Of a DNA stretch of 47,783 nucleotides, positions 1-47,783 are shown piece by piece. The notes under the pieces were generated by a model. It was not told the DNA's origin and ran no database searches. It saw nothing but the letters and a program-made list of their open reading frames with translations. The position numbers and the translations under genes were made by a program. The first letter of the stretch is position 1, and each line of letters begins with the position of its first letter. The stretch covers positions 1-47,783 of the forward strand of contig QOQK01000007.1 of assembly GCA_003331985.1 (NCBI GenBank), given 5' to 3'. The stretch comes from PS1 clade bacterium. Lineage in GTDB: Bacteria; Pseudomonadota; Alphaproteobacteria; RS24.

Positions 1-157
<157 letters not shown>

Positions 158-183
158 CTAATGACATCAGTCAAAAGACTAAA

Positions 184-257
184 TGGAGCGGGTGAAGGGA
201 ATCGAACCCTCATCTTCAGCTTGGAAGGCTGTTGCTCTACCGTTGAGCTACACCCGC
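184..257 (-). tRNA. tRNA-Gly (anticodon TCC)
   Basis: The reverse complement folds as a full cloverleaf. It has acceptor GCGGGTG, a D-arm with AGCTCAACGGTAGAGC, anticodon loop CTTCCAA (anticodon TCC, reads GGA), T-arm GGGTTCGATTCCC, and an encoded CCA at 186-184. It lies between tRNA-Tyr and tuf. Confidence 0.97.
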
Positions 258-301
258 AGTACAAAACAGCCTCCCCCAAACCAGACACCACGCAAGGGTT
301 A

Positions 302-386
302 TGGTGGAGGGAGTTGGATTCGAACCAACGTAGGCATAGCCAACGGGTTTACAGCCCGTCCCCTTTAGCCACTCGGGCATCCCTCC
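302..386 (-). tRNA. tRNA-Tyr (anticodon GTA)
   Basis: The reverse complement gives acceptor GGAGGGA, a D-arm, anticodon loop CTGTAAA (anticodon GTA), a long class II variable arm, T-arm GGTTCGAATCC and an encoded CCA at 304-302. The long variable arm with anticodon GTA is diagnostic of bacterial tRNA-Tyr. It is the first gene of the tRNA-Tyr/tRNA-Gly/tuf unit. Confidence 0.97.
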
Positions 387-409
387 AGACCTTGAGAACC
401 CCCAGGTCT
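387..409 (-). other. Inverted repeat directly 5' of tRNA-Tyr
   Basis: AGACCT (387-392) and AGGTCT (404-409) form a perfect 6-bp inverted repeat with an 11-nt loop, starting at the nucleotide before the mature tRNA-Tyr 5' end. In the precursor it would form a leader hairpin next to the RNase P cleavage site. The structure is seen in the sequence; the role is inferred. Confidence 0.35.
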
Positions 410-554
410 TAAGAAACCCTATGCGTATCAGGCCCCTAGCGGGGATTCCCGTCCAAACCAAACCTAACAGGAGTTTCATGGAGAAAACGAAGCCTGTTAC
501 ATTCAGCGAACAAAAAATGCACAAAAGCCTGCCTGACCGCAGAATGACCAAATG

Positions 555-583
555 GCTAAATCCACCGGCTAATTCCAAGTCAA
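555..583 (-). promoter_or_regulatory. Candidate promoter for the tRNA-Tyr/tRNA-Gly/tuf unit
   Basis: On the minus strand TTGACT (583-578) is followed after 17 bp by TTTAGC (560-555), an acceptable -35 box with a weak -10 box. It lies in the 357-bp gap (387-743) between tRNA-Tyr and rlmB, which must hold promoters for both divergent units. I see no convincing gene in that gap; a 108-codon frame across it looks accidental. Confidence 0.3.
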
Positions 584-743
584 AACAGTCTTTGCGACAT
601 TTAACGGCCTCTTATAAGCGCAGAAAGACCATTGTGCAAGTCTCAAATAGAGAAAAACGTGGGGAAACAGATATTTATATCTTTTCATACCCCCTCCAAT
701 CAGCGCCATATACAAGAAGATTCAAATTAACTATAAAAGGCGG

Positions 744-1535
744 ATGAAAAAAACGTCCTCAAGCCCGAAATTCAGCACCAAAAACCGGAAATCCAATAAA
801 TCCGGGCGAAAAGAAACACCTCACGAGGACGACAGCATAATTTACGGTTTGCATGCCGTGATTGCGGCTCTGCAAAACCCTGCCCGCAAATGTCAAAAAC
901 TGTTGGCAACGAAAAATGCACTTAATGAAATCCGACAACAGACAGACATTCCACCAAATCTGGATATTCAGGAGGCTTCACCGGATCAAATCAATAAAAA
1001 ACTAAAACCGGGGACTGTGCATCAAGGGGCTTTGCTCAATGCCTCCCCTCTCCCGGAGGTTAGCCTCGAGACAATTACGGCCAGTGGCAAGCCCATTATC
1101 GTATTGGATCAAGTGACGGACCCAAGAAATATTGGTGCGATTATCCGTGCCGCCACGGTTTTCGGTGCCGGAGGATTAATTATGACTCGTCATAATAGCC
1201 CCGCATCTGGCGGTGCTTTAGCAAAAACAGCTTCTGGTGCACTTGAAAAAATGCCCCTCGTGCGTGTGGCTAATCTTGCCAGATGCCTAGAAAGCCTCAC
1301 GGAAGCCGGATATCTGACCTGCGGACTTGATGAAGAAGGCACACAATGGCTAGGTGATATACCCCGTGACCAGCCAATTGCCTGTGTTATGGGCGCGGAG
1401 GGAAAAGGCTTAAGACGCCTTACCAAAGAAAATTGCGCACAACTTGTTCGCCTGACTGCGACTGATGCCTCTAGCTTTGCGACGCTTAATGTCGCTACCG
1501 CCACCGCAGTCGCGCTATACGAGATTGTCAGATAG
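744..1535 (+). CDS. rlmB: 23S rRNA (guanosine-2'-O)-methyltransferase, RlmB/TrmH (SpoU) family
   Basis: This 263-residue protein has a lysine/serine-rich N-terminus (about 1-30), an SpoU substrate-binding domain (about 33-110, beginning IIYGLHAVIAAL) and a SPOUT methyltransferase domain. Motif I is VTDPRNIGAIIRAA (about 124-137), motif II is MGAEGKGLRRL and motif III is LNVATATAVALYE near the C-terminus. The family uses SAM to 2'-O-methylate a guanosine; RlmB acts on G2251 of 23S rRNA in E. coli. Its place beside tRNA-Tyr/tuf is common in Alphaproteobacteria. A purine-rich AAAGGCGG precedes the ATG. Its last 8 bp overlap the 3' end of the convergent blh gene. The family is certain; the exact rRNA target is inferred. 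Confidence 0.93.
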   Translation: MKKTSSSPKFSTKNRKSNKSGRKETPHEDDSIIYGLHAVIAALQNPARKCQKLLATKNALNEIRQQTDIPPNLDIQEASPDQINKKLKPGTVHQGALLNASPLPEVSLETITASGKPIIVLDQVTDPRNIGAIIRAATVFGAGGLIMTRHNSPASGGALAKTASGALEKMPLVRVANLARCLESLTEAGYLTCGLDEEGTQWLGDIPRDQPIACVMGAEGKGLRRLTKENCAQLVRLTATDASSFATLNVATATAVALYEIVR

Positions 1536-2361
1536 AAAATTTATGATGCTTGCGTAAGCCATCAACCAGCACCATATGCGGGACAGTAAGCGCGGCAAGA
1601 CCAATGAACAGCCCCGCCGTAAGCGCCTCGGTAAAATGTGCCTGCGCCTGCAGAGCAAACAGAAAAATCACCCCTATGGGCAGAGCCGAAAACAGCAGAA
1701 TTTGCCCGAGATGCCCCGATTTAACCAAGCCGCCATCTATTTGGGTATTCAGAACCACAAAATGCCTGAGTGAATGGACGCAGCAAAAGTAAATCGCAAA
1801 CGACCAAAGTGGCGGGAGAATGAAATACAGCCCGACGAGAAGAAGCAAAAGAGCCGTCTCCCTCCCACCGGTTTTGGGAAGATAGGAAAGCATAATGCCA
1901 AAAGCTGCCAACCATACAGGTAATAAAAAGATAACGTAGATTATAAGATAAGAGGCCGCCTGTCCGGACATAAGAACAAACACATCATTTACAGGAATAG
2001 GGTGAAATAATGGAATAAGCAGAACCGGCCCCCCACCCATAGCAATAATTCTAGCCCAATGATGAAGGCGGTTTTGCGATTGGGTTCCTCTAGCAATCAG
2101 GTCAGAGGCCGATACATCGCCAAGGCCAAAATGAATGCAGGACTGAATAAGAAACAATAACAGACCAAGCACGGGGTAGACATACCATAACGCCACAACC
2201 ATCCCGGCAATAGCAAGATATGAACTTACAAAAACGACCCAGCCTTTCGGAGTGGGTATAAAATTTTTGAAAGCGAGCAAACCGTCTCCTGCTCCGTGGG
2301 GTAATCCAACGAGCATAATAAATAAAACTGGAAGCAAATCGATAAACGTCATTGGCACCAT
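1528..2361 (-). CDS. blh: Beta-carotene 15,15'-dioxygenase, Brp/Blh family (retinal synthesis)
   Basis: This polytopic membrane protein of 277 residues carries the histidine signatures of the Brp/Blh family: PHGAGD (21-26), IHFG (76-79), HSLRHF (about 195) and PHMVLVD near the C-terminus. The family cleaves beta-carotene into two retinal molecules using non-heme iron held by these histidines. It is the last gene of the crtEIBY-blh operon, and its ATG overlaps the crtY stop by one base (TAATG), so translation is probably coupled. Its product would be the rhodopsin chromophore, but no opsin gene is in the window. Identification rests on the motifs together with the neighbours. Confidence 0.93.
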   Translation of the reverse strand: MVPMTFIDLLPVLFIMLVGLPHGAGDGLLAFKNFIPTPKGWVVFVSSYLAIAGMVVALWYVYPVLGLLLFLIQSCIHFGLGDVSASDLIARGTQSQNRLHHWARIIAMGGGPVLLIPLFHPIPVNDVFVLMSGQAASYLIIYVIFLLPVWLAAFGIMLSYLPKTGGRETALLLLLVGLYFILPPLWSFAIYFCCVHSLRHFVVLNTQIDGGLVKSGHLGQILLFSALPIGVIFLFALQAQAHFTEALTAGLFIGLAALTVPHMVLVDGLRKHHKFSI

Positions 2362-3503
2362 TAAAATCTGACAATACTTTTCAAAAACGGCCCAGACGGC
2401 ATGGCATTAATTGTCTTTAGTTTTGGCATAAAACCTGACCGGCCATTCATAAATCTAGCAAAATCATCTGCCTTAACTTTCGTAGCCATTCGGGTGAAAA
2501 GTTTTGGCGCCAATTCAGGTTTTTTGCTCAGCACATCCAACATAATATCATCCATCCATCGCTCAAAAAAATCAGCTCCCGCTTCGGGTAAATCCCAAAT
2601 CAGCGTTTTGCGCTTCGCATAATCATAGGCCTGTCGGCTTATCTGAGCAAAGGCATAAGAACTAGAGGCACGCATCGCATTAGCTGCCAAACCAAAAGGG
2701 ATGCACCCTTCATTCTGCTTTGGCTTTACTGTCGACATTGGTAAAACCCCTTCTTCCTCTTTCAACACCGTGACCTGCTCGCCTTTTAGATGCAGAGAAC
2801 GCTTGATATAATGTGCAATCTGTTCCCTATACCACTCTGGATCATGGGGCCTGCGTGAAAACACAGTCGACTCGATAAAAGCTTTCTTTTCCGTAAAAGG
2901 CAAAACATACATAAAATGTATGCCGTCTTGCTGAGACACACGAAAGTCCATCAACATTAACTGGCCTGGGTTAAAAGTATTTTTGGAAACTTTGATATGC
3001 TGGCCAAGAAAATGCTGCTTCATACAATCATATGGCGCAATATAATTCACAGTATCGAAAACATGATGTGCAGTAATTGTCTGCTCATCTTTCATCAGCA
3101 TGCGTGTATAATCCTCATTGATAGAGGTTTTCATCACCGCACCATTCACAAATCTAACATTAGCTCTGGTACATTTTTCTGCCAAAGCTTTCATATAAGT
3201 GCCGGATGAAACGGCATAATAATGATAGTCTTGCCCGCACATTACTTTTGCATTGCTCGGTTCAGCAATCTGCCAGTGCCACCACTGCGACAGCGCATGC
3301 TCACGCGCCAATGAAAGATGCGGGCTTCCATTATCCCAGAAACCCCATATATGGTCTGGCTTCGGCATACCGTCATCGACAACTAGAATTTTGAGATCAT
3401 GGAATTGTGAAAGATGGTAGGCGAGACTTAAACCTGCCAGCCCACCACCGATAATTCCAACATCGGCTCGACGCCTTTGTTTAGCAATGCGACGACCGGA
3501 CAT
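2361..3503 (-). CDS. crtY: Lycopene beta-cyclase, CrtY type
   Basis: This FAD/NAD(P)-dependent cyclase of 380 residues has an N-terminal dinucleotide fold (GGGLAG, about 19-24) and an IWGFWD motif matching the family's W-x-F-x-D pattern. It converts lycopene to beta-carotene by closing both ends. The frame can be extended to a TTG at 3515, but the ATG at 3503 is preferred. Either start overlaps the end of crtB (by 23 bp for the ATG), which suggests translational coupling. It lies between crtB and blh in the retinal operon. Confidence 0.93.
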   Translation of the reverse strand: MSGRRIAKQRRRADVGIIGGGLAGLSLAYHLSQFHDLKILVVDDGMPKPDHIWGFWDNGSPHLSLAREHALSQWWHWQIAEPSNAKVMCGQDYHYYAVSSGTYMKALAEKCTRANVRFVNGAVMKTSINEDYTRMLMKDEQTITAHHVFDTVNYIAPYDCMKQHFLGQHIKVSKNTFNPGQLMLMDFRVSQQDGIHFMYVLPFTEKKAFIESTVFSRRPHDPEWYREQIAHYIKRSLHLKGEQVTVLKEEEGVLPMSTVKPKQNEGCIPFGLAANAMRASSSYAFAQISRQAYDYAKRKTLIWDLPEAGADFFERWMDDIMLDVLSKKPELAPKLFTRMATKVKADDFARFMNGRSGFMPKLKTINAMPSGPFLKSIVRF

Positions 3504-4446
3504 GCGGTAAACCAATCAGATGTTTATGAAGTTCAGATGAATGTTTGACTTTTTTTGTATATCTAAACCTTACATCAACTAAGGCAGAGAAACTTGAGAT
3601 GATTTTTGTGCCAGACCCTGTAACCTCTCGGGTAGACCAGTTATAAAAATTTTTGGACCGCATGCGATGGCCAATCGCCTGATAAGCTCGTCCGGCAACT
3701 GCAATAGCTGTTCGCGCTCGAGCAGGTAGATATGGCAAACCCTGAAAGCCGGAAACATAATATTTATCTGCAAGTCGCAATAAACGATAAAGGGATAGTT
3801 GCACCAAATGGCTTATCTCGGTTTCCGAGTCATCCGCAGCCGCCCTACAGATTTCTGCTGCAGATAAATCTGCGCACCAGTCAGCAGGGATGTAGCGCCG
3901 ACCCATTCGGGCATCCTCAGCAATGTCGCGGGCAATATTAGTTAGCTGCATAGCAATGCCTAAATCAATTGCATGGGCATAAGCATCTTCGTCATAACAC
4001 CCAAGAACTGAACTCATAAGAACCCCAACCGTTCCGGCAACACGATATGCATAGCGCAACAAATCAGCTTCACTTTGTAATTCGGCAGGCTCTCTGTCAC
4101 TAATCAGCCCTTCAAGCAATTCGTTCAATGCCGGTAAGGACAAATGATTTATATTGGCAAAATCCAGAAACCTTGCAAACTCATCCATCTGACCCGAGGG
4201 CGCAACTGCTCCTGATAGTTTTTTCTGCATGTCCTCAATGCGCGTATGACCTTGTGCTAACCCGTCATCCGCCAAATCATCAAGGTAGCGACAGAACGCA
4301 TAAAGTTGTGCCGCCTTGTCGCCATTTTCTTTACCCAAGAAACGGCGCGCCCAGTTAAAAGTTTTACCATGCTTGGCAAGCGTCGCCGCAGAGTCCTCAT
4401 ATGGTAAAAAAATCTCACTCTCAGAAAAAGACGCCGGTCCGTTCAT
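3481..4446 (-). CDS. crtB: 15-cis-phytoene synthase
   Basis: The 321-residue trans-isoprenyl diphosphate synthase-fold protein condenses two GGPP molecules into phytoene. It shows both aspartate-rich motifs: DDLAD in YLDDLADD (about 52-56) and NIARDIAEDARMGRRYIP (about 170-187), the latter a hallmark of squalene/phytoene synthases. Its ATG overlaps the crtI stop as ATGA (4446-4443), and its 3' end overlaps crtY. Length is normal for bacterial CrtB. Confidence 0.95.
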   Translation of the reverse strand: MNGPASFSESEIFLPYEDSAATLAKHGKTFNWARRFLGKENGDKAAQLYAFCRYLDDLADDGLAQGHTRIEDMQKKLSGAVAPSGQMDEFARFLDFANINHLSLPALNELLEGLISDREPAELQSEADLLRYAYRVAGTVGVLMSSVLGCYDEDAYAHAIDLGIAMQLTNIARDIAEDARMGRRYIPADWCADLSAAEICRAAADDSETEISHLVQLSLYRLLRLADKYYVSGFQGLPYLPARARTAIAVAGRAYQAIGHRMRSKNFYNWSTREVTGSGTKIISSFSALVDVRFRYTKKVKHSSELHKHLIGLPHVRSSHC

Positions 4447-5987
4447 TCACCCGCCTCCGCTAAAAAATCAGTTGTAAATCCTTGCGTCTGAATATCAGAC
4501 TGCGAGGGAATCATTTTCTCTAAAGCTTTTGCAGAACTTAAAACACCAGGCAAACCTGCACCCGGATGTGTTCCCGCGCCAACAAAATAAAGATTATCTA
4601 TATCCGGATCCTGATTGTGATACCTGAACCAGGCTGATTGCCTGAAAACCGGCGCAATAGAAAAACCCGCTCCATGCGTTGCGCGGTATTGTTTCTCAAA
4701 ATCCCCCGGATGCATCCAGAAATCTGCAGTTACATGATTTTCAAGATCCGGCATGATTGTCTCAGAAAGAGCTTTAACAATTCGGTCACGTAATTCAGGG
4801 CCATAAATATCCCAGTCAATATTGCCCTGCAAATTCGGCACCGGGCAAAGAATATAAAAACTGTCACACCCCTCTGGCGCAAAAGAAGGATCTGTCGCCG
4901 TAGGGCGATGGAGATAAAGCGAAAAGTCATCCGTTGCAATTTGCTTATTGAAGATATCATTCAGCAAACCTTTAAATCGTTCACCGAGCCATATGGTATG
5001 ATGCGCCACATCGGGATATTGGCGCGTGGTTCCGAAATAGAGAACATAAAGACCCATAGAATATTTGGTTAATGCTTCTGGAATTATTTTTTTGGGACGC
5101 AAGAACGACTTGCCGCCTAGAGGCATCATTTCACGATAGACCGTCGGCGGGTCAGCATTGCAAACAACAAGGTCTGCGTCCATCTGTCGACCATCAACAC
5201 ATCTTATACCGGTAACTTTTTTGCCACTAACAATAATTTCCTCAACATCTGCACCGGTATGAATGTCAACGCCATGCCGCCGCATCAGTTTTTCCAGTTC
5301 GGAAACCAGCTTACCAGTCCCTCCCATGCAAAAATGAACACCCCATTTGCGCTCTAAATAATGTATCAGCGCATAAATACTCGTTGTGTCGTAGGGATTA
5401 CCGCCAACCAATAACGGATGAATAGAAAGAGCCTGCTGTAAATAAGGGTGCGTAATATATTTTTTTACAAACTGGGAAACCGTTAAATAACTCCGCAATT
5501 TCAAAAGTGCGGGAACTTGTTTTAACATGTCTGTAAATTTCAAAAACGGTTGATCTGCAAGCTTCTCAAATCCAACCTCAAAAATTTCCCGTGATGCTTC
5601 TAGCAATCTGCCATAGCCCTCAATATCAGCCTCACGGTATCTAGCCATCCCTGCTTCAAATGCAGCCATATCATCCCCATAGTCAAAATCTGACCCATCG
5701 GGAAAGTGAAATCTGTACCATGGCGACACGGGAACAAACTCCATGTGATCGGAGATATTTTCATCAAAGAGAGAAAACAACTCTTCAAACATAAAGGGGG
5801 CTGTAATCACAGTTGGCCCAGCATCATGACGGAAGCCATCTTTTTCAAAGACTTGAGCGCGCCCGCCAAGACTATCCAGGCGCTCAACAAGATCCACATG
5901 ATAGCCAAGAGCACGCAATCTGAGCGCAGCTCCAATTCCACCAAATCCAGATCCAATGACAAGGGCCTTAGGCAGATGTTCGTTCAT
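4443..5987 (-). CDS. crtI: Phytoene desaturase (lycopene-forming)
   Basis: This CrtI-family amine-oxidase-fold flavoprotein of 514 residues has the N-terminal FAD motif GSGFGGIGAA (12-21) followed by LGGRAQVFE. The C-terminal FAD signature is YFVGAGTHPGAGLPGV with SSAKALEKM after it. It carries out the successive desaturations of phytoene that lead to lycopene. It lies 12 bp after crtE and overlaps crtB by 4 bp. The number of desaturation steps is inferred from the downstream lycopene cyclase. Confidence 0.95.
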   Translation of the reverse strand: MNEHLPKALVIGSGFGGIGAALRLRALGYHVDLVERLDSLGGRAQVFEKDGFRHDAGPTVITAPFMFEELFSLFDENISDHMEFVPVSPWYRFHFPDGSDFDYGDDMAAFEAGMARYREADIEGYGRLLEASREIFEVGFEKLADQPFLKFTDMLKQVPALLKLRSYLTVSQFVKKYITHPYLQQALSIHPLLVGGNPYDTTSIYALIHYLERKWGVHFCMGGTGKLVSELEKLMRRHGVDIHTGADVEEIIVSGKKVTGIRCVDGRQMDADLVVCNADPPTVYREMMPLGGKSFLRPKKIIPEALTKYSMGLYVLYFGTTRQYPDVAHHTIWLGERFKGLLNDIFNKQIATDDFSLYLHRPTATDPSFAPEGCDSFYILCPVPNLQGNIDWDIYGPELRDRIVKALSETIMPDLENHVTADFWMHPGDFEKQYRATHGAGFSIAPVFRQSAWFRYHNQDPDIDNLYFVGAGTHPGAGLPGVLSSAKALEKMIPSQSDIQTQGFTTDFLAEAGE

Positions 5988-5999
5988 AGGGCGGTTAAC

Positions 6000-7094
6000 C
6001 TAACTGGATGTGCTGGAGGTTGACGAGATGTGATAAATCTTCTGGCTTGCAGCAGAGAGATAATCCGTAACGGGTAACAAGACACTTTTCATGTCATAGG
6101 CATAATCATTGAGATCTTTATCAACCTCTGCCAGCAAGGATGTTATTTTATCCGCCGCCAACTTACCGCCGGTCATAAGAAGTTCCCGCATCCATTTTTC
6201 ATCTGTATGTGCGCAAACTGAACCTTGCATAAATTTTTCATCAAATTCCTTGCGGGATCCGTTGACCAGACTGTCTCTGAAAAGAATGACTACAGCGTTG
6301 GGAGACTGTCTTAAAACATCTCCACCCTGTCGTGCTGCACCATCAGTTCCCATCAGGTTTTTGATGTCATTTGTAATTTGATAGGCAAGCCCGAGATTAC
6401 CAAAGACATTTTCGAGGCGGTGATAATCCTCATGCAAACTGGCAAGCATAAACATACCCTCTACAGGAATACTAATCAGTTGCCCGGTTTTCCCAGAAAC
6501 AATTCGACTGTAATGGGCCCAATTTGGATAGCTGGAAGATACAAATTCTGAGGCTTGACCCGTTGAGAGCGCCGACATGCCTTTTGCCAGCAGGGCCGTA
6601 CTCGCTGTTTTTGACCCGGTATAAGAATAAGCCAGACTGTCTGCTTCTGCGGCATGAACAAAAGATTGTGCGACCAACCAATCACCGAGACATATAGCCT
6701 GCTGAAGCCCAAAGGCTTTCCAGATAGTCTCTCGGTTACGTCGGCTGGTGTCTTCATCACAAATATCATCATGTACAAGAGATGCATTGTGCAAAAATTC
6801 CACGCTCAGCGCCCATTGCATGGCAATGTCGCGATTTAAATCAAGCATCTCACCTGCCGCAAGAGCGATTTGACCACGGATAAGTTTTCCAGGTTCAGCA
6901 AAATGATGAATAGCGGCGGCACTTAAAGGATGATTATTAGAGGGTAACTGACTTTTGATATTCAAAAGCAGTCCCTTCAGTGTCTCTTGGGAATTACGTG
7001 AAGGTTTTTGTTGATTCCGAAAAGGGATATTCGAATCAGAACGAGTCTGAAGCGCCTTCATTCCCTCCATTAGTTCAGGCAGCAAACCGGACAT
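6000..7094 (-). CDS. crtE: Geranylgeranyl diphosphate synthase (polyprenyl synthetase family)
   Basis: This 364-residue protein is the first gene of the retinal operon and would supply GGPP to CrtB. The first aspartate-rich motif is intact (VHDDICDED, followed by two Arg in TSRRNRE). The second is degenerate: QITNDIKNL in place of the usual Q-x-x-DDxxD. The longest frame starts at a TTG at 7112; the ATG at 7094 is chosen because GAGGAG lies 7 nt upstream of it. The first 50 or so residues before the conserved core form a family-variable extension. The family is sure; GGPP as product is inferred from context. Confidence 0.88.
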   Translation of the reverse strand: MSGLLPELMEGMKALQTRSDSNIPFRNQQKPSRNSQETLKGLLLNIKSQLPSNNHPLSAAAIHHFAEPGKLIRGQIALAAGEMLDLNRDIAMQWALSVEFLHNASLVHDDICDEDTSRRNRETIWKAFGLQQAICLGDWLVAQSFVHAAEADSLAYSYTGSKTASTALLAKGMSALSTGQASEFVSSSYPNWAHYSRIVSGKTGQLISIPVEGMFMLASLHEDYHRLENVFGNLGLAYQITNDIKNLMGTDGAARQGGDVLRQSPNAVVILFRDSLVNGSRKEFDEKFMQGSVCAHTDEKWMRELLMTGGKLAADKITSLLAEVDKDLNDYAYDMKSVLLPVTDYLSAASQKIYHISSTSSTSS

Positions 7095-7157
7095 TACTCT
7101 ACTCCTCAACAATTCCGACTGTAAATTCGGTTACCCTCCCAGGTGCCGAACTGAGCC

Positions 7158-7195
7158 TATACAGTCGCTAAACAGGATTTATTCAAGAAATCCTG
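7158..7195 (-). promoter_or_regulatory. Candidate crtE operon promoter overlapping an inverted repeat
   Basis: On the minus strand TTGAAT (7186-7181) and TGTATA (7163-7158) are separated by 17 bp, a plausible sigma-70 promoter about 60 bp before the crtE ATG. The -35 box lies in the loop of a perfect 8-bp inverted repeat, CAGGATTT (7173-7180) and AAATCCTG (7188-7195). A protein bound there could block transcription of crtEIBY-blh. The match and the palindrome are seen; the function is inferred. Confidence 0.35.
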
Positions 7196-7343
7196 ATAAC
7201 AAATATGAAACGGGTGAATCAGTAACTGCTGTTTTCACTTAAAAAACTGCAAAACCCCCGCCCCACAAACAATACAACAAATCAAAACATTGCCGCAAAA
7301 CCACTATGCGAACACGAATTGAACCGGTCAAGCACTATCTATG

Positions 7344-7368
7344 ACAAATTTGTTACAATAAAATTTGT
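7344..7368. promoter_or_regulatory. Palindromic AT-rich element between crtE and the P450 gene
   Basis: ACAAATTTGT (7344-7353) is a perfect 10-bp palindrome, and a second half AAATTTGT (7361-7368) follows, giving ACAAATTT-N9-AAATTTGT. It lies mid-way in the 457-bp divergent gap 7095-7551, which holds no gene that I can support. It is a candidate operator shared by the two divergent units; the chance of occurrence in AT-rich DNA is not negligible. Confidence 0.25.
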
Positions 7369-7551
7369 GGCCAAGCTCAAAATAGCTCTAAGAAAATACC
7401 CTGCGGAAAAAGGCAGGTAAATTTTGCGTTATTCTTTCTTAGTATTTAGCTTCATATAGCGCACTCTTTACTGGCAAAATGAGAAGTAATTTTGAACTGC
7501 CAAGATGTTTCAAATCAATTGAAAAAATAGAATGCAAAAATTGGAGATAAT

Positions 7552-8757
7552 ATGCCGACCCAAATTTCTGATGTTCCTGAAAACCTCCTAAGTGATTTTG
7601 ATTTGGTTGCCGATCCGGAAATGATGCGCAACCCACAACAAAGAATGACAGATGCACTCGTCAATGACGGGCGGGATATATTCTACACACCTCATAATGG
7701 CGGGCACTGGATTGTCACTAATTATGAAATGGGGCATGAAATTTTGAGCAACCCTGAACTTTATGGTTCATTCCCAATTGGTGTGCCTGCTAATTACGAA
7801 CAACGCCCGCGCTTGATACCACTAGAAAGTGATCCGCAAAGTCACCCGCGTTATCGTCGCCTCCTGCTCCCGGTATTCGCGCCAAATATCATCAGTAAAA
7901 TGGAAGACAAAATTCGCCAACGAACAATCAGTGTTCTTGAGGAGGCCCTGCAATCGCCAGAAATTGACTTTCTTTGGGATATTGCCAAACCCATTCCAAC
8001 AGGTGTGTTTCTGGAAATGCTCGGCCTCCCCCAGCATATGCAACCGCAGTTCTTTGAATGGGAAAACGGTTTTTACAGAGCTGAAACTGTCGAGGCGCGT
8101 GTCGATTATGGCCAAAAGATTGCTCACTATTTAAGCCAAGCGGCAGAAGACCATGTCACCAATCCACGCGATGATGTGATGAGCATGTTGCTTGAAGTAG
8201 AGGTTGAAGGCGAAAGGCTTTCTCGCGACGAGGTGGATGCAATTTGTTATTTACTGTTTCTCGCCGGGGTGGACACAGTTGCCGCCATGCTGACCTTCAT
8301 CGCCAATTACCTTGCACAAAATCAGGATCTTTATCAGAAAATTAAAGCCGACAAAGAATTTCTGGAAACGGCAACCGATGAACTCCTCCGTATGCACGCC
8401 TTCATCAATCTGAATCGTATATGCGAAGCGGATACCGAATTCCACGGTGTGCATTTCAAACAAGGCGATAATATTGTTGTTCCATCATTCGTTACTGACC
8501 GTGATGCGGCAACTTTCCCCGATCCGCATAATTTCAATCCTGAGCGTTCGAAAGTTGAGCGCAATATGCATCATGCTTTTGGTGACGGCCCACATAAATG
8601 CATCGGCATGCATCTGGCCAAGCTGGAAGTAAAAATTGTGTTGGAGGAATTTGCCAAGCGGGTTGAAGCATTTTCAATCACTGATGAAAGCAAAATTTCG
8701 GCTCATGGCGGCACAACGATGGGCATGGATAATTTACCCATCACATGGACTGCTTGA
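7552..8757 (+). CDS. Cytochrome P450
   Basis: This soluble bacterial P450 of 401 residues is a heme-thiolate monooxygenase. The I-helix oxygen-activation motif is AGVDT (238-242), the K-helix ExxR is ELLR (277-280), and the heme loop FGDGPHKCIG (343-352) puts the thiolate ligand at Cys350. No ferredoxin or reductase gene lies nearby, so electrons must come from partners encoded elsewhere. GGAG precedes the ATG by 5 nt. It is divergent from crtE across a 457-bp gap and convergent with the TonB receptor. The substrate is unknown; a terpenoid or carotenoid-derived compound is one possibility suggested only by position. Confidence 0.93.
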   Translation: MPTQISDVPENLLSDFDLVADPEMMRNPQQRMTDALVNDGRDIFYTPHNGGHWIVTNYEMGHEILSNPELYGSFPIGVPANYEQRPRLIPLESDPQSHPRYRRLLLPVFAPNIISKMEDKIRQRTISVLEEALQSPEIDFLWDIAKPIPTGVFLEMLGLPQHMQPQFFEWENGFYRAETVEARVDYGQKIAHYLSQAAEDHVTNPRDDVMSMLLEVEVEGERLSRDEVDAICYLLFLAGVDTVAAMLTFIANYLAQNQDLYQKIKADKEFLETATDELLRMHAFINLNRICEADTEFHGVHFKQGDNIVVPSFVTDRDAATFPDPHNFNPERSKVERNMHHAFGDGPHKCIGMHLAKLEVKIVLEEFAKRVEAFSITDESKISAHGGTTMGMDNLPITWTA

Positions 8758-8775
8758 GCGTCGTTTATCAGCGAA

Positions 8776-10833
8776 CTAAAAAACCTTCTTTAAACCAAGG
8801 GAAAAATGCCTCTGTTCACCGGGGAAGTAACGGGCATTTCCAAAAGCAAAATCTGCACGTTTGGCGTATTTTTCATTAAACAAATTCATTACCCGCAGAC
8901 TTAAAAATGCCCCGTCCGTAATCTCACGCGCCAGTGTCAAATCGACCAAATCGTGACCCGGATAATCATTGTTGTTTCGCTCGTCAGTATAATATTTGCC
9001 GGTATATTGCCAGGTGAGCTTTACTGAAGAAACATCATCCGGCCTCCAAATTGCTGAGAAATTACCCAGGCGTCGTGGCGCGGTATCAATATCACTTCCC
9101 TTAACAATACCATTAGGCGTATGGCTAAAATCGTAACTATGTAAAGCATATGTTAGTTGAGAACTCAGGGTCAGGTTTTGCGAGGGGCTGAATTGCACAT
9201 CAAGCTCAAGACCCTCATGACTGGTTTTCCCATTACTCACATTTTCATTATTGGAGTCACGAAAATGAAAATGCTTCTTCTGCATTTTATAAATTGCGAT
9301 CTCATAACTGAACAACCTCGCTGACGGCCCCATACCTCCCCGCATCCCGATTTCAAAACTGTCAATCTGTTCGGCTTTTATTGTTTCAGGTGTCTGCCCG
9401 TTACGAAGGCGGTATAAATCTGTTGTCTGGGGCGCACGATGACCACGTTTAAGATTTGCAAAAAAAGTTTGCTTCCCAATTTTATTTACCCAGCCAAGCT
9501 TCGGCGACCATGTTTGAAAATCATCATCTCTATCAGCCGGACGGAAAAATCGTCCAAAAGCGCCATCGCTCGTCTCGTTTTTATATGCATAGGCTGTGTG
9601 CTCTCCGCGCAAGCCAATTGTCATTAGGGCGGTCTTACCCATCGGTATTTCACCATGAACAAAACCTGCAAATGTCTCTGCCTTGACGGTGTAATCATAC
9701 TGGACACCCGGCAAAAATCCAAATTGCGCCGGGCGTTTTTGGATTTGCGTCAGTTCTCCTTCTGTGGCTTCAACATCAAGACCATAAACCAACTCAGATA
9801 GAAATTCAGAGGCATCGAATTTTTGCGTAAACGCTGATTGAACACCGACACTATAATGACGGTTGGTTTCTTCCGGGTCAGCACTGGCAAGAAAGTGCAT
9901 TAAAAAACGCATATCGTGATAACGGATATAAGGTGTCAGGCGCAAAGTTCTGTTGCCAGATAATTTTTTTTCCGCATAAAGAGCCGCCCTAAAACTTTCA
10001 GCATTTCTAAATGCGTTGTCATCAGTGTTCTTTTTGGCGAGTTGCTTGTCACGGTAACTTGTTGCGTAGCCGGCAGTTTCTTGCTCTAGATGATTGGCAG
10101 ATATGACCAACCTATAATCAGTGTCGGCCCCGCCTTTCCACCCAGATTGAAATTTGAGTTTTTGCTGATCAAACCCTGAAGCCGCTCGATAACCTTCAGT
10201 TTCACCTGAAAAAGTGACCCCTAGCCTGTAGACTTTTTCGTAACTATCATTTTGTGAACTCATATTTGTTGTGAAACGATACCTACCATAACTCCCCAAT
10301 CGCGCTTGAACATTGGAAGTGGGGTCATACGGCGATGGCGCAATAAAATTCACCAGACCATGAACGGCGTTAGACCCATACATGGCGGCGCCCGGGCCTC
10401 TAATGACCTCAAGTCGTTCACTATGTTCATTTTGAGCATCAAGCAGCGCATTCACATTTGAAAACCCCGCCGCACGAAACGCTATGCCATCTTCCATAAA
10501 TAAAAATGACCCTGCACCTGCCCCACCGACAAGCACCGGAGAACGAATTGAAGTCAGATGTTCCACCCCACTTCCGCGATGCATCATCACACCCGGGACA
10601 ACAGCAAGTGCGTCAACAGGATGGATGAATGTTTCATCCTCATTAATAACACTTATATTCCCGGGCATGTTTTGCTTGAAGGACTCACTCCGCTTACCGG
10701 TCACAATTAAGCGCTGAAGCATAAGTTCTTCATGTGCCTCATCAGCCCAAACCTCGTCTGGCGACCAGAAAATAAGCGTAGCCATATAACAGGCAGCAAT
10801 GAAAAATAATTTAAGGAAACAGAAACGTTGCAT
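8776..10833 (-). CDS. TonB-dependent outer-membrane receptor
   Basis: This 685-residue protein has an N-terminal signal segment (about 5-30, ending near VWADEAHEE), then a candidate TonB box LQRLIVTG. The plug domain follows, with VPGVMMHRG and LEVIRGPGAAMYGSNAVHGLVNF, and then a 22-strand type barrel ending in a terminal phenylalanine (LGLKKVF). The family imports iron chelates, vitamins or other large ligands using TonB energy. No TonB, siderophore or ABC genes flank it, so the ligand is unknown. The longer frame begins at a TTG (10845); the ATG at 10833 is preferred, although no strong Shine-Dalgarno is visible. Tandem repeats lie just upstream. Confidence 0.92.
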   Translation of the reverse strand: MQRFCFLKLFFIAACYMATLIFWSPDEVWADEAHEELMLQRLIVTGKRSESFKQNMPGNISVINEDETFIHPVDALAVVPGVMMHRGSGVEHLTSIRSPVLVGGAGAGSFLFMEDGIAFRAAGFSNVNALLDAQNEHSERLEVIRGPGAAMYGSNAVHGLVNFIAPSPYDPTSNVQARLGSYGRYRFTTNMSSQNDSYEKVYRLGVTFSGETEGYRAASGFDQQKLKFQSGWKGGADTDYRLVISANHLEQETAGYATSYRDKQLAKKNTDDNAFRNAESFRAALYAEKKLSGNRTLRLTPYIRYHDMRFLMHFLASADPEETNRHYSVGVQSAFTQKFDASEFLSELVYGLDVEATEGELTQIQKRPAQFGFLPGVQYDYTVKAETFAGFVHGEIPMGKTALMTIGLRGEHTAYAYKNETSDGAFGRFFRPADRDDDFQTWSPKLGWVNKIGKQTFFANLKRGHRAPQTTDLYRLRNGQTPETIKAEQIDSFEIGMRGGMGPSARLFSYEIAIYKMQKKHFHFRDSNNENVSNGKTSHEGLELDVQFSPSQNLTLSSQLTYALHSYDFSHTPNGIVKGSDIDTAPRRLGNFSAIWRPDDVSSVKLTWQYTGKYYTDERNNNDYPGHDLVDLTLAREITDGAFLSLRVMNLFNEKYAKRADFAFGNARYFPGEQRHFSLGLKKVF

Positions 10834-10876
10834 GTGTTTAATCAATCATGAATTGAGGAAATATCAATTCGTAAAA

Positions 10877-10924
10877 CTGTCGCAGACAAAATAAGCTGTC
10901 GCAGACAAAATAAGCTGTCTCAGA
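10877..10924. repeat. 19-bp tandem direct repeat, 2.5 copies, upstream of the TonB receptor
   Basis: Two identical copies of CTGTCGCAGACAAAATAAG occupy 10877-10895 and 10896-10914, and a partial third copy, CTGTCTCAGA, occupies 10915-10924. Each full unit contains the small dyad TGTC-GCA-GACA. The array lies 44 bp upstream of the chosen TonB receptor start, where operators or a -35 element would be expected. The repeats are directly visible; a regulatory or slippage role is inferred. Confidence 0.85.
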
Positions 10925-10954
10925 TGATCGGATGTCGCGGTGAGCGTTTAAAAA

Positions 10955-12223
10955 TTATGACTCAAATTTGACCGGAAACGCATCAAAATAGAATTGAAAT
11001 TTTTCACGTAAAGCAGATGGTTCAATATCGAAATCGCGTTTTAGGTGATAAGTAATCTGCCCATATTTGCCACGAGGATGATTATCCATAAAGTCCTGCA
11101 ATTCACCGCGGGCCTTATCTGTTAATTCCAAGCCGGCCTTCTTATAAATAATCTCAAGTGTCGCAAAAGTATCAGCCATAAATTCTTGAAACATAATATC
11201 CATGCTCTGCGCCGCAGGAATTTGCGAACGGTCACGAACACATGCCTCAAGTAATTTATAAATTCTATCCGCCCAATAACGACCTATCTCAGGCACATCA
11301 ATACTATCGCGAATGGCTCGCCGACCATATGCAACCATCGTTGCGGCCGATTGGATAACCGAAACCGGGTCACGATGCGTAATCGGAATAATGGCATCAG
11401 GAAATACTTTTTTCAGCACCGGTAATTGCTCAAGATGTTGGGGGCATTTTAGTACCCAGCGCGTTTGTGTCCCACTTGCATCACCGTCCTGCCAAGTAAG
11501 AATCTTCAAAACAGTTTTCATATATTCATAATGCGGCGTTTGATCGGTAGAGAAATAAAAATCCCGCCAACGGGGTGAAGTACTCAGCCACTCAAAATTG
11601 TATGAAGCAAAATCAGGCCCCATTAATTCAAGCTCCTCATGAATATGTTCTGGATTCATTGGATGCATCGCCGCCATAAGCGGGCTAATTTGCTGCATGG
11701 CCTGCCATTGCCCATCACATCTTTCATATCGCGGGTCTTTACCATTTTTCTCCGTCTGCTCGCCGGGTGTCGGGACTGGCTCATAGGACTCCCATAAAGG
11801 CAAAGAGCGCAGTCGGCTATCCGCCGCCAGAAGATTCAACAAATGCGTTGTGCCTGAGCGCGGTAACCCTGCCACAATAATTGGAGCATCAATTTTAACA
11901 TCATGGATTTCGGGGTGACGGGTCAGTAAGTCCTGTATCAGCAAACGGTTTTTGGCAAAAGTCACCAGTTTGCCTCTCAATCCCAGAAGCCCAAGATTAT
12001 TAATTGTCTTATCCTGCCCCCATTCATCACACAGCAGGGAAAGCCGGGGCATAAATTCCATATCTCCGAAATCTTCAAGCGACAGCGTGTCTTTGGCTTC
12101 TGCTAAAATGTCATCGGGGTTCAGCGCTACAGACATGTCCGCCACCATTTCCATAGCAGCTTGCGCGGCCTCGGTTAGAACCGGCGCAGATAAATCGTCA
12201 ATTGTGATGATATTTTTTTCCAT
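10955..12223 (-). CDS. Sulfotransferase family protein (PAPS-dependent)
   Basis: In this 422-residue protein the PAPS 5'-phosphosulfate loop is clear, PIIVAGLPRSGTTHLLNLL (about 115-133). The 3'-phosphate-binding segment PITHRDPVSVIQSAATM follows about 150 residues later. These sulfotransferases move sulfate from PAPS to hydroxyl groups on small molecules or lipids. GGAGGGG lies 2-8 nt ahead of the ATG. It sits upstream of the TonB receptor on the same strand and is divergent from the glycerate kinase gene. The acceptor is unknown. The length exceeds the minimal domain by roughly 100 N-terminal residues of unassigned helix-rich sequence, as in many bacterial Sulfotransfer_3 members. Confidence 0.88.
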   Translation of the reverse strand: MEKNIITIDDLSAPVLTEAAQAAMEMVADMSVALNPDDILAEAKDTLSLEDFGDMEFMPRLSLLCDEWGQDKTINNLGLLGLRGKLVTFAKNRLLIQDLLTRHPEIHDVKIDAPIIVAGLPRSGTTHLLNLLAADSRLRSLPLWESYEPVPTPGEQTEKNGKDPRYERCDGQWQAMQQISPLMAAMHPMNPEHIHEELELMGPDFASYNFEWLSTSPRWRDFYFSTDQTPHYEYMKTVLKILTWQDGDASGTQTRWVLKCPQHLEQLPVLKKVFPDAIIPITHRDPVSVIQSAATMVAYGRRAIRDSIDVPEIGRYWADRIYKLLEACVRDRSQIPAAQSMDIMFQEFMADTFATLEIIYKKAGLELTDKARGELQDFMDNHPRGKYGQITYHLKRDFDIEPSALREKFQFYFDAFPVKFES

Positions 12224-12356
12224 GACCCCTCCAGAACGGAAAGACTACAACAGGATATCACCGATTGGAATGCTATGTATCAGTGCAATCATACTCTTTA
12301 GCCTCAGATATCCTATAAACCTTTACGCATCGCAGAAAATATGGGTAAATCACACT

Positions 12357-13151
12357 ATGTTGCTCGCAGATGTAATTTCAGACCTGGTTACATTCCTAGA
12401 TGATAAAATCTCAGATGCCCCTTTTACACTCGCTGTTTCCGGCGGTCAGGGGGCTGGCAAATCCACAATGTGCAAAGCCCTTGAGGACGCTTTACTTCCT
12501 AAAGGTCAAAAGACCCTCACCCTTTCGCTGGATGATTTTTATCACAGCAAAGCGACGCGACAAATGCTCGCCGACACCATCCATCCGCTATGTGCCACAC
12601 GCGGCGTACCCGGTACGCATGACCTAACACTCATGCGCCAAACGCTGGCAGCACTTCGCAAGGCTGATGAAACCTCACACACCCCAATTCCGAGATTCAG
12701 CAAAAGTCATGATGATAGACTTTCACAGCGAGACTGGTTGATTTTTGAAGGCCGCCCCAATTTAATTATTATTGAGGGCTGGTGTGTCGGTGCAGAGGCC
12801 AACTTTATTGCCGAATACTCCCCGACAGATTGGGAAAGCAAGCACGACCCTGATGGAGTTTGGAAGCGTTGGGCTATGGCGCAAGCCGATGCCTATAAGG
12901 ATATCTGGTCCGCACGAGATGCGCTCATACTATTAAGGCAAAAAGATTTTGAACAGGTTATTGATAGCCGCTGGGCACAAGAACAGCAAAATGCACGTGA
13001 AAGTGGTGTCTGGCAGTTTGAAAACCGTGACGCTGTCGCTGATTTTTGCGCCCATTATGAAAGTTGGACAAAGGGCATCTGGGAATATTTACCAAATTAC
13101 GCTGATTTTCATATTTATCGGGACTCTAACTATGTTTTCAGCTATCTATAG
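12357..13151 (+). CDS. D-glycerate 3-kinase-like P-loop kinase
   Basis: This 264-residue protein has Walker A GGQGAGKST (29-37) and then SLDDFYHS, RGVPGTHDLTL, IPRFSKSHDDR and IIIEGWCVGA. That motif order matches the plant/cyanobacterial GLYK D-glycerate 3-kinase family (phosphoribulokinase/uridine-kinase-like fold). The reaction would be D-glycerate + ATP to 3-phosphoglycerate. The frame extends far upstream into antisense of the sulfotransferase gene, but homology begins at the ATG 12357; no strong Shine-Dalgarno is visible. It lies 24 bp before the glucosylglycerate phosphorylase gene, so it would phosphorylate the glycerate released by that enzyme. The family is well supported; 3- rather than 2-phosphorylation is inferred from the family. 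Confidence 0.87.
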   Translation: MLLADVISDLVTFLDDKISDAPFTLAVSGGQGAGKSTMCKALEDALLPKGQKTLTLSLDDFYHSKATRQMLADTIHPLCATRGVPGTHDLTLMRQTLAALRKADETSHTPIPRFSKSHDDRLSQRDWLIFEGRPNLIIIEGWCVGAEANFIAEYSPTDWESKHDPDGVWKRWAMAQADAYKDIWSARDALILLRQKDFEQVIDSRWAQEQQNARESGVWQFENRDAVADFCAHYESWTKGIWEYLPNYADFHIYRDSNYVFSYL

Positions 13152-13175
13152 GATGAATACCAAGGCTTAGTAACA

Positions 13176-14891
13176 GTGTTAAAACATATACTCTCCCGGC
13201 ATATTGAGTTTATTTATCCGCAATCGGACTCATCGTCTCTGGTTGAGAAAATATGTGAAAGCTTTGACATCTCCCCGACCACTGAAGCTAAAACAGACCA
13301 AGAATTTTGGGATGAGAATGACAGCTTTCTCATCACATATGGGGATACGATTTTATCGGATGAAAAACATCCGCTCCAAAACATCCATGAGTTTCTCGGT
13401 GAATATCTCGAAAAAGCCATCACCGGCGTCCATATTCTTCCCTATTTCCCCTTCACCTCGGATGATGGCTTTGCCGTCAGCGATTACCGAACTGTCCGCC
13501 ATGATTTAGGCGATTGGGAGGATATTCAGGGCATCGCAGAGGATTATCGACTGATGTCCGATGTGGTTATCAACCACGCCTCTGCCAACCATGAATGGTT
13601 CAAACAGTTTTTATCAAATGAAAATCCTGGGCAGCATTATATCAAAACATCAGATCCGACGGAGGATTTATCTCTCGTAACACGCCCGCGCCCATCCCCT
13701 CTGCTTATTCCATTTAAAACCACATCCGGCGAGAAACATGTCTGGTGTACATTCGGTCCAGATCAAGTCGATCTTGATTTTTCTAACCCTGACCTGTTGT
13801 GCGAATTTATTTCCCTTATGCGCTTTTATATAAATAAAGGCATTCGTGTGTTTCGGCTTGATGCAGTGGGTTTTTTATGGAAAGAGGCCGGCACGAATTG
13901 TCTTCATCTGCCTCAAACCCATGAAATTATCAAACTTATACGCACACTTGTCGACCATCTAGACGATACGGTTTTATTGATTACTGAAACCAATGTGCCC
14001 AATCATGAAAACCTACAATATTTTGGCAATGGCAATGAAGCCCATGTGATTTACAATTTCAGTCTACCTCCTTTACTTGTGCATGCACTCCTCACCGGAC
14101 GTTCAACTTATTTGAGGCGCTGGATGATGGCCATGCCACCGAGCCAAGATGGATGTACATTGTTTAATTTCTCAGCATCTCATGATGGCATTGGTCTCCG
14201 CCCTGTTGAAGGTCTCCTGCCGGAGGACGAAATTTCCAAAATGATTGATACAATTATGGGGTTTGGTGGGCGTGTAACCATGCGCAGTTTTGAAGGGCGC
14301 GAAGTGCCTTATGAAATGAACACAACCCTCTTTAGTGCATTAAAAGGTACGGTTCATGGTGAGGATAATCTTCATGTTGCCCGTTTCATTGCCTCTCAAA
14401 CCATAATGATGTCTTTGGAGGGCATACCCGCTTTTTATATTCAAAGTCTTCTGGCTTCAGAAAATGATGAAGCCCTTGCCACCGAGGCGGGACATAACCG
14501 TGCGCTGAACAGAACACAATGGTCAGGCGAACACATTGACACAGCATTATCCGATGACTCTTCACCGCTGTTTCAGATTTTTTATGAATTGAAAAACCGG
14601 TTAGAAATCAGAAAAAAGCAAAAGGCGTTCCACCCTGACGCAACCCAGTTTACGCTACACCTCAAGCCCGGCATGTTTGGCTTCTGGCGGCAAAGTCTAG
14701 ATCGCAAACAATCGCTGTTTGTCGTAACCAATATTACCCATGAAGAAAAGCTGCTCAGTTTGCGTGATATGAATTTGTATCAGCAAGCTCAATGGAAAGA
14801 TTTATTAAGTGATAAGATTGTAGACCCGTCTGACGAGGTCCTGACTTTGGCACCTTACCAGAGCATCTGGATTACGAATATTTTAGGTTAA
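13176..14891 (+). CDS. Glucosylglycerate phosphorylase-like GH13_18 enzyme (sucrose phosphorylase family)
   Basis: This 571-residue (beta/alpha)8 glycoside hydrolase family 13 protein carries the GH13_18 pattern. It shows ITGVHILPYFPFTSDDGF, nucleophile Asp229 in FRLDAVGF, acid/base Glu271 in LLITETNVP and the SHDGIGLRP segment with His336/Asp337. GH13_18 contains sucrose, glucosylglycerol and glucosylglycerate phosphorylases. The glycerate kinase next door and the convergent gpgS/gpgP genes point to glucosylglycerate + phosphate giving glucose 1-phosphate + D-glycerate. The start is GTG, with AAGG 10 nt upstream. It is longer than classical sucrose phosphorylase (about 500 residues), as the glucosylglycerate branch tends to be. 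The substrate is inferred from context. Confidence 0.87.
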   Translation: MLKHILSRHIEFIYPQSDSSSLVEKICESFDISPTTEAKTDQEFWDENDSFLITYGDTILSDEKHPLQNIHEFLGEYLEKAITGVHILPYFPFTSDDGFAVSDYRTVRHDLGDWEDIQGIAEDYRLMSDVVINHASANHEWFKQFLSNENPGQHYIKTSDPTEDLSLVTRPRPSPLLIPFKTTSGEKHVWCTFGPDQVDLDFSNPDLLCEFISLMRFYINKGIRVFRLDAVGFLWKEAGTNCLHLPQTHEIIKLIRTLVDHLDDTVLLITETNVPNHENLQYFGNGNEAHVIYNFSLPPLLVHALLTGRSTYLRRWMMAMPPSQDGCTLFNFSASHDGIGLRPVEGLLPEDEISKMIDTIMGFGGRVTMRSFEGREVPYEMNTTLFSALKGTVHGEDNLHVARFIASQTIMMSLEGIPAFYIQSLLASENDEALATEAGHNRALNRTQWSGEHIDTALSDDSSPLFQIFYELKNRLEIRKKQKAFHPDATQFTLHLKPGMFGFWRQSLDRKQSLFVVTNITHEEKLLSLRDMNLYQQAQWKDLLSDKIVDPSDEVLTLAPYQSIWITNILG

Positions 14892-14904
14892 TTCGATAAA
14901 CACC

Positions 14905-16116
14905 CTAAGCATTATCGAGTTTCACAGCCTCGGCATAACGCGACAGAAAATCTGACTTGGCAGCGTTAACGCGGTTCCAACTCGGCAGGAACGGCGTTTC
15001 CATTGGATTTTGTAAATAGGTTTCCCCGGCGACCATAATATTACGAGCAAATAGCTCGACTGCCGCTTCTTCAGCATGCCGATCTAATGTCAGATCATTC
15101 ATCATGGCATCATTATAATAACAATCAATGCGATCTAAAGCTTCACGATAATAAGTCGCTTTAATCGTTCGGAACTTCTCTGCCGAAAAAATTTCACCAT
15201 CGGTTGCCAGCTTTCGAAACACTGCTTTACTGATATCAACGCTCATGCGCGACAAGCCTTTGGAAACATCCCCAGGAGACATCTCCTGATGCTTGTGATC
15301 ATACTGGTCCGCAATATCAACCTGCGTAATCACGCGATTTGAATAATTACGGCGCACTTCGGAAAGAACACCTATTTCAAGTCCCCAATCAGACGGGATG
15401 CGAATGTCGTTTACAACATGGCTTCGCATGGCGAACTCGCCCGCAAGCGGATAGCGGAAGCTGTCTAAAAACCTCAAATAATCATTTTCACCGCAGACTT
15501 TCCGTAAAGCTTCTAAGAGAGGGGTGATGAGCAAGCGCGTTACGCGCCCTCCTAATTTTTGTTCGTTAATACGCGGGTAAAAACCTTTGGCAAACACATA
15601 AGGAAATACCGGATGCACAACCGGATAAAGCAACCGCGCCAGCATTTCTCGATTATAGGTAAGGATATCGCAATCATGTAAGCCGATGACATCGACATTG
15701 CGTAATGACAGCATATAGCCGAAGCAATACCAGACATTTCGTCCCTTGCCCGGCTCAGTCGGCGCGAGCCCGAACTCGGCAAGCTCCTTATCCAAAGCTG
15801 TCAATCGAGGCCCATCGTGCCATAAAACGGCATGTTGTTGCGGAAGGCGGGAAAAATATTTTTTGGCATGCTCAAATTGTTTTTCATCAGCTTGGTCAAG
15901 CCCAATCACGATTTGATTGAGATAAGGAACTTTTATCAGCTCCTGAACAATGTTTTCGAGCGCAGGACCCTCAAGTTCGGAATAAAGACTTGGAAGGACG
16001 AGGCCAATAGAACGTTTCTGGGAATATGCGGAAAGCTCGCGCTCCAAATCGTCAACAGAACGTCTTGTTAGATTGTGGAGAGTTGTAATACTACCGTTCT
16101 GAAAAAAATCAGCCAT
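14905..16116 (-). CDS. gpgS: Glucosyl-3-phosphoglycerate synthase (GT81-like)
   Basis: This 403-residue GT-A-fold glycosyltransferase has a donor-site strand IGLVLPSLYSELEGP (about 37-51), a PGKGRNVWY loop (122-130) and the metal-binding DCD (148-150) in GLHDCDILTYN. These fit the GT81 enzymes, which move glucose from an NDP-glucose to 3-phosphoglycerate. The paired downstream step is gpgP, which lies 30 bp upstream in the same operon. The 3' end faces the GH13_18 gene with a 13-bp gap. Product stereochemistry (glucosyl versus mannosyl) is not decided by sequence alone; the phosphorylase context favours glucosyl. Confidence 0.85.
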   Translation of the reverse strand: MADFFQNGSITTLHNLTRRSVDDLERELSAYSQKRSIGLVLPSLYSELEGPALENIVQELIKVPYLNQIVIGLDQADEKQFEHAKKYFSRLPQQHAVLWHDGPRLTALDKELAEFGLAPTEPGKGRNVWYCFGYMLSLRNVDVIGLHDCDILTYNREMLARLLYPVVHPVFPYVFAKGFYPRINEQKLGGRVTRLLITPLLEALRKVCGENDYLRFLDSFRYPLAGEFAMRSHVVNDIRIPSDWGLEIGVLSEVRRNYSNRVITQVDIADQYDHKHQEMSPGDVSKGLSRMSVDISKAVFRKLATDGEIFSAEKFRTIKATYYREALDRIDCYYNDAMMNDLTLDRHAEEAAVELFARNIMVAGETYLQNPMETPFLPSWNRVNAAKSDFLSRYAEAVKLDNA

Positions 16117-16146
16117 TGCTCAAGTCCATTTCGTTATTAATATTAG

Positions 16147-16905
16147 TTAGGTCTTCTTCTCGCCAAGAAAAGTAAATATAGCTTCCGCCCATCCTGACGG
16201 CCCGGCTTGTTTTGTCAAATAAAGTGAGTGTTTTATTGGCAGTTGAGCTGTCACTTGTAAGCTTGGATTAAATATGAGAGCGCCTTTAGTGGCCGCAAGC
16301 AACATGCTCAAATCATTTGGTCCATCACCCAACGCCCATATTTTTGCATCGGGCTTGGCCATCTGGGAGGTAACGCGCCTGATGGCATCTGCTTTATCAC
16401 GGCCCGGAATAATATGATAAAAACGCCCGCCGCGTATAATGTGAAAGCCTTTATCAGCAAATAAATCTTTATCTGGCGCTCCCTCACCGGACCATAAGAA
16501 AGGCTCACTCGCTTCACGCTGAGCGGCAAGTGCTGACGCTGCTTCACCCAACCCGGTCAGTTGCGAAATTTCCGCAATACTCATATCACCAAAGCCTTTA
16601 ATGTCGGCACGAAGATTCTCCGGCAGAGCCTCCAAAGCCTGTCTTATGTCATCAATATGACCGGCGCTATCTACAGAGCCCTCTGGATAAGCGATGACCG
16701 CCCCATTCTCGGCAATGATCGGGCCTTCCAATTTGAGTTGTGAAACAAGCGGAACAATTTCAGCACGGGTTTTACTGCTGACGATACTGACAGGAATGTC
16801 TGCCCTTGCCAGCGCCTCTAATGCAGGAAGTGCGGCATCGAATGCATAGGTTTCATGGTCAAGTAGTGACCCGTCCAAATCTGTAAAAACCATTACATCA
16901 GTCAT
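16147..16905 (-). CDS. gpgP: Glucosyl/mannosyl-3-phosphoglycerate phosphatase (HAD-IIB family)
   Basis: This 252-residue HAD phosphatase has motif I FTDLDGSLLD with Asp9 and Asp11, motif II Ser in VSSKTRAEI, and motif IV LGDGPNDLSML. MPIIAENGAV-like text (GPIIAENGAVI) is typical of the mannosyl-3-phosphoglycerate phosphatase group. It would dephosphorylate glucosyl-3-phosphoglycerate to glucosylglycerate, the second step after gpgS. It is first in the gpgP-gpgS operon and begins 54 bp after the CCA end of tRNA-Thr on the same strand. Only a weak Shine-Dalgarno (GGTAAG) is visible. The family is sure; the glucosyl substrate is inferred from neighbours. Confidence 0.87.
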   Translation of the reverse strand: MTDVMVFTDLDGSLLDHETYAFDAALPALEALARADIPVSIVSSKTRAEIVPLVSQLKLEGPIIAENGAVIAYPEGSVDSAGHIDDIRQALEALPENLRADIKGFGDMSIAEISQLTGLGEAASALAAQREASEPFLWSGEGAPDKDLFADKGFHIIRGGRFYHIIPGRDKADAIRRVTSQMAKPDAKIWALGDGPNDLSMLLAATKGALIFNPSLQVTAQLPIKHSLYLTKQAGPSGWAEAIFTFLGEKKT

Positions 16906-16959
16906 AAAACAGTCTTACCATTTTTGACGCGTCACGGCTGAATGAATTTTTGGGAAAAG

Positions 16960-17035
16960 TGGTGCCGGCACACGGACTTGAACCGCGGACCCTCTGATTA
17001 CAAATCAGATGCTCTACCAACTGAGCTATACCGGC
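16960..17035 (-). tRNA. tRNA-Thr (anticodon TGT)
   Basis: The reverse complement has acceptor GCCGGTA paired with TGCCGGC (one G-T wobble), a D-arm with TAGCTCAGTTGGTAGAGC, anticodon loop TTTGTAA (anticodon TGT, reads ACA), T-arm GGTTCAAGTCC and an encoded CCA at 16962-16960. It lies upstream of gpgP on the same strand. The gap 17036-17173 between it and trhO must hold both divergent promoters. Confidence 0.97.
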
Positions 17036-17173
17036 TTAAAAACCTCGCTTTGTATAGCGACTCTGCAAGTCCTATGCCAGTGTTTTTTTAAGAGTTCTTT
17101 TGAGAATCTTACTTTCATAATACAAAAATCATTGAGGCTTGAAATTCATGATGAATAACGTCATTTTTCTCTT

Positions 17174-18169
17174 ATGAATAAAACGCCCTCTCTAACTGAG
17201 ACAAATAAAGTCCCACACCCGCCTGCGGACAGACCTGTCGTGATTGTTGCGCTTTATAAATTCACATCTCTTCCAGAGTTTGAGACGCTACGTTCGCCTC
17301 TTCAAACAGCCGCGCGTAAAGCCGGGGTGCGAGGCACAATATTGCTGGCACATGAAGGGGTTAATGGCACCCTTGCCGGTAGCCGCGATGCACTCATCAG
17401 CTTTCTAGATAGGCTTGAGCGCGAGCCCCGTATTGGGGCTTTGGAGTACAAATTCTCTTTTGCAGAAGAGCAACCTTTTTACCGGATGAAAGTACGACTC
17501 AAAAAAGAAATCGTCACGCTCGGTCAGCCCGCCGTTGACCCGACAAATACGGTTGGTACATATGTGGACCCGTCAGACTGGAACAGCCTAATTAATGACC
17601 CTGATACGCTCGTAATCGACACACGCAATGATTATGAGGTTTCCATAGGAACATTTGAAAATGCGGTAAATCCTGAAACCTCAAGCTTCCGCGAATTTGC
17701 AGATTTTGTGGAGGAGAAACTCAAACCTCTGATTGAAGATAAAAAACCCAAAAATATCGCCATGTTCTGTACAGGCGGGATACGGTGCGAAAAATCAACC
17801 AGCTATTTGCTTCAAGAGGGTTTTGAGAATGTGTTCCATCTCAAAGGCGGGATATTAAAATATCTCGAAACCGTTTCGGGAGATAACAGCAAATGGCAGG
17901 GCGAATGTTTTGTTTTTGACGAGCGGGTTTCTGTCGGACCCGATTTACAGCCCGGAAGCTATGATATGTGCCACGCCTGTCGCATGCCCATATCGCCGGA
18001 AGAGAAACAAAGCGCCGCTTATCGTCCCGGCATTTCGTGTCCTAAATGTATCGACAAGCTAAGCGACACGCAGATTGAAAGATTCTCAGAGCGCCAAAAA
18101 CAGGTAGAACTCGCCAAGCAAAGAGGCGAAGCGCATATAGGAAGCTTTCAAAATATGGAGGAAAGTTAA
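17174..18169 (+). CDS. trhO: tRNA uridine(34) hydroxylase, rhodanese family (TrhO/YceA)
   Basis: This 331-residue protein has an N-terminal acylphosphatase-like domain (about 20-115) and a rhodanese domain with active-site loop [10 protein letters not shown] (Cys199). A C-terminal zinc-finger-like part has [12 protein letters not shown] and SCPKCID. TrhO makes 5-hydroxyuridine at wobble position 34 of tRNAs, oxygen-dependently. All expected parts are present and the length is normal. No clear ribosome-binding site precedes the ATG. A GST-family gene follows after 5 bp, so they are probably co-transcribed. Confidence 0.93.
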
Positions 18170-18174
18170 GGCTA

Positions 18175-18843
18175 GTGGTTGCGTTACCTTCAGTTCCGGT
18201 CATTTATAGCTTTAGGAGATGCCCATATGCTATGAGGGCCCGGCTAGCCTTGCTGGCCAGTGAACAAATTTGTGAACATCGCGAAATTCTTTTAAGGGAC
18301 AAACCGGCTACTATGCTCGCCCTATCCCCCAAAGGAACAGTGCCTGTTTTGTGGTTACCGGATGGCAGAGTGCTGGATGAAAGCCTGGATGTCATGTACT
18401 GGACGCTTCACAATAATGATCCACTTGGCTGGCTTGAATACACATCCAGTGAAATTTTATTAGCCACGAAACTCATTGAGGAAAATGACGGGCCGTTTAA
18501 ATATCATCTCGATCGCTACAAATATGCCGATAGATATGAAAAGGAGAACCTTGCTCTCCACCGAGACAGCTGTCTTGAGACACTAGAAAAATTAAATGCT
18601 TTGCTTAGCGGCAATGACTGGTTGTTTGGCGCGGAAGCCCGCATGATTGATTACGCAATTTTACCTTTTATCCGACAATGCCGAATTGCCAATAGCGACT
18701 GGTTTGACGCGCAGAACCAACTTGAAGATTTACATCGCTGGCTACAAAACTTTCTGACCTCAGATATTTTCAATATCGTCATGCATAAATATGACGTCTG
18801 GAACGACGAAGACGACCCCGTCGTTTTCCCGCCAAAGGCCTAA
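18175..18843 (+). CDS. Glutathione S-transferase family protein (Cys-type)
   Basis: This 222-residue protein has an N-terminal thioredoxin-fold GST domain with RCPYAMRAR (about 15-23), placing a catalytic-type cysteine where Omega-like GSTs and YfcG-like proteins have it. KGTVPVLWLPDG with the cis-proline follows, then DESLDVMYWT for glutathione binding. The C-terminal helical domain is short. The start is GTG at 18175 with AAGG 5 nt upstream; no nearby ATG fits. It follows trhO after 5 bp. Likely role: thiol transferase or deglutathionylase; the substrate is unknown. Confidence 0.87.
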   Translation: MVALPSVPVIYSFRRCPYAMRARLALLASEQICEHREILLRDKPATMLALSPKGTVPVLWLPDGRVLDESLDVMYWTLHNNDPLGWLEYTSSEILLATKLIEENDGPFKYHLDRYKYADRYEKENLALHRDSCLETLEKLNALLSGNDWLFGAEARMIDYAILPFIRQCRIANSDWFDAQNQLEDLHRWLQNFLTSDIFNIVMHKYDVWNDEDDPVVFPPKA

Positions 18844-18858
18844 TTAGCTGCTGAATAA

Positions 18859-19554
18859 TTAGTGGCGCAAAGTCGTTAGGTCAGGGCTTTCAAATTTAAG
18901 TTTCTGAATAACTATGCGCTCCTCAGCAAGTAAGGGAGCAATTTCTGGATGCTCTTCAATGCGTTTCTTCAAAGCATAAAGTGATGGTGAGTCAGCTTCA
19001 GTTAGGCGATAACCCGCATGTTCAACATTAAAGAAATGAGATATCACACCTATATCGGCGATTGACATCCCCTCCCCGACCAACCAGTCACGATCGCCAA
19101 GAATGGGCTCAATATAAGCAATAACCTCTTCCATACGTTGAAAAGCCATTTTTACTTTTTCAGGATCATAGGTTTCGCCCCGCGCCCAAGAAAAAAAGAC
19201 ATTCCCAAAAATGCCAAAGGTGCAATTCTGGGCAATAAATGTATCGCCATATTCCTCAAGCCAGAGCGCTTGCCCATAATCCAAGGGATTAGTGGGATAA
19301 AAAGAGGGACTTGGTTGTAGTTTTTCGAGAAATCCTGCAATTGCAGAACTGTCTGCTAGGGCAAGCTCCCTGTCCCCATCGTCAATCGCCAGAGCTGGGA
19401 TTTTTTTGAGGGGGTGAATTTTTTCATAGCCTTCAGGCACACCCAAAGGAGAAACTTTAATATCGATGTCATAGTCGACTTTTTTTAGCGCCAACATGAT
19501 TCTGACCTTGCGTACAAATGGCGATAGCATCGCCCCATATAGTTTCAACTTCAT
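18859..19554 (-). CDS. Glutathione S-transferase family protein
   Basis: This 231-residue protein has an N-terminal GST domain (KLYGAMLSPFVRKVRIML; Ser rather than Cys at the active position), KKIPALAIDDG with the cis-proline, and ADSSAIAGFLE for the gamma-glutamyl contact. An all-helical C-terminal domain follows, with DWLVGEGMSIADIGVISHF. The frame could begin at 19569, but AAGGGG lies 6 nt before the ATG at 19554, which fixes the start there. It is convergent with the GST gene at 18175, with a 15-bp gap. The two are not close copies: active-site chemistry and length differ. The substrate is unknown. Confidence 0.87.
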   Translation of the reverse strand: MKLKLYGAMLSPFVRKVRIMLALKKVDYDIDIKVSPLGVPEGYEKIHPLKKIPALAIDDGDRELALADSSAIAGFLEKLQPSPSFYPTNPLDYGQALWLEEYGDTFIAQNCTFGIFGNVFFSWARGETYDPEKVKMAFQRMEEVIAYIEPILGDRDWLVGEGMSIADIGVISHFFNVEHAGYRLTEADSPSLYALKKRIEEHPEIAPLLAEERIVIQKLKFESPDLTTLRH

Positions 19555-19631
19555 GTCATACCCCTTCAACTCAATGTGTCTAAAACTTATACAAACTTCA
19601 CGGGATTAACAAACACTGTTAATGTGACGCC

Positions 19632-20282
19632 ATGATCTGGGATTTACCCATACGCATTTTTCATTGGCTGCTTGTGCTTAGCATTTGTGGTTCGTTTATT
19701 ACCATTCAGAATGGCTGGATGCTTGCGCATGAAAAATGTGGGCTAACAATTTTGGGGCTTCTGATTTTCCGGCTGATATGGGGAGTCATTGGCTATCCGA
19801 CGGCGCGCTTTGTGCAATTCGTTAAAGGCCCGCGCGCAATAGTGGCTTATATCAAACAGCTTATCGGGAATGGTAAAATCCATTCATTCGGCCATAATCC
19901 GCTAGGCGCTTTGTCAGTCATCGCATTACTGTCAGTTATTCTATTTCAGGCACTATCCGGCACGCTATCAACGGATGATATTTTTTATGATGGTCCGCTC
20001 TATCCCGTCTTTCCTGCATTTACTAAATTCGCCGGAAGCCTGCATCAACTTCTGCCTCCCTTTATTTTATCTCTCATCGGCTTGCATCTCGTCGCAATCA
20101 TCACCCATCGCATTTTTTTCAAAGAAAAACTCACTTCTCAAATGATTACAGGGCAAATGATTACGGGCAAAACCCATTCTGAAGAGATAATAAAAGCACA
20201 GAATAAAGCTGCCCCCCTAATAGGGCTAGCGCTCCTGGCGACTTGTATATCGGCGAGCTGGAGCTTAACGCTTTTGAACTAG
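19632..20282 (+). CDS. Cytochrome b561-type membrane protein
   Basis: This 216-residue protein opens IWDLPIRIFHWLLV, the usual start of the bacterial b561 family with the first heme His in helix 1. About four membrane helices follow (roughly 8-26, 38-58, 93-113, 135-155), with further histidines in helix 4 (GLHLVAIITH). A fifth C-terminal helix (about 195-214) is present. The family moves electrons between quinol and a periplasmic acceptor. A small in-frame duplication gives the repeat QMITGQMITG at about 171-180. It converges on the cytochrome c' gene, a plausible redox partner. Partner and function are inferred. Confidence 0.85.
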   Translation: MIWDLPIRIFHWLLVLSICGSFITIQNGWMLAHEKCGLTILGLLIFRLIWGVIGYPTARFVQFVKGPRAIVAYIKQLIGNGKIHSFGHNPLGALSVIALLSVILFQALSGTLSTDDIFYDGPLYPVFPAFTKFAGSLHQLLPPFILSLIGLHLVAIITHRIFFKEKLTSQMITGQMITGKTHSEEIIKAQNKAAPLIGLALLATCISASWSLTLLN

Positions 20283-20306
20283 GGGGCCGTGGCTCCAAAT
20301 TGCTTT

Positions 20307-20771
20307 TTATTTTTTGCGGTATTTTTGGTGGCAGGCTTTGCAACTCGCACCAACACTCCCGAGCGCCGTTTTAACCAGACTGATATCATTTTGCTCGGCC
20401 GCTTTTTGTAGGTCTAAAGAGGCCGTTTCAAACGCTTTAGCCGCAGATTTAAAACCTTCAAAATCCGTCCATATTTCAGGTTTGGCTTCATCATTATTGC
20501 TGTCACTACCAAATGGAAAGGCCTCGGGCATATCTATCGCCCATTTGACCAAAACCGTCGCCTCGGCCTTGATGGCCTGATAATCTTCCGCAGGCAAATA
20601 TTCGCGGTATAGAGCTTTCATGGATGCGCTACTGGCTTTAAATCTTTGTTTTCTTTCTTCTTGAGCAGCCCTGATGGCCTCATCGCTCTGAGCCATAAGT
20701 GGCTCAAAACCTGAAAAGGTTAACCCAACTAAAACGGGAATTCCAATCAGAATAAAAAGTCTTTTAATCAC
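20307..20771 (-). CDS. Cytochrome c' / c-556 family protein
   Basis: This 154-residue protein has a signal peptide (about 1-27, ending PLMAQ-S) followed by a four-helix-bundle domain. The heme-binding CKACH lies at 144-148 close to the C-terminus, the arrangement of cytochrome c'. These periplasmic cytochromes bind NO or serve in electron transfer. It lies 24 bp from the 3' end of the cytochrome b561 gene on the opposite strand. Only one CxxCH is present. The physiological role cannot be told from sequence. Confidence 0.9.
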   Translation of the reverse strand: MIKRLFILIGIPVLVGLTFSGFEPLMAQSDEAIRAAQEERKQRFKASSASMKALYREYLPAEDYQAIKAEATVLVKWAIDMPEAFPFGSDSNNDEAKPEIWTDFEGFKSAAKAFETASLDLQKAAEQNDISLVKTALGSVGASCKACHQKYRKK

Positions 20772-20816
20772 TATCCCCTCCGAATATTTTTTGAGAATAC
20801 TATCATCACACTTAAT

Positions 20817-22316
20817 TCATGACTCGTCATGCAAAATCTTGGAAATCGCCCCAGACCAGCGAGATAAAATTGTTTCCCGTCGATTAACAGGCATTTGCGG
20901 TATGAAACTTCTATCAAGTTGCCATTTCTCGGTTATATCTTCAAGCTTACTGAATATACCTCGCTGTAATCCGGCAAGATAAGCCACACCGAGAGCCGTT
21001 GTTTCAACGGTAACAGGTCGGTCAATTGGAATATTGGTTATGTCCGACAGGTTTTGGACGAACCAGTTATTATTCACCATTCCCCCATCAACCCGTAAAT
21101 GTGACGGAGATGAAAGACTCTGCTTGGACATATCCGAGCGCATGGCAATCAATAGATCTTCAGTTTGCAAGGAAACAGCTTGCAGAGCAGCATGAGCAAT
21201 TTCAGCCTTACCAGCATTTCTGGTAAGCCCCATAATGGCAGCACGTGCTTCCGGGCGCCAATGCGGGGCACCAAGGCCAGTAAACGCAGGTATTAAAACC
21301 ACTTCATTATCAGGGTCAGCGGCGACTGCAAGCGCCTCGGTTTCAGATGAGTCCCGTACCATATTCAACCCGTCTCTCAGCCATTGCATAATCGCACCGG
21401 CCATAAATATACTGCCTTCCAGCGCATAAACTGTTTCGCCATTTAAGCGATAGGCAATCGTAGAGAGTAGGCGATTGGTTGACTGAACCTGATGTGAACC
21501 TGTATTCACAAGCGCGAAACATCCTGTTCCGTATGTTGATTTCATCATGCCCGCCTGAAAACAAGCTTGCCCGAAAGCCGCCGCTTGCTGATCTCCAGCG
21601 ACCCCTGCGATAGGAATTTCAGAGCCTAGCAAACTCTCCTCTGTGACGCCAAAATCATCTGCACATTCTTTAACCTCAGGCAAGATGGACGCTGGAATAT
21701 CGAACAGGCTTAGCAAGGTCTCATCCCATGCGCCGGTAGAAATATTATAAAGACTTGTGCGAGATGCATTCGTCGCATCAGTGGCGTGCATCCTCCCGCC
21801 TGTCAAATTCCAGATAAGCCAGCTATCAACTGTTCCGAATGCCAAGTCACCTGCATCTGCAGAATCTCGTGCGCCAGCAACATTATTAAGTATCCAATTA
21901 ATTTTGCTAGCTGAGAAATAAGCATCAAGCAGTAACCCGGTACGGGCATGAATCATATCTTCATGCCCTTGGTGTTTGAGCACATCACAAAATTCTGCTG
22001 TGCGGCGGTCCTGCCAAACAATTGCAGGGTAAACAGGTTTACCGGTATGACGATTCCAGAGAATTGTGGTTTCCCGTTGATTGCTAATTCCGATACCCAC
22101 AACCTCAATATTCGGCACTCTTTTTAGCGCCTGACGACACATGGACAGCGTATCCTGCCAAATATCATTGGGGTCATGCTCAACCCAGCCGGAATCAGGG
22201 TAATGCTGTGTGAGTTCTTTTTGCGCAATTGATAAGGCTTGACCAGATTGTGACAGCACGACCGCCCGGCTAGAGGTTGTTCCTTGATCAATACTGAGAA
22301 TAACTTTATCGCTCAT
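20817..22316 (-). CDS. glpK: Glycerol kinase
   Basis: This 499-residue FGGY-family kinase is full length. It begins ILSIDQGTTSSRAVV (phosphate 1 loop), and has GISNQRETTILWNR, AVSLQTEDLL and LRVDGGMVNNNW (adenosine site). It phosphorylates glycerol with ATP to sn-glycerol 3-phosphate. No glpD, glpF or transporter is adjacent, so it stands alone. The gene is divergent from nadK across a 74-bp gap. Family members on other sugars exist, but the TTSSRA and RETTILW text is that of GlpK. Confidence 0.94.
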   Translation of the reverse strand: MSDKVILSIDQGTTSSRAVVLSQSGQALSIAQKELTQHYPDSGWVEHDPNDIWQDTLSMCRQALKRVPNIEVVGIGISNQRETTILWNRHTGKPVYPAIVWQDRRTAEFCDVLKHQGHEDMIHARTGLLLDAYFSASKINWILNNVAGARDSADAGDLAFGTVDSWLIWNLTGGRMHATDATNASRTSLYNISTGAWDETLLSLFDIPASILPEVKECADDFGVTEESLLGSEIPIAGVAGDQQAAAFGQACFQAGMMKSTYGTGCFALVNTGSHQVQSTNRLLSTIAYRLNGETVYALEGSIFMAGAIMQWLRDGLNMVRDSSETEALAVAADPDNEVVLIPAFTGLGAPHWRPEARAAIMGLTRNAGKAEIAHAALQAVSLQTEDLLIAMRSDMSKQSLSSPSHLRVDGGMVNNNWFVQNLSDITNIPIDRPVTVETTALGVAYLAGLQRGIFSKLEDITEKWQLDRSFIPQMPVNRRETILSRWSGAISKILHDES

Positions 22317-22390
22317 CCTGCTTTCATATCAAAATTATTGACGAGTCACACCTTTTACGTTTTGTTTTATTTAAAAGAGGAACCCCGCAT

Positions 22391-23149
22391 ATGAAAATAG
22401 CGTTGACCGCAACAGACCAACCTAAGGCTCAAGAAGCCTTCGCCGAACTTTCTGAGCGTTATGATATTGTCGATGCCCCGGATGCGGACATCATCATCGC
22501 GCTTGGTGGTGATGGCCTTATGCTGCAATGCCTCAAAAAAAGCATGGATACCCATCAGAAAATCTTTGGTATGCATTGTGGATCTGTCGGTTTTTTGATG
22601 AATAATTACAGCCCCGACAATCTCGAAGAAAGATTGTCAGCAGCCGTTGTGAATAAACTTAGCCCGCTAAAAATGACAGCGACAGACATTGAAGGGACCA
22701 AACAAGAGGCCCGGGCTATTAATGAAGTTTCTTTATTACGCAAATCCGCGCAAGCCGCACATTTGAAAATCATGGTTGATGACCGGGAAAGATTGTCGGA
22801 ACTTGCGTGTGATGGCGTAATGGTCGCTACGCCAGCCGGTAGTACCGCCTACAATCTATCCGCACATGGCCCTATTTTGCCAATCAATGCACCCCTCTTG
22901 GCATTGACCCCGATTTCGGCTTTTCGCCCTCGGCGTTGGCGCGGCGCACTTTTGCCTGACATTGCCAAAGTGACGATTCAATGTCTCGATTATGAAAAAC
23001 GCCCAGTCAGTGCCATGGCGGATAATTTTGAGATTTTAAATGTGACAAAGGTTGATATTGAACAAGATAAATCGACCGAACTGAAAATTTTATTCGATGC
23101 GGATCATAATCTTGATGAACGTATCCTTAATGAGCAATTTGTTAATTAA
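22391..23149 (+). CDS. nadK: NAD kinase
   Basis: This 252-residue NAD kinase makes NADP from NAD and ATP. The GGDG motif is at 39-42 (ALGGDGLML), followed by GMHCGSVGFLMN, the NE motif (AINEVSLLR), and DGVMVATPAGSTAYNLSAHGPI. The tail SAFRPRRWRGALLP is a form common in Alphaproteobacteria. The protein is shorter than E. coli NadK (292), normal for this group. AGAGGA lies about 9 nt upstream of the ATG. The stop overlaps the convergent MFS gene by 4 bp. Confidence 0.94.
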   Translation: MKIALTATDQPKAQEAFAELSERYDIVDAPDADIIIALGGDGLMLQCLKKSMDTHQKIFGMHCGSVGFLMNNYSPDNLEERLSAAVVNKLSPLKMTATDIEGTKQEARAINEVSLLRKSAQAAHLKIMVDDRERLSELACDGVMVATPAGSTAYNLSAHGPILPINAPLLALTPISAFRPRRWRGALLPDIAKVTIQCLDYEKRPVSAMADNFEILNVTKVDIEQDKSTELKILFDADHNLDERILNEQFVN

Positions 23150-24384
23150 ATAGCTTCCTTTCGACGCCCTAAACCGCGTTTGACTATCAAGGTCATTAGA
23201 AGTAGCGATAGCGTGAACAAGGTGATGGCCAAGCTTAATCCCACAAGGTTATCAAAAGTCCACCCACTATCAAGCAGGATACCCGAGACCCAAGGCGCGA
23301 GAGACGTTGCAAAAATAAAAAAGGCGCCAGTAAGAGATTTAATCGACCCAAGAAATTTTGTGCCGTAAAGCTCAGGCCATAAACTTGCGCCGCATGTCCC
23401 CGTTGAACCGACATTCATTCCAACAAGTGACATGTAACAAAATAGCGCTAAAGTCTCCGGCAGAGCATGAGAATTTAATAAGAAAATATAAGCACCAATT
23501 ATAGGAATAGCTGTGAAAGGCAAAACAGTAACTGCTGAAAAACGATCGATCATAAAGCCCGTAAATAAGGATATGAAAACTTTGATAACAGCATAAAGCA
23601 TGAATGCCGAGGCAAGCGTAGAAATGTCCCAACCTCTTTCTGCCACCATAACCGTGTGCTGGAAATAAAGCCCCGTCAAAAGAAGTGGCGATGATAGTAC
23701 AAACAAAGTGAATGGATAGAACGTCCAGTCCTTGAGAACCTGCATACGCGACATGCCTGTTTCAACTTCCTGGTCAATTCCATCCTCATTGGAGGCCGAG
23801 GGAACAGGCTGAGCCCTACCCAACCAAAGCACCAGAGGCCAACCGATAAACAGCAGAAACATACCAAAAGCAAACCAACTTTGTTGCCAACCTAAGTTCA
23901 AAATCAGAAAAACTGCAATTATCGGATAAAGTCCCTCGCTCAATGGAAGCCCTGTTTGAGCCAATGCCAGCGCTCGACCTCGATTTTTATTATAGGCGCG
24001 GGCAATTGCTGTGCCGGCAGTATGTGTGCAAAGTCCTTGCCCAAAATGCCGGAGCATAAATAGCGCGAGAAACAAGGTCACAATATTTGAGGCGAACGCC
24101 ATAAGAAAACAACTCGTTATGAGACCAAACAGCGTTATGGATGTAAAATAGGATAAGCGCATACGATCAATAAATAAGCCCGACCACATCAACAAAAGAC
24201 CGCTCGCAAGTGTTGCAATGGAATAAATCAGACCCAGGTTGGATTTGCTTAAATCAAAACTTTCCAAGATTTCATTATTGTAAAGCGCGATGACATAAGT
24301 TTGCCCAAAGCCAGAAAAAGCCATGGCCATAATACCGAAGCCAGTGAAGCGGGCATTTTTTTTAATGAACTCGGAATACGTCAT
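23146..24384 (-). CDS. Major facilitator superfamily transporter
   Basis: This 412-residue protein has about 12 predicted membrane helices in two six-helix halves, with a loop near 195-215 rich in acidic residues. The motif-A-like stretch between helices 2 and 3 reads GLFIDRMRLSY, and a second, GFMIDRFSAV, occupies the equivalent place in the C-terminal half. The substrate is unknown. The general style resembles oxalate/formate-antiporter-like or monocarboxylate-type MFS members, but this is only a guess. It is 44 bp downstream of the MATE gene and could belong to the same transcript. Confidence 0.88.
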   Translation of the reverse strand: MTYSEFIKKNARFTGFGIMAMAFSGFGQTYVIALYNNEILESFDLSKSNLGLIYSIATLASGLLLMWSGLFIDRMRLSYFTSITLFGLITSCFLMAFASNIVTLFLALFMLRHFGQGLCTHTAGTAIARAYNKNRGRALALAQTGLPLSEGLYPIIAVFLILNLGWQQSWFAFGMFLLFIGWPLVLWLGRAQPVPSASNEDGIDQEVETGMSRMQVLKDWTFYPFTLFVLSSPLLLTGLYFQHTVMVAERGWDISTLASAFMLYAVIKVFISLFTGFMIDRFSAVTVLPFTAIPIIGAYIFLLNSHALPETLALFCYMSLVGMNVGSTGTCGASLWPELYGTKFLGSIKSLTGAFFIFATSLAPWVSGILLDSGWTFDNLVGLSLAITLFTLSLLLMTLIVKRGLGRRKEAI

Positions 24385-24428
24385 GGGTACTGATACTCGC
24401 GCCTCACTTCCACGCTATAATAATGGCC

Positions 24429-25802
24429 TCATACATGAACGATTGTATCACCTGAGTCATCTAGTGGCAGTTTTCTGTTCAACATAATATTTCTTTGAAG
24501 ACAAAGCATGAGAGCGACTAACGAGCCGACAAATAACCCATCATAAAGACCAAAAACACCCCGCTCCAAGTAGATACCGGAAATATAGGAAACGGGAATC
24601 ATCAAACATCCAAAAGACATAAAATGAATAACAGGCGCGGACCAGTTATCTCCCCGCGCCCTAAAAGACTGAGCAATAAGCGATTGTCCTGCATCCAGCA
24701 AAATAGCATAAGCGGCAAAAGATAAAACTTTAGCTGCCAACGCAGTCAATTCTTGGTCAGATGAATAAAAAGCTACAATGTAATCTGAATAAAAAATCAT
24801 GCAGAGTGTTAATGGAAACATAAGCGCAAATTGAGTGCCCAGCCCTATCCATCCAAGTCGATAAACCTGTCGCCAGTTTCCAGCACCATTCGCATTGCCG
24901 ACCCTGACAGCCGTCGCCGTTCCGACCCCAAGACCAAGCATGAAGCACAGACTAAAAAAATTCATCGTGATGGTATGCGTAGCCAAAGAGAGTGTGCCGA
25001 TCATTCCTGCAAAGATGGACAGGAACGAAAAGGCCGTATTCTCAATACCCATGCTCAGCCCAGCAGCATACCCAATACGTCGTTGTTCACGCGATGCATC
25101 CCGGTTACGAAGTGGGCGCTTGCGAACTGCATATTTTTGCTGGTCATGCATGAACCAGACATACGCAACAATCATAGACATCATCATAAAACGAACAATA
25201 TTTGTCGCCCATGCCGAACCCTCAGCACCCATTTCAGGAAACCCCATGCGGCCGTTAATCAGAATATCATTAAGGTAAATATTCGCGACATTTACGATAA
25301 GAATGATAACCATGCCCGGCCGAACTCGATTTATACCTTCCAGAAAATACCCTGTGGTAATCTGCAAGGCTATCAACGGCATACCGAGGCCCATAATTAA
25401 AGATATCCTGCCACCTGCCTCGGCAATCGCAGGCGGCTGCCCCAGAAAGGTCAAAAGCGTTTCTCCGCAGGCACAAATAGCAAGAGCTAAAAGCCCAAGG
25501 CCAAAAGCAAGAGGCAAAGACCGCCACCAGCTAGCCCCGCAATCCTCATAACGGCCTGCACCATAATGATTTGATACCTTGACCATTGTGCCAAGCAATA
25601 AGCCGACAATAAACAAGATACAGATACTGCTCGGCACAAGACCAATGCCCAGAAATGCCAGCTCATCGGAGGCATAGCGTCCGACCATAATCGTATCTAC
25701 GACAGCAAGACTGAAAATTGCTACCCGACTGATAACAACCGGCCAGGCTAACTCTACCAGGGAGGTGATCTCCTGCCACAAACTCCGCGGGGGGCGGCTC
25801 AT
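24429..25802 (-). CDS. MATE family efflux transporter
   Basis: This 457-residue protein has about 12 membrane helices in two homologous halves and opens LAWPVVISRVAIFSLAVVDT, the MATE start pattern, with VGRYASDELAFLGIG following. The equivalent second-half segment begins GYAAGLSMGIENTAFSF. MATE proteins export cationic drugs or metabolites with Na+ or H+ coupling. The ATG overlaps the nitroreductase stop by 4 bp (ATGA, 25802-25799), so the two are translationally coupled. The transported compound is unknown. Confidence 0.92.
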   Translation of the reverse strand: MSRPPRSLWQEITSLVELAWPVVISRVAIFSLAVVDTIMVGRYASDELAFLGIGLVPSSICILFIVGLLLGTMVKVSNHYGAGRYEDCGASWWRSLPLAFGLGLLALAICACGETLLTFLGQPPAIAEAGGRISLIMGLGMPLIALQITTGYFLEGINRVRPGMVIILIVNVANIYLNDILINGRMGFPEMGAEGSAWATNIVRFMMMSMIVAYVWFMHDQQKYAVRKRPLRNRDASREQRRIGYAAGLSMGIENTAFSFLSIFAGMIGTLSLATHTITMNFFSLCFMLGLGVGTATAVRVGNANGAGNWRQVYRLGWIGLGTQFALMFPLTLCMIFYSDYIVAFYSSDQELTALAAKVLSFAAYAILLDAGQSLIAQSFRARGDNWSAPVIHFMSFGCLMIPVSYISGIYLERGVFGLYDGLFVGSLVALMLCLQRNIMLNRKLPLDDSGDTIVHV

Positions 25803-26386
25803 TGAGAAGGCCAGCGTGTTAAAACGTCTTGAAGTTCAGGTCGCGTCCGTTCCTTTGGGGCTTCCGTCGCAGTGCCAATATAAATAAAGCCTGCAATTTT
25901 TTCTTTTTCAGCAAGCCCCAATAAGGAAGCAACTTTAGGGTCATAGGCAATCCATTCAGTGAGCCATTGAGCCGCAAACCCCATGCTCTGCGCTGCCGTG
26001 AGAAGATTCTGACAAGCCGCCCCGGCAGATAAATACTGCTCCCAATCAGGAATTTTGGGATGTTCTTTTGGAGAAGCAACGACACTAATTACAAGAGGTG
26101 CGCGCTGAAAGCGTTTCGCTTCCAGTTGCAAATCTTCATCTGTAGCGTCGGGTAAATTTTGTTTATGAATATCAGCAAAACCTTTTCCGACTTTTTCACG
26201 CGCCTCATTTTCAAACACAATAAATCGCCAAGGAGCCAATTTGCCATGGTCAGGCACACGTGCGGCAATTTCTATGAGATCTTTAATTTGTAGATTAGTC
26301 GGTCCTGGCATAGTCATATTTCGTGCCATAACGGATCGGCGTGATTTTAAAAACTCATGAAGCTGGGATATTTGATATTTAGTCAT
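25799..26386 (-). CDS. Nitroreductase family flavoprotein (YdjA-like)
   Basis: This 195-residue FMN oxidoreductase of the nitroreductase fold has the FMN phosphate site KSRRSVMARNM near the N-terminus. It also has the PDHGKLAPWRFIVFE segment characteristic of the YdjA-like subgroup, and GAACQNLLTAAQSMGFAAQWLT. The longest frame begins at a TTG at 26428; the ATG at 26386 matches the family start. It reduces nitro compounds or quinones with NAD(P)H. The gene overlaps the MATE efflux gene, which suggests a detoxify-and-export pair. Confidence 0.87.
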   Translation of the reverse strand: MTKYQISQLHEFLKSRRSVMARNMTMPGPTNLQIKDLIEIAARVPDHGKLAPWRFIVFENEAREKVGKGFADIHKQNLPDATDEDLQLEAKRFQRAPLVISVVASPKEHPKIPDWEQYLSAGAACQNLLTAAQSMGFAAQWLTEWIAYDPKVASLLGLAEKEKIAGFIYIGTATEAPKERTRPELQDVLTRWPSQ

Positions 26387-26484
26387 GAAGGTCTCGACGG
26401 AAACATGGGTCAGCAAGATATAGGTCAATACCAGCTTTCCCCAAGTTAAGGAACTGATTTGACACCCAGTCAGACAACAGAGGA

Positions 26485-27114
26485 CTAATCAGACTTAAAA
26501 ATCGAAGTGAATTTTTTGAGTTTAGCGCTAATAGTGTGGCGTCTTTGCTCTTTTTTGACCACATCGTCACTTAGCACCCAGTTCATCTGAATAACACGGC
26601 GCACCCCATCATATGATTTATGCCCGTGCCAACTCTCTTTAGTGCAGCGGAAAACAAGCAATGTGCCCCAATTTGGATTAATTTCCTCAGCATAATCTTC
26701 CAGACTGTCCGGACTGTTTAAAACGCGCAAGCGCCCGCCATCTTCACCCCAAGATGCATCATTGAGATATAACAACACTGTCACAATTTTGCTGGCGCTG
26801 TCACAATGAATCTGCCCGTTATGAGGGGCACACCGTCCACGCACAGTATACATGGTGGGATACTCATCCAGATTAATCTGGAATTTTTCGCTAATAATCT
26901 TACGAAATTCCGGCCCATCCAAGGCTTCCATGAGTTGCTTAAAAGCCCCTTTAATCTGCAACTGAGAGGGCGGAAAACTTCCTGCACCTGCAATATCGGG
27001 GAAATCGTTTGCCACATTTTCAAAATATGAAGGCTCAACAAATTTCTCCAAAACGAGATAATCATATGGCGCAGTATTCAACGCTGTATTTTTTAAAGCC
27101 TGATAATCCAACAT
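26485..27114 (-). CDS. 2-oxoglutarate/Fe(II)-dependent oxygenase (prolyl-4-hydroxylase-like)
   Basis: This 209-residue double-stranded beta-helix protein has an iron-binding H-x-D at His103/Asp105 (QIHCDSASK) and the distal His in SWHGHKSYDGVRRV (His163 or His165). Arg172 or Arg173 would bind 2-oxoglutarate. The WGEDGGRLRVLNSP segment is typical of this 2OG-FeII_Oxy group. The hydroxylated substrate is unknown. It is divergent from the exported hypothetical gene at 27313 across a 198-bp gap. A weak in-family alternative is a phytanoyl-CoA-dioxygenase-like enzyme. Confidence 0.85.
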   Translation of the reverse strand: MLDYQALKNTALNTAPYDYLVLEKFVEPSYFENVANDFPDIAGAGSFPPSQLQIKGAFKQLMEALDGPEFRKIISEKFQINLDEYPTMYTVRGRCAPHNGQIHCDSASKIVTVLLYLNDASWGEDGGRLRVLNSPDSLEDYAEEINPNWGTLLVFRCTKESWHGHKSYDGVRRVIQMNWVLSDDVVKKEQRRHTISAKLKKFTSIFKSD

Positions 27115-27312
27115 TTGTGCAAATCTAGCCCTCTGATTTTTGGGTTTTTCAACATAGCATTGAAACAGTATTTAGAAAACCAATCTCAGCAAACACTATG
27201 ATGCAGATATATTGGGTAAAAGGTTAAACTGTTTTCATGATAAAAATGAATAACTAACTTTTTTGCCGTCGCCGAACAAAATATTTAACAAAAACCAAGG
27301 CCTCGACTGTCC

Positions 27313-28197
27313 ATGCGCTTTCTCAACGAGCCAAATGCAAAATTTAATTTTTGCACATTAGGCCTGTGCCGATACTTTCTCACGCTTGGGAGTGTTTTGT
27401 GCTGTCTGCCACATTTCTTGTTTTCACCAGCAATCGCGGGCGCGTGGGTAAATCACCCGGGGCAAATAAAACTTTTTCTTACTCAGCAAACGACACGTGA
27501 AAAGGTGGAGAAAAGCCCCTTCCCGTCACCTTTTCGTGACATTAGAAACATCACTGAAAATCACGCTTATATTGAGTATGGGTGGCACCCCGACATAACC
27601 CTTACGGGAAATATCGTCGTCAGTGACCATCAAACCGGAAGAACAAATCAAACAACACAATGGATTGAGGTCGGAGTTCGTCACAAAGCCGATTGGGCTA
27701 AGTTGGATATTATCCCCTTAAAATTCGATGATCGTCATCAACAAAAAAAGGCCAGCAAAGCCGCTTCCATTGAACTCGGCTTAGTTCGGGACGAAGGATA
27801 TAATTCGAGAACCGGTTTAAATATGGCTCTATCACAAGGTGAAAAAATTCAAATATCTAGACTGAGCCATTTGGAATTATTCTTAGAAATTAACCAAGAA
27901 CTAGTGCTTTGGTCATCACAAGATGGCTTTTATCGAGCACATAATAAAATCATGTTAAGCAAAAAAGGTGTTTCTTTGAATTATCACCGTTTAGATAACT
28001 TCAGTTTTGGAGAAAATTCTCAGAGTGAACATACCGGATATTTTGAATTTGAATTTCCTGCCTTTATTTTTCTAGGAGGAATTTTACCGGAAACCACAAT
28101 CGTTAAAATCGGCAAAGGGGAGAATAGACGTAAAGGGTTTCAAACCAATTCAAGCAACAGCGTTTACCTTCAGATAAAAATTGAACTTATGCCTTAA
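27313..28197 (+). CDS. Hypothetical exported protein, probably beta-rich
   Basis: I do not recognise this 294-residue protein. It has a hydrophobic segment (about 22-42) followed by SPAIAGAW, a believable signal-peptidase site. The mature part consists of alternating short amphipathic strands with many aromatic residues (YIEYGWHPDITLTGNIVV, IEVGVRHK, LELFLEINQEL, GYFEFEFPAFIF). That fits an outer-membrane barrel or a secreted beta-sandwich. The C-terminus LQIKIELMP lacks a terminal aromatic. It stands between the 2OG oxygenase (divergent) and thrS (convergent, 8-bp gap). No function is proposed. Confidence 0.7.
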   Translation: MRFLNEPNAKFNFCTLGLCRYFLTLGSVLCCLPHFLFSPAIAGAWVNHPGQIKLFLTQQTTREKVEKSPFPSPFRDIRNITENHAYIEYGWHPDITLTGNIVVSDHQTGRTNQTTQWIEVGVRHKADWAKLDIIPLKFDDRHQQKKASKAASIELGLVRDEGYNSRTGLNMALSQGEKIQISRLSHLELFLEINQELVLWSSQDGFYRAHNKIMLSKKGVSLNYHRLDNFSFGENSQSEHTGYFEFEFPAFIFLGGILPETTIVKIGKGENRRKGFQTNSSNSVYLQIKIELMP

Positions 28198-28205
28198 AAC
28201 AATAA

Positions 28206-30167
28206 CTAGGCTCTCAAATCTGGAGGTGTAGCCTCATCTGAAAGTATCTGCACGGCTTCACCCAAAGACAAAACCTGCGATTCCTTGGACCCCAATCTTC
28301 GCATGGAAACAGTCTGTCCTTCTGCTTCTCGACCACCTACAGCAAGAATTACCGGAATTTTAGATACCGAATGTTCCCGAACTTTGTAATTGATTTTTTC
28401 GTTACGCAAGTCAACCCCGGCGCGCAGACCGGCCGCTTTAAGAGCGTCCAGAACCGTCACACCATAGCTATCAGCTTCAGTTGTAATCGGACAAACCATA
28501 ATTTGATGTGGGGCTAACCAAAGCGGTAACTTACCCGCGTAACTTTCAAGCATAATACCGATAAACCGTTCAAGCGTCCCGAGAACCGCACGATGGAGCA
28601 TAACGGGTCTGTGCTTATTCCCATCCTCGCCGACATAAGACGCATCGAGGCGCTCCGGCAGAACAAAATCAAGCTGCAATGTTCCACATTGCCATGTCCG
28701 GCCAATAGCATCGCGCAGATGATATTCGATTTTGGGCCCATAAAAAGCGCCTTCACCCGTTAATTCTTCCCAATCAAGTCCTGCGGCTTTCAAAGCTGCT
28801 CTCAAACCATCCTCAGCCCGATCCCAAACCTCATCTTCGCCAGCGCGCAAATCGGGGCGTAAAGCAAGTTTGACGCTGACATCCTCAAAACCAAGATCAG
28901 TGTAGACCTGCTTTACGAGATTACAAAAATCAACGGCCTCAGAGATGATTTGATCCTCACGGCAGAAAATATGCGCGTCATCCTGAGTCATCTGCCGAAC
29001 ACGCATCAAACCATGTAAAGCGCCATGTGGTTCATTTCTGTGACAGCAACCGAATTCAGCCATACGTAATGGCAGATCGCGGTAACTTTTAATGCCTTGT
29101 TTAAAAATCTGAACATGAGCAGGACAATTCATTGGCTTTAGAGCCATCAGGTCCGCTTCTCCCGATAACACGGTTTCTTCATCATCAAGTGAAGGCACTT
29201 CGTCTGGCACGACGAACATATTCTCACGGAATTTTTCCCAATGGCCGGATTGTTCCCAAAACTTCTTATCAAGAATTTGTGGGGTTTTTACTTCCTGATA
29301 ATCATTTTCGGTTAACCGACGGCGGATATATTGTTCCAACGACTGCCAGATTGTGTACCCCTTGGCGTGCCAGAAAACTGAACCCTGAGCTTCTTCTTGC
29401 AGATGAAACAAATCCATATCTCTGCCAAGTTTACGGTGGTCGCGTTTCTCGGCTTCCTCCACCATATGAAGATAGCTTTTCAGATCTTTTTCATTTCCCC
29501 AACATGTGCCGTATATGCGTTGCAACATTTCATTATTACTGTCACCACGCCAATAAGCGCCGGCCAACTTAGTAAGCTTAAATGCCTTGCCAAGTTTACC
29601 TGTTGAAGGCAGATGCGGCCCACGACATAGGTCTTTCCAATCGCCTTGCCGATAGAGACTCACATCTTCACCGGCAGGAATGGACGCAATAATATCGGCT
29701 TTATAAACCTCACCAATGTCTCGGAAATGAGCAATGGCCTCATCGCGGTTCCAGACCTCACGAATAATTTCTTCGTCCCGATCAACTATGTCGCGCATAC
29801 GCGCTTCAATTTTTTCCAAATCGTCTAAGCTGAATGGGGTCTCCCTGGCAAAGTCATAATAGAAGCCATTCTCAATGACCGGGCCAATCGTCACCTGTGT
29901 ATCAGGAAAAAGCTCCTGAACAGCCTCCGCCAAAACATGTGCGCAATCATGGCGCATCAAATCAACGCCCTCCTCATCAGAGGCAGTCAAAACGGCAATC
30001 TCACAATCGCTATCAATCACTGTCGCCAAATCAACAGGCTCACCATTGATTTTGAGTGCCACCGCTTTTTTTGCCAGCGATTTTGAAATCGACTCGGCAA
30101 AAGCAATGCCATTCAAAGGTTCATCAAATTGACGGGTAGCCCCGTCCGGAAGAGTTAACGTAATCAT
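28206..30167 (-). CDS. thrS: Threonine--tRNA ligase
   Basis: This class II aminoacyl-tRNA synthetase of 653 residues has an N-terminal TGS domain ([13 protein letters not shown]) and the editing/SAD domain ([18 protein letters not shown]). The catalytic core has [11 protein letters not shown], motif 2 [20 protein letters not shown], and motif 3 [17 protein letters not shown]-terminal anticodon-binding domain completes it. The frame extends to 30218, but the family start is the ATG at 30167, whose ATGA overlaps the yidD stop. That coupling fixes the start. Confidence 0.97.
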
Positions 30168-30478
30168 GGTTTTTTCATTTCTGCCTGTGCAGCTTTTAAT
30201 CTCCAAGGTGCATACCAAGGTGCGGCTAAAATCTCAACAGGCACAGGATCAAATCCGCTATCCGCTCCGAGCCACTCAATCGGATGGCAGCGCGACAGTC
30301 TGTTAAGAGTTAACCAAAAACCAACCCATGCCCCATGTTGGCGTATCGCCTTTTCTGCATAGCTCGAACAGGACGGCTCAAACCGACAACTTGGCGGCGT
30401 AAAGGGAGAAATCAGCAAGCGATACCCCCAAATCGGAACCAATAACAAACCACGCAAAAAATAAGATACGATTTTCAT
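30164..30478 (-). CDS. yidD: Membrane protein insertion efficiency factor YidD
   Basis: This 104-residue protein has an N-terminal hydrophobic/amphipathic segment followed by the diagnostic C-rich signature [17 protein letters not shown] and the [12 protein letters not shown] block. YidD assists YidC-mediated membrane insertion at the inner membrane. It overlaps thrS by 4 bp; a thrS neighbour for yidD is also seen in other Alphaproteobacteria. Confidence 0.93.
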
Positions 30479-30550
30479 TTCCCCATCATATTAAAGGTTC
30501 GTTATAATACCAGTGTGAAGAAATCTTAGAAAAACAAGAAAGAAGAAAAA

Positions 30551-30751
30551 ATGAATTATATAGAATGGGCTGAGAGTAAAATAATAAATTTCAAATGGTA
30601 TGACATTGGTCTTATCAAGCTGAGTGTTTTCGCTTTTGCTTTTTTAACTGCAAAGCTCTGCCCTGAAGTTTTGAGTTTACATTGGGGTTTTTACTTGGCC
30701 GCCGGGCTGGTACTCGCTCTCCCGGTATATTGCAAAATGTTAAAATCTTAG
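30551..30751 (+). CDS. Small membrane protein, unknown function
   Basis: This 66-residue protein has two hydrophobic segments (about 21-38 and 46-62) separated by a short loop containing HWG. The N-terminus is MNYIEWAESK and the tail is lysine-containing. A purine-rich AGAAAGAAG precedes the ATG by about 6 nt, which supports translation. The gene sits alone between yidD (divergent) and the NifU-like gene (convergent). No family is recognised with confidence. Confidence 0.62.
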   Translation: MNYIEWAESKIINFKWYDIGLIKLSVFAFAFLTAKLCPEVLSLHWGFYLAAGLVLALPVYCKMLKS

Positions 30752-30766
30752 GATTAAAAAACTGGA

Positions 30767-31204
30767 TTAAACGCCAAGTTGGGAGAGACAATCCTCTACT
30801 GCATCGAATGTCAGGAGTGCAGATGCATGACGATTTTTATAATCTCGAACTGACTCGAGCAACCCAAGTTCAGACCAATTTCCGCCTCTAACAGAGTTTT
30901 GCGGCGGCTTACCGTTTTCCTTAAGCATACGTCGCATATCATTTGCCACACTGCGTAATTCATCCGGGGAAGCGCCAATAATTTCTCGCGCCATAATCGC
31001 CGCAGACGCCTGCCCTAACGCACATGCTTCAACCTCATGTGCAAAATCAGTTATAACCCCGTCGCTCATTTTAATATCTACACAGACTTTTGAACCGCAG
31101 AGTTTAGATACTGCTGAAGCTTGCGCATCAGGAGACTCTAATTTCCCAATGCGGTCAATCTTAGCAACAAGGGCAAGTATTTTTTGACTATATAAAGCGT
31201 CCAT
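30767..31204 (-). CDS. Iron-sulfur cluster scaffold-like protein (IscU/NifU N-terminal domain family)
   Basis: This 145-residue protein shares the fold pattern of IscU (LCGSKVCVDIKMSDGVITD, EVEACALGQASAAIMAR, followed by a helix-rich C-terminus). Of the three classical cluster-binding cysteines only the second (Cys61, in ACALGQAS) is in a standard place. Other cysteines lie at 36, 41 and 138. This variant form is commonly annotated as a scaffold in Alphaproteobacteria, but cluster binding is unproven here. It lies 24 bp after cysS on the same strand. Confidence 0.78.
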   Translation of the reverse strand: MDALYSQKILALVAKIDRIGKLESPDAQASAVSKLCGSKVCVDIKMSDGVITDFAHEVEACALGQASAAIMAREIIGASPDELRSVANDMRRMLKENGKPPQNSVRGGNWSELGLLESVRDYKNRHASALLTFDAVEDCLSQLGV

Positions 31205-31228
31205 TTATTAAAGTTAGAACAGTTTAAC

Positions 31229-32578
31229 CTATCTGGCGAGACGCCATATTGTCCCGCCGGGTCCATCTTCAATCACAACACCCATCTCAGTTAGCTTATC
31301 GCGCGCCGCATCAGCCTTGGCATAGTCCCCGACGCTTCGTGCCTCAGCACGTTCTGCAATAAGCGCCTCCACCCTGTCGCGATCTATACTGGCTGAGGCC
31401 TGAGAAAACCAGTCATCCGGCGGTTGCTGAAGCAAACCCAACAAGCCAGCCGCTGAGAGAAAAGCACCTTTAGCTTCGGCTGTATCAATTGATTTAGACA
31501 AAGCAAAAAGCTCAGCTAATGCCTTCGGCGTATTCATATCATCGCATAAAGCCGCCAAAAATCCTTCTGGCGCAGCAACATCTGCTGCCTCAATATCTGC
31601 CGCATCTCGTAACACACCATAAAGGCGGTCAAGGTTTTTGACAGATTGCTGCAACAAGGAGGGAGTAAAATCTAGAGTCTGGCGATAATGCCCCTGCAAC
31701 AGCGCAAGCCTCAAAGCCTCGCCGGGAGCTTCGGCCAGTAAATCCTCCACCAATGCGATATTACCCAGAGATTTGGACATTTTCTCTCCAGACATGTTCA
31801 ACATACCATTATGTAACCAGTAACGAGCCAAAGGTGCTTTATGTGCACACCGACTTTGTGCCGCCTCATTTTCATGATGCGGGAATTGTAAATCTTGTCC
31901 ACCACCATGAATATCAATTGTTGTACCGAGGTGCTTTTCAATCATTGCAGAACATTCAATATGCCAACCCGGGCGCCCTCGTCCCCAGGGACTGTCCCAC
32001 CCAGGCAAATCTTCTGGTGAGGGTTTCCAGAGTACAAAATCAGCAGCATCACGTTTATAAGGCGCCACCTCAACTCTGGCACCGTCAATCATATCCTCGC
32101 GGTTACGGCCCGAAAGCGCGCCATATTCCGGATCTTTGGCGACCTCAAATAAAACATGACCTTCAGCCTCATAAGCATGACCTGACGCAATGAGGCGTTC
32201 AATCATCTCAATCATTTCTCCGATATGACCTGTAGCGTGGGGTTCGATATCAGGGGCAGCAACACCTAAAAGCGACATATCCTCATGGTATTTTGCCTTA
32301 AATAAATCCGAAATCACTGAAATATCAACGCCAGCATCAGCTGCTTTGGCATTAATTTTATCGTCAACATCCGTGATGTTCCGAGCGTAGACAAGGTTTG
32401 GGTATAAATATCTTAAGAGACGCGCCAATACGTCAAAAACAACCGCAGGTCGCGCATTACCAATATGTGCAGGCCCATAAACCGTGGGACCACAAACATA
32501 CATGGTTACCCTATCGGGATCGACGGGATGAAATTCCAGCTTCTCTCTGGCGGCAAGACTGTATAGTTTTAACTGCAT
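31229..32578 (-). CDS. cysS: Cysteine--tRNA ligase
   Basis: This class I aminoacyl-tRNA synthetase of 449 residues has HIGH as [10 protein letters not shown], an early zinc cysteine in [23 protein letters not shown] and [21 protein letters not shown] is exact, as [10 protein letters not shown]. The C-terminal domain ends GGTIWRLAR. The frame extends to 32629, but the family start MQLKLYS is at 32578. No strong Shine-Dalgarno is visible at that site. It is divergent from folE across a 321-bp gap. Confidence 0.95.
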
Positions 32579-32679
32579 TGCGCCGCACAATAAGCCTGTT
32601 TTATGACTTAAACAAGCAATGCCCCTCATCCAAAGCCAATAAATAAACGTAAAGAAAATATATCATAATATAGCTTGTA

Positions 32680-32707
32680 CTTGACCCAAGATAGGCAGAA
32701 ACTATAT
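32680..32707 (+). promoter_or_regulatory. Candidate folE promoter
   Basis: TTGACC (32680-32685) and TATATT (32702-32707) are separated by 16 bp, a good sigma-70-type match. The predicted transcript would start near 32714 and carry a leader of about 185 nt before folE. An 8-bp direct repeat TAGCTTGT (32670 and 32711) flanks it. Confidence 0.45.
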
Positions 32708-32763
32708 TTTGTAGCTTGTTAAGGGTTTTACGCAAAACCCTATGCATGATTTAGCGGCGAACA

Positions 32764-32899
32764 CTTTTACGCTTCATGGCATAAGTCATGGCATGTGGGT
32801 GCCAGAGTAGAACACGGGCATTTGATACGGGCCAGAAATCCCATGAAAATGTGCCTGACGTAGGCCGGGACGTTATTTCCAGGCAAAAGGCAGAATACA
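32764..32899 (+). promoter_or_regulatory. Structured folE leader, candidate THF-II type riboswitch
   Basis: The leader contains several mutually exclusive pairings. TGGCA (32789-32793) pairs with TGCCA (32800-32804). TGCC (32800-32803) or TGCC (32852-32855) can each pair with GGCA (32817-32820). CCTGACGT (32854-32861) and ACGT...CCAGG downstream (to 32883) form a further stem near the ribosome-binding region. CATGGCAT is repeated at 32775 and 32787. A tetrahydrofolate-binding RNA class (folE motif, THF-II) is known upstream of folE in Alphaproteobacteria. The fit to that class is suspected, not shown. Confidence 0.45.
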
Positions 32900-33532
32900 A
32901 TGGATGTACGAGTAGACGACTCAAAGACTACAAATGATGTTGTAAATGAGCGAGATGTGAAAGTGGCTAAACCATCAAGAGAAACAGCTGAGGAAGCTGT
33001 TAGAACTCTGATAGCTTGGGCTGGAGACAACCCTGAGCGTGAAGGACTTATTGATACACCTAAGCGTGTAGTTAATGCCTATCAGGAGTTTTTTGCAGGA
33101 TACGAAGAAGACCCAGAAGAAGTTTTAGGTCGTACTTTTGAAGATGTTGAAGGTTATGATGATATGGTCATGCTCCGCGACATTGATTTGGAAAGTCACT
33201 GCGAACATCACATGGTCGCCATTCTCGGCAAGGTTCATATTGCCTATATGCCTGTTGAGCGTGTGGTTGGTATATCGAAGCTGGCACGGGTGATTGAGAT
33301 TTTCGCCAAGCGTCTACAAACGCAAGAAACCATGACAGCTCAGATCGTAGATTGCATTCAGCGCGTCCTTGAACCTGCTGGTGTTGCTTTGCTGGTCGAC
33401 GCAAAACACCAATGTATGACAACACGTGGTATCAAAAAACCTGACGTAGCAACCATTACAACCAGGTTTACTGGCGTATTTGCTAATGATCCGCGCATGG
33501 AAGCCCGCTTCCTTGCCATGATTAACAACTAG
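32900..33532 (+). CDS. folE: GTP cyclohydrolase I (type IA)
   Basis: This 210-residue homodecameric enzyme makes 7,8-dihydroneopterin triphosphate from GTP, the first step of folate synthesis. The zinc site is present in ESHCEHHMVAI plus Cys in HQCMTTRG, and GISKLARVIEIFAKRLQTQE is the family signature. The region 1-25 is a variable extension. hisI follows 57 bp downstream. Its long leader looks structured (see separate entry). Confidence 0.96.
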   Translation: MDVRVDDSKTTNDVVNERDVKVAKPSRETAEEAVRTLIAWAGDNPEREGLIDTPKRVVNAYQEFFAGYEEDPEEVLGRTFEDVEGYDDMVMLRDIDLESHCEHHMVAILGKVHIAYMPVERVVGISKLARVIEIFAKRLQTQETMTAQIVDCIQRVLEPAGVALLVDAKHQCMTTRGIKKPDVATITTRFTGVFANDPRMEARFLAMINN

Positions 33533-33557
33533 CAGTATAAAGACGCTCAATATCACT

Positions 33558-33571
33558 CCGGTTTTAACCGG
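33558..33571. repeat. Perfect inverted repeat between folE and hisI
   Basis: CCGGTTTTAACCGG is a 14-bp perfect palindrome in the 57-bp folE-hisI gap. It is followed by AAGGG 5 to 10 nt ahead of the hisI ATG, and no T-run follows, so it is not a classical terminator. It may be an mRNA-processing hairpin or protein site. Confidence 0.4.
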
Positions 33572-33589
33572 TCTTGAAGGGTGTTGTAG

Positions 33590-34063
33590 ATGTCAGGTCC
33601 ATTTTCGGAAAGAATTTCGGTTGAACAGGTCGAGGAAAGCAATGAACTCGCACCTAAGTTTGATGTGAATGGGTTAATCCCCGTGGTCACAACAGACCAT
33701 GAAACCGGCGAATTGCTTATGCATGGCTACATGAATGAAGCAGCTTTTTTGAAATCAATCGAAACCGCTGAAGCTCATTATTATAGCCGTTCGCGCGAGA
33801 CCATATGGCATAAGGGCGCGACCAGTGGGCTCGTTCAAAATATTGTCGAAATGCGGATTGATGACGATCAAGATGCCGTATGGTTACGTGTCAAAGTTGC
33901 CGGTAACGGGGCAAGCTGTCATGTTGGCTACCGATCCTGTTTTTATCGTTCCGTCCCAACAGGCGATGTCGATGATAAGCTTACGCTTCAGTTCGAAGAA
34001 CAAGACAAGGTCTTTGACCCTCTAGAGGTTTACGGCGACGCGCCAAACCCTACAAAGCTTTAA
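33590..34063 (+). CDS. hisI: Phosphoribosyl-AMP cyclohydrolase
   Basis: This 157-residue monofunctional HisI (no HisE domain) opens the adenine ring of PR-AMP in histidine synthesis. It has [18 protein letters not shown], the [15 protein letters not shown] stretch, and the zinc/magnesium cysteines in [18 protein letters not shown]. The N-terminal 25 residues are an extension. GAAGGG precedes the ATG. It ends 11 bp before the convergent CBS gene. No other his genes are near. Confidence 0.95.
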
Positions 34064-34074
34064 AACACCAAACT

Positions 34075-34506
34075 CTATCCCGTGACGATATAGCTTTTCA
34101 GCGCCTCGGCTTCAGCTTCTGTATCCATGATGCGTCTTTTGACAACATCACCAATGGACACAAGACCACAGATTTTTCCATCATCAATAACCGGTAAATG
34201 ACGAATGCGTTTTTCAGTCATAATTTCCATCGCCTCGACCACAGTTGTTTCATTCGTAATGGTGACCGGATTAGATGTCATGAAATCACTAAGTGGTCTT
34301 TCAAGTGCGGATGCCCCATGATTAGAGAGAGCACGCACAACATCTCTTTCAGAAATTACACCCGCCATAGGTTCTTCAGGGCTTGTGGTGACCAATATTC
34401 CCACTGAGCGATTTTCCAGAACAGCAATAGCGTCGGAAAGCTTATTGGAACTATCGATAGTAAGTACATCCGTCCCTTTATCGCCAAGGATCATTCTAAC
34501 ATTCAT
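34075..34506 (-). CDS. CBS-domain pair protein
   Basis: This 143-residue protein is made of two CBS domains (about 15-70 and 80-135), with GVISERDVVRALSNHG and GLVSIGDVVKRRI closing the two halves. Such stand-alone pairs bind adenine nucleotides and serve as energy sensors. The frame could start at 34539 or 34515; AGGAGG lies 9 nt before the ATG at 34506 and abuts the one at 34515, so 34506 is chosen. The partner is unknown. Confidence 0.87.
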   Translation of the reverse strand: MNVRMILGDKGTDVLTIDSSNKLSDAIAVLENRSVGILVTTSPEEPMAGVISERDVVRALSNHGASALERPLSDFMTSNPVTITNETTVVEAMEIMTEKRIRHLPVIDDGKICGLVSIGDVVKRRIMDTEAEAEALKSYIVTG

Positions 34507-34590
34507 ATTATTCATCCTCCTGCTGATATTTTGTATCAATAAAAATTTTGATGCAAGGGCAGTGCTCTTAAGGATTGAAATAACTTATTA

Positions 34591-35331
34591 TTATGACTTG
34601 TTGTTATCCGTTCGCGCACCTGACCATTCCCCAAAATCAACATTTCCCGGACCGCCGGAAGGTGACAATGGTGGGGTTTCAAACCAACCGATGAGAAAGA
34701 GGCCAGCAAAAAAACCGCCCAGATGCGCTTGCCAAGCAACCGATACAGATGCCCCGCCCGGTGAGACCGATATCAAGCCAAAAAGAAGGTTTAACACCAC
34801 CCATAGCAAAACAAACATGAGAGCTGTGCCATTGGTGAAAACCTTTCTTAAAGGTAACAAGCGGGGTCGACGATTTGAATTGGCAAAAATATCCCCGGAG
34901 AAGGCAAACCGCGCGGAAGCACCAAGCATAGCCGCAACCCCGCCGGATGCACCGATAATAGGAATAAGCGACTCTCGACTGAAAAAATATTGCACCTGAA
35001 TGGCAATGACACAGCATAGTAGAAAAAACAGCAGATATATTTTTGCGCTCTCAATACGTTTGGCAACCGCCGACCCAAAGGCGAGTAACCAGACCATATT
35101 CATGATTAAATGCTCCCAACTTCCATGCAGAAACGCATAGCTAATAAGTGTCCAGAGCTTGTCCCCTCGCGAAAATTCATTAGGAACAAATGCCAAATTT
35201 AAAAACAGGCTGGCGCCAAGTCCCGAGGAAAGAATTTTTGTGAAAGTGATGTGTATGATTACCATCAGACCAATCAAAAACAGAATGGCCGACGGTGCTT
35301 TTAAAATAGGTTCATTTTTGGAGATTTTCAT
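34591..35331 (-). CDS. Rhomboid family intramembrane serine protease
   Basis: This 246-residue protein has six or seven membrane helices. The catalytic dyad is Ser129 in GASGG and His203 in WQAHLGGFFAG, with HxxxxHN-like HGSWEHLIMN (His74, Asn78) contributing the oxyanion site. It cuts membrane-anchored substrates in the inner membrane. Its start overlaps the end of the HCCA-isomerase-like gene by 20 bp. Confidence 0.92.
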   Translation of the reverse strand: MKISKNEPILKAPSAILFLIGLMVIIHITFTKILSSGLGASLFLNLAFVPNEFSRGDKLWTLISYAFLHGSWEHLIMNMVWLLAFGSAVAKRIESAKIYLLFFLLCCVIAIQVQYFFSRESLIPIIGASGGVAAMLGASARFAFSGDIFANSNRRPRLLPLRKVFTNGTALMFVLLWVVLNLLFGLISVSPGGASVSVAWQAHLGGFFAGLFLIGWFETPPLSPSGGPGNVDFGEWSGARTDNNKS

Positions 35332-35926
35332 TTTTCAACTTTTCTTCAACCAACAAAAGGCGGTCATTCCCAAAATACATATCTGTTTCATTGATAAACA
35401 TCGTTGGAGAACCAAAACCACCTCTTTGACACAACTCATCAGTATTTTCCCGCAAGCGGGATTTGATGGCATCATCCTTCAGAGAGGTTAAGAAATCATT
35501 TACCGGCAAATCGCATGCTACTGCAATGGCTGACAATATATCTGGATTACTGACATCTAAACCATCTCGCCAATAAGCCTCAAAGCCGAGCCGCGCGTAG
35601 TTCGGCAGTTTATCGTGGTCAAGCGCAAACAAAGCCCCGCGCATTATATTCACCGCATTCACCGGAAATATATCCGGCCAATTAATTTCAAGATCACAAA
35701 AATCAGCCCAGTCTTTTAAATCTTTGACACTGTAACTCAATTTTACAGGATTAGGATTTGCTCGCGTTTCATACAGCTCCTGATTGACGCTGTTAAAAAC
35801 CCCGCCAACCAAAATTGGACGCCAAATAAGTTCTGCTTGCATTTTCTCTGTTAGAGACTCTATGCGGCTAAAAGCCAGATATGTCCACGGGCTTGAAATA
35901 TCAAAAAAGAATTCAAGTCGCGCCAT
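35312..35926 (-). CDS. DsbA-fold 2-hydroxychromene-2-carboxylate isomerase family protein
   Basis: This 204-residue kappa-GST/HCCA-isomerase-like protein has ARLEFFFDISSPWTYLAF, with serines replacing the CxxC of DsbA. It also has WRPILVGGVFNSVNQ and FGSPTMFINETDMYFGNDRL near the C-terminus. It is probably a glutathione-dependent isomerase or transferase; naphthalene breakdown itself is not implied. The frame runs to 35974, but the ATG at 35926 begins the family alignment and lies one base after the GMC stop, so it is chosen. Confidence 0.87.
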   Translation of the reverse strand: MARLEFFFDISSPWTYLAFSRIESLTEKMQAELIWRPILVGGVFNSVNQELYETRANPNPVKLSYSVKDLKDWADFCDLEINWPDIFPVNAVNIMRGALFALDHDKLPNYARLGFEAYWRDGLDVSNPDILSAIAVACDLPVNDFLTSLKDDAIKSRLRENTDELCQRGGFGSPTMFINETDMYFGNDRLLLVEEKLKNENLQK

Positions 35927-35927
35927 G

Positions 35928-37574
35928 CTAGTCAACAAAGTCCAAGGCCTGACGAGGCAAAAAATCTTTGCCACGAATATGATCAGATATTTTTTCTGCT
36001 ATCATAATAGTTGGCGCATTTGTATTGCCGCCAATCAGCGTCGGCATGAGTGAAGCATCAATAACGCGTAAACCCTTCACCCCATGCACTTGCCCATTTT
36101 CATTAGTCACCGACATAGTGTCTGTTCCCATTTTACAAGTCCCGACAGGATGGTAAAGAGTCTCACCAGTTTCCCTAATCCAAGCATCCAACGCCTCATC
36201 GTCCTCTATATTCACCTCTGGCCCGGGTTTTAACCTATCGGAACGATACGGATCGAATGCCGCCTGTTTAAAAACCTTATGTGTCTGACGGACACCATTT
36301 CTTAAATCGCGACGGTCATTTTCAGTTGAAAGGTAATTAGGTTGAATAATCGGCGGAGATTGTGGGTCAGTGTCCTTCAGTCCGACAGAGCCACGACTTT
36401 CGGGGCGACAAATATATACCAGCCCGCTAAAGGCATGCTGAGTGGATGTTTTATCGCCGCGCGCATGGCTATCTTCCAGACCCAGCGAGACATAATGCAC
36501 CTGAATATCGGGAATATCTTTCTCGGGAGCTGATTTAAAAAAAGCTCCGGCTGAACAGGGCGGATAAGAGGCATCACCCTTTCCTGCAAGCAAATATTTT
36601 ATCCCTGCAATAGCCTGAGGTATTGGCCCCACAGATTTGTGCATTGTGATGGGTTGCGGGCAGGCAAACTGACAAACCACTGCGAGGTGATCCTGCAAAT
36701 TCTGTCCCACACCCGGCAAGTCATGGATGACCGGAATTTCAAAATCTTTCAGTGTCTGAGCATCACCAACACCTGAGCGCAAAAGAATTTGCGGCGAGTT
36801 AAGCGCCCCAGCCGAGAGAATAATTTCTTTGTTGACCGACACTGTAAGTTTTTTTCTTTTTTTGATGAGGTCGACACCAACCGCGCGATTACCCTCAAAT
36901 ACGACTTTATCGACTGTTACGTTGCTCAGGATAGTCAGGTTTTTTCTTTTTAAAGACGGGTGCAAATAAGCGCGTGCCGCACTCCACCGACGCGCCCCTT
37001 TAATTGTATGTTCGTAACGCGAAAAGCCTTCTTGTTGTTTGCCATTAAAATCCTGCGTCTCAGGAAAACCGGCTTCAACACCTGCCTTCACAAACACATC
37101 CAGCAGGACATCATTTTGACGATCAGATTTTTGAACACTTAGCGGACCATCTTCACCATGATATTCGGTGTCGCCATTCCCTTTATAAGTTTCTGCGCGT
37201 TTAAAATACGGGATAACATCTTCATAGCCCCAGCCCTTATTGCCCAGTTGCGACCATAAATTGTAATCTTTGGCGTGACCTCTTGTGTAAATCATTGCGT
37301 TGATTGATGACGATCCTCCCCAACCTCTTCCACGTGGCCAGTAAAGTTGCCGGCCATCCATATTGGGATCGGATTCCGTCTCGAATCCATAATTATACTT
37401 TCCAGGCTCAGGCACTATTTGGGAATAACCTGCAGGCATATGAATAAAAAGATTTCTGTCTTTACCGCCGGCCTCCAGCACAAGCACACGACAATCAGGA
37501 TCCTCGGTAAGCCTCGCGGCAAGCACACATCCGGCACTACCGGCCCCTACAATGATGTAATCATATTGCTCCAA
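35928..37574 (-). CDS. GMC family FAD oxidoreductase (choline/alcohol dehydrogenase-like)
   Basis: This 548-residue protein has N-terminal FAD motif GAGSAG (10-15) in YIIVGAGSAGCVLAARL, the GMC signature PRGRGWGGSSSINAMIYTRG, and the C-terminal active-site histidine in ETLYHPVGTCKMG. The family oxidises choline, long-chain or polyglycol alcohols. There is no betB or transporter beside it, so choline is not supported. It is followed by the HCCA-like and rhomboid genes, all minus strand and nearly touching, a likely operon. Confidence 0.9.
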   Translation of the reverse strand: MEQYDYIIVGAGSAGCVLAARLTEDPDCRVLVLEAGGKDRNLFIHMPAGYSQIVPEPGKYNYGFETESDPNMDGRQLYWPRGRGWGGSSSINAMIYTRGHAKDYNLWSQLGNKGWGYEDVIPYFKRAETYKGNGDTEYHGEDGPLSVQKSDRQNDVLLDVFVKAGVEAGFPETQDFNGKQQEGFSRYEHTIKGARRWSAARAYLHPSLKRKNLTILSNVTVDKVVFEGNRAVGVDLIKKRKKLTVSVNKEIILSAGALNSPQILLRSGVGDAQTLKDFEIPVIHDLPGVGQNLQDHLAVVCQFACPQPITMHKSVGPIPQAIAGIKYLLAGKGDASYPPCSAGAFFKSAPEKDIPDIQVHYVSLGLEDSHARGDKTSTQHAFSGLVYICRPESRGSVGLKDTDPQSPPIIQPNYLSTENDRRDLRNGVRQTHKVFKQAAFDPYRSDRLKPGPEVNIEDDEALDAWIRETGETLYHPVGTCKMGTDTMSVTNENGQVHGVKGLRVIDASLMPTLIGGNTNAPTIMIAEKISDHIRGKDFLPRQALDFVD

Positions 37575-37665
37575 TTTATCCCCCTCGCCAGCAAATTAGG
37601 CAAGCCCCTGCACTTTAAGTCATTATGAAAGATAATGTGAGAAGCGCTCACATCAGGCAAGAGGT

Positions 37666-38199
37666 TTATGTGTCCAGAACATGTAAATCTGATTTAAAAC
37701 GCCGCCAGTTATCAACATATGACAGAGCCGACAGCCGAATAAAATTAACCGCCTCATCTTCCAATGTCTTAACGACCTTACCGGGCGCACCCAAAACCAT
37801 CGAATTATCAGGTATTTCGACATTTTCAGTAATCAGAGCGTGGCTTCCAATGAGACAATTATTGCCGATTTTAGCGCCATTCATCACTGTCGCACCCATG
37901 CCGATAAGCGTGTTATCGCCAATCGTACAACCATGCAAAACCACTTGATGACCAATCACGCTATGACTACCGATTGTTAGCGGGTATCCCATATCCGTAT
38001 GCAGAACACATTTATCCTGAACATTGGAATTTTCGCCAATGGTGATAGCTTCATTATCACCGCGAATGACGACCCCAAACCAAACGCTGGCATTTTCTTT
38101 AAAAACTACCTTACCGATAATCTGGGCATCTGGTGCAGCCCACCAGTTATCACTTTCAGGGTATTCAGGCTTAGCATCACCCAATGCATAAAGGGTCAT
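37666..38199 (-). CDS. Gamma-carbonic anhydrase family protein (left-handed beta-helix)
   Basis: This 177-residue trimeric hexapeptide-repeat protein has repeats such as IGENSNVQDKCVLHTD, IGSHSVIGHQVVLHGCTIGDNTLIGMG and IGNNCLIGSHALI. The zinc-ligand histidines are present in VLHTD and IGHQVVLHG, in the spacing seen in gamma-CA/YrdA proteins. Activity varies in this family. Its ATG overlaps the DUF3126 stop by 4 bp, and cysE lies further upstream in the same unit. Confidence 0.9.
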   Translation of the reverse strand: MTLYALGDAKPEYPESDNWWAAPDAQIIGKVVFKENASVWFGVVIRGDNEAITIGENSNVQDKCVLHTDMGYPLTIGSHSVIGHQVVLHGCTIGDNTLIGMGATVMNGAKIGNNCLIGSHALITENVEIPDNSMVLGAPGKVVKTLEDEAVNFIRLSALSYVDNWRRFKSDLHVLDT

Positions 38200-38435
38200 T
38201 CGTCAAAGCCTTCATCACCAGCCAAATCATCTGACAAATCAAAATCAAGAATTGCCATTGAGAAATTATAGCTGACCTCACCATCTTCATCATCTTTGGT
38301 CAAAGTGGCGATAAATTCCTCATCCATCAGAACTTCAACCATATCCTGACGCGGACTTCTTTTAAGCTCCAGCGCTTCGGTCTTAAACAACTTTCTCAGA
38401 TAAGCTTCAACTTTGACGATTTCGTCATTATTCAT
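38196..38435 (-). CDS. DUF3126 family protein
   Basis: This 79-residue acidic protein has VKVEAYLRKLFKTEALEL near the start and YNFSMAILDFDL near the end, the pattern of DUF3126, a small family nearly restricted to Alphaproteobacteria. Its function is unknown. TTTGGAGAGATAAAT places a good ribosome-binding site ahead of the ATG. It lies 18 bp after cysE, an order conserved in the class. Confidence 0.85.
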   Translation of the reverse strand: MNNDEIVKVEAYLRKLFKTEALELKRSPRQDMVEVLMDEEFIATLTKDDEDGEVSYNFSMAILDFDLSDDLAGDEGFDE

Positions 38436-38453
38436 ATTTATCTCTCCAAATAC

Positions 38454-39239
38454 TCAAATATCTTTTCCAAAATTATGGTCCATCTCACGCGACGGTTCGG
38501 GCGTGGAAACCTTGCCAACGACTTTCGCAGGCACACCAACAACAGTCGAATAGGCGGGTACATCAGTCAAAACTACACTGCCGCCACCAATCTTGGCACA
38601 ATCACCGACCCGGATATTACCCAGCACTTTCGCCCCGACACTAATCAAAACACCATTACCGATTTTGGGATGCCTGTCGCCTCCCTCTTTCCCGCTACCG
38701 CCAAGCGTAACACCATGCAACATGGATACGTCATTTCCGATAACTGCTGTCTCACCAATCACAACGCCGGTAGCATGATCAATCATAATACCTTTGCCGA
38801 TTTTAGCTGAAGGATGAATATCAGCGCCAAAAAGCTCAGATGCCCGACTTTGCAGATATAATGCTGTTCCTGAATGACCCGTGGTCATAAGATGATGGGC
38901 CGCACGATATGTTTGCAGAGACAAAAACCCTTTAAAAAATAAAAGTGGCGCGAAATAGGATGTACAGGCCGGGTCACGATCATAGACCGCCACAATATCC
39001 TCCTCAATTGAAGCAATAATAACTTCATCGGCATTATAGGCGTCTAAAAGAATAGTGTAGATTTTATCCCTTGAAATATGTTCATTGGCAAATTTGGTTG
39101 CCAGATTAAAAGCCACCGAGTCAGCAAGAGACTGCCGTTCCAAAACAACTGTCTTAAGAAAAGACTCCATGACCGGCTCTGACGCAATTACATCTTCCAC
39201 CTGCTGTCGGATTACTTCCCAGATTCCCTCGCCCGCCAT
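38454..39239 (-). CDS. cysE: Serine O-acetyltransferase
   Basis: This 261-residue protein has an N-terminal helical region (about 1-120) followed by the left-handed beta-helix acetyltransferase domain with ADIHPSAKIGKGIMIDHATG, MLHGVTLGG and VLGNIRVGDCAKIGGGSVVL. The catalytic histidines are in DHATG and LHGVT. It makes O-acetylserine from serine and acetyl-CoA for cysteine synthesis. AGGGAATAAAA precedes the ATG. It is first in the cysE-DUF3126-gammaCA unit. Confidence 0.95.
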   Translation of the reverse strand: MAGEGIWEVIRQQVEDVIASEPVMESFLKTVVLERQSLADSVAFNLATKFANEHISRDKIYTILLDAYNADEVIIASIEEDIVAVYDRDPACTSYFAPLLFFKGFLSLQTYRAAHHLMTTGHSGTALYLQSRASELFGADIHPSAKIGKGIMIDHATGVVIGETAVIGNDVSMLHGVTLGGSGKEGGDRHPKIGNGVLISVGAKVLGNIRVGDCAKIGGGSVVLTDVPAYSTVVGVPAKVVGKVSTPEPSREMDHNFGKDI

Positions 39240-39376
39240 TTTTTATTCCCTAGCTATCTTCGTTTATAAGTATAGTTGTATTCATAAGTATAATCGTTTT
39301 TCGTTGCATGCAAGCATAGGAAGATATGATTGCTCCATCCTAAGCTAATGCTTAGCATGTGATAAAGGAGAGGCTG

Positions 39377-40639
39377 ATGCAGGTGCAGGAGTTAAAACAA
39401 ATCGTCATTAAAGTGATAGACGACATGGCGACCGATCTTATTAAGGTCAGTAGAGACATTCACGCTCGACCGGAACTCGCCTTTGAAGAGTTTTATGCTG
39501 CGGATCGCTTGTGCACTATGGTTGAAGATAATGGCCTTGATATAACGCGCAACGCTTTTGGCCTTGAAACAGCTTTTGTTTCGTCTTTCGGCACTCAGGA
39601 CGAACACGATTGCGAGGTTGCCATAATCTCAGAATATGACGCCCTTCCCGGTATCGGTCATGCCTGCGGACATAACATTATCGCCGCAGCAGGATTAGGC
39701 GCAACACTCGCACTTTCCAAACTCAACGGAAAACTTCCTGGTCGGGTTCGCTATCTCGGAACGCCAGCAGAAGAAAAAGGCGGCGGTAAAGAATATATGG
39801 CTCAAAAAGGGGCTTTTGATGGACTTGATGCTGCTATGATGGTTCACCCAGCAGGCGTTAATTTACTCACAATGCCAAGCCTTGCGATGACAGAAGTCAA
39901 TGTGATCTATCACGGCAAAAACGCCCATGCCGCTGGGTCACCCCATGAAGGCATTAACGCACTGGATGCCCTGGTTTCAGCCTACCAATCCCTCGCACAA
40001 TTACGTCAGCATATTAAATCATCTGAACGAATTCACGGAATCTTTACCGATGCAGGGCAAGCACCTAATATTGTGCCGGATCGCGCTGCAGGAACTTTTT
40101 ATGTCCGCGCATCGGACGGAACGGAACTCGCGGATTTAAAAAAACGCGTCGAAAACTGTTTGCAAGCCGGCGCAATGGCAACTGGATGCACAGCAGAAAT
40201 CAACTGGGCGAAAGTGGACTATCTAGAGATAAAAAATTCATGGGATATGGCTGAAGCCTATCGTCAAAATGCTAAAACTCTCGGACGAGATTTTTTTCCG
40301 ATAGATATGATACCCACTAATGCCGCCGGATCGACAGATATGGGCAATGTCAGCCACCGCGTACCGTCCATTCATCCAATGATTGCTTGCGCGCCACCTG
40401 AAGTTGTCATTCATAATCCTGAATTTGCCCATTATGCGGGCTCGGAAACCGGTGATTTAGCCGTACTGGATGGCGCCAAATCCATGGCAATGACAACTCT
40501 GGATTTTATGATGGATGCAGATTTGCGCCAAAAAGCAAAAGACAGCTTTAATGAAACCGGTGACACCTCCAAAATGTCTGTCCAGAGCGCATGGCGCAAG
40601 GAAGGTATTGCTCATCTGGGCGGGTGCGGGTGCAGTTAA
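39377..40639 (+). CDS. M20 family amidohydrolase/metallopeptidase
   Basis: This 420-residue protein has HARPELAFEE at the N-terminus, the metal motif GHACGHNIIAAAG, PAEEKGGGKEYM with the catalytic glutamate, and a dimerisation insert (KNAHAAGSPHEGINAL). It resembles AbgB/amidohydrolase-type M20D enzymes that cleave N-acyl amino acids or p-aminobenzoyl-glutamate. The longer frame starts at a GTG (39359); AAGGAG lies 6 nt before the ATG at 39377, which is chosen. The tail ends in GGCGCS, a Gly/Cys-rich terminus. The substrate is unknown. Confidence 0.9.
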   Translation: MQVQELKQIVIKVIDDMATDLIKVSRDIHARPELAFEEFYAADRLCTMVEDNGLDITRNAFGLETAFVSSFGTQDEHDCEVAIISEYDALPGIGHACGHNIIAAAGLGATLALSKLNGKLPGRVRYLGTPAEEKGGGKEYMAQKGAFDGLDAAMMVHPAGVNLLTMPSLAMTEVNVIYHGKNAHAAGSPHEGINALDALVSAYQSLAQLRQHIKSSERIHGIFTDAGQAPNIVPDRAAGTFYVRASDGTELADLKKRVENCLQAGAMATGCTAEINWAKVDYLEIKNSWDMAEAYRQNAKTLGRDFFPIDMIPTNAAGSTDMGNVSHRVPSIHPMIACAPPEVVIHNPEFAHYAGSETGDLAVLDGAKSMAMTTLDFMMDADLRQKAKDSFNETGDTSKMSVQSAWRKEGIAHLGGCGCS

Positions 40640-40694
40640 GACACACTAACTCTAAAGACCGCAGCACTTGCATTACAAGCGCTACATAGTTTGC

Positions 40695-40723
40695 AAGACG
40701 TTTAAAAGACGTTTAAAAGAAAC
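40695..40723. repeat. 11-bp tandem repeat, about 2.6 copies
   Basis: AAGACGTTTAA occurs at 40695-40705 and 40706-40716, with a partial third copy AAGAAAC following. It lies in the 179-bp gap after the amidohydrolase gene. The 13-bp palindrome TGTAACAGTTACA follows at 40729-40741. Both may be control elements for the zinc-finger gene at 40819. Confidence 0.6.
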
Positions 40724-40818
40724 CTAAGTGTAACAGTTACATTCAGAAACAGGCTTAAATCCATACCCTAGTGTTTTCTGGATGTAAGAATAATACCCCA
40801 ATGGGTGAGGCAAGCAAT

Positions 40819-41064
40819 ATGGCTGATAAATTAACTCCAAAATTCAAAAATGATCAGGGTGTCAAAGAAATTACAATTGGTGTTCGCGAATTTGAATGTA
40901 TTGGCGCTTCCGCTCCTTATGACCATCCTCATATTTTTTTAGATATGGGCCAGGATGCCAATATCATTTGTCCATATTGCTCAACAGTTTATAAATATGA
41001 CCCCTCTCTCAATGCTCTAGAGACAGTGCCTGAAGGGTGCGCGCTAGAAACCGAAAGCGTCTGA
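40819..41064 (+). CDS. CHCC zinc-finger domain protein (NDUFS6-like)
   Basis: This 81-residue protein has one CHCC zinc site: Cys27, His36/His38, Cys51 and Cys54 (FECIGAS...HPHIFLDMG...CPYC). This matches the zf-CHCC family, whose mitochondrial relative is the complex I subunit NDUFS6. In Alphaproteobacteria it is a small conserved protein. The frame runs from 40771, but GGTGAGG lies 8 nt before the ATG at 40819, and the family begins there. Confidence 0.88.
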   Translation: MADKLTPKFKNDQGVKEITIGVREFECIGASAPYDHPHIFLDMGQDANIICPYCSTVYKYDPSLNALETVPEGCALETESV

Positions 41065-41080
41065 ACACCAAGGGAATAAA

Positions 41081-42058
41081 GTGAAAAAATATATTTTCAA
41101 GATACTTGGCTTTTTCACAGCTGGGCTTTTTAGCCTTCTCGTAATCGGGTTTTTTATCTCAGGGTTTTTTATAATTTCCGACCTACCGCGTTCCGAAGTC
41201 GCTGATAAATACAGCAACCGGAACTCTATGTTTATAACTCTGGAAAATGGCAGCACCGTCCATATTCGCGATGAGGGTAACCGCGATGGTGAAGTACTGG
41301 TTTTAATGCATGGTTTTGGCATGTCTTTACATGTCTGGGAAAAATGGGTGGCAGAACTGGGCGATAAATATCGGCTGATTAGTTTTGACTGGCCGGGGCA
41401 TGGTCTCTCCACACCTGTCCAAGACACTAATTACGACCTAAACGCTCTGACCGATTATTTAGCAGATGTTCTGGACTGGATGAATATCGACGAATTTGTG
41501 CTTGTTGGTCACTCAATGGGAGGCGGGGTTGCCATGAATTATGTCGTCGATAACCCCAATAAAGTTCAAGCGCTCGTGCTTATCGCAGCAATGGGTCTTA
41601 AAATTGATAGATCAGATACCGCACCGCGCATGTTGGAAATCACTAAATACCCAGGCATGAGTAAGGCCCTGCGCTACATCACCCCCTATGACACAGTTAA
41701 AAAAGCACTCATCACCAGATACGGGTCTGAAGCTTTTGTGAGTAAAGAGCTAGTTGACAGATATTATGAGTTAATGCTGAACAGCACTAACAGAGAAGTA
41801 TTTATTAAGCGGCTTAAACAAATGTTGTTGGATGAACCGCTCGATGCACGTATTGGTCGGTTAAATCACCCGACATTATTAATCTGGGGGGAAGAAGATC
41901 AAATGGTTGGTCTAAAATATGCCAAAAGGTTGAGATCGATCATCTTATCCGCTCGTTTGGTGAGTTATCAAGGGGTCGGACACATGCCAATGGAAGTGCT
42001 TCCAAAGGTCACAGCTAGAGACTTAACTAATTTTCTTAACAGTGAAGTTTTTCAATAA
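41081..42058 (+). CDS. Alpha/beta hydrolase with N-terminal membrane anchor
   Basis: This 325-residue protein has an N-terminal hydrophobic segment (about 8-33), an anchor or signal. The hydrolase fold follows, with LMHGFGMSLHVWEKW (oxyanion), nucleophile Ser145 in VGHSMGGG, Asp in IWGEEDQMVG and His in GVGHMPME. The start is GTG, with AAGGGA 5 nt upstream. The substrate is unknown; esterase, lipase and C-C hydrolases share this fold. It precedes the valine-degradation genes by 62 bp on the same strand. Confidence 0.88.
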   Translation: MKKYIFKILGFFTAGLFSLLVIGFFISGFFIISDLPRSEVADKYSNRNSMFITLENGSTVHIRDEGNRDGEVLVLMHGFGMSLHVWEKWVAELGDKYRLISFDWPGHGLSTPVQDTNYDLNALTDYLADVLDWMNIDEFVLVGHSMGGGVAMNYVVDNPNKVQALVLIAAMGLKIDRSDTAPRMLEITKYPGMSKALRYITPYDTVKKALITRYGSEAFVSKELVDRYYELMLNSTNREVFIKRLKQMLLDEPLDARIGRLNHPTLLIWGEEDQMVGLKYAKRLRSIILSARLVSYQGVGHMPMEVLPKVTARDLTNFLNSEVFQ

Positions 42059-42120
42059 TCTATACTATCTTATCACCAGAGCTTTAATAAAAGCCTGATT
42101 TTTTCTAGGAGAGGACTACC

Positions 42121-43617
42121 ATGCGCACCGTACCCCATTTCATTTCCGGCAAAACCGTTGAAGGGCAATCAGGTCGCTTCGGGGATATCTACAACCCCAG
42201 CACCGGAGAGGTTCAATCGCAAGTTCAGCTTGCTACCCAGGACGAAATGTCAGATGCCGTGGCAGTCGCCGTAGCAGCACAACAAGGCTGGAGCGCAACC
42301 AACCCACAAAGACGCGCCCGTGTGTTGTTCAAATTTAAAGAATTGCTGGAAGCCAATATGGACGAACTGGCAGCCATGCTGTCCTCAGAGCATGGCAAGG
42401 TGATTGCCGACTCTAAAGGCGACATCCAGCGCGGTCTTGAGGTTATTGAATTTGCTTGTGGTATCCCGCATTTGCTCAAAGGTGAATATACTGAGGGCGC
42501 AGGCCCCGGCATTGATGTCTTTTCCGTTCGCCAGCCGCTTGGTGTTGTCGCGGGTATTACGCCCTTCAACTTTCCTGCAATGATACCCATGTGGATGTTC
42601 GGGGTGGCGATTGCATGCGGTAACGCCTTTATCCTGAAGCCATCAGAGAAAGACCCTTCCGTGCCTCTCAGACTGGCCGAACTTATGACAGAAGCTGGAC
42701 TGCCTGACGGTGTCTTGAATGTCGTTCATGGAGATAAAACTGCCGTGGATGCTATTTTGACTCACCCCGATATTAAAGCAGTAAGCTTTGTCGGTTCCTC
42801 GGATATTGCTCATTATGTTTACTCAAACGGCACAGCAAATGGTAAGCGCGTTCAGGCCATGGGCGGGGCGAAAAACCATGGCATTATTATGCCAGATGCC
42901 GATATGGATCAGGTCATTGCTGACTTTTCAGGCGCGGCTTATGGCTCTGCGGGCGAACGTTGCATGGCACTTCCTGTGGCTGTGCCTGTCGGCAAAGATA
43001 CGGCAGATGAATTTGTCTCCCGCATGAAAGAAGAAGTCGGGAAACTTAAAATCGGAATCTCAACTGACGCAGAAGCGCATTACGGACCTGTGGTCTCATC
43101 GGCGCATCGTGAAAAAATCGAAAGCTACATTCAAATGGGTGTTGACGAAGGTGCTGACCTGGTTGTTGACGGGCGCGGGCATTCTCTGCAAGGCCATGAG
43201 AATGGGTTCTTCATCGGTCCGACACTTTTCGACAATGTGAAACCGGAAATGCAAAGCTATCAAGAAGAGATTTTTGGCCCTGTGCTTCAAGTAGTACGCG
43301 CTGAAAACCTTGAAGAAGCCGCCAGCCTGCCAAGCCGCCATCAATATGGTAATGGCGTGGCGATTTTCACCCGTAATGGTCTGGCAGCGCGAGAGTTCGC
43401 ATCCAAAGTTAATGTCGGTATGGTTGGGATTAACGTCCCAATTCCGGTTCCGGTGGCCTATCACAGTTTTGGTGGGTGGAAGCGGTCTGCCTTTGGTGAT
43501 GTAAATCAGCATGGTACTGAAGGCGTGAGGTTTTACACAAAAGTAAAAACCATGACACAACGCTGGCCATCCGGCGACGTTGACGACCAGTCGTTTATCA
43601 TTCCAACAATGCAATAG
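42121..43617 (+). CDS. mmsA: Methylmalonate-semialdehyde dehydrogenase (CoA-acylating)
   Basis: This 498-residue aldehyde dehydrogenase converts methylmalonate semialdehyde to propionyl-CoA. It has HFISGKTVEG, GITPFNFPAMIPMWM with the active-site Asn, and the catalytic Cys281 in AGERCMALPVAV, the text typical of MmsA rather than other ALDHs. GGAGAGG precedes the ATG. It begins a five-gene valine operon; gaps downstream are 8 to 25 bp. Confidence 0.96.
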   Translation: MRTVPHFISGKTVEGQSGRFGDIYNPSTGEVQSQVQLATQDEMSDAVAVAVAAQQGWSATNPQRRARVLFKFKELLEANMDELAAMLSSEHGKVIADSKGDIQRGLEVIEFACGIPHLLKGEYTEGAGPGIDVFSVRQPLGVVAGITPFNFPAMIPMWMFGVAIACGNAFILKPSEKDPSVPLRLAELMTEAGLPDGVLNVVHGDKTAVDAILTHPDIKAVSFVGSSDIAHYVYSNGTANGKRVQAMGGAKNHGIIMPDADMDQVIADFSGAAYGSAGERCMALPVAVPVGKDTADEFVSRMKEEVGKLKIGISTDAEAHYGPVVSSAHREKIESYIQMGVDEGADLVVDGRGHSLQGHENGFFIGPTLFDNVKPEMQSYQEEIFGPVLQVVRAENLEEAASLPSRHQYGNGVAIFTRNGLAAREFASKVNVGMVGINVPIPVPVAYHSFGGWKRSAFGDVNQHGTEGVRFYTKVKTMTQRWPSGDVDDQSFIIPTMQ

Positions 43618-43634
43618 CGCAAAAAGAGGCTGAC

Positions 43635-44411
43635 ATGGCAGACTTTCAAACACTGACTTTCGAACAAAAAGGCCGCATTGCTGAGGTGACGCTTAATCGC
43701 CCGGACAGCCTAAACGCCTTGAATAGCGAAGTCATGGCCGAGGTTGCCGAGGTCTTTGAGACCATCGACAAAACTGATGGTATTGCTGTGAGCATTCTGA
43801 CTGGCGCAGGCCGAGCTTTCGCCGCTGGTGCGGATATTAAGGAAATGCAGCCCAAAAGCTTTAACGATATGTTTGAGCTTAATTTCTTCGCAGGTTGGGA
43901 CAGATTTGCTGCATGCCGGAAACCTGTAATTGCAGCGGTTAGTGGCTTCGCGCTTGGCGGCGGCTGCGAATTAGCACTGATGTGCGATATTGTGCTGGTT
44001 TCCGACAAGGCGAAATTTGGTCAGCCGGAAATTAAACTTGGAGTAACCCCCGGCATGGGCGGGTCTCAACGCCTTACAAAAGCTGTCGGCAAAGCCAAAG
44101 CTATGGACATGATTTTAACAGGCCGCATGGTTGAGGCTGAAGAGGCCGAGCAATGCGGCATGGCGAGTAGAATTGTGCCTCATGATGACTTGATGAGTGT
44201 TGCGACTGAAGTTGCAGGAACAATCGCCTCTTATTCCATCCCCTCACTCATGGCGGCGAAGGAAATGGTCGCTGCTTCGCTGGAGCTTTCTACCGCAGAG
44301 GGTATCCGTTTTGAACGTCGCCTGTTCCATGCACTTTTCTCTACCGAAGATCAAAAAGAAGGCATGCAAGCCTTTATTGATAAACGCGACCCCGATTTCA
44401 AAGACAAGTAA
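43635..44411 (+). CDS. Enoyl-CoA hydratase (methacrylyl-CoA hydration)
   Basis: This 258-residue crotonase-family protein has an oxyanion hole in RAFAAGADIKEM and ALGGGCELALMCDI, and catalytic-type Glu in FGQPEIKLGVTPGMGG. It would hydrate methacrylyl-CoA to 3-hydroxyisobutyryl-CoA in valine breakdown. It lies between mmsA and isobutyryl-CoA dehydrogenase. Its own family is broad in substrate; the step is inferred from context. Confidence 0.93.
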   Translation: MADFQTLTFEQKGRIAEVTLNRPDSLNALNSEVMAEVAEVFETIDKTDGIAVSILTGAGRAFAAGADIKEMQPKSFNDMFELNFFAGWDRFAACRKPVIAAVSGFALGGGCELALMCDIVLVSDKAKFGQPEIKLGVTPGMGGSQRLTKAVGKAKAMDMILTGRMVEAEEAEQCGMASRIVPHDDLMSVATEVAGTIASYSIPSLMAAKEMVAASLELSTAEGIRFERRLFHALFSTEDQKEGMQAFIDKRDPDFKDK

Positions 44412-44436
44412 GCCAGAGCTTAAAAGGAGCTTAAAA

Positions 44437-45573
44437 ATGGTTTTTGCATTAACTGAAGAACAGGGAATGATCCGCGATATGGCCCAAAATTTCGCGGATG
44501 AAAAAATCCAACCTTTTGCGAATGAATGGGATGCGGAAAAACATTTTCCCGTCGACATGATGCGCGAAGGTGCAGAGCTTGGTTTTGGTGGCATCTACTC
44601 ACCAGAAGAATGTGGCGGAACCGGGCTTTCACGCCTTGATGCCGTATTGATTTTCGAACAACTGAGCCGTGCATGCCCCTCAACTGCAGCATTTATCTCC
44701 ATTCACAATATGGTGACATGGATGCTAACGAGTTTTGGCTCCGATTTCCTAAAGGAAAAATACGGGGCGCATATGACTGCTATGAATTTGATTGGCAGTT
44801 ATTGCTTAACAGAACCCGGTGCTGGATCTGATGCAGGAAGTTTGTCTACCAAGGCCATAAAAGATGGCGACGTCTATAAAATAACCGGCACCAAGCAATT
44901 CATTTCCGGTGCGGGTGCCTCCGATTTATATTTGGTTATGGCTCGAACCGGTGGCGAAGGTGCTGGCGGTGTTTCTGCTTTCTTGCTGGAAAAAGACACG
45001 CCCGGCCTTTCCTTTGGTGCGAATGAGAAAAAAATGGGCTGGAATAGCCAGCCAACGCGTCAGGTTATTATGGATGAAGCTGTCGTGCCCGCCGAAAACC
45101 TTATCGGGCAAGAAGGCGACGGCTTTAAATTCGCTATGATGGGTCTGGATGGTGGACGCCTGAACATTGCCGCATGTTCACTGGGCGGCGCACAGGCTGC
45201 TCTGGAGCAAAGCCTAGATTACGTCAAAGAACGCTCACAATTCGGTCAGGCAATTGCAGATTTTCAAGCCACACAATTTAAACTTGCGGATATGGAAACT
45301 GAACTTCAGGCCGCTCGGTTGATGCTTTATAATGCCGCCGCACGCTTAGATGCCAAAGAGGTAGATGCCACCAAATGGTGCGCCATGGCTAAAAAGCATG
45401 TTACGGATGCCGCCTTTGATGTTACCAACCAAGCCCTGCAACTGCATGGCGGGTATGGCTATCTGTCAGAATATAACATCGAACGCATTCTGCGTGATTT
45501 GCGGGTTCATCAAATTCTTGAAGGCACGAATGAAATCATGCGCGTCATTATTTCAAGAACTCTTTTGAAATAG
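44437..45573 (+). CDS. Isobutyryl-CoA dehydrogenase (acyl-CoA dehydrogenase family)
   Basis: This 378-residue flavoprotein has LTEEQGMIRDMAQNFAD, the FAD/substrate motif YCLTEPGAGSDAGSL, and the C-terminal HGGYGYLSEYNIERILRD and ILEGTNEIMRVIISR. It oxidises isobutyryl-CoA to methacrylyl-CoA. The frame runs back to 44197 across the hydratase gene, but AAAAGGAG precedes the ATG at 44437 by about 7 nt and the family begins there. It is third in the valine operon. Confidence 0.93.
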   Translation: MVFALTEEQGMIRDMAQNFADEKIQPFANEWDAEKHFPVDMMREGAELGFGGIYSPEECGGTGLSRLDAVLIFEQLSRACPSTAAFISIHNMVTWMLTSFGSDFLKEKYGAHMTAMNLIGSYCLTEPGAGSDAGSLSTKAIKDGDVYKITGTKQFISGAGASDLYLVMARTGGEGAGGVSAFLLEKDTPGLSFGANEKKMGWNSQPTRQVIMDEAVVPAENLIGQEGDGFKFAMMGLDGGRLNIAACSLGGAQAALEQSLDYVKERSQFGQAIADFQATQFKLADMETELQAARLMLYNAAARLDAKEVDATKWCAMAKKHVTDAAFDVTNQALQLHGGYGYLSEYNIERILRDLRVHQILEGTNEIMRVIISRTLLK

Positions 45574-45581
45574 GGGTAAGC

Positions 45582-46682
45582 ATGCCAAACGAAATTTCTG
45601 AACAAGATGAAGTGTTTTGCCGCCTTGACAGGCCTCTGGGTCGCTTGACCCTCAACCGACCGGGTGCTTTACATTCACTAAATTTCAATATGTGTAAGCT
45701 TATGATAGACGCCTTGATGGCTTGGCGTGAAGATGACACAGTCAAAGCCATATGGATTGACCACCAGCCTGAAACTCGCGGCTTTTGCGCGGGCGGGGAT
45801 ATTAGAATGCTCTCTGAGAGTGGCAAAAGCGATGGTGTTGAAGCTTGCGCGTTTTTCCGTCTCGAATATCAGCTTAATCATTTTCTGAAAACCTATCCCA
45901 AGCCTGTCATAGCTGTAATGGACGGAGTGACCATGGGCGGGGGTGTCGGCATTTCTGTGCATGGTGCTTTCCGTATAGCTACCGAAAACACTGTTTTTGC
46001 AATGCCGGAAACCGGTATCGCCTTAATGCCGGATGTCGGCGGCGGCTGGTTTCTCCCTCGTCTTGATGGCGAGCTCGGTGCTTGGCTGGCAATGACCGGC
46101 AACAGATTAAAAGCGGCAGACAGTTTTGCCGCCGGTATCGCGACGCACTATGTCACCACTGACCGAGTAGATGCCGCGCGCGCGCATATAGCCGAAGGCC
46201 TTTCTGCTGGCAAAAGCCCTGCAGATTTGCTGGACGAAAAACACCAAGACCCCGGCGCACACGTTCAACTTGACAATGAGACACGCGCCAAAATAGATGA
46301 ATGTTTTGCATCGAACCGCGCAGAAGAAATAGTTGAAAAGTTAGAAGCTGAGAAGTCCAATCTTGGGGATGAGTCATGGGCAGCCAAACAGCTTGCCACC
46401 CTGGCAACCAAATCACCACAATCTGTCAAAGTAGCGTTAAAACAAATTCGCTTGGGCGGCGCGATGTCAGACTTCGCCGATAACATGGCTATGGAATATG
46501 CCGCCGTGTCGCGCATTGTTATGAATCCAGAATTTCACGAAGGGGTCCGGGCGGTTATTTTGGACAAAGATAATGACCCGAAATGGCGTTATGCCAGCAT
46601 TGCCGATGTGCCGGATGCCGAAATAGACGCCGTATTTGCTCCCCTGCCTGCTGATCAGGCGTGGGCACCACTTGAGACATAA
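45582..46682 (+). CDS. 3-hydroxyisobutyryl-CoA hydrolase
   Basis: This 366-residue crotonase-family protein is longer than the hydratase. It has RGFCAGGDIRML, VMDGVTMGGGVGISVHGAFR and the FAMPETGIALMPDVGGGWFLPRL stretch typical of HIBCH, with catalytic Glu in PETGI. It releases free 3-hydroxyisobutyrate from CoA. AGGGGT precedes the ATG. It is fourth in the operon. Confidence 0.93.
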   Translation: MPNEISEQDEVFCRLDRPLGRLTLNRPGALHSLNFNMCKLMIDALMAWREDDTVKAIWIDHQPETRGFCAGGDIRMLSESGKSDGVEACAFFRLEYQLNHFLKTYPKPVIAVMDGVTMGGGVGISVHGAFRIATENTVFAMPETGIALMPDVGGGWFLPRLDGELGAWLAMTGNRLKAADSFAAGIATHYVTTDRVDAARAHIAEGLSAGKSPADLLDEKHQDPGAHVQLDNETRAKIDECFASNRAEEIVEKLEAEKSNLGDESWAAKQLATLATKSPQSVKVALKQIRLGGAMSDFADNMAMEYAAVSRIVMNPEFHEGVRAVILDKDNDPKWRYASIADVPDAEIDAVFAPLPADQAWAPLET

Positions 46683-46699
46683 GTTAACCGGAGGGAAAG

Positions 46700-47572
46700 A
46701 TGACAACTGTAGCCTTTATTGGATTAGGAAATATGGGATCGGGCATGGCCGCAAATCAGGCTAAAGCCGGACGCAAAGTCTTGGCATTTGACCTCTCCGC
46801 AGATGCTGTAGCACGGGCTGTCGAAAATGGCTGCGAAGCAGCTACAAGTGCGGCAGACGCTATCTCACAAGCCGATATTGTCCTCACTATGCTTCCCGCA
46901 GGAAAGCATGTCTGTGGCCTCTACGAAAATGAAGTCCTTCCTAATGCTAAAAGCGGAGCCCTTTTAATTGATTGCTCCACGATTGACGTTGAAAGCGCTA
47001 AGACAGTTGCGAATATGTGCCAAGAGGCCGGCTTTAATTCGGCTGATGCACCTGTCTCCGGGGGCACTGCAGCTGCTGATGGCGGCACGCTGGCCTTTAT
47101 GGTTGGTTGTAAGGAAGAAAATTTTACAGCAGTTCAGGAAGCTTTAGAGCCGATGTCAAAAGCGACATTACTCGCAGGCGGCTTTGGCGCAGGACAGGCG
47201 GCTAAAATCTGCAACAATATGTTGCTGGCTATCACTATGATTGGCACCTGTGAGACCTTTAAAATGGCTGAAAAACTTGGCCTCAATGCACAAAACTTTT
47301 TTGACATTTCATCTCAGGCTTCCGGTCAAAGCTGGTCAATGACAAGCTATTGCCCTGTCCCCGGCCCTGTTCCGGCAGCACCATCTAATCGTGACTATCA
47401 ACCCGGTTTTGCCGGCGCGATGATGCTGAAAGATTTGAAACTGGCGCTGGAATCCGCAGAAGCCAGCGGCGCCAATATTCCTTTTGGGAGCCACGCCGCC
47501 GAAATGTATCAAGCTTTTTGCGATAATGGCGGCGATGTTAAAGATTTCTCCGGCATTATCGAAACGCTATAA
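46700..47572 (+). CDS. mmsB: 3-hydroxyisobutyrate dehydrogenase
   Basis: This 290-residue beta-hydroxyacid dehydrogenase has N-terminal NAD motif GLGNMGSGMA (8-17), the substrate loop DAPVSGGTAAADGG and catalytic Lys in GQAAKICNNML. It oxidises 3-hydroxyisobutyrate to methylmalonate semialdehyde, which MmsA then uses. GGAGGG precedes the ATG. It ends the operon and faces the partial gene at the right edge with a 12-bp gap. Confidence 0.95.
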   Translation: MTTVAFIGLGNMGSGMAANQAKAGRKVLAFDLSADAVARAVENGCEAATSAADAISQADIVLTMLPAGKHVCGLYENEVLPNAKSGALLIDCSTIDVESAKTVANMCQEAGFNSADAPVSGGTAAADGGTLAFMVGCKEENFTAVQEALEPMSKATLLAGGFGAGQAAKICNNMLLAITMIGTCETFKMAEKLGLNAQNFFDISSQASGQSWSMTSYCPVPGPVPAAPSNRDYQPGFAGAMMLKDLKLALESAEASGANIPFGSHAAEMYQAFCDNGGDVKDFSGIIETL

Positions 47573-47584
47573 TTGCGCTTAAAT

Positions 47585-47783
47585 TTACAATTCAAACTTT
47601 TCGGTTCTGACCTGCAAAACTTTAATTATCTCTGCTCCAAGTTGGCGCGTGTTTTTCGGCTGTGAGTTACTGTTTAGAATACTCACCCCAGTCTCAGAGG
47701 CAATATCCCTTAAATGTTGCATCGCTGTTTGTTGGACAGTGTTAGAAATGAGAACTCGGATTGTTCCATTTTCAAACTGCTGG
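47585..47783 (-). CDS. C-terminal end of an unidentified protein (cut by window edge)
   Basis: The reverse complement gives 65 residues from the window edge to a TAA at 47587-47585. They include RVLISNTVQQTAMQHLRDI, ASETGVSILNSNSQP and QLGAEIIKVLQV. The alternation of a hydrophobic strand and a helix looks like a Rossmann-like or periplasmic-binding-type C-terminal lobe; a metal-ABC solute-binding protein is one guess. No identification is possible from this fragment. Confidence 0.6.
   Translation of the reverse strand, partial: QQFENGTIRVLISNTVQQTAMQHLRDIASETGVSILNSNSQPKNTRQLGAEIIKVLQVRTEKFEL

Follow-up and report, generated by a model that had tools for sequence, protein, structure and literature searches.

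A retinal operon and a separately encoded proteorhodopsin gene in a PS1 clade alphaproteobacterium

In the proteorhodopsin photosystem cluster, the opsin gene lies beside crtE-crtI-crtB-crtY-blh. In Verrucomicrobiota, the retinal cluster adjoins the rhodopsin gene in most rhodopsin-bearing members, and its order resembles that of other prokaryotes (PMC10284914). The region of Dokdonia MED134 compared in PMC3587595 holds just blh and the opsin gene, and the other crt genes presumably lie elsewhere in that genome. Opsin genes without blh are described in Aurantimicrobium minutum and Luna-1 actinobacteria (PMC7734400, PMC12422013), as in most opsin-bearing genomes of the sister genera described below. 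A. minutum was concluded to make its own retinal (PMC7734400), and carotenoid genes are widespread in Luna-1 (PMC12422013). The available parts of PMC13266375 contain nothing on PS1 rhodopsins.

The window, that is the whole 47,783-nt stretch of DNA analysed, is contig C48 of a PS1 clade genome (G000; 1.32 Mb in 50 contigs, 78% complete, contamination listed as 0). It encodes the same five enzymes as the photosystem cluster, and the opsin gene is at a different locus. Unlike Dokdonia, where blh stays with the opsin gene, this genome has all five pathway genes, blh among them, apart from the opsin, as blh is in two other genomes of a class-wide sample (G232 and G321). The genus of the window also differs from the Blh-less rhodopsin carriers in that the full pathway is present. 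We conclude that the operon very probably supplies the retinal for an ordinary proteorhodopsin photosystem, the opsin gene of which lies at a second, separate locus. The retinal genes, the opsin, its key residues and the conservation of the split in the genus were observed here, and the complete retinal pathway most likely feeds the separately encoded proteorhodopsin. As judged from family assignments, CrtE, CrtB, CrtI and CrtY would produce beta-carotene and Blh would cleave it to retinal. The retinal would then be transferred to the lysine of the separately encoded opsin, a putative blue-tuned, light-driven proton pump.

Gene content and site of the operon

The five genes crtE-crtI-crtB-crtY-blh occupy positions 1528-7094 of the window on the minus strand. 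The sequence-only reading had taken them for a compact operon with a complete retinal gene set, and each predicted product did match the expected family. Adjacent genes overlap or are 12 bases apart, so a single transcript is likely. The crtE gene (6000-7094) encodes a putative geranylgeranyl diphosphate synthase (PF00348, 1.3e-38). Its start was placed at the ATG at 7094, in agreement with the earlier reading, because this codon and a ribosome-binding-like site upstream of it (GAGGAG) are conserved across the five operon-holding genomes of the genus; a longer frame opens with TTG at 7112. The crtI gene (4443-5987, 514 amino acids) is a probable phytoene desaturase gene, as indicated by the broad family PF01593 (2.2e-30) together with its operon context. 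The crtB gene (3481-4446, 321 amino acids; PF00494, 1.3e-50) and the crtY gene (2361-3515, 384 amino acids; PF05834, 2.6e-49) encode a putative phytoene synthase and lycopene beta-cyclase, respectively. A possible alternative start of crtY is the ATG at 3503, four codons inside the frame.

The last gene, blh (1528-2361), matched the Blh/Brp beta-carotene 15,15'-dioxygenase family PF15461 (BCD) over residues 14-268 at 3e-41. The score of 142 bits stands against a cut-off of 28, and positions 3-266 of the 267 in the profile were covered. In 25 of 25 full-length Blh sequences, to which this genus contributed five, residues H22, D26, H77, H196, H200 and H262 were identical, and D82 was kept in 24 of the 25 (residue numbers are 15 lower than in the alignment frame, which begins 15 residues earlier). 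In the 66A03 Blh enzyme, His21, His78, His188 and His192 are essential for activity (PMC9227343); H22, H77, H196 and H200 correspond to them by order and spacing, not by alignment. One scan of named genomes, which may omit very near records, returned three loci with Blh relatives. Two, at 97 and 93% identity, are from alphaproteobacteria assembled from metagenomes, and the third, at 86%, is from Alpha proteobacterium IMCC14465, which belongs to the PS1 clade in the NCBI taxonomy. The Blh tree, which had long branches and gave warnings, placed the genus near G039 and a fragment from G011 (supports 85/81 and 95/89).

The flanking genes were also as first read. An rlmB-type 23S rRNA methyltransferase gene (744-1535, plus strand; PF00588, 8.7e-32) is convergent with blh, and a cytochrome P450 gene (7552-8757, plus strand; PF00067, 1.8e-32) is divergent from crtE. 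The P450 gene adjoins crtE in G006, G010, G007 and G009 as it does in the window. Past crtE, at window positions 7552-10845, a CYP101-like P450 and a TonB receptor plug-domain protein are encoded in three regions of the genus (the window, L083 and L085). The operon and its neighbours are bounded by rlmB on one side and a rhodanese/GST gene pair on the other in all three regions of the genus that were compared. The same interval in three genomes of other genera (G026, G012 and G003) instead contains thiolase, nitronate monooxygenase and alkylsulfatase genes (families were tested in G026 and the others were assigned by homology; the pair in G012 was recognised by the GST gene alone). The neighbours of rlmB thus differ in the three other-genus genomes compared. 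A tRNA-Thr(tgt) gene (16960-17035, minus strand) lies near the far end of the operon interval, and such a gene was present in the interval in 3/3 genus regions vs 0/3 other-genus regions.

The opsin locus and its separation from the operon

The sequence-only reading had seen no opsin in the 47 kb and had suggested that one may be elsewhere, and both points held. The rhodopsin profile PF01036, which is distinct from that of heliorhodopsin, gave a single match in the whole G000 assembly (E 1.3e-44, without stops), on contig C23 and none in the window. The match is a proteorhodopsin gene at G000:C23:49728-50369. Its 251-residue product carries RYVDWVLTVPLQMVEFYLI and DFVNKIAFG, with the D..T...Q..E motif and retinal lysine of proton-pumping proteorhodopsins (presumably D97, T101, Q105, E108 and K231). 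The top solved match was 9r22, titled just 'microbial rhodopsin', and blue and green proteorhodopsins came next. Against the green proteorhodopsin 8cqc (E 9e-74), the D, T, E and lysine were all matched, and against the blue proteorhodopsin 4kly (E 7e-75) the solved chain has N instead of the acceptor D; the DFVNKIAFG stretch of the last helix aligns with both types at the retinal-binding lysine. Flotillin-associated rhodopsins also matched (9r23, E 3e-66; others weaker). Residue 105 sets the colour of proteorhodopsins, blue forms having glutamine there and green forms leucine (PMC10807816). The residues thus suggest that the G000 opsin is of the blue-tuned type and acts as a light-driven proton pump.

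The opsin gene sits between genes for two small cyclic-nucleotide-binding proteins and an ATPase, which we take from its sequence to be mrp/apbC-like. The opsin gene of G010 has the same neighbours, and so do those of G006 and G009, except that three genes intervene on the ATPase side in the latter two. The genes for the two cyclic-nucleotide-binding proteins (L088:8705-9464, minus strand; PF00027; 127 and 137 amino acids) overlap and read away from the opsin gene; their products are possible regulators.

Separation of the opsin from the operon is a trait of the genus. In G000 the two are on different contigs (blh on C48, opsin on C23). One contig carries both in two genus mates, where they are about 96 kb apart (G006; blh at C3:928369, opsin at C3:832163) or about 100 kb apart (G010; blh at C4:1631, opsin at C4:102239). 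The opsin therefore does not adjoin the crt-blh genes in any of these three genomes, as it would in a photosystem cluster. In G007 (90% complete), blh was present and opsin undetected, the sole such case seen in the family. The G007 assembly also lacks the gene found next after the opsin locus in the five other genomes of the genus, which points to an assembly gap.

To place this arrangement, 385 genomes of the class were searched for Blh and opsin. Blh was found in 22 and an opsin match in 36 (35 above the cut-off). All 22 Blh genomes also had an opsin, and 14 opsin genomes were without Blh (Fisher p 1e-26, which is overstated since the genomes are related). In 16 of the 22, no more than 5 kb separated the opsin from blh. 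Both genes were far apart on one contig in G006, G232 (about 708 kb) and G321 (about 89 kb), and on different contigs in G000, G135 and G186. With a distant or other-contig opsin in 6 of 22 Blh genomes, the arrangement of the window is thus in the minority but ordinary. Since each Blh genome of this sample also encodes an opsin, near or far, the apparent oddity is removed: the puzzle of a retinal pathway without an opsin does not hold, and the finding, though real, is an ordinary one.

Control of the two loci is a different matter. According to the sequence-only reading, an opsin elsewhere that was co-regulated with the operon would make this an ordinary split arrangement. The opsin is there, on C23, but no sign of common control was found, which counts against the split photosystem: regions upstream of crtE (three genomes) and of the opsin gene (four genomes), aligned and compared by eye, had no common longer motif, and no second copy of the crtE leader described below was seen. 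The upstream regions of crtE and of the opsin gene each contain a conserved TTGAC-containing block.

Other explanations are conceivable. The earlier suggestion that retinal or beta-carotene serves another purpose, such as membrane protection or an apocarotenoid product, would make the opsin incidental. Beta-carotene can generally protect membranes, the operon is not beside the opsin, a P450 gene adjoins crtE in the genus, and G007 has blh with opsin undetected. However, the constant company of opsin in the Blh genomes of the class sample and the likeness of G007 to an assembly gap leave this suggestion without support, and the operon terminates in blh, whose product would consume beta-carotene. 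Among the best 60 of 491 solved matches of the P450, many are named camphor 5-monooxygenase or CYP101, and these matches, CYP101-type or similar, include no carotenoid enzyme. A role outside rhodopsin is highly improbable on this evidence. It is also very unlikely that the rhodopsin uses a carotenoid antenna besides retinal and that both pigments come from the operon. The operon could provide beta-carotene, and the binding of hydroxylated carotenoids by some proteorhodopsins and xanthorhodopsins (PMC12308411) speaks for an antenna. Yet none of the five operon genes matched a carotenoid hydroxylase or ketolase family, and the opsin is nearest to proteorhodopsins, with a far weaker match to xanthorhodopsin 3ddl (E 1.2e-15). 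The antenna glycine is replaced by a bulky residue in green and blue proteorhodopsins (PMC9151804), which would argue against an antenna if this opsin is alike.

Finally, the opsin contig could be a binning contaminant, in which case the genome would hold retinal genes without a true opsin. The assembly is fragmented and incomplete, the operon and the opsin are on separate contigs, and the G+C content of the opsin gene itself (0.427) is below that of its surroundings. Against this, G+C is nearly equal in the opsin region (0.459) and in the window (0.458), the listed contamination is 0, and the gene order around the opsin is common to the genus mates: in four other genomes of the genus the opsin gene adjoins the mrp-like gene or is three genes off it (G006 and G009). 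The proteins flanking the opsin are 93-99% identical between G000 and its nearest relative, G009, so contig C23 is well binned; for comparison, Blh is 97% identical between the two. We regard contamination as extremely improbable, and retain a single photosystem encoded at two loci as the best explanation.

Opsins and retinal genes in the genus and family

The opsin itself varies inside the genus while the retinal operon is unchanged. The opsins of G000 and G009 are only 59% identical (L088:9626-10381 vs L089:9326-10081), between the flanks of 93-99% identity given above, and they differ at the colour position, although both genomes hold the retinal operon. Position 105 is Q in G000 and G010 and L in G006, G008 and G009. 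One strong split (100/100) in the opsin tree, the root of which is arbitrary, separated G000 and G010 together with four g5 opsins from G006, G008 and G009 together with g3 and g6. These data fit an exchange of opsin genes at a locus that itself stayed in place, with the retinal operon retained. The three extra genes by the L105 opsin of G006 (L082:10459-13515) encode a protein without a match, a TonB receptor and a carbonic anhydrase, and homologues are found at the same place in G009. In G008, the mrp-like gene is within about 250 bases of the opsin gene and the three extra genes are absent. A reading of the three as a flotillin cluster was dropped in view of these Pfam results on the G006 copies.

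Among the 28 genomes of the family, opsin was found in 23, Blh in 6 (that of G011 in two pieces on two contigs) and both in 5. Blh was thus undetected in 18 of the 23 opsin genomes, including G008 (56% complete). A stricter set of 15 genomes (completeness 90% or more, contamination 5% or less) included 13 with an opsin, 10 of which were without Blh; one of these is G026, in three contigs and listed as 100% complete. The pattern was noted at loci L001:1399-2154 and L002-L023. An RPE65-type oxygenase (PF03055) was found in 0 of the 28 genomes; the control matched in 2 of 14 known genomes. Phytoene synthase matches above 160 bits were confined to the six Blh genomes, the other 22 having a partial match of 35-68 bits (17 genomes) or none (5 genomes). 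Lycopene cyclase matches above 160 bits came from the same six. This profile gave some match in all 28 genomes, above the cut-off in 11, and we read the remaining matches (at most 26 bits, mostly in the first 35-50 positions) as a probable general FAD-binding stretch. In contrast to Luna-1 with its widespread carotenoid genes, the Blh-less genomes of the family are therefore without a strong match to either enzyme.

The Blh-less opsins outside the genus (n = 17, G008 excluded) had a median pairwise dN/dS of 0.05 (range 0.006-0.203; computed from the 54 of 136 pairs whose dS was 0.05-1.5), and the motif and the lysine are retained in every one of the 17. They thus appear to be maintained by selection. 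Use of outside retinal is the likeliest explanation, and they may alternatively have an unknown retinal pathway. No report of opsins without retinal genes in this family was found in the literature searched, which was mostly without subscription papers. One genus probably makes retinal and its sister genera keep opsins without a known route to it, a natural experiment on retinal supply between marine bacteria, and opsins without retinal genes at family level are a better question than the split operon.

The region upstream of crtE

The last 110 bases up to the crtE start codon are more conserved than the sequence just upstream (25-column windows scored 0.75-0.98 vs 0.32-0.61), and a folded 5′ leader at 7092-7201 (minus strand) is a candidate cis-regulatory RNA, as suggested by its fold and conservation. 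It consists of a hairpin followed by a three-part (long, interrupted) stem with a GGGA loop. The predicted energy of 7092-7200 was -29.8 kcal/mol (z -2.17), equalled by 5 of 200 shuffles. The consensus of five genomes has 27 pairs, with 97.8% of 135 cells paired, and pairing fell to 24-47% when the partners were slid. One pair was changed on both sides across the five genomes. Covariation was not significant: 89 of 500 shuffles scored at least as high, and 110 of 500 had at least as many both-sided changes.

At the gathering score, Rfam gave three tRNAs alone in the window and nothing on the leader. A permissive search gave one chance-level match (RgsA, E 5.7), on the opposite strand and off the leader. 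A model built from the five genus genomes (R1) had five strong matches among the 28 family genomes, namely the same five genomes with one copy each; in 4 of the 28, part of the first-look candidates was scored. There was no second copy in G000 and none at the opsin locus, and a weak match in G025 (E 0.58) was counted as noise. In the class sample, searched with stricter filters, 2 of 385 genomes matched (G000 and G006), both among the building five.

The leader as a regulatory RNA is a lead, not a result. A rather doubtful extension of it would be that a new cis-regulatory RNA sets the retinal supply independently of the opsin locus and lets differently coloured opsins be swapped elsewhere with the pathway untouched, and that the sister genera, which lost the pathway or never had it, run their opsins on retinal leaked by such producers.

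Two further conserved stretches lie between the leader and the P450 gene. A promoter-like block, TTGACC-17-CATAGT (7303-7331, minus strand), contains a 25-column stretch with a mean pairwise identity of 0.96 among the five genus genomes, and is a putative promoter. Nearer the P450 gene, a second block is conserved in the same five genomes at roughly 7400-7457.
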